NCBI GenBank assembly: GCA_001799485.1
Contig: MGTO01000043.1
Coordinates: forward strand, 1-32,428
Origin: Desulfuromonadales bacterium GWC2_61_20
GTDB lineage: Bacteria; Desulfobacterota; Desulfuromonadia; Desulfuromonadales; UBA2197
Reading direction: 5' to 3'
DNA length: 32,428 nucleotides
The first letter of the stretch is position 1, and each line of letters starts with the position of its first letter. Shown one piece after another: positions 1 through 32,428 of the stretch. Under the pieces are notes generated by a model. The model had not been told where the DNA came from and made no database searches. It worked only from the letters and a program-made list of their open reading frames with translations. A program made the position numbers and the translations under genes.

Positions 1-1
1 C

Positions 2-466
2 TTGCTGGCACAAACAGGGACTGAATGCTTGGCTTGGTCGCTGATGAGCAATCATGCTCATCTTCTCTTGCGTCCGGCAAAAATTACGCTGGGACATTTC
101 ATGCGGCGGCTTCTGACCGGCCATGCCGTCTCATTCAATCTGCGCCATCACCGCAGCGGACACCTTTTTCAAAACCGCTACAAATCGATCATCTGCGAGG
201 AAGATCCCTATCTCCTTGAGCTGGTTCGCTACATTCACCTCAACCCGTTGCGCGCCGGACTGGTGAATGACCTGGCAGAACTGGACGTCTATCCCTGGAG
301 CGGACATGCGGTATTGATGGGGCGACGGGAGATGGCGGAGCAGAATGCGACGAAAGTCCTTGCCTATTTCGGGAAGCAGACAAGGGCGGCTCGGGAAAAA
401 TATCGATCCTTTGTCGCTGATGGTATCTCCATGGGGAAGAGAGATGACTTGTGGGGGGTGGTCTGA
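2..466 (+). CDS. Y1 (RAYT/IS200-like) transposase, catalytic part; 5' truncated and frameshifted
   Basis: This is the catalytic part of a Y1-type single-strand transposase of the REP-associated (RAYT) group, which nicks and joins DNA at hairpin-marked sites. The gene is cut by the left window edge, so the true start lies upstream. The HUH metal-binding pair is visible as NHAHLLL (His18, His20 of this reading frame). The motif GHLFQNRYKS follows, then RYIHLNPLRAGLV, whose Tyr77 is the likely nucleophile. The frame stops just after DDLWG, at a run of six G (453-458). Reading on in the overlapping frame gives GGLKRALKL, the normal continuation of long RAYT-like proteins. The two ORFs are therefore one gene split by a one-base change, unless the G run is a programmed -1 slip site. 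Family assignment is firm; whether the protein is active is unknown. Confidence 0.85.
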   Translation: MLAQTGTECLAWSLMSNHAHLLLRPAKITLGHFMRRLLTGHAVSFNLRHHRSGHLFQNRYKSIICEEDPYLLELVRYIHLNPLRAGLVNDLAELDVYPWSGHAVLMGRREMAEQNATKVLAYFGKQTRAAREKYRSFVADGISMGKRDDLWGVV

Positions 467-861
467 AACGAGCGTTGAAGCTGACCGGGGACGAGGTCGT
501 CACCGCTTACGACGACAGGATTCTCGGCGGAGCCGATTTTGTCGAAGAGTTGCGACAGGAAAAGGAGATAGCTGCGAGACTCGGCACTCTCCTCCCTCTG
601 CCGGAGCTGATGAAACGCGTGGCCAACTTTGCCGGGGTTGACGCAAAGGGGTTGTCGCAGCGGGGGAGGAATCCCCTGCTGGTCGATACGAAAAGCATCA
701 TTTGCTTTCTGGCCGCGCGAAAGATCGGTCACAGCGGTGAAGTCATCGCCAAAGCTTTGGGGATCACCCGTTCCGGAGTTTGCCGAAGCGCTTCCCGAGG
801 GGCAGTCATGATCGCGGGAAATCCCGATAAATGGGGTAAAGTAGAAGAGCTAATCAACTAA
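451..861 (+). CDS. C-terminal (DnaA-like helix-turn-helix) part of the same transposase, in the shifted frame
   Basis: This is the continuation of the transposase in the -1 frame. Its first residues (GGGLKRALKL) carry on from the WG at the end of the upstream frame, and one extra G in the G run would fuse them. The C-terminal part, around residues 80-125, contains KSIICFLAARKIGHSGEVIA and then LGITRSGVCRSASRG. That is a helix-turn-helix like the DnaA C-terminal DNA-binding domain often appended to this transposase subgroup. The GTG at 451 has no convincing ribosome site, so independent initiation is unlikely. It most likely exists as a frameshift-fused product or as a dead fragment. The stop lies inside a tandem TAATCAAC repeat (851-866), probably close to the element's right end. 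Confidence 0.7.
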   Translation: MGGGLKRALKLTGDEVVTAYDDRILGGADFVEELRQEKEIAARLGTLLPLPELMKRVANFAGVDAKGLSQRGRNPLLVDTKSIICFLAARKIGHSGEVIAKALGITRSGVCRSASRGAVMIAGNPDKWGKVEELIN

Positions 862-866
862 TCAAC
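851..866 (+). repeat. Tandem 8-bp direct repeat at the transposase gene end
   Basis: TAATCAAC occurs twice head to tail and supplies the transposase stop codon. Just after it, TGACGCAC is repeated at 876-883 and 886-893. Short repeats like these at the end of a Y1 transposase gene may belong to the element boundary, but no full inverted end can be defined because the left side is outside the window. Confidence 0.4.
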
Positions 867-942
867 TCCGTCCCCTGACGCACTGTGACGCACAGAGCAA
901 CTGACCCGGCGCGCAGTCGGGCGAATCCGAAAAGGAAATCGC

Positions 943-1908
943 ATGAAGATCGTCGTTCTCGACGGCTACACCCTCAACCCCGGCGACCTCGACTGGCAAC
1001 CGCTGGAAGCTCTCGGCGACTGCACCATCCATGAGCGCACGCCGAAGGAGCTGCTGCTGGAACGGGCGGCCGGGGCGGAGGTGCTGCTGACCAACAAGGT
1101 CGTCGTGGGGGAGGCGGAAATGGCGGCGCTGCCGCAGCTGCGCTACATCGGGGTGCTGGCCACCGGCTACAACATCGTCGACGTCGCCGCCGCCCGCCGC
1201 CGCGGCATCACCGTCTGCAACGTTCCCGCCTACAGCACCGCCTCGGTGGCGCAGCTCACCTTTGCCCTGCTGTTGGAGCTGACCTCGCAGGTCGGCCACC
1301 ACGCCGACCGGGTGCGCGCCGGGGGGTGGGCCAGCTGCCGCGACTTCTCCTTCCGCGAGCGGCCGCTGGTCGAACTCGAAGGGCTGACGTTGGGCATCGT
1401 CGGTTTCGGCGCCATCGGCCGTCAGGTCGCCGTCCTCGGCCACGCCTTCGGCATGGCGGTGCTGGTCCACACCGCCCACCCCGAGCGTTACCAGGCGACG
1501 CCGGACGGGGCAGCGGTGCACTTTGTCGGCCGCGATGAACTCTTCGCCGCCAGCGACGTGGTCAGCCTGCATTGCCCGCTGACCGAGGCGACCCAGGGGC
1601 TGGTCGACGCCCGCCGTCTGGCGCTGATGCGGTCGAGCGCTTTTCTGCTCAACACCAGCCGCGGCGCGTTGATCGACGAGGGCGCGCTGGCCGCCGCCCT
1701 CAATGCCGGGAAACTGGCCGGCGCCGGGCTCGACGTCCTCACCCTGGAGCCGCCAGCGGCCGGCAACCCCCTGCTGACGGCGGCCAACTGTTGCATCACC
1801 CCGCACATCGCCTGGGCGACGATCGCCGCCCGCACCCGCCTGCTGGCGACGACGGTGGCCAATGTTCGGGCCTTCATGCAGGGGGCGCCGCAGAATGTGG
1901 TGAACTGA
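943..1908 (+). CDS. D-2-hydroxyacid dehydrogenase (NAD-dependent; glycerate/hydroxypyruvate type)
   Basis: This cytoplasmic enzyme of 321 residues interconverts a 2-oxoacid and a D-2-hydroxyacid with NAD(P)H. It has the two-domain layout of the family. The Rossmann domain (about 100-290) holds the dinucleotide loop GFGAIGRQ (154-161). The catalytic trio is in place: Arg240 in NTSRG, Glu269 in TLEPP and His288 in TPHIAW. The substrate-domain signature GVLATGYNIVD (70-80) is typical of glycerate/hydroxypyruvate reductases (HprA-like), but the exact substrate cannot be read from sequence. Length is normal. The ATG at 943 follows AAAAGGAAA at a good distance. The gene is monocistronic, with a strong terminator directly downstream, and is unrelated to the transposase before it. 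Confidence 0.93.
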   Translation: MKIVVLDGYTLNPGDLDWQPLEALGDCTIHERTPKELLLERAAGAEVLLTNKVVVGEAEMAALPQLRYIGVLATGYNIVDVAAARRRGITVCNVPAYSTASVAQLTFALLLELTSQVGHHADRVRAGGWASCRDFSFRERPLVELEGLTLGIVGFGAIGRQVAVLGHAFGMAVLVHTAHPERYQATPDGAAVHFVGRDELFAASDVVSLHCPLTEATQGLVDARRLALMRSSAFLLNTSRGALIDEGALAAALNAGKLAGAGLDVLTLEPPAAGNPLLTAANCCITPHIAWATIAARTRLLATTVANVRAFMQGAPQNVVN

Positions 1909-1947
1909 GCCGGCACCAGCAGTCTTTTCCCTCAGTCTTCAAACGCA

Positions 1948-1989
1948 AACAGCCCATGGTCGCAATCTTCGACCTAGGGCTGTTTTTTT
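1948..1989 (+). terminator. Rho-independent terminator of the dehydrogenase gene
   Basis: AACAGCCC (1948-1955) pairs with GGGCTGTT (1977-1984). An inner stem GGTCG/CGACC (1958-1962 and 1970-1974) extends the hairpin after a two-base internal loop. Seven T (1983-1989) follow. It lies 40 bases after the dehydrogenase stop. Confidence 0.9.
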
Positions 1990-2032
1990 GTGAGGCAGAA
2001 CCAGCGGGTCGCGCCCCGCCCCCTCTCCCTAG

Positions 2033-2055
2033 CCCTCTCCCACGAGGGGAGAGGG
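2033..2055. repeat. Palindromic intergenic repeat (CCCTCTCCC hairpin)
   Basis: CCCTCTCCC (2033-2041) and GGGAGAGGG (2047-2055) form a perfect 9-bp stem with a 5-base loop, with another CCCTCTCCC-like copy just before it (about 2020-2028). This kind of C/T-rich palindrome recurs between genes in many proteobacterial genomes. It has no T tract and no gene next to it, so it is not a normal terminator. Confidence 0.6.
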
Positions 2056-2305
2056 AATTGTCGGGCTCCCCTCCCTTCGATGGGAGGACCCAAGCTGCGA
2101 GCCTAAAGGGTTGGGGGGGGAGAGTTGAATTGCTTCTAACCAGCAGCGCCGGTGTTGAAAAAAGCCGCGGAGACTGCTGGCGCAGCAGAGGTGACGGCAC
2201 AGGCGCACGCAAGAGACGTGTTCCCCATCAGTTGGCCGCTAAGGTGTCACGCAGCACCGCCCCCGGCGCAAGAAATGCCCGGCGCAGCCGAAAGGTCCTT
2301 CCTTT

Positions 2306-2339
2306 GGTGACTTTCCTTGGACCAGCAAGGAAAGCCACC
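2306..2339. repeat. 14-bp stem inverted repeat in the ppc downstream spacer
   Basis: GGTGACTTTCCTTG (2306-2319) and CAAGGAAAGCCACC (2326-2339) form a 14-bp stem with a single mismatch and a 6-base loop. It resembles dispersed intergenic repeats seen in proteobacteria. The rest of 1990-2423 holds a G8 run (2113-2120) and no gene that can be supported in any frame. Confidence 0.6.
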
Positions 2340-2423
2340 CGGCAGCCGGCCGGAACCGGCGGTTTAAGCTTGTTGTCTGGTTTCGTTTACAGAACAGAGC
2401 CCGCAAGAAGGCCCCCTCTCCCT

Positions 2424-5180
2424 TCATCCCGTATTCCGCAACCCCGCCGCAATCCCGCTGATCGTCGCCGCCAGCACGTAATCGAGCTCGGCACTCTCTT
2501 CCCCGCCACGCTTGCGCCGCAGCAGCTCGATCTGGATGTAGCACAACGGATCGACGTAGGGGGCGCGCAGTTGCAGCGAGCGCGCCTGGGCCGGGTTGCT
2601 CTCCAGCAGCCGGGTCTGGCCGGTGACCTGCAGCAGCATCGTTACGGTGCGTTCGAATTCGCCGGCGACCAGGGTGAAGACCCGCTCGCGCAGGGCGATG
2701 TCGGGGACGAGTTCGCTGTAGAGGCGGGCCAGCGGCAGATCAACCTTGGCCAGGGCGAGCTCGACGTTGCGGATGAGGTCGGAGAAGAAGCGAAACTTCT
2801 GCATCAGTGTCCGTAACAGCGCGGCCTCGGCGGGGCCGCGGGCGGCGAAGGCGGTGAGGGCAGTGCCGACGCCGTACCAGGCGGGGAGGTTGTGGCGGCT
2901 CTGGATCCAGCCGAAACCCCAGGGGATGGCGCGCAGCTCGGCGATGGTGCCGCCGCTCTTGCGCCGGGCCGGGCGCGAGCCGATGCGGGCGAGATCGAAC
3001 TCGCGCACCGGTGTCGCCAGCTCGAAGTAGGCCGGGATGTCCGGGTTTTCGGCGATGTCGCGACGGTAGCAGGCGTAGGCCTCGTTTGCGAGGGCGTCGA
3101 GGGCTGCCTCCCATTCGGCCGTCGGTGCGGCGCCGCACCCCGGACCGGCAAGGAGAGTTTCAAGGGCGGCGGCGGTCATCAGTTCGAGATTGCGCCGGGC
3201 GAGGTCGGCATCGGGGTATTTGAAGCTGATGACCTCCCCCTGCTCGGTCAGCTTGAGACTGCCGCTGAAACCGTGTGGCGGCTGGGCGAGGATGGCCCGA
3301 TGGGTCGGGCCGCCGCCGCGGCCGACGGTGCCGCCGCGGCCGTGGAAGAGGGTCAGGGTCACGCCGCAGGCCGCCGCCGTCTCCTGCAGGGCGCGGTGGG
3401 CGCGGTAGAGCTCCCACGAACTGGTGAGCATGCCGCCGTCCTTGTTGGAGTCGGAATAGCCGAGCATGACCTCCTGCCGCATGCCCCAGCTTTCAAGATA
3501 GGGCTTGTAGCCGGGGTCGCTCCACAGGGTGCGGCAGATCGCCGGGGCATGACGCAGATCGTCGATGGATTCGAAGAGGGGGACCGGCATCAGACCGGGG
3601 TCGTGCTGCTCTTGATCGGCAGCGACCCTGATTCCGCCGAGTTCGAGGAGCCAGACGAGTTTGTGGATGTCGGCGGCGGCCGTGGCGCCGCTGATGATGT
3701 AACTGCGCAACGATTCGGGCGGATAGTCGTCTTTGAGCCGGGTGAGGGCGCGGATGGTGTCGAGGAGTTCGGTTGTCGCGGCCGAGGGCGGCGGAGCGAG
3801 GGTGCCGGTCGCCGCCGCGCCGGCGGCGAGTTCGCCCACGGCGCGGGTGTGTATCTCGGCATGCTGGCGGATATCGAGGGTGTGCAGATGGAGGCCGCAA
3901 GTCTCGACCTGGCGCAGTAGCGGGGCGACCAGGGCGGCGCCGAGGCGCTCCCCCTTCTGGGCGGCAAGGACGCGCAGGAGGAGCTGCAACTCGTCGCGCA
4001 GTTCGTTCGCATCGGCATAGGCGCCGGTGGCGGCAGGGGCAAGGAGACTCTGACGCAGGCGGTAGCGGATGACGCTGACGAAGCGGCGGTAAAGCTCGCA
4101 TTCGGGGAGGGAGTCGACGTCGTTGCGGGCGGCGGGGAAGCGCTCAAGCTGGCGGGCGAGGGCGGCCGCGAGTTCGTTGGCGACGCCGACCCGGCAGGTC
4201 GAGGGGGTGAGGAGATCGCGCAAGGTCTCGATCTGCTTGAGATAATGCGCCAGGATCAGTTCGCGCGCGCTGAGCAGGGCCGTGCGGGTGGCCTCGGCGG
4301 TGACAAAGGGGTTGCCGTCGCGGTCGCCGCCGACCCACGAGCCGAAGCGGATCATCGTCGGCAGTTCGGCCGCTGTCACCTCCAGTCCGTAGACGGCGTG
4401 GAGGTCGCTGGCGACCTCGCGGTAGAAGGGAGCGAGGGCGGGGAGGAGAGCCTCCGGGTAATGATCGAGGCCCATGACGATCTCGTCCTTGACCGTCGGC
4501 TTGCGCCGGCGCACCTCATCCGATTGCCACAGCGCGGTGATCTCGGCGAGGATGAGCTCCTGGGCCGCGGCGACCTCGGTGTCGGTGAGGGGGAGATGGT
4601 CGAGGCCTGCCAGCGCGGCGGCAATACGGCGCCGTTTGCGCAGCACCACCCGCCGCGCGACCTCCGTCGGATGGGCGGTAAAGACCGGCACCAGTTGCAG
4701 GTGGGTGAGGGCGGCGAAGACCGCCCCGGCGGAGACGCCGGCGGCGCGCAAGCGCAGCAGGGTACCGCGCAGGCTGCCGGCCTTGGGGGCACCGGCGGCT
4801 TTGAGCCCGGCGGCGCGCAGTCGGCGTTTGCGCTGGTTGGCTTCGGCGAGATTGGTCAGCTCGAAAAAGTTGGCGAAGGCCTTGACGATATGGTGGGCCT
4901 CTTCCAGGGAGAGGTCGCGGACGGTGGCGCGGGCGCGCCGCTGCAACGGACGCTCGACGGATGTGTCCTCCGTCACCCGGCGATCGGCGATGACCAGTTC
5001 CCGCAGCTGCTCTTCGAGGGCAAAGGTCGCTTCGCCGGCCTGCTCGCGGATGACACTGCCGAGGAGCATGCCGAGGGAACGGACATCGCGGCGCAGCGGC
5101 GCCTCGTGCTGGGCCTCGTTGTCCCCGCAAAGCTCCGTCAGGCGCTGGAGCTGGTCGTCACTACTCCAGAGTAGTTCCAT
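2424..5180 (-). CDS. ppc: Phosphoenolpyruvate carboxylase
   Basis: This enzyme of 918 residues carboxylates phosphoenolpyruvate with bicarbonate to oxaloacetate, an anaplerotic feed into the TCA cycle. All family signatures are present: the catalytic-His motif VFTAHPTEV (His170), GSWVGGDRDGNPFV (280-293), VMLGYSDSNKDGG (571-583) and the glycine-rich loop FHGRGGTVGRGGGP (612-625). The protein ends in the family-typical LRNTG. Length matches bacterial PEPC (about 880-930). The N-terminus has no plant-type phosphorylation motif. The ATG at 5180 is preceded on the minus strand by AAAGGAGAAGAGGG, a strong ribosome site. It is transcribed alone, divergently from the histidine kinase genes, from a shared spacer of about 150 bases. 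No clear terminator follows the stop, only the palindromic repeats. Confidence 0.98.
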   Translation of the reverse strand: MELLWSSDDQLQRLTELCGDNEAQHEAPLRRDVRSLGMLLGSVIREQAGEATFALEEQLRELVIADRRVTEDTSVERPLQRRARATVRDLSLEEAHHIVKAFANFFELTNLAEANQRKRRLRAAGLKAAGAPKAGSLRGTLLRLRAAGVSAGAVFAALTHLQLVPVFTAHPTEVARRVVLRKRRRIAAALAGLDHLPLTDTEVAAAQELILAEITALWQSDEVRRRKPTVKDEIVMGLDHYPEALLPALAPFYREVASDLHAVYGLEVTAAELPTMIRFGSWVGGDRDGNPFVTAEATRTALLSARELILAHYLKQIETLRDLLTPSTCRVGVANELAAALARQLERFPAARNDVDSLPECELYRRFVSVIRYRLRQSLLAPAATGAYADANELRDELQLLLRVLAAQKGERLGAALVAPLLRQVETCGLHLHTLDIRQHAEIHTRAVGELAAGAAATGTLAPPPSAATTELLDTIRALTRLKDDYPPESLRSYIISGATAAADIHKLVWLLELGGIRVAADQEQHDPGLMPVPLFESIDDLRHAPAICRTLWSDPGYKPYLESWGMRQEVMLGYSDSNKDGGMLTSSWELYRAHRALQETAAACGVTLTLFHGRGGTVGRGGGPTHRAILAQPPHGFSGSLKLTEQGEVISFKYPDADLARRNLELMTAAALETLLAGPGCGAAPTAEWEAALDALANEAYACYRRDIAENPDIPAYFELATPVREFDLARIGSRPARRKSGGTIAELRAIPWGFGWIQSRHNLPAWYGVGTALTAFAARGPAEAALLRTLMQKFRFFSDLIRNVELALAKVDLPLARLYSELVPDIALRERVFTLVAGEFERTVTMLLQVTGQTRLLESNPAQARSLQLRAPYVDPLCYIQIELLRRKRGGEESAELDYVLAATISGIAAGLRNTG

Positions 5181-5210
5181 ATCCCTCTTCTCCTTTCCGG
5201 CATTGAAAGC

Positions 5211-5238
5211 AGTATACCAGTCAGGCTGAAGACGTCAT
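5211..5238 (-). promoter_or_regulatory. Candidate sigma70-type promoter for ppc
   Basis: Read on the minus strand, ATGACG (5238-5233) and TATACT (5216-5211) are separated by 16 bases. They match the -35 box at four of six positions and the -10 box at five of six. Transcription would start around 5204, giving a leader of about 25 bases that contains the strong ribosome site. This is pattern matching only. Confidence 0.4.
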
Positions 5239-5337
5239 TAATGCAATATCATCTAGCCACAACAGCACTCCTCGGGTATCATCTGTCAGCGGGTAATGCA
5301 GCCGCCGACGGGGGATGGCGCACACACGGAGATCGAC

Positions 5338-8315
<2,978 letters not shown>

Positions 8316-8319
<4 letters not shown>

Positions 8320-9734
8320 GCCGATTCCGGAAAATTCTCGAGCAGAGTCCGATCTCCATGGCGATCGTCGCTTTTGACGGGACGATCGAGCTGATCAATC
8401 GTCGGGCCATTGCGACCTTTGGCTATCAGCCGGAGGATATTCCGCATATGGATCGCTGGTGGGTGCTGGCTTATCCCGAGGCCGTTTACCGGGCCGAGGT
8501 CCAGGCGCGGTGGCTGCGTCTGGTCGGCGAGGCCATGGCCGGCGACGGCGAAATCGCCCGGGGAGAGTACCGGGTTACCTGCAAGGATGGTGCGCAGAAG
8601 ACGGTGGTCATCTTCGGTGTCCTGCTCTCCGGCAAGGCCTTCGTCATGTTCGAGAACATCACCGCCCGCAAGGTGGCCGAGGAAGCCCTGCGCGAAAGCG
8701 AGGCGCAGCTGCGCGAGGCGCAGGACATCGCCCGCCTGGGGCGGTGGGAACTCGACCTCGTTTCCGGGCATCTGGCCTGGTCGGACGGCATCTTCGCCCT
8801 TTTTGAAGCCAACCGTGCCGAATTCGCCGCGTCCTACCAAGACTTCCTCGCCCTCGTCCATCCCGACGACCGCGCTCTGGTCGACCAGACCTATCGCGAC
8901 TCCGTCGCGCAGAAAGCCCCTTACGACATAGAGCATCGCCTGCTGCTGCCGGATGGGCGGGTCAAGTGGGTCAGCGAAATCGGTCGCACCATCTACAGTG
9001 GAACGGGTGCCCCCCTCCGCTCGGTCGGCACCGTCCAGGACATCACCGAACGGAAGGTGGCCCAGGAACGGATTTCGCGCGCGCTGCAAGAAAAGGAAGT
9101 GCTGCTGCGGGAAATCCACCATCGAGTGAAGAACAATCTGCAGATCATCCATAGTCTTCTCAACCTGCAGGCCAAGGGGATTGCCGATTCCGCTGTTCGC
9201 GCCCTTTTCGAGGAGAGTCGCGACCGGGTCAATGCCATGGCGCTGATCCACGCCCGCTTGTACCGGTCCGACGACCTCGCCCATATCGACTTCAGGGAGT
9301 ATCTGCAAAGCCTGGTGAAAAGCATTGCCGCCACCTACAACCGGTGTGACGTCAGGCTCACGGTGCAGATGGCGCCCCTTCTTTTCGATGTGAATCTCGG
9401 TATTCCTTGCGGACTCATCGTCAATGAGCTGGTCGCCAACAGCCTCCGCCACGCCTTCCCCGAGGGGCGGCGGGGGACGGTGCGGGTCGGTGTCGGCCGC
9501 GCGGACGATGGATGCTATCGGCTCAAAGTCGCCGACGACGGCATTGGTCTGCCGGCCAATTTCGATCTGAGCGCCGGCAGCTCCATGGGGCTGAAACTGG
9601 TGCAAATTCTCGCCGGGCAACTCGGCGCCGTCATGACCCTTGACACAACGGCGGGGACTTCCTTATGCTTCGCCTTCACCGCCGCTGCCCAGCTGACGAC
9701 GGATAAACTGGATGCGGCGGTAGAACAGAAATAG
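8316..9734 (+). CDS. Soluble PAS-PAS sensor histidine kinase, HisKA_2 family
   Basis: This cytoplasmic kinase of 472 residues has no membrane segment. PAS1 starts right at the N-terminus (FRKILEQSPISMAIVAFDG). PAS2 (about 125-240) carries LGRWELDLVSGHLAWSDGIF. The HisKA_2 dimerisation helix has LREIHHRVKNNLQIIHSLLN (phospho-acceptor His268 expected), and the ATPase contains NELVANSLRHAFP and DDGIGLP. The start is TTG at 8316, inside TTGA, where the TGA is the stop of the upstream kinase. The four-base overlap implies coupling by reinitiation. HisKA_2 kinases usually act on stand-alone receivers. The receiver fusion at 9819 and the receiver of the upstream hybrid kinase are plausible partners. 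The missing longer N-terminus suggests the pair could be a split version of a larger multi-PAS protein. Confidence 0.9.
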
Positions 9735-9818
9735 TCTCGGGGAAGTTGCTCTGGTTCGTGGGCCGCACCGACACATGTCACCGGCCAGGTTTGCCCCTGC
9801 CGCAGGAAGGCTGCATCG

Positions 9819-10724
9819 ATGGGTTCCAGCTATGATGACAACAAGTTTATTGCCAAGACCGTTCAAGCGAGCGCTCCTCCTGCCATCCAGCGGAAAAAGC
9901 TGGGGCAGGTACTGGTCGAAAGCGAAATTCTCACCCAATTGACAGTCGAGCGGATTCTTCAGCTCAGTCGCGCCGCCGGCAAGCGTTTTGGCGAGGTCCT
10001 TGAGGATCTCGGCCTCGTCACCGGAGAAGAACTGGCCCAGGCCCTGGCGACGCAGTACGGCTATCCGGTGGTGGCCGATTTCGCCAAATATGCCTTCAGC
10101 GATGACCTGCTCAAGCTCATGCCGGCCGAGACTGCCGCTGAACACATCATCTTTCCCCTGAAGTTGCAGGGGAATATCCTTGGTCTCGCCATGGCCGATC
10201 CGACCAATGAAAAGGTCGTGCATAACATTCAGGACAGCAACAAAGTGGTGGTGAAGAACTTCATTGCCTCACGCAAGGATATTCTTCAGGCGATTGCCGT
10301 GCACTATTTGAAAAGGGAGGAAGCGAAATCGGGCAAGGCTATCGTTCTGCTCGCCGAAAATGACAAAAACATCGTCAAGGCCATGTCCGACTCCCTGAAC
10401 AAAAACAATTACGAGGTCATCGTGGCGACCGATGGTATCGAGGCTCTGAAAAAAGCGGTTTGCTACAAACCGGCGCTCATCGTCGCCGACAAGGATATGC
10501 CGAAAATCAATGGTTACATGCTGCTGAGTTCCCTCAAAAACACCAGGGAGACGAAAAACATCCCGGTCATTCTCATCGCGGCCAGCACCCAAGCCGAGGA
10601 AGAAGCCCTGGCGTACGACAAGGGCTTTGCCGATTACATCAGTAAGCCGGTCAAGGAGATCATTCTCCTGACCAAGGTCAAGAAGGCCATTCTCTTTAAC
10701 ATCAACCCCTATGTCGTCAGATAA
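9819..10724 (+). CDS. MshEN (c-di-GMP-binding type) domain fused to a degenerate receiver domain
   Basis: This soluble protein has 301 residues. Its N-terminal part (about 26-165) is a GspE/MshE N-terminal domain with the two-copy signature KKLGQVLVESEILTQLTVER and KRFGEVLEDLGLVTGEELAQ, then ALATQYGYP. In MshE this fold binds cyclic di-GMP. The C-terminal part (about 173-292) is a CheY-like receiver with Asp224 in ADKDMP and Lys276 in ISKPVK. The usual acidic pair is Glu180-Asn181 and the conserved Thr/Ser is Ala254, so signalling by the normal Thr/Tyr switch is doubtful. The ATG at 9819 follows AGGAAGG by eight bases. It lies 84 bases after the kinase genes on the same strand and may be their target. 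No ATPase or DNA-binding domain is attached, so it would act through protein contacts. Confidence 0.85.
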   Translation: MGSSYDDNKFIAKTVQASAPPAIQRKKLGQVLVESEILTQLTVERILQLSRAAGKRFGEVLEDLGLVTGEELAQALATQYGYPVVADFAKYAFSDDLLKLMPAETAAEHIIFPLKLQGNILGLAMADPTNEKVVHNIQDSNKVVVKNFIASRKDILQAIAVHYLKREEAKSGKAIVLLAENDKNIVKAMSDSLNKNNYEVIVATDGIEALKKAVCYKPALIVADKDMPKINGYMLLSSLKNTRETKNIPVILIAASTQAEEEALAYDKGFADYISKPVKEIILLTKVKKAILFNINPYVVR

Positions 10725-10749
10725 GGGGTTGCCCTTGGAAAGGAGCCTC

Positions 10750-11448
10750 ATGCCGTCGTTGTTCACAGCGTGCTGTCCCGGCCTTCTCCGTCTTATTCTC
10801 TGTTTGGTCTTTCTGGCTGGGCTTCCGGTGGCGGTTTCGGCGAGGTTTTACAAGTATGTTGACGATAGCGGGACGATAGTCTTTGTCGAAGACAAGTCGC
10901 GCATTCCGCAAAAATACTGGTCGCAGTTAAAAACCTACGATGAGGCAAGCGACAGACTCAGCCCCGATGAACGCAAGGCGGCAGCCGAACGCCGGCAGTC
11001 GGAGCAGACGGACGCCGCCGCCCTGAACAGCCTTACTCAGTCCCTTGAAACGAGTGTGACCATCCGCAACAATCGGGTGCTTGTGCCGGTCTCCGTCCGC
11101 TATGACACGCGAGAGGTCACGGTCCGCCTGGTCCTCGATACCGGAGCGACCAACACGGTTTTTTACGATAACGCCATCATGAATCTCGGTGTCCCCGTCG
11201 ATGCTGGCAAGGTCGGCTATGGCCAGGTAGTCGGCGGGCATAAGATCCAGCATCAGATGGTGCAGTTTCGGACCATATCGGTCGGTCCCTACGAGATCCG
11301 AAATCCGCAGGCGTCGATCATCAAGAATATCGATCCGGATGCAGATCACGACGGATTGCTGGGGATGGATTTTTTGCAGCAGATGAAATACCGGATCGAT
11401 TTTGACAGGCAGGTCATCCGCTGGCTTCCCGAGAGTGAATCGCGCTAG
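10750..11448 (+). CDS. Exported retropepsin-like aspartic protease with DUF4124-like N-terminus
   Basis: This exported protein of 232 residues has a signal peptide (LLRLILCLVFLAGLPVAVSA, to about 31). A short DUF4124-like stretch (RFYKYVDDSGTIVFVEDKSRIP) follows, then a charged linker, then a clan AA aspartic protease fold (about 105-232). The catalytic motif is LVLDTGATN (Asp130), and a later GLLGMDFL segment is typical of single-domain retropepsin-like proteins, which act as dimers. An upstream in-frame ATG at 10711 overlaps the previous gene. I prefer 10750 because GGAAAGGAG lies just before it and the signal peptide then starts normally. Substrate unknown; a cell-envelope processing role is inferred from the signal peptide. 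It converges on the esterase gene with a seven-base gap and no visible terminator. Confidence 0.85.
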   Translation: MPSLFTACCPGLLRLILCLVFLAGLPVAVSARFYKYVDDSGTIVFVEDKSRIPQKYWSQLKTYDEASDRLSPDERKAAAERRQSEQTDAAALNSLTQSLETSVTIRNNRVLVPVSVRYDTREVTVRLVLDTGATNTVFYDNAIMNLGVPVDAGKVGYGQVVGGHKIQHQMVQFRTISVGPYEIRNPQASIIKNIDPDADHDGLLGMDFLQQMKYRIDFDRQVIRWLPESESR

Positions 11449-11455
11449 TGTCGGA

Positions 11456-12061
11456 TCACTTCTTCTCGGCCTGATGAATGAGTTCGACCAGGGCTGCGGC
11501 GATTTCGGCGTAGCCCTTGCCATTGGGGTGAACGTAGTCACTCTTGCGGGAGGGGCGCTGGAGGGTGTCGGCGATGATGTCGTCTGCAAAGGGGAGGTGC
11601 AACTCCTTGGCGATGCCGGCATAAAGGGGGGCCGTCTGCAGCAGCAGCCCCGGCTGCGGCACCCCGACGAGGACGACATCGGCACCGGCGGCCCGGGCCA
11701 GCCCGACCATCGCCCGGAGATTGGCGGCGAGTTCCTCCGGGTCGCGCTGCTGCAGCAGATCGTTGCCGCCATGACAGAGAATGACCAGGGCCGGGCGATG
11801 TTCGTCGAGGAGAGCAGGGAGGCGGGCGAGGCCGGTTGCCGACAACTCTCCCGGCATGCCGGCGTTGATCACGATGCGGTCGAGGAGGTTCTGGAGCACG
11901 GCCGGGTACGCTTCCCCGGTGCCGGCCCCGGTGCCGTAAGTCAGGCTGTCGCCGAAGGCCAGAATCACGGCATCCGCCGCCAGAGGGGTCAGGCGCGGAC
12001 CGCGGTCGCAGGCGACCAGGGGCAACAGGAGAAACAGGAAAAGGAGCAGGCGTATATTCAT
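11456..12061 (-). CDS. SGNH/GDSL esterase lipoprotein (TesA/lysophospholipase-like)
   Basis: This hydrolase of 201 residues cleaves ester or thioester bonds of acyl chains. A type II signal ends in the lipobox LVAC (Cys18), so it is probably a membrane-anchored lipoprotein. The SGNH blocks are in order: AFGDSLTYGTG (Ser39), NAGMPGE (Gly near 68-71), CHGGND (Asn100) and DYVHPNGKGY (Asp175, His178). Length and blocks fit arylesterase/TesA proteins. It stands alone on the minus strand, divergent from the cytochrome gene (spacer 12062-12251) and convergent with the retropepsin gene. The spacer has a G8 run at 12135-12142. No clear promoter could be identified in it. Confidence 0.92.
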   Translation of the reverse strand: MNIRLLLFLFLLLPLVACDRGPRLTPLAADAVILAFGDSLTYGTGAGTGEAYPAVLQNLLDRIVINAGMPGELSATGLARLPALLDEHRPALVILCHGGNDLLQQRDPEELAANLRAMVGLARAAGADVVLVGVPQPGLLLQTAPLYAGIAKELHLPFADDIIADTLQRPSRKSDYVHPNGKGYAEIAAALVELIHQAEKK

Positions 12062-12251
12062 TGCGAGGCCCTCCCGAGTTGGCTACGCCGGTATTGTGGC
12101 ATGGCCGGGGTGCAAAAAGAAAGTCTCGACGCCCGGGGGGGGCTTTGTGCTAACGGGGGAGGGGGCAATCATGCGCCCAAGGGGAAAAACTGGAGCGTCT
12201 TCACGAAATTGACGGGACTGCTGCTTAACGTTTGCCAAGAGAGGAGCGACA

Positions 12252-13694
12252 ATGAAAACAGCCGTAGGTGCGGTCATCCTGGGTTTGTCAATGCTGCTTG
12301 TCCCCGGAATTTTACTGGCCGACGAGGTTTTCCCCGTCGACCGGGATCTCTACCCCTGGTACCCCTCGCTGGTGCGCTGGGAGAAGACCGCGGCCGAGTT
12401 CCATCCCCCGGCCGTCTGTGCCGATTGCCATCGGCAGCAATTCGAGGAATGGAGCGGTTCACTGCATGCTCTGGCCTTCGTCGACCCGGTCTATCAGGGG
12501 GAGCTGCAGAAAGGGATCAAGGCGGTCGGTCGCGACATTGCCCGGCAGTGCGAGGGGTGCCATTCGCCGGCGGCCATGGTGACGGGGGAACTGGCCAAGA
12601 GCAAATTCGGCAAACTCTCCAAACTGGCGCTGGCCGGAGTCTCCTGCGATGTCTGTCATTCGGTGAGTGGCGTCACCCATCAGCAGACGCCGAGTCGCGA
12701 ACCGGAAAACGGCTCGTTGGTCCTGGCCCCCGGTCGCGCCGACGGCAGCTTGGTCAAGCGCGGCCCGATTGCGCCGCCCGCGGCTTGCGGAGGCGGTTTT
12801 CATGACTGCGCCGAATCGTCCCTGCACCGTTCTTCCGACCTCTGTGCCTCCTGCCATCAGGTGCTCCATTTCGATAAACACTTCCCCCTGGAAGCGACCT
12901 ATCAGGAGTGGAAGGGGAGCGTTTATGCCCAAATGGACATCGGCTGCCAGGATTGCCACATGGTCGATACGGCGACCTTCTTGCGCTCCTCCGCCTTTCT
13001 CAAGCCGGAACGCGCCGAGTACCGGCACTTTTTCAATGGCGCCAACTACCTCCTCTATCACCTCGCCCAAGCGGCGGCGCTCAAGTCCGGGGACGCAGCG
13101 GCGGCACAGCGCTTTGCCCGCCAGTACGATATGGCGGTGGCCCGCTTGCAGGCTGCGGCCCAGGTGGAAGTGCTGCCGACTTATGTCGCGGGACAGCTGG
13201 TCGAAGTGCGGCTGCGGGTCATGAACTTGCGCGCTGGCCATGCCCTTCCCACCTCCCTGACCAATGTGCGGCAGATGTGGCTGGAGCTCACGGTGACGGA
13301 CGAGACGGGAAAGGTGCTGCGCAGCAGTGGCAAGCTCGATCCGCAGGGGCAGCTGGAGGCAGACACCCGCCTGTTCAATTCCGACGGCATGGGCGAATCC
13401 ATGCACTTTGCCATTGACCCTTGGGTGGTGATCGGCTTCTCCCGCCATGACACTATTCCGCCCCACGGTTACCGTGATGTCGTCTATGGTCTGCAATTGC
13501 CGAAAGGGGTCGAAACGGTCAATGTCAAGGCGCGCCTGCGCTATCGCCAGGCCGACCAGAAAGTCGCGGAAGCGCTCCTGGCCGCCGTCCCGGCCGATAT
13601 CAACCTCAAGGCCATTTATGGTCTTGAGCGGGTCCCGCAACTCCCCGTTGTCGATATGGCGGTCACCTCGGCGAAACTGGCCGTGCAGCGGTAA
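12252..13694 (+). CDS. Periplasmic pentahaem c-type cytochrome (cytochrome c554-like)
   Basis: This exported electron-transfer protein of 480 residues has a signal peptide ending near residue 23 (LLADE). Five haem c-binding CXXCH motifs are seen: CADCH (56-60), CEGCH (100-104), CDVCH (132-136), CASCH (198-202) and CQDCH (232-236). All lie in the first half, whose pattern resembles the cytochrome c554/c-prime fold. Residues 315-470 contain no haem and look like a beta-rich domain (VRLRVMNLRAGHALPTSLTN), often found attached to such cytochromes. A redox role in periplasmic or extracellular electron transfer is inferred from the family and the apparent Geobacter-like host; no partner oxidoreductase is nearby. 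The start ATG follows GAGAGGAG. A hairpin terminator ends the transcript. Confidence 0.93.
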   Translation: MKTAVGAVILGLSMLLVPGILLADEVFPVDRDLYPWYPSLVRWEKTAAEFHPPAVCADCHRQQFEEWSGSLHALAFVDPVYQGELQKGIKAVGRDIARQCEGCHSPAAMVTGELAKSKFGKLSKLALAGVSCDVCHSVSGVTHQQTPSREPENGSLVLAPGRADGSLVKRGPIAPPAACGGGFHDCAESSLHRSSDLCASCHQVLHFDKHFPLEATYQEWKGSVYAQMDIGCQDCHMVDTATFLRSSAFLKPERAEYRHFFNGANYLLYHLAQAAALKSGDAAAAQRFARQYDMAVARLQAAAQVEVLPTYVAGQLVEVRLRVMNLRAGHALPTSLTNVRQMWLELTVTDETGKVLRSSGKLDPQGQLEADTRLFNSDGMGESMHFAIDPWVVIGFSRHDTIPPHGYRDVVYGLQLPKGVETVNVKARLRYRQADQKVAEALLAAVPADINLKAIYGLERVPQLPVVDMAVTSAKLAVQR

Positions 13695-13715
13695 GGACGG
13701 GGGCGGTACGAGTGC

Positions 13716-13765
13716 AAAAAAAAGAAGGAGGCCCCCGGAATCGACCAGGGGCCTCCTTCTTTGTG
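13716..13765. terminator. Bidirectional terminator between cytochrome and ketosynthase genes
   Basis: AAAGAAGGAGGCCCC (13721-13735) pairs perfectly over 15 bp with GGGGCCTCCTTCTTT (13748-13762) around a 12-base loop. Runs of A on the left (13716-13723) and T on the right allow it to stop both the plus-strand cytochrome transcript and the minus-strand ketosynthase operon. Confidence 0.93.
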
Positions 13766-13782
13766 TCCGGCCCTGCCCCGTT

Positions 13783-14931
13783 TCAGACCACGGTCAGCAA
13801 GGCGTAGCAGATGGAGAAGCGGCCGCTCTCGGGGACGTAGCAGAGGACCTTGTCGCCGGGCTTGACGCGATCGGAGCGCAGCAGTTCTTCGAGGATGATG
13901 AAGACCGAGGCGCTGCCGGTGTTGCCCTTGTCGGGGAGGTTGGTGTACCACTTCTCCAAGGGGATATGAAAGCCGATGGCGCGCAGCCCTTCGTAGATGG
14001 GGAGGCGGAAGTAGTCGGAGGAGTAGTGGGCGACGAAGATGTCGACCTCTTCCGGGCGGATGCCGCGTTTGGCCTGCAGCCGCGGGATGGCGCGGTCGGC
14101 GGTAGCCGGGACGATCTCCTGGTCGAGGAGTTTGACGTCCTGCTTGACCAGCAGGGCATGGCTGGCCAGCATCTCCTCGGGACAGGCGAATTCGCGCCAG
14201 CCGGTGAGGGTGCCGTCGTCGTTCTTGATCGCTCCGGCGTACATGCAGGCGTCGAGTTCGTTGGCGAAGGAGAAGATGTCGATCCATTCGATCTTGAAGG
14301 CGCGCTTGCCCGGCGTCGGTTCCGGCGCGAGGAAGGCGGCGCCGGCGCCGTCGGAGAGCATCCAGCGCAAGAGGTCGGCGGAGAAGGCGAGGGCCGGCTG
14401 GTTTTCCAGCTGGGCGGCCGTCTCTTCGCCGATGGCGCCGGCCATGCGCGAGCGCATGAAGGACGAGGCCTGCTCCGAACCGGTGGCGACGGCGTTCTTG
14501 CTCTGGCCGAGGGCGACGTTCATCGCCGCGTACTTCAGCGCGGTCATCCCCGAGATGCAGATGCCGGCGGTGCTGACGATCTCGCAGGGGGTACTCTTCA
14601 GTTCGCCGTGCACCATGGAGGCATGGCCGGGCATGAGCTGGTCCGGCTGGGTGGTGCCGCAGGCGAGGCATTCGATATCGTCGATGGCGAAGCCGGCGTA
14701 GGGTTGGAGGCGGCGCACCGCCTCGGCGGCGAGCTGGGCGTTGGTATGGGTGGTCTTGCCGGTGGCCGGGTCGATGGCGTAGTAGCGGGTCTTGATCTTG
14801 TTGTTGCGCAGAATCAACTGGCGTGTACGCGACGGCAGCTGGTTGACCATGCCGAGGATCTCTTCCATCTGCTCGTTGGCGACCGGAGCATTGGGCAGGA
14901 AGGCGGCGATGTCGGTGATGTAGACGTTCAT
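13783..14931 (-). CDS. Beta-ketoacyl-ACP synthase III-like ketosynthase (StlD/DarB-like)
   Basis: This thiolase-fold condensing enzyme has 382 residues. The expected Cys-His-Asn triad is visible: Cys125 in STAGICISGM, His302 in VAHYSS and Asn337 in DKGNTGSASV. The N-terminus (YITDIAAFLPNAPVANEQME) and the insert near 155-190 differ from housekeeping FabH. They recall the StlD/DarB group, which condenses a beta-ketoacyl unit with another acyl chain to make cyclohexanedione or dialkylresorcinol precursors; OleA-like head-to-head condensation is the alternative. It is the second gene of a minus-strand unit, 20 bases after the radical SAM gene, so the two are probably co-transcribed and act on one product. 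No ACP, aromatase or fatty-acid genes are in the window. Class is firm; the StlD/DarB subgroup is a recollection of family style, not a search result. Confidence 0.82.
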   Translation of the reverse strand: MNVYITDIAAFLPNAPVANEQMEEILGMVNQLPSRTRQLILRNNKIKTRYYAIDPATGKTTHTNAQLAAEAVRRLQPYAGFAIDDIECLACGTTQPDQLMPGHASMVHGELKSTPCEIVSTAGICISGMTALKYAAMNVALGQSKNAVATGSEQASSFMRSRMAGAIGEETAAQLENQPALAFSADLLRWMLSDGAGAAFLAPEPTPGKRAFKIEWIDIFSFANELDACMYAGAIKNDDGTLTGWREFACPEEMLASHALLVKQDVKLLDQEIVPATADRAIPRLQAKRGIRPEEVDIFVAHYSSDYFRLPIYEGLRAIGFHIPLEKWYTNLPDKGNTGSASVFIILEELLRSDRVKPGDKVLCYVPESGRFSICYALLTVV

Positions 14932-14951
14932 GCGGATGTGGTCCCCGTGTT

Positions 14952-16241
14952 TTAGATTTTGGCGTGCGGATGGGTCAGGTGAAACAGCTCGGCGTAGCGC
15001 CGGTAGAACTCCTCTTCCGGCAGCCGCGTCGGGACGACGGCATTGGAGAGGGTGTAGTAGTCGAGGTCAAAGTTGACAATGCGCCCCTGCATCTGCCGGT
15101 GCAGGGCGGTCCCCGGCAGCGGGGTGAGGACGGTGAAGATCGGCAGCGCCACCGGATTATCCTGCATGTAGCGGAGCAGATTATCGAAATCGGCGTGGTC
15201 GTAGTCGGGCGAGACGATGTAATCGCCGACCACACTGATGCCGATGTCGCGGAGAATGGCGAGGGCCTCGCGATTGACGGCGACGCTGTTGGCCTTGTTC
15301 AGCTGGGCTAGCCCGAGGTCGCTGATCTCCTCGAAGCCGATGACGACGGTGCGCAGCCCGGCCGCCTTCCACTCGCGCATCAGCGCGGGGTGACGGACCA
15401 CGGTGTCGGAACGGACATCGCCGAAGAAGTCCTTCTTGATGCCGGCCGCCACAATCGCCCGGCAGAGGGCGCGAGCATGCTCGGGATTGCCGAAGGTGTT
15501 GGCATCGACCAGGCGGACGAAGGGCACCGCGCCAAGGAGTTCGATGTCGCGGATCACCGCGGCGATGGAGCAGGCCAGGTAGCGCCCGCCGGCCTGACCG
15601 GCGATGCAGCAGAAATTGCAGTCGAAGGGGCAACCGAAGGCCGAGGCGACGAAGCCCATCGGCAGCCCGAGGAGGGTGTAGTGGCCGCGGTTGGCGGCGA
15701 CCAGATCGTAGCGCGGCGGCATCTCCTCGACCAGATCGCGGGGGTCGAAGACCCGCGGCGTGTAGCGCAGGGTCGCACCGGGGCGGACACGGGCGACGCC
15801 GGGGATGTCCGGTTGCTTTTCGCCGCGGCCGAGAGCATCGACCAGTTCGCGGAAGCTTCCCTTGCCGAGGCCGACGACGACGAAATCGATGCCGTCGCGA
15901 TGGAAAAAGTCGGGGTCATTGCTGGCATGGATGCCGCCGACCACGACGGTGGCGCCGCAATCCGCCTTGGCCTGCGCGGCAATATGGCAGGCCGTGTTGG
16001 CCTCGCAGGTGACGGCGGTAATACCGACCAGATCGGGGCGCAGGGTGGCGAGGCGTTCGGCGAGGGCGTCCGGCTCGACCTTGAGGTCGAGGATGGCGAC
16101 CTCGTGGCCGTGAAGATTGCCGGCGAGGACCTCGAGAGCGAGGGGCTCGCCGCGAAAAATCTGCTTGATCGAGGTGATGCCGAAACGTTCTTCGGGGATA
16201 CTGCGACCGCAGTTGGGCGGGTTGATCAGCAGAATCTTCAT
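14952..16241 (-). CDS. B12-binding-domain radical SAM protein
   Basis: This protein of 429 residues uses a [4Fe-4S] cluster and S-adenosylmethionine for radical chemistry. The N-terminal part (about 1-145) is a Rossmann-like cobalamin-binding domain (MKILLINPPNCG, LVGITAVT, VVVGGIHAS) that lacks a classical DxHxxG ligand, as is common in this class. The radical SAM core starts at about 195, with the cluster cysteines Cys204, Cys208 and Cys211 in CPFDCNFC. The C-terminal region (to 429) contains LTPLPGTALHRQM, typical of the HpnJ/HpnP/BchE-type family. Likely reactions are methylation of an unactivated carbon or a ring rearrangement; the substrate is unknown. It is the first gene of the unit with the ketosynthase. 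The ATG at 16241 has no good Shine-Dalgarno sequence, and the leader has competing hairpins (16284-16330). Confidence 0.87.
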   Translation of the reverse strand: MKILLINPPNCGRSIPEERFGITSIKQIFRGEPLALEVLAGNLHGHEVAILDLKVEPDALAERLATLRPDLVGITAVTCEANTACHIAAQAKADCGATVVVGGIHASNDPDFFHRDGIDFVVVGLGKGSFRELVDALGRGEKQPDIPGVARVRPGATLRYTPRVFDPRDLVEEMPPRYDLVAANRGHYTLLGLPMGFVASAFGCPFDCNFCCIAGQAGGRYLACSIAAVIRDIELLGAVPFVRLVDANTFGNPEHARALCRAIVAAGIKKDFFGDVRSDTVVRHPALMREWKAAGLRTVVIGFEEISDLGLAQLNKANSVAVNREALAILRDIGISVVGDYIVSPDYDHADFDNLLRYMQDNPVALPIFTVLTPLPGTALHRQMQGRIVNFDLDYYTLSNAVVPTRLPEEEFYRRYAELFHLTHPHAKI

Positions 16242-16283
16242 CGCGGGGTGCGCCGGGCTAAGGGTCGAGTCTGCGCGGTAACT

Positions 16284-16330
16284 GCGTCCGCCAAGAAAGA
16301 ATGCGGACGCTCCGGCAGTGATGCGTCCGC
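16284..16330 (-). promoter_or_regulatory. Three-segment hairpin region in the radical SAM leader
   Basis: GCGTCCGC (16284-16291), GCGGACGC (16303-16310) and GCGTCCGC (16323-16330) are exact 8-base units. The middle one can pair with either neighbour, giving two mutually exclusive stems in the leader of the radical SAM gene. Read on the minus strand, the first stem is followed by ATTCTTTCTT, so it may also end the upstream block (16429-23926). Read on the plus strand, the right-hand stem is followed by CTTTTT. Confidence 0.45.
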
Positions 16331-16333
16331 CTT

Positions 16334-16360
16334 TTTACATTTTTTTCACCGATTTGTAAA
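16334..16360 (-). promoter_or_regulatory. Weak candidate promoter upstream of the radical SAM/ketosynthase unit
   Basis: In an AT-rich island, minus-strand TTTACA (16360-16355) and TGTAAA (16339-16334) lie 15 bases apart. They match five and four positions of the sigma70 boxes, but the spacing is short. The start would fall near the first hairpin segment. Confidence 0.28.
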
Positions 16361-16428
16361 TTTGAAAGTTGTTTGGGGTTGTGGGAAAAAAGCGAAAATC
16401 GACGGTAATCCCGGCGTTTGTCGTGAAT

Positions 16429-16839
16429 TCAGTCGTGCAAGTCGAGGAGGGGACGAGCGCTGTCGATGTGAAATATGGCCAGCGCGCGCAAGCGGCGGGC
16501 GGCGCGGCGTCCGGCCCGGCGCTCGGTCTCCGCCAACAGGGCGGCGAAGAGTTCCCCGTCGCTTTCCAGGCGCTGCAGCCGCAGGTAGAGGCGCACTCCC
16601 TGCCACTGGGAGAGGGTCGCAGCGGGCCGGGCGACGAGGAAGACGGCACCGGGATGCTGGCGTAGGTTACGCAAGGTACGGTTGGCACCGAGGGCAAGAA
16701 CCAGGGTCGCTCCGTCGTCCAGAAGCCGCGCTGAACCGAAGATGGCGACATTAATTTCGCCGGCCGCGTCACTGGTGCTCAGGGAGCCGACGACAGGCGC
16801 GTTGTTGCCGAACAGTTCGTGCCAGGTGTCAGGGGGCAT
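16429..16839 (-). CDS. Pyridoxamine 5'-phosphate oxidase-like flavin split-barrel protein
   Basis: This small protein of 136 residues resembles the PNPOx-like FMN-binding split barrel. The start (HELFGNNAPVVGSLSTSDAAGEINVAIFGSARLLDDG) gives the typical first strands, and NRTLRNLRQHPGAVFLV the usual flavin-edge segment. It is shorter than true PdxH, so an FMN- or haem-binding reductase-like role is more likely than pyridoxal phosphate synthesis. The start overlaps the end of the alpha/beta-hydrolase gene by 11 bases, with GGAGAG before the ATG, so the two are translationally coupled. It is the last gene of the minus-strand block beginning with the CHASE2 cyclase. Substrate and cofactor are not shown by the sequence. 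Confidence 0.78.
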   Translation of the reverse strand: MPPDTWHELFGNNAPVVGSLSTSDAAGEINVAIFGSARLLDDGATLVLALGANRTLRNLRQHPGAVFLVARPAATLSQWQGVRLYLRLQRLESDGELFAALLAETERRAGRRAARRLRALAIFHIDSARPLLDLHD

Positions 16840-17692
16840 CGTTCTCTCCGGCCAATTTGCGCAGGGGGATGCTCAGGGAGCTGACGAAGTCGGTCCAGCT
16901 CCTGCCGTAGAGGGGGGCATCGACACTGCCACAGTCGCTGTGGTCGGCACCGGGGATGACGACCAGGGTCTTTGGCTGTGGCGCGCGGGCATAAATCCGC
17001 TCGGCCATGGACAGCGGCGCAATGTGGTCGGAATCGCCATGAAGCATGAGCAGCGGACTCTGCAGGTGACCGATGCGCCCAAGGTTGTCAAAACTGCTGT
17101 CGAGACTCCACCAGCCGAAGAGGGCATAAGTCCACGGTGTCTTATGCCAGGCAAGCTCGCGCAAGCTGGTGAAGGAGCACTCGAGGACGACGCCTGCTGC
17201 AGGTCGCCCGACAGCCAGATTGAGGGCGACAGCGGCGCCGAGGGACTGTCCATAGTAGATCATCCGCTCTGGCGTCCAGCCGCGGGTGTTGAGCAGGTCG
17301 AGAGCTCCCAGGGCATCGGCCAGCAGATCCTCCTCATGCTCCGCGCGGCCACTGCTGGCGCCGAAGCCGCGGTAGTCGAAGATGAAAACCGGAAAACCGA
17401 GTTCATGGAGGGCGATGAGTTTGTCGAGGTGCTGCGAGATATTGCCGGCGTTCCCCTGGCAATAGAGAATCAACGGCATTTTTGCGCGGCCGGGGAGATA
17501 CCAGCCATAGAGCATGACCCCATCACGGGAGGGAAAGTGCAGCTCCTCGTAAGCGAGCCCGCGATCGGCGGGGGTAGCGACAAGCTGCCGTGGCGAAGAG
17601 AGGATGCTGCGGGTGGCGACCCCGCAGCCGCTGATCGCGCTGAGCAGCAGCATGAGGGCGAGGACCGGGCGCATCCGCAAGATCATGGTCAT
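16829..17692 (-). CDS. Alpha/beta-hydrolase lipoprotein (BEM46/ABHD13-like)
   Basis: This protein of 287 residues has a lipoprotein signal (lipobox AISGC, Cys23) and an alpha/beta-hydrolase fold. The nucleophile elbow is YGQSLGAA (Ser150). The acid is Asp222 in HGDSDHIAP and the base His251 in PGADHSD. The oxyanion segment YCQGNAGN (77-84) and FDYRGFGASSG are typical of the BEM46/ABHD13-like group. An esterase or peptidase acting at the inner face of the outer membrane or in the periplasm is inferred. The ATG at 17692 is followed by a second ATG two codons on (17686). The gene lies 52 bases after the small exported protein, and its end overlaps the next gene. Confidence 0.88.
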   Translation of the reverse strand: MTMILRMRPVLALMLLLSAISGCGVATRSILSSPRQLVATPADRGLAYEELHFPSRDGVMLYGWYLPGRAKMPLILYCQGNAGNISQHLDKLIALHELGFPVFIFDYRGFGASSGRAEHEEDLLADALGALDLLNTRGWTPERMIYYGQSLGAAVALNLAVGRPAAGVVLECSFTSLRELAWHKTPWTYALFGWWSLDSSFDNLGRIGHLQSPLLMLHGDSDHIAPLSMAERIYARAPQPKTLVVIPGADHSDCGSVDAPLYGRSWTDFVSSLSIPLRKLAGENDAP

Positions 17693-17744
17693 TTCCGGCT
17701 ATCCGCAGGTTGCCAAGGTTGGGTCGGGGCGTTTCTGCCGGATC

Positions 17745-18296
17745 TTAGCGGGGTGCGTTCGCCGGAGCCGGAGTGGCGCCGCCGGCCGCTTCGGCGGCCG
17801 GCGCCGGTGGCGCCGCCGAGTTTGGTTCCGCGGCGGGAACCGCCGCCATGGTTGTCGGCGTTTCGGCGACGGCTGCTGGCATGCTCGCCGGCGGCGTTCC
17901 CTGGAGCTGCACGAGCGCTTGCCGGGCGTCGCCGAGTAACAGGCTCTCAGGGTAAGTGTGGACAAACTCGGCGAATTGGTCGAGGGCCTTGCGCGCATCG
18001 CCGGCGTCGGCGCTCTGGCAGGCTTGCCGGAAGGCCTGCAGTTCGTCCTCGGCGATGGTCGGCAGGGTGCTTTCCCCCTTCCAGTAAAGAGTGTCGGCCG
18101 ATTTGTCCTGGCTGCCGCGCACCCCTCCGACGGCCGTCGTGACTGCCGCCTTTTTCTGTGGGGCGAAGCCTTCAAGCTTGCTTTTGAGCTGGGCCCAGAA
18201 GCCACCCTGATTCGCAGCGGGGGCGCAGTGGCCGCGGAAGGGGGCGGCGATGAGAAAGACGACGATAATTGTGGCAAGTGCGATACGGCTGTTCAT
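17745..18296 (-). CDS. Exported protein with TPR-like core and Ala/Pro-rich tail, function unknown
   Basis: This protein of 183 residues is not recognised. It has a signal peptide (IALATIIVVFLIAAPFRGHC, cleaved near residue 25) and a linker with KLEGFAPQKKAAVTTAVGG. A helical stretch at about 80-130 (LQAFRQACQSADAGDARKAL, then a QFAEFVHTYPESLLLGDAR segment) looks like one or two TPR-like hairpins. The last 50 residues are almost only Ala, Pro, Glu and Thr, a flexible tail. AGGAGG precedes the start. It sits directly after the large transglutaminase/TPR protein gene (51 bases), so a role as periplasmic partner of that protein is likely but unproven. Confidence 0.75.
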   Translation of the reverse strand: MNSRIALATIIVVFLIAAPFRGHCAPAANQGGFWAQLKSKLEGFAPQKKAAVTTAVGGVRGSQDKSADTLYWKGESTLPTIAEDELQAFRQACQSADAGDARKALDQFAEFVHTYPESLLLGDARQALVQLQGTPPASMPAAVAETPTTMAAVPAAEPNSAAPPAPAAEAAGGATPAPANAPR

Positions 18297-18347
18297 GGGA
18301 TCCTCCTGCGCGACAAGGGATTGCTGCGGGAAAAAATGGTTGCGGTT

Positions 18348-21300
18348 TCAGTAGCCGGGGCCGAGGGCCAGGGCGAGTCCGCGAAATTTATCGGCCGTGG
18401 CCGGGTCGAGTTCGAGAGCGGTGCGAAAGGCGCTCGCCGCAGTTTCCTTCTCGCCCAGGCGCAGGCGGCAGCGCGCCAGGTTGACCCAGACATCGGCATC
18501 CTGTGGCTCGATGCGTACCGCTTCGGCATAGGCCTTGGCGGCGTCGACATAGCGCTCCGACAAGAGATAAACGTTGCCGAGGTTGTTGGCGACGGCGGCA
18601 CTGTCGGGGAGAAGGCCCCTGACTTTTTCAAAGAGACGGGCCGCCTCTTCCAGTTCTCCCGCCCGGGCATTGATGATGCCGAGCTGCAGCAAGGCGCCGG
18701 TGTCGTCGGGGTTGACGCGGAGACGGGCGATATGGGCGCGGCCGAGGTTGAGGGCCCTGATCTTGCGCAAGGTCGGCAACTCTTCGCGATAACGGGCTTC
18801 CAGCGCCACCTTCTGCACCAGCGGCGCCCGCCATTCGGTCATCGCCAGATTGGCCGGCTTGAACTGCTCCCAGTTGGCCCGGGTATCCATCAGGGTCAAC
18901 CCCTGGTCCTTCCACTTGGCGTAGTTGGCGGCCCCGGCTTCCCAGGCCTTCATGAAGGGAGCGCCGATCTGGGTCACTTCGACGGGGACCCAGAGACTGC
19001 CGTCGTGTTCGACAAAGAGGGCGGCGAGGCCGTTGGGCGGAGCACCACTCTCCATCTCGGTGGAGAAGATCAGGAACATGTGCCCCGGCACCTCGACCAC
19101 CTTGGTGCGGATGCCGAGGCTCTCGAGGAGGGAGGAGTAGAGGCCGACGAGGTCGTCGCAGTCCCCCGATTTGCGCTGCAGGGTTTCGCGGGGGTATTGC
19201 AGGTAGTCGACAAAATCGACCTTGCCCGAGGTGAGCTGATAGGGATTGCTCGGATCCTGCAGGTAGCTGATGCCGTGAACCCCGAGGGCGTCGAAGATGA
19301 CCCCGGCGTAGAGGATCGGGTCGGAGAACTCGCTGTACTGGGTGACGATGCCGCGGGAAAAGTCGAGAACGATGGGGTCCTTGGGGGTGACGAAGGCGGC
19401 AAAGCGGCCGCGTTCTTCCCACAGCATGCGATGTTTTTCGAAGATATTGACGGAGAGGGTGCGGGAATAGGTCTTGAGATCCTGGTTCTTGTAGAAGGAG
19501 GCGGTGATTTCTGTCTGCACCGCCGTATCCTCGGTGACGTTGAGGACATGGGTATTGAAGACCGCCTTGAGGACGACCTCCTTGCTCTCCCGCGGGCCGA
19601 GATTGCTGATTTCCAGCTCCGTCGGAAAATCCATGAACTCCTTGATGGCGAAGGCGACCTTGATCTTGGAGATCTGATCGCGGGTGTTGTTGGTGATGCG
19701 GATGCTCCCCATCCCCTCGTTTTCATAAATCTTGTAGGTGTTGGAGAAGATGTCGTGGAGCTCGACAATACCGATTTCGATGGGCGGCTTGGTCGCCACC
19801 AGGGTCGTGACCTTGACCGGCACCCGGGCGCTCTCGACGCCGTCGACGCTGACGGCGGAAATATGGAAGGTGTAGGCGGTTTCCGGTTCGAGGGAACCTT
19901 CATAAAAGGTGGGAACCTCGACTTTGCCCAGAGGAACGGTCTTCCCCTCGATGTCCCGATAGATGTTGTAGCCGGCGAGAAACGCGGTGCCGCCGGGACG
20001 CCAGGTCAGATCGACGGACCATTCCTGGGGGATGGCGCTGATCTCCTCGGGAGGTGAGGCCGCCGCCTTCGCCGGCATGGCCTGGACCTCCCCGCTCCAG
20101 TTGCTCTCGTTGCCGGAGTGGGCGCTGGCCGTGACCCGGTAGTAATAGGTGACTTCCGGAGAGACGTCGGCGTCGACCCACGCTGTCCCGGTACTGGCGG
20201 CAACCTGTTGGTAGCCGCTGGCCTGACTGCGGCTGCGGTAGATGTGGTAGTCGCTGACGTAGCTTTCCGGACTCGCCGCCCAGGTCAGGGCCACCCGGCG
20301 CATCCCCGCTTCCGCCTTGGGACTGGTGGGAGGGGACGGGGTGTAGGAAAAGCGGAAGTTTTGCTGGCGGTTGTTGCTGGTATCGGCGACGAGGAGTTCG
20401 GTGTCGGTCAGCAACAGGAGGGCGGCACTGTTGCCGAATTCGCCGGGACCCTGTCCGGGGGAGCCGAACTCGCGCTGAAAGTTGCCGGTCGGGCTGAAGG
20501 TTTTGACCGTCTGGCTCTTGCCGTCAAAGACGAAAATTTCATTGGCGCTGACGGCCAGGGCGAGGGGGCGTTGCAGCCGCCCCGGCCCGTCGCCGCTCCC
20601 GCCCATTTCGACCAGGCGTTCGCCGTCGTGGTTGAAGACCGAAACGCTACGCCGCCCCTGGTCGAGGACGAGGAGGTTGTCATTGCCGTCGAGGGCCAGG
20701 GCGGCCGGGCTGGCGAAGACCACTCGCTCCCCCTTGTTGGCGATCTGGCTGAGATAGGTGCCGCTGGCACTGAAGATCTGCACCCGGCTGTTGCCGCGGT
20801 CGGCGACATAGACGATCCCCTTGGACGAGACGGCAAGGTCGGCCGGATCGGAAAAATAGCCTTCGCCCGAACCGGACGAGCCGAACTTGTGGACGATCTT
20901 GCCCTGGTCGTCGAGCTTGAGGACGGCCGCATGCTCTGCGTCGAGGACCCAGAGACCGTCATCGGGACCGAGGGCGAGAGCGACGGGGTGCCACTTCGGC
21001 AGGGTGATGGACGTTTCCTCCTTGCCGTCGCCGAGGACGACAATGGTGCGGGTTTTGGCGCGGAGGGAGTAGAGCTTGCCGCTCTTGCTCCGCGCCATGC
21101 GCCCGGGCTGGGGCAGCGGCGCTTCGCCGTTCCAGAGGACCGAGGTCGGGGTGATGCTGCGGTCGGGGAGGAGGGAGCGCTCCACCGCGTCGGGCTGGAG
21201 GACCTGAACCGCGCCGCGGCTGCGGTCGCTGACGAAGACCTGGCCCGAGCCATCGACGGCGAGACCGTCGAGGGCGAGGAATTGCGAGCTGTCGTTGCCG

Positions 21301-22055
21301 CGGGCGCCGAAACAGAAGAGCTGTTTGCCGGAAAAGTCGTATTTGCAGACCTTGAATGTCTGCTGCTCGATGAGGTAAAAACCCTCGTCGTCGGTGACGA
21401 TGGCCGAGGGGCCGCGGGCCGCGGCGAGGCGGCTGAGAAACTCCCCGTCGATGCTGTAGACCTTGACCGCTCCGGCTTCGCCATCGATGACATGCACCCG
21501 CCCGCGCGGATCGACGGAGATCCCCACCGGCTTGCGCAACAGGGCATCGCCGCTGCCGGCGCGACCGATGACGCGGATGAAGACGCCGTTGGGGCCGAGG
21601 ACCTGGATGCGATCGTTGCCGGTGTCGGCGACGAAGATGAGATCGCCCCAGGTGGCAATGGCCGCCGGTTCGTCGAACTCTTTGAGCCCGCTCCCCTCGC
21701 GACCGATATCGCCAAGATGGCGACCCTCGCGGTCGAAGATGACGACGCGGCCGAGTTCGCTGTCGACGACGAGGGTGCGATCCTGAATGAAGGCGACCCC
21801 CCGCGGTCTGACCAGGAGCGGTTTCTCCTTCTTCCCCTGTGGTTTCCCGCCGAGGATGCGCAGCTTTTCGCCGTCGGCGGCGCTGACGGTGACACTCCAC
21901 TCCTGCTGGGCGGTGAAGACCAGTCCGCTCCGGTCGACGGCCACCGCCACCGGTTTCACCGCCGGCAGAGTGGAGACGTGGGTAATTTGGCGGAGGGCCG
22001 AGGCCGCGCCGGGGAGGGCGAGGAGGAGAAGGACGAGGAGGAGTTTGCGGATCAT
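18348..22055 (-). CDS. Large exported NHL propeller / FN3 / transglutaminase-like / TPR protein
   Basis: This exported protein has 1235 residues. Order: signal peptide (1-20); a beta-propeller region of many NHL-type repeats (about 25-570; units such as VFVADTGNDRIQVLG and VYVADRGNSRVQIFS); two fibronectin type III domains (about 578-765; AGYNIYRD and YYYRVTASAHSG); an immunoglobulin-like stretch (about 770-890); a transglutaminase-like domain with KSGDCDDLVGLYSSL (Cys966) and VPGHMF (His992) followed by SLWVPVEVT; and about three C-terminal TPR units (about 1120-1225). Cys and His are placed as in active transglutaminase/peptidase-like enzymes. It could crosslink, cleave or only bind envelope proteins. 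It overlaps the cyclase gene by four bases (ATGA), so the two are made together. I know no named protein with this whole domain order. Confidence 0.88.
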   Translation of the reverse strand: MIRKLLLVLLLLALPGAASALRQITHVSTLPAVKPVAVAVDRSGLVFTAQQEWSVTVSAADGEKLRILGGKPQGKKEKPLLVRPRGVAFIQDRTLVVDSELGRVVIFDREGRHLGDIGREGSGLKEFDEPAAIATWGDLIFVADTGNDRIQVLGPNGVFIRVIGRAGSGDALLRKPVGISVDPRGRVHVIDGEAGAVKVYSIDGEFLSRLAAARGPSAIVTDDEGFYLIEQQTFKVCKYDFSGKQLFCFGARGNDSSQFLALDGLAVDGSGQVFVSDRSRGAVQVLQPDAVERSLLPDRSITPTSVLWNGEAPLPQPGRMARSKSGKLYSLRAKTRTIVVLGDGKEETSITLPKWHPVALALGPDDGLWVLDAEHAAVLKLDDQGKIVHKFGSSGSGEGYFSDPADLAVSSKGIVYVADRGNSRVQIFSASGTYLSQIANKGERVVFASPAALALDGNDNLLVLDQGRRSVSVFNHDGERLVEMGGSGDGPGRLQRPLALAVSANEIFVFDGKSQTVKTFSPTGNFQREFGSPGQGPGEFGNSAALLLLTDTELLVADTSNNRQQNFRFSYTPSPPTSPKAEAGMRRVALTWAASPESYVSDYHIYRSRSQASGYQQVAASTGTAWVDADVSPEVTYYYRVTASAHSGNESNWSGEVQAMPAKAAASPPEEISAIPQEWSVDLTWRPGGTAFLAGYNIYRDIEGKTVPLGKVEVPTFYEGSLEPETAYTFHISAVSVDGVESARVPVKVTTLVATKPPIEIGIVELHDIFSNTYKIYENEGMGSIRITNNTRDQISKIKVAFAIKEFMDFPTELEISNLGPRESKEVVLKAVFNTHVLNVTEDTAVQTEITASFYKNQDLKTYSRTLSVNIFEKHRMLWEERGRFAAFVTPKDPIVLDFSRGIVTQYSEFSDPILYAGVIFDALGVHGISYLQDPSNPYQLTSGKVDFVDYLQYPRETLQRKSGDCDDLVGLYSSLLESLGIRTKVVEVPGHMFLIFSTEMESGAPPNGLAALFVEHDGSLWVPVEVTQIGAPFMKAWEAGAANYAKWKDQGLTLMDTRANWEQFKPANLAMTEWRAPLVQKVALEARYREELPTLRKIRALNLGRAHIARLRVNPDDTGALLQLGIINARAGELEEAARLFEKVRGLLPDSAAVANNLGNVYLLSERYVDAAKAYAEAVRIEPQDADVWVNLARCRLRLGEKETAASAFRTALELDPATADKFRGLALALGPGY

Positions 22056-23926
22056 GGAGAACTCCGTGTTGGCAGGGTCGCCGCCGGGGCGGGAACGGAC
22101 AGCCGGCGGTCAGGCTGCTGGTTGCCGGAAGGTGCGGAACGCAGCCCTTTAAGGGCGTAAATCTCGATGGGGAGCTGTTTTCCCTTGACCAGGACCGGCC
22201 CCAGGGGGTCGGCGATAACCAGTTGCCTGACCCGCTCGTAGAGGGCTTCGGTCATGACCGGGCAATTGGCCGTCCGGCTTTCGTTCTGGATGCGGAAGGT
22301 GAGATTGACGGCGTCGCCGATGACGGTGTACTCCATCTTCTTGCCGGCGGCGCCGAGGTTGCCGGCGATAACCTCGCCGGTATGGAGGCCGATGCCGCAG
22401 GCGATCGGCTCGGTTCCTTCCTCCTGCCACTTCAGGTGCAATTGGCGCAGCCGCGCGAGCATGTCGAGGGCGCAACTCACCGCCAGTTCGGCATGGTTGT
22501 CCTGGGGGAGGGGCGCACCCCAGTAGGCGAGGATGCCGTCCCCCATGAATTTGTCGAGGGTGCCGTCATGATCGATGATGGAATGGGTCATTTCGGCGAG
22601 ATATTCGTTGAGGGTGGTGACCACCTCGCGCGGCGTGCGTTTTTCGCTGTAGCCGGTGTAGTTCTTGACGTCGGCAAAGAGAATGGTGACGATGCGGCTT
22701 TCGCCGCCGACCTTGGCCAGTTCGGGGTTCTTGACCAGCTGATCGACGATCTTGGGGGAAACGTAGCTGGAGAACATGGCCCGCACCTGGCGGGATTTGC
22801 GGTCGAGGAGGATGAAGCGCAGGTAGGAGACGGCCGAGTAGACCAGGACGATGACCAGGCAGGGATAGACGATGCTGACCCAGTGGCCGGCATCGAACAA
22901 GAGCAGGTTCAGCCAGAGCCAGACGCCGGTGATGACGACGACGAGGGGAAAGGCGGCGGCGGCGCGCAGGAGCGAGGCGACCAGCGCCACGAGCAAGCCG
23001 AGGAGGATGATGGCGACCAGATCGCCGAGGGCTTCGAGACCGCCATGGTGCATGAAGTCGCCGGCCAGGATGTTGTCGGCGATGTTGGCGTTGACTTCGA
23101 CCCCCGGCATGTTGCTGGAGACCGGGGCGATGCGCATGTCGTAGATGCCGATGGCCGTCGGTCCGACCAGCAGGACCTTGCCGCGCAAGGACTCGGGCGG
23201 CACCCGCCCTTTGAGGACATCGACGAAGGAGAAGCGTGCGAAGGTCCCCGCCGGACCGCGGTAATTGATGAGAAGGTAGTGCTCGCCGTCGGTGGGAACG
23301 GTGTGCTCGCCGACAGAGAGGCCATAGGGCTGCGCCGTGAAGCTGTCGCTCCCCAGGACGGCCATGCTCGCCGCCAGGGCGAGGGAGGGATGGAGGCCGT
23401 CGGAGTGGGGGAGGACGAGGCGGGTCCAGCGCAGGACCCCGTCGTCGTCGGGGAAGACGTTGATGTGGGCAAGGTTGCGGGCCGCCGCCCGCAGCCCCGG
23501 CAACGGCTGCAGCGGCGTCGTGGTGCCGCCGTCGGGGGCCAGGGTGAAGGCTTCCGCCAGGGTCGTGCGCCCCGAGGCTTTGATCGCCGCCGCCAACGCC
23601 CGGTCGATGGCGCTCGACTGGGGTTCGGGGAAGAGGACATCGAAGACCAGACCGCGAGCGCCGGCGGCGCTGGCGGTCTCGATGAGGGCGGTGAAGTGCT
23701 CGCGGCTCCAGGGAAAGCGCCCCAACTCCGCAATGCTCTTGTCGTCGATGGCGATAATTGCTATAGTCCCGGCAGGTTTTTTCATCCCTTGGCGGGCACG
23801 CATGCGGAGGTCGTAGGTCCGGGCCTCGAATCCCTCCAGGAGAGGCAGCTGGACGTAGTAGAGCAGGACGACCCCGCCGATGAGGAGCAGGGTCAGGATC
23901 GGGACGCTTCGGCCGACTCTTTTCAT
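22052..23926 (-). CDS. CHASE2-domain class III adenylate cyclase
   Basis: This membrane-bound cyclase has 624 residues. An N-terminal TM (VPILTLLLIGGVVLLYYV), a periplasmic CHASE2 sensor (about 30-325) and three TM helices (about 330-400) precede the cytoplasmic catalytic domain (about 405-600). Metal-binding Asp419 (LFADVKNYTG) and Asp463 (FMGDGILAYWG) are present. The substrate region KKMEYTVIGDAVNLTFRI has the Lys/Asp pattern expected for ATP, so cAMP is the likely product. I chose ATG 23926, which places a short basic stretch before TM1. A longer frame opens at 24058 but runs into the start of the divergent HD-GYP gene. No strong ribosome site lies before 23926. Four-base overlap couples it to the exported NHL/transglutaminase protein, suggesting that the periplasmic state controls cAMP. 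Confidence 0.92.
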   Translation of the reverse strand: MKRVGRSVPILTLLLIGGVVLLYYVQLPLLEGFEARTYDLRMRARQGMKKPAGTIAIIAIDDKSIAELGRFPWSREHFTALIETASAAGARGLVFDVLFPEPQSSAIDRALAAAIKASGRTTLAEAFTLAPDGGTTTPLQPLPGLRAAARNLAHINVFPDDDGVLRWTRLVLPHSDGLHPSLALAASMAVLGSDSFTAQPYGLSVGEHTVPTDGEHYLLINYRGPAGTFARFSFVDVLKGRVPPESLRGKVLLVGPTAIGIYDMRIAPVSSNMPGVEVNANIADNILAGDFMHHGGLEALGDLVAIILLGLLVALVASLLRAAAAFPLVVVITGVWLWLNLLLFDAGHWVSIVYPCLVIVLVYSAVSYLRFILLDRKSRQVRAMFSSYVSPKIVDQLVKNPELAKVGGESRIVTILFADVKNYTGYSEKRTPREVVTTLNEYLAEMTHSIIDHDGTLDKFMGDGILAYWGAPLPQDNHAELAVSCALDMLARLRQLHLKWQEEGTEPIACGIGLHTGEVIAGNLGAAGKKMEYTVIGDAVNLTFRIQNESRTANCPVMTEALYERVRQLVIADPLGPVLVKGKQLPIEIYALKGLRSAPSGNQQPDRRLSVPAPAATLPTRSSP

Positions 23927-24045
23927 GCGCCACAAGGTAGCAGGAAAAATCCTGTCCTGTAAAGGGGGAAGTGCTCCCCCCGCGGTCGCCGTACGCCCCT
24001 GTTCCGGCGTCTTTTTTTGCCGATTATTCCTGCGCGAGGTGGCCC

Positions 24046-25689
24046 ATGGCCAACGCAACTTCGGACAGTCTGCTCGATCGCATCGAAAAGCTCAATGCCA
24101 TCGGCGTCGGTCTCTCCGCGGAGAAGAATGCCGAACGGTTGATGGAGATGATCCTGGTCGGCGCCAAGGGGATCACCTGTGCCGACGGCGGCACCATCTA
24201 CTCGGTCACCGACGACCGCCGCCTCCGCTTCGAGATCATGCTCACCACCTCCCTCGGCTTCGCCATGGGGGGGACCAGCAACGTCGCCATCCCCTTCGAA
24301 CCCCTCCCCCTCTACCAGGCCGACGGCACCCCCAACACCCAAATGGTCGTCAGCCACGCCGCCCTCACCGGCGAGGTCGTCAATATCCCCGATGCCTACG
24401 AGGCCGCCGGCTTCGATTTTTCCGGAACCCGCGCCTTCGACCAGCGCACCGGCTACCGCTCCCGCTCCTTCCTGACCGTGCCGATGAAGAACCACGAGGA
24501 CACCATCATCGGCGTGCTGCAACTGATCAATGCCACCGATCCCGCCAGCGGCGCGGTCGTGCCTTTTACCGAAACCGACCAGCGCCTCGTCACCTCCCTG
24601 GCCTCGCAGGCCTCCGTCGCCCTGACCAAGAACATCCTCATCCAGGACATGAAACGGCTCTTCGATGCCATGATTCAGCTGGTGGCGGCGGCCATCGACG
24701 AAAAATCGCCCTATACCGGCGGCCACTGCCGGCGCGTACCGGTGGCGGCGATGCTTTTGGCGGAAGCCGCCAGCAACTGCCAGGCCGGTGCGCTGCGGGA
24801 TTTCAGTCTCGACGAGGCCGGTCGTTACGAACTGGAGATTGCCGCCTGGCTCCACGATTGCGGCAAGATGACGACCCCCGAATATATCGTCGACAAGGCG
24901 CGCAAGCTGGAAACGATCTGCGACCGGATCGAACAGGTCGATACCCGTTTCGAGGTGTTGCGCCGCGACGCCGTCATCGAACTGCTGCAAGGAAAACTGG
25001 CGGCGCAGGAGCGCGGCGAGGGGGGGGGGGCGGCCCTTGTCGCGGCCTCCCAGGCCCGGCTGGCCGAACTCGAAGCCGATCGTGAATTTCTCCGGCGCTG
25101 CAACACCGGCGAAGAGTTCATGGCCGAGACCGACCGGGACCGGGTGCGGGCCATCGCCGAACGCTACCGGTGGGTCAACCCCGCCGGCGTGCAGGTACCC
25201 CTCCTGACGGTCGATGAAATCGAGAACCTGACCATCCCCCGCGGCACCCTCAATGAGCGCGAACGCACTATCATCAACAACCATATCGTTGCGACCATCA
25301 AGATGCTCGAATCCCTCCCCTTTCCCAAACATCTGCGTCACGTTCCCGAATTCGCCGGGGGGCACCACGAACGCATGGACGGACGCGGCTATCCGGCCGG
25401 TCGCACCGGCGCGACGATGTCGGTGCAGGCGCGGATCATGGCGGTGGCCGATGTCTTCGAGGCCCTCACCGCCAGCGACCGCCCCTACAAAAAGGCCAAG
25501 ACCCTTTCGGAAACCCTCAATATCATGGGGAAGATGGCTCTCGACCAGCACATCGACGGCGAACTCTTCCAGGTCTTCGTCCGTGACCGGGTCTACCTCG
25601 ATTATGCCCGCCGTTTCCTCACCCCCGCGCAGATCGACAGAGTCGATCACGGAGCCATCCCCGGTTATGTCGACTTTCCCGGCGCCTGA
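24046..25689 (+). CDS. GAF - HD-GYP c-di-GMP phosphodiesterase
   Basis: This soluble protein of 547 residues has an N-terminal GAF sensor (about 10-190) and an HD-GYP domain (about 205-535), which hydrolyses cyclic di-GMP. Active-site residues are complete: His227 (TGGHCRR), His270-Asp271 (WLHDCGKM), His413 ([11 protein letters not shown]), [11 protein letters not shown] (440-450) and [18 protein letters not shown] roughly 120-residue insert (about 285-405) splits the HD part. It includes a G11 run at 25020-25030 that encodes Gly-Gly-Gly in a loop. The ATG at 24046 follows GAGGTGG; the frame is open back to 23971, but the extra residues look non-native. It overlaps the next kinase gene by 23 bases. 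Confidence 0.95.
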
Positions 25690-26806
25690 GTACCCGCATC
25701 CCGGCGCCCCCCTCCGGCCGACCACGGCCCTGGCTCTGCTGGCGCGGACCCCGGCATTGCTGCTGGTGATCGATGACGACGGCCGCATCGTCGAAGCCAG
25801 CGAGCTCTGGCTGGCGACCCTCGACTATCAGCGTCTCGATGTCCTCGGCCGCACCCTCGCCGACTTCGTCGTCGGTTCCCTGCCCGGGCCGGGAGGGCGT
25901 CCGGCCGCCTGTGAACTGCGGCGGCGGGCCGGGGAAACCCTGGCCGTCACCCTCTGTCACGCCCCGCCGGTAACAAGCGCTCCCGGCGAGAAACCGTTGT
26001 CGACGGTGGTCTTTTCCCCTTTCGCCGTCTCGGCGGTGGCCCTGGCGCAGGAACTCGGCGAGCGGCAACAACGCCAGCAGCAGACCTTCCGCGCCGCCCA
26101 TCTCGCCTCCATCGGCGAACTGGCGGCCGGGGTCGCCCACGAAATCAACAACCCCATTAACGGCATCATCAACTATGCCCAGCTTCTGGACGACCACCTG
26201 CGGCGCCACGAGCCCGAGCAGGCCGACATCGCCGCCCGGATCATGCGCGAAGCTGGACGGATCTCGCGTATCGTCCGCAATCTTCTCGGTTTTGCCCGCT
26301 CCGGCGGCGACATGCGCGTCCCCTGTGCCGTCCCCGCCGAGGTCGAGGCGGTCCTCTCCCTCTGCCGGGCGCAATTGCGCAGCGAGCGCATCACCCTCAA
26401 GGTGCGCTTTGACGACGATCCGCCCCGGGTCATGGCCAATCCCCATCAGCTCCAGCAGGTCCTCCTCAACCTGATTCACAACGCCCGTTACGCTCTCAAC
26501 GAGAAATTCCCCGGGGGGAGTGAGGAGAAGCGGCTGGAGATCGATGTCCACACCCTGCAGGAGAACGATGTCGAATATCTCCGGCTGACCGTCGCCGACG
26601 GCGGGACGGGGATTCCCGCGGCCTGTTGCCATCGGGTCATGGAGCCGTTTTTCACCACCAAGCCGCCGGGGGCGGGGACCGGGCTCGGCCTCAGCATCAG
26701 CCGCGAAATTGTCGCCGGACATGGCGGGCGGCTGCACATCGACAGTGTCGAAGGTCGTTATACCCGGGTGCATATCGACCTGCCGACGGGAGAAAAGGGA
26801 TTGTGA
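25667..26806 (+). CDS. PAS histidine kinase (NtrB-like), partner of the downstream sigma54 regulator
   Basis: This cytosolic sensor kinase has 379 residues. The N-terminal 20-110 is a PAS-like fold ([20 protein letters not shown]). The HisKA motif is [20 protein letters not shown] (His158). The ATPase domain has [19 protein letters not shown] and a [18 protein letters not shown] lid. This is the NtrB/HydH-type architecture that phosphorylates NtrC-family regulators. The ATG at 25667 lies within the HD-GYP gene (23-base overlap), with GGAG about 12 bases upstream. The frame is open further back, but only as a shadow of the HD-GYP gene. The stop TGA shares its A with the ATG of the regulator gene, so the kinase-regulator pair is translationally coupled and very likely cognate. 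Confidence 0.92.
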
Positions 26807-28509
26807 TGGCGAGCAAACGGATCCTGGTGGTCGATGACGAAGAGGCGATCCGTTATACGCTCGCCGCCTTTCTGGTCGCCGACGGTTATCAGGTCGAAAG
26901 CGCGGCCGATTACGGCGAGGCCTGCGCCCGCCTCGATGGCGCCGGCTTTGACCTCATTGTCGCCGACATCCTCCTCGGCGCCAAGACCGGCCTCGATATC
27001 CTGCGCGAGCTGCGGCGGCGCGGGCTGGTCGTGCCGCTGGTCCTCATCACCGGCGCGCCGCAACTCGAAACCGCGACCGAGGCCTTGCGTCTCGGGGCGA
27101 GCGACTATATCGCCAAGCCGGTGACCCGCGACATGGTTTTACGTGTCGTCCGCAACGTTCTCTCCTGCTATGCCGTCCAGGTCGAACGCGAACGTTTTCG
27201 CAGCCATCTTGAAGCCGTCTTCGCCGGGGTGCAGGACGGCATTATCGCCGTCGATGCGCAGCTGCGGCTGGTCGCCTGCAATGGCGCCGCCGGGAGTCTG
27301 TGCGGCCTCGGCGCGGCTTCGGTCGGGCTTCTGGTCACGGAGGCGGCCGGCGGGTGCGAGGGTGGTTGCCTCCGCCTGTTGCGCGAGGCGGTGGCGGATG
27401 CTCACCCCGTCGCCGTCGATCGTTTCCGCTGCCGGCGCAGCGCCGGCGAGCCCCGCGTCGTCTCCCTGCGGGCGACACCGTTGCGGCCGTCCGGCAGCGC
27501 TGTCAGTGGGGCGGTGCTGGTCGTCCGGGACGAAACCCACCTCGATTCCCTCGAACAGACCCTCAAGGAACGCAGCCAGTTCTGCCGCCTCATCGGTCGC
27601 AGCCAGCGCATGCAGGAGATCTACAGCCTGGTCGAAATTCTCGCCGGGGTCGATACGACCGTCCTCGTCACCGGCGAGAGTGGCACCGGCAAGGAGCTGG
27701 TGGCCGAGGCGCTGCACTATTCGGGGCCGCGCAGCGACCAGCCGCTGATCAAGGTCAATTGCGCCGCCCTCTCGGAAAACCTTCTCGAGAGCGAGCTCTT
27801 CGGCCATGTCCGCGGCGCCTTTACCGGGGCGACGACGGATACGGTCGGACGCTTCCAGAAGGCGCATGGCGGCACCATTTTTCTCGACGAGATCGGCGAT
27901 ATCCCGCCGGCGCTGCAGGTGCGATTGCTGCGGGTGCTGCAGGAGAAAGAGATCGAGCGGGTCGGCGATTCGACTCCGGTCAAAGTCGATGTCCGCATCA
28001 TCGCCGCGACCCACCAGGATCTGTTGCACAAGGTCCGGCGCGGCGCCTTTCGCGAAGATCTCTACTTCCGCCTCAAGGTGGTCAACGTCGATATCCCGCC
28101 GCTCCGGCGGCGCAAGGAGGATCTGCCGGCGCTGATGGAGCACTTTCGCGAGGTCTTCAACGCCCGTTTCGAACGGACGGTGCGGAGCTTCGCCGAGGAG
28201 GTCCTTCTCGCTTTCGTCCGTTACGACTGGCCGGGGAACGTGCGCGAGCTTGAACATGCCATCGAGCATGCCTTCATCCTCTGCAAGGGGGAGACGATCT
28301 CCCTGGAGCATCTGCCGCCGGAGCTGCGCCAGTTGATTGGCGGGGTGCGCCACCCTCGCCGCCGGGAATTCGACGCCGCCGAAGCGATACGCGCCGCCCT
28401 CGAACGCGCGGGGGGGAACAAGGCCAAGGCGGCGCGCCTCCTCGGTATGAGTCGCCAGACCCTCTATCGCAAGCTCGTCGAGCTTGGTCTTGCCGGGGAT
28501 GACGATTAG
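26806..28509 (+). CDS. NtrC-family sigma54 response regulator with Cys-rich PAS domain
   Basis: This regulator of 567 residues activates sigma54 promoters. Order: receiver (1-120, phospho-acceptor Asp54 in IVADILLG); PAS (about 130-250) with Cys159, Cys166, Cys184 and Cys188; AAA+ domain with Walker A GESGTGKE (290-297), sigma54 loop GAFTGA (337-342) and Walker B DEIGD (361-365); C-terminal Fis-type HTH ([20 protein letters not shown], then QTLYRKL). Everything needed for sigma54 activation is intact. The four Cys suggest a redox- or metal-responsive PAS, which is inference. The start ATG overlaps the kinase stop by one base. Right after the gene lie strong palindromes (28528-28566) that may be its own binding sites. 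Confidence 0.94.
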
Positions 28510-28527
28510 CGCCGCTTTTCCTTGCAT

Positions 28528-28566
28528 GTGTCACATGTGACACTAATGCCATGTGACACATGTGTC
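28528..28566. promoter_or_regulatory. Cluster of TGTGACAC dyads, probable regulator-binding sites
   Basis: GTGTCACATGTGACAC (28528-28543) is a perfect 16-bp palindrome and GACACATGTGTC (28555-28566) a perfect 12-bp one. TGTGACAC also repeats in direct order 16 bases apart (28536 and 28552), and CATGTGTCACATG (28525-28537) mirrors CATGTGACACATG (28550-28562). There is no T tract, so it is not a terminator. It lies between the sigma54 regulator and the MCP-like gene. The rest of 28567-28831 shows no gene and no consensus sigma54 promoter. Confidence 0.6.
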
Positions 28567-28831
28567 CAGCGGACAGGCCTGCCTGCATCCCCGCGACGTC
28601 CCGTCGCCGGAACAGGACACCGCTGGCGTTCATCCGCTGACCGCGAAGAAAAACGCCATTTCACCATCCCTGTCAGTTCGGGCAGTTAGCGCCTATTTCC
28701 GGCAGCTTGCACCCCTCCCCGCGAATCCTTCGAGAAAACCCGGCAAAGTTTCCCTTTATTGGTATGGATATTGGATACAAGCGTCCTGCCAAAGTTTTCC
28801 CTTCTCCCCTTCTCTCCTTGGACAAGCCTTG

Positions 28832-30682
28832 ATGAATGTCGAAGAGGCGACAATCGAGACGCTCTTTCCCTTGCCGGCGGTGAGTGGTGCGGCCCGGGCC
28901 GATACCCTGGCCGGGCAGCTTGGCGGCATGTTGCTGGAACTCTCCGACCTTGGCGGTCGCGAGGAAAAGCAGTTTATCTTCCTCGGTGTTCGTCTGGCCG
29001 ACTTTCGCGCCCGCTCGAAAAAACTCGCAACCCAGAGCGCCGAAGCCGTCGCTCTCCTCTCCGGCGCAGAGGGGCGTGCCACTCTGCAGGGACTTCACGC
29101 CCTTCTTGTCGATCTCGACGACCATCTCCGCCAGGTCGATACCCAGTCGCGCAACAACGACGAACTCCTCCTCGACCTCGGGACCCAGCTGGATCGCATG
29201 GAAGATCCCCTGCAGGCCCTGGCCAAAGTCGTCAAGGCCCTTCTCGCCCTGAGCTTTGCCACCCGAGTCGAAGGGACACAAGGGGAAAGCGGGCCAATTC
29301 TCGCCGTCCTCGCCGATAACCTCAAGGAGCTCGGCGGCAAGGTGACGGATAAAACCGATCAGGTCCGGGAGATGCTCGAGACCATGGCGCGTCTCGGCCG
29401 GGAGGCCAGGGAAAAGCTGCAAACCCTGCAGGGGCGGGGTCTGAGCCGTGCCCGCTCGGTCATCGGCCAGGGCCGTCTCGCCATCGACCGTCTGCAGGAG
29501 CATCAGCAGCGCTGCCATGAAGGGACGGCCCGGCTCAGTGGTCACTTTGCCCACAGCCATCAAGCCATCGACGAGATTGTCGTCTCCATCCAGTTCCACG
29601 ATATCACCCGCCAGCAACTCGACCATGTGCGCAGCGCCCTGCATGAACTGGCGCGGGAGCTGGAGCGTCTCGGGCGCAACACCGGTCCGGGGGTGGCCGA
29701 GGCCCTGGCACGCCTCGTGCCCGACGTTTGCCGCATCCAGACAGCCCAACTGCAGCATACCCGACGCGAACTGACGACGGCGGTCGAGGGGATGATCGGC
29801 AGCCTCCACGACCTCGATGGCAATATCTCCGAACTCGCCACCGAGACCCGTGAGCTCGCCGGGGTCGCCGCCGCCGACGGCAACTCCTTTTACGGCGGGC
29901 TCGAACCGGTGGCTGCCGCCGTCGCCGAGCTCCTCGACGATTCGACGGTGACCAACCGCCAGGCGGTGGAGGCGGTACGGGCGGTCCTCGGGGCGATGGA
30001 CCAGTTGCGCATCCTGCTGGGCGAGATCGAACTCATCGGCACCGAGATGCGCCTGATCTCCTTCAATGCCGGCATTACCGCCGCCCACAACATGGAGCGG
30101 GGCGCCGGCCTCGGGGTCATTGCCGCATCCATTCAGTCCCTCTCCGAGCAGGTGCGTGGACGCACCCTGGAGTTTTCCCGCGGCTACCAGGCCATCGAGA
30201 GTGTGGTCGGGGCACTGACCGAACGCGGCGGCCATCTCGAACAGGCCGAAACGGTCGTGCGCGCCGAACTCAAGCGCATGGCGAGCGAACAGGTCGGCAG
30301 TCTGCGCCAGGCCGACAGTCGCCTGCTGGCGGCGTTGCACCTGATGGACGAGGGGGCGACAACGCTGGCCCAGGATATCCGTGCCACCGCCGAATCGATC
30401 TCGGTCCACGTCGATGTCGCCCAGGTCATCGAGGAGACCATCGCCGGGCTTGAGACGATGGTTGCCGACTGCCGGGTCGGCGATGTCGAGGTAGACAGCG
30501 AGGGCGTTGAGCTGGTCCAGCGGCTCAGTGACCTTTACACCATGCAGAGCGAGCGCGAAGTTCATCGTCATCTCAACGACCGTGCCGATCCCTTGCCGCG
30601 GAGTCGGCGGGGCACGGCGCCGGTGCCGCCGTCGGGACCGGTCAAGGGGAACGAATTCGGGGCCAACGTCGAGCTGTTCTGA
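28832..30682 (+). CDS. Soluble methyl-accepting chemotaxis-like protein
   Basis: This protein of 616 residues is mostly long helices, with no TM segment, HAMP or obvious sensor domain. Residues about 405-450 (MRLISFNAGITAAHNMERGA, GLGVIAASIQSLSEQVRGRT) resemble the hairpin tip of MCP signalling domains, where the core contacts CheA and CheW. The helical regions before and after fit a coiled-coil dimer. The C-terminus is a charged, proline-containing tail (to ...NVELF). A longer open frame goes back to 28553, but its residues are non-native. ATG 28832 is the natural start, though its ribosome site is weak. The STAS, CheY and CheA genes follow within 800 bases, which strongly supports a chemosensory role. 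It could serve as a cytoplasmic receptor or an adaptor. Confidence 0.83.
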   Translation: MNVEEATIETLFPLPAVSGAARADTLAGQLGGMLLELSDLGGREEKQFIFLGVRLADFRARSKKLATQSAEAVALLSGAEGRATLQGLHALLVDLDDHLRQVDTQSRNNDELLLDLGTQLDRMEDPLQALAKVVKALLALSFATRVEGTQGESGPILAVLADNLKELGGKVTDKTDQVREMLETMARLGREAREKLQTLQGRGLSRARSVIGQGRLAIDRLQEHQQRCHEGTARLSGHFAHSHQAIDEIVVSIQFHDITRQQLDHVRSALHELARELERLGRNTGPGVAEALARLVPDVCRIQTAQLQHTRRELTTAVEGMIGSLHDLDGNISELATETRELAGVAAADGNSFYGGLEPVAAAVAELLDDSTVTNRQAVEAVRAVLGAMDQLRILLGEIELIGTEMRLISFNAGITAAHNMERGAGLGVIAASIQSLSEQVRGRTLEFSRGYQAIESVVGALTERGGHLEQAETVVRAELKRMASEQVGSLRQADSRLLAALHLMDEGATTLAQDIRATAESISVHVDVAQVIEETIAGLETMVADCRVGDVEVDSEGVELVQRLSDLYTMQSEREVHRHLNDRADPLPRSRRGTAPVPPSGPVKGNEFGANVELF

Positions 30683-30704
30683 CCACTAAAACAAGGAGTC
30701 GATC

Positions 30705-31055
30705 GTGGCCAAAAACAAAGGGCAAAAGGGTGGAGCGGTGCGGGAGGTCGTCCTGGGCGGCGAGTTGACCATTCGTCGCGTCGCCGGTCTCAAGGCCGAA
30801 CTGGAGCGGGCCCTTGGCGCCGGCGAAGGAGTGCAACTGCGACTGGAGGAAGTCGCCGAAGTCGACCTCGCCTTCCTGCAGCTCCTCTGCGCCGCGCAGA
30901 GCCAGGCCGTGCTGCGGCAGCAGAGCTTCCGGATCACCGGGGATACCGCCGGCCGTTTTGCCGAGGCCTTGCGCCAGGGCGGTTTTGTCCCGCAGAGTGG
31001 CACCGCTGTCGACCATTTGCCGGGCTGCCTCGGGCAGTTTTCCGGGGCAGAGTAG
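30705..31055 (+). CDS. STAS domain protein of the chemosensory cluster, phospho-site Ser absent
   Basis: This single STAS domain of 116 residues is of the anti-sigma-antagonist/MlaB-like fold that often accompanies CheA operons. The start is GTG at 30705, 22 bases after the MCP-like gene, with AAGGAG upstream. The core motif reads EVDLAFLQLLCAAQ (52-65). The residue normally Ser or Thr after Asp-Leu (or Asp-Ser-Ser) is Ala56, so the usual phosphorylation switch is missing. It may act as a fixed adaptor rather than a phospho-regulated one. The basic N-terminal tail (KNKGQKGG) is unusual. Partner unknown; it is probably co-transcribed with cheY and cheA. Confidence 0.82.
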   Translation: MAKNKGQKGGAVREVVLGGELTIRRVAGLKAELERALGAGEGVQLRLEEVAEVDLAFLQLLCAAQSQAVLRQQSFRITGDTAGRFAEALRQGGFVPQSGTAVDHLPGCLGQFSGAE

Positions 31056-31101
31056 ATAACGGGGGATTGGAGTATTCATGTCAGCGCAAAGAGGTAAGGC
31101 C

Positions 31102-31467
31102 ATGATGAAAAAAATTATGACGGTGGACGATTCGCCGACGGTGCGGCAGATGGTCGGCATGACCCTGCGGGAGGCCGGCTACGAGGTCATCGAAGCGGTC
31201 GATGGGGTCGACGCTCTGCGCCGTCTCGAAACCGAATCGATCGGCATGCTCATCACCGACCTCAACATGCCGCGCCTCGACGGCGTCGGTCTGATTCGGG
31301 CGGTGCGCGACAATCCGGCCAACCGCTTCATCCCCATCATCATGCTGACGACCGAATCGCATGAGAAGAAGAAGCAGGACGGCAAAGCCGCCGGGGCTTC
31401 GGGGTGGATCGTCAAGCCCTTCAAGCCCGAGCAGCTCCTCGGCGTCGTGCGCATGGTGATGATATGA
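31102..31467 (+). CDS. cheY: CheY-type single-domain response regulator
   Basis: This receiver of 121 residues is expected to accept phosphate from the CheA encoded next. The acidic pair is Asp9-Asp10 (TVDDSPTVRQMV), the phospho-acceptor Asp53 (ITDLNMP), the switch Thr83 (MLTTES) and Lys105 (VKPF), so it is fully canonical. GAGG lies seven bases before ATG 31102. An in-frame ATG at 31078 has a GGAG too and would add eight residues; I prefer the shorter start by family length. The stop overlaps the CheA start (ATGA, 31464-31467), giving tight coupling. The sequence style (MKKIMTVDDSP) is that of CheY proteins in Geobacter-type chemosensory clusters. Confidence 0.93.
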   Translation: MMKKIMTVDDSPTVRQMVGMTLREAGYEVIEAVDGVDALRRLETESIGMLITDLNMPRLDGVGLIRAVRDNPANRFIPIIMLTTESHEKKKQDGKAAGASGWIVKPFKPEQLLGVVRMVMI

Positions 31468-32428
31468 TCGAGAGCCTCGGCGATATTTTCAAGGAAGAGT
31501 CGCTGGAGATTCTCGGCGAACTCGAGCATTCCCTCCTCGAGCTGGAGGAGTCCCCCGACGATCAGGAAGTTATCGGCCGGGTCTTCCGTTCCCTCCACAC
31601 CATCAAGGGCTCGGGGGGGATGGCCGGATTAAACGACATCTCCGCCTTTGCCCATGAGGTCGAAACGGTCTTCGAGGAGGTCCGCAGCGGCGCCATCGTC
31701 GTCACCCCCCTCCTGGTCAACCTGACCCTGGCCGCCCGCGACCAGATCAAGCGCATGGTCGATGCCTACTGCGGCGGCGCCCCCGTCGACGCGGCCGAGA
31801 TTGCACGCATCAGCGCCGGTCTGCGCCTGCTGGTCGCCGCCGGCGGCAAGGCCGCCCCGCTGACAGAGGCACGGCAAACAGCCGTTGCCGTGGGTGGCAT
31901 GGTGACCTATCGCATCCGTTTTCACCTCGATCCCAACATCTTCTTTCACGGCGTCAACCCGCTCTATCTCCTCAAGGAGCTGCAACGTCTCGGCGATTGC
32001 TGGATCGTCGCCCAGACCGATGCCATCCCCCCCCTCGAAGAATTCGATCCCGAGCGCTGCTACCTCTATTGGGATGTCATTCTGACGACGGACCGGGGGC
32101 AGAACGCCATCGAGGATGTCTTCATCTTCGTCGCCGACACCTGTCGCCTGGAGATCCATGCCATCGACGACGACCGCATTGTCGATGACGGCGACTACAA
32201 GCGTCTCGGCGAAATCCTCATCGAGCGCGGCGACCTGCGCGCGGCCGATCTTCTTGCCGCCTTGTCGGAGCGGCAGCGTCTCGGCGATGTCCTGGTCGAG
32301 AAGAAACTTGCCACCCCCGGCCAGATCAGCGCCGCCCTCGTCGAGCAGGAGCGGGTCCAGCAGCAGCGCGAATCGCGCAAGATCACCGAATTTGCCAGCA
32401 GTATCCGGGTGCGCTCGGACAAACTCGA
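31464..32428 (+). CDS. cheA: Chemotaxis histidine kinase CheA, 5' part (cut by window end)
   Basis: The first 321 residues of CheA are open at the right window edge; I translated this frame directly. The P1/HPt domain (1-100) carries the phospho-His45 in SLHTIKGSGGM. Residues about 148-235 form a P2-like regulatory domain (YRIRFHLDPNIFFHGVNPLY). A two-copy segment (247-296) then has RLGEILIERGDLRAADLLAA and RLGDVLVEKKLATPGQISAA, repeats like those in MshEN c-di-GMP-binding domains. P3 dimerisation begins at about 309 (FASSIRVRSDKL). The kinase and P5 domains lie outside the window. The start ATG overlaps the CheY stop by four bases. CheA would phosphorylate the adjacent CheY. Confidence 0.93.
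   Translation, partial: MIESLGDIFKEESLEILGELEHSLLELEESPDDQEVIGRVFRSLHTIKGSGGMAGLNDISAFAHEVETVFEEVRSGAIVVTPLLVNLTLAARDQIKRMVDAYCGGAPVDAAEIARISAGLRLLVAAGGKAAPLTEARQTAVAVGGMVTYRIRFHLDPNIFFHGVNPLYLLKELQRLGDCWIVAQTDAIPPLEEFDPERCYLYWDVILTTDRGQNAIEDVFIFVADTCRLEIHAIDDDRIVDDGDYKRLGEILIERGDLRAADLLAALSERQRLGDVLVEKKLATPGQISAALVEQERVQQQRESRKITEFASSIRVRSDKL

Follow-up and report, generated by a model that had tools for sequence, protein, structure and literature searches.

The window considered here, a 32,428-nucleotide stretch of DNA from Desulfuromonadales bacterium GWC2_61_20, carries, as a unit of two genes, the ring-forming module of a dialkylresorcinol/arylpolyene (flexirubin-like) pathway, the remaining genes of which are located elsewhere in the genome. 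In this unit a ketosynthase of DarB type is preceded by a B12-binding radical SAM (rSAM) enzyme, which occupies the place taken in other genomes by the aromatase DarA; upstream of DarB, rSAM and DarA exclude each other. Judged from sequence and gene order, rSAM would have taken over the step of DarA, that is, the maturation of the ring produced by DarB, most likely by radical oxidation to resorcinol, with a probability of about 0.48. The system is a variant of a known pathway, in which the step assigned to the rSAM family is, as far as could be tested, new.

The ketosynthase gene (13783..14931, minus strand) encodes a protein of 382 aa, which reaches 556 bits with the NCBIfam model NF005293 of the StlD/DarB family (cut-off 450), matches the StlD structures 5gk0 and 5gk2 at E=3e-120, and possesses the Cys125, His302, and Asn337 triad invariant in 66 aligned relatives. 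This agrees with the original prediction, where an StlD/DarB-like condensing enzyme with an intact triad was described. The identity of the protein as the housekeeping KAS III, FabH, which would have spoken against that prediction, was rejected (TIGR00747, 61 bits versus a cut-off of 292), and the exception model NF053539 for DarB sensu stricto gave 470 bits, below its cut-off of 550. Photorhabdus StlD, a stilbene ketosynthase (PDB 5gk0), is a full-length homolog of the window DarB with the identical triad but has R32, E167, K185, and W254 (window numbering), residues that characterise DarA-paired enzymes and that most rSAM-paired DarBs lack. Positions 32, 167, 185, and 254 tell most DarA-paired from rSAM-paired types; as partner-specific residues they were nevertheless rejected, because the DarBs of loci L013 and L014, where DarA was re-acquired, keep rSAM-like residues at most of them, and these residues therefore track ancestry and not partner. 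Enzymes of the StlD/DarB family form 1,3-cyclohexanedione from a beta-ketoacyl and an enoyl thioester, and the window DarB is expected from its family to make 2,5-dialkylcyclohexane-1,3-dione. The resorcinol/cyclohexanedione-type chemistry suggested earlier for this pair agrees with this family and with the dar genes described below, and remains predicted.

The second gene (14952..16241, minus strand) encodes a protein of 429 aa with both the B12-binding (PF02310) and Radical_SAM (PF04055) Pfam domains, a CxxxCxxC motif corresponding to Cys204/208/211 and invariant in 27 relatives, and a predicted fold (AF2, mean pLDDT 76) resembling TsrM, AprD4, OxsB, and MgmA. By domains, motif, and fold it is a member of the B12-binding radical SAM superfamily, its use of cobalamin being predicted, and the B12-type radical SAM assignment made previously from the three cysteines is borne out; the fold does not tell a methylase from a non-methylase. 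The hopanoid C-3 methylase HpnR (TIGR04367) is the best-scoring curated family and has an equal domain layout; however, the window rSAM lies far under its cut-off (178 versus 650 bits), has DarB as an obligate partner, and shows no hopanoid context within the window. Identity with BchE was rejected likewise (TIGR02026, 119 versus 481 bits), so that neither the hopanoid nor the chlorophyll enzyme named in the original prediction as a possible refutation applies. A second B12 rSAM of the same genome (G000:C135:120-1319, L131) is 38% identical to the window rSAM and nearer to HpnR, at 233 bits, yet also below 650.

Both genes are separated by 20 bases (14932..14951, minus strand; usually 7–36 bases in relatives), and the unit is closed by an intrinsic terminator-like hairpin of 18 pairs with a T-run (13721..13762, minus strand), which may serve both strands; the close spacing and the strong terminator reported before were thus found again. 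Upstream of rSAM there is a gene for a small, flavoprotein-like protein of PNPOx_N fold (16429..16839, minus strand; 136 aa; Pfam PF01243, 30.0 bits versus a cut-off of 28.1), which is possibly a third member of the unit. Its homologs precede rSAM in the window and in 10 of the 41 long rSAM loci examined, and a gene adjoining only about a quarter of such loci is not general enough to account for the missing DarA, so the PNPOx-like protein was rejected as the missing aromatase. The rSAM and PNPOx-like genes are 187 bases apart, and between them a GC-rich inverted repeat at 16290-16335 (GCGGACGC...GCGTCCGC) is followed by T-runs on the plus strand; the repeat has no Rfam match, and no plus-strand gene was seen to end there. 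No riboswitch, cobalamin or other, upstream of the pair was matched by Rfam in window positions 12000-19000. Further away (18348-24058, minus strand) a 1235-aa NHL/TPR/fn3 protein gene overlaps end-to-start with a gene for a CHASE2-adenylate/guanylate cyclase. No further biosynthetic partner of the pair was recognised inside the window.

This last observation would favour a stand-alone two-gene biosynthetic system, as was proposed originally. The claim that other biosynthetic genes are lacking stands for the window but fails for the genome, where a 6-kb contig, C92, contains genes for an ACP, an ABC permease, an ATPase, DarH, DarG, a PagL-like protein, a chain-length-factor-like protein (CLF), and a partial KS; DarH on this contig exceeds the NF053550 cut-off, while DarG was found with a profile built in this analysis. 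Hence DarH, DarG, ACP, ABC transporter, and KS occur together in one genome with the pair, whereas no DarA aromatase adjoins DarB there and the B12 rSAM fills its slot. In most relatives the pair adjoins genes for two ACPs, an ABC-2 permease and its ATPase, DarH (NF053550, 466 versus 300 bits), a DarG-family protein (NF053536, 142 versus 70 bits), a PagL-like protein, a FabF-like KS with a CLF-like partner, and an LpxL-like acyltransferase; the acyl carrier genes that the original prediction suggested seeking elsewhere are among them and on C92. Among 118 relatives, 39 genomes have DarB together with DarH, 3 have only DarB, 2 only DarH, and 74 neither (Fisher 3e-25), so 39 of the 44 genomes with either gene have both. 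Split layouts occur in near-complete genomes as well, the distance between DarB and DarH being about 106 kb on a single contig in G042 and about 41 kb in G095. In view of the partners on C92 and in relatives, a self-contained pair is highly improbable.

According to published work, DarB is the cyclase and DarA the aromatase of dialkylresorcinol (DAR), both being encoded in clusters with similar kinds of genes (PMC3949708, PMC3992019), and expression of darB and darA of C. pinensis gave DAR (PMC3992019). The gene content of the relatives' clusters agrees with the published dar, flexirubin, and arcuflavin clusters (PMC3949708, PMC3992019). The DarA-DarB module of such clusters in Chitinophaga pinensis and Azoarcus sp. 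BH72 (PMC3992019, PMC3949708) resembles the window pair in having a StlD/DarB-family ketosynthase with a second enzyme directly upstream, and the clusters further share DarG, a DarH/BtrH-like protein, ACP, ABC transporter, and KS, while their aromatic ammonia-lyase, LolA, and MMPL exporter recur in genomes related to that of the window. They differ in that the flavodoxin-like aromatase DarA is absent here and a B12 rSAM is found in its slot, and in that the cluster of the window genome is divided between two contigs. In G015, G016, and G104, three genomes in which the reading was extended, genes for a GT2-DUF2062 protein and for a further three B12 rSAMs come next; the G015 cluster additionally encodes an aromatic ammonia-lyase, LolA, an MMPL exporter, a thioesterase, and one more KS, homologs of which are present in G104.

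The exchange of DarA for rSAM was followed in a phylum sample of 395 genomes, 33 of them with DarB, and in the order-level relatives. Directly upstream of DarB the 33 phylum genomes have rSAM in 19 cases and a DarA-type gene in 13, both together in none, with a contig end in the remaining one; in the order-level set the rSAM orthologs take this place in all untruncated loci examined. The DarA-type gene, which occurs at loci of Bacteroidetes and of certain Deltaproteobacteria (L013-L015), encodes a flavodoxin-like protein of about 305 aa with a hydrophobic C-terminus. We infer that it is DarA from its position, its occurrence in Bacteroidetes, and its fold rather than from comparison with a characterised DarA sequence; its AF2 model is weak (pLDDT 60), and only the N-terminal half of the model, which is flavodoxin-like, was relied on. 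In Azoarcus and Chitinophaga the DarA aromatase is also adjacent to DarB. With the DarA profile no full-length DarA was detected in the searched rSAM-paired genomes and no match in the window genome (G000, 79% complete), and conversely the 13 DarA genomes of the phylum have no rSAM ortholog. The only order-level DarB genome searched that has a full-length DarA, G047, lacks an rSAM ortholog.

Orthologs of rSAM were found only in genomes with DarB, in 38 of 38 cases among the relatives (Fisher 9e-27) and in all 19 cases in the phylum; they are cleanly set apart from the next paralogs, which show at most 39% identity. Such pairing, which the original prediction had proposed to look for, is shared by dozens of genomes spread over many families, and chance is thereby excluded. 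DarG, DarH, ATPase, permease, ACP, and KS/CLF are common to DarA-type and rSAM-type clusters. Several arrangements deviate from both types. In G047 (L121:3-1019, L122:989-1924) a 170-aa, possibly ferritin-like, protein is encoded upstream of DarB and the DarA-type gene lies on another contig; a Prevotella nigrescens plasmid carries a lone StlD/DarB ketosynthase (L132:9989-11125) that follows a TetR regulator and beside which neither DarA nor rSAM is annotated; and a Neomarinimicrobiota DarB (L017:9989-11833) is contained in a 613-aa frame, possibly a fusion, with neither DarA nor rSAM next to it.

When 57 DarBs are placed in a tree with StlD as root, the DarA-paired enzymes are basal, and a single clade (100/97) takes in all rSAM-paired ones, which indicates that rSAM was gained once. 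The DarA-paired DarBs of L013 and L014 nest within this clade (96/96), so DarA returned at least once and the tree forces at least two changes of partner; in genus g279 one species has rSAM and another DarA. Replacement by rSAM and reversion to DarA, with the remaining cluster unchanged, are expected if both proteins serve one step. Oxygen as a driver of the swap was tested with the terminal oxidase PF00115 and received no support: this gene is present in 25 of the 43 genomes with rSAM and in 4 of the 13 with DarA (p=0.12), so terminal oxidases are not more frequent among the DarA carriers of the phylum.

On these grounds it is probable that rSAM performs the same step as DarA, and, if this is so, aromatisation would be somewhat favoured over other modifications of the ring. 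In the proposed mechanism DarB would join two fatty-acid-derived thioesters, a beta-ketoacyl and an enoyl, into 2,5-dialkyl-cyclohexane-1,3-dione, and rSAM would act on this ring where DarA acts elsewhere. The 5'-deoxyadenosyl radical of rSAM could take a ring hydrogen, a second electron would pass to its cobalamin or cluster, and the ring would tautomerise to resorcinol, which DarH, DarG, the ABC transporter, ACPs, and KS/CLF (C92) would then acylate and export as in flexirubin-type pathways. In its fullest form, that of a cobalamin-dependent radical SAM aromatase which converts cyclohexanedione to resorcinol and serves Desulfuromonadales and further Desulfobacterota as a non-homologous replacement of DarA, with a single gain and one or more reversions, the proposal is made tentatively. 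A parallel exists in Mg-protoporphyrin ester cyclases, where the B12 rSAM BchE and the diiron AcsF are unrelated enzymes of one cyclase step (PMC4944227), and BchE is known for oxidative non-methylating chemistry with a possible desaturated side product (PMC13142503). The likeness is that either a B12 rSAM or an unrelated enzyme serves one oxidative ring step depending on the organism; the difference is another substrate, the window rSAM scoring well under the BchE cut-off. In the literature searched, no paper was found that places radical SAM enzymes in a common pathway with dialkylresorcinol, DarA, or DarB, and a plasmid search for such a combination of DarA/DarB and radical SAM also gave nothing.

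The principal competing explanation is that rSAM is a C-methyltransferase acting on the cyclohexanedione or resorcinol ring or on an alkyl chain, the product being either a methylated cyclohexanedione that does not need DarA or one aromatised by another enzyme, e.g., the PNPOx-like protein. B12 rSAM enzymes are predominantly methylases (PMC13142503), the methylases TsrM and MgmA are among the fold matches, HpnR is the nearest curated family, though far under its cut-off, and terminal-oxidase content does not part DarA from rSAM carriers. However, a pure methylase is not expected to exclude DarA everywhere, nor would DarA be expected to replace it again inside the rSAM clade; DarH and DarG, which presumably act on resorcinol, are kept in both types, and the PNPOx-like gene is too infrequent at rSAM loci, so that methylation is regarded as less probable than oxidation, though as a serious alternative. 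Still less probable is that rSAM acts before condensation, by desaturating, methylating, or rearranging an acyl-ACP that DarB takes as substrate, or that it modifies the polyene part, its seat upstream of DarB being a matter of operon convenience. Three further B12 rSAM genes, one of them TIGR04072, which are situated in the arylpolyene part of these clusters, lend some plausibility to such a role, but other B12 rSAMs are found near DarA-type clusters too (L102, L106) and hence do not account for the DarA/rSAM exclusion, and only the rSAM of the pair stays with DarB where the remainder of the cluster is far off (L056, L062, and the window).

The presence of rSAM in the place of DarA suggests that the finishing of the ring has evolved twice, with unrelated enzymes, and a B12 radical SAM family without a characterised member is now tied to a defined pathway step and a few candidate substrates. 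If rSAM does aromatise the ring, cobalamin-dependent radical SAM enzymes would, to our knowledge, gain a reaction new to them, and the exchange would be a clear instance of non-homologous replacement, which can be tested by swapping the two genes. Flexirubin-type arylpolyene-dialkylresorcinol lipids, so far associated with Bacteroidetes and Proteobacteria (e.g., Azoarcus), may also come from Geobacter-like bacteria, in which annotators should not expect DarA.

The three B12 rSAM genes of the arylpolyene part are arranged in tandem (L135:12958-17040, plus strand; L136:4205-8303; L137:8724-12825), and one of them belongs to TIGR04072, the “ladderane” lipid-biosynthesis rSAM (713 versus 360 bits). 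This model exceeds its cut-off in 36 of 42 DarB genomes versus 9 of 76 others, so clusters called “ladderane” in Desulfobacterota may in fact be of the arylpolyene-dialkylresorcinol kind.
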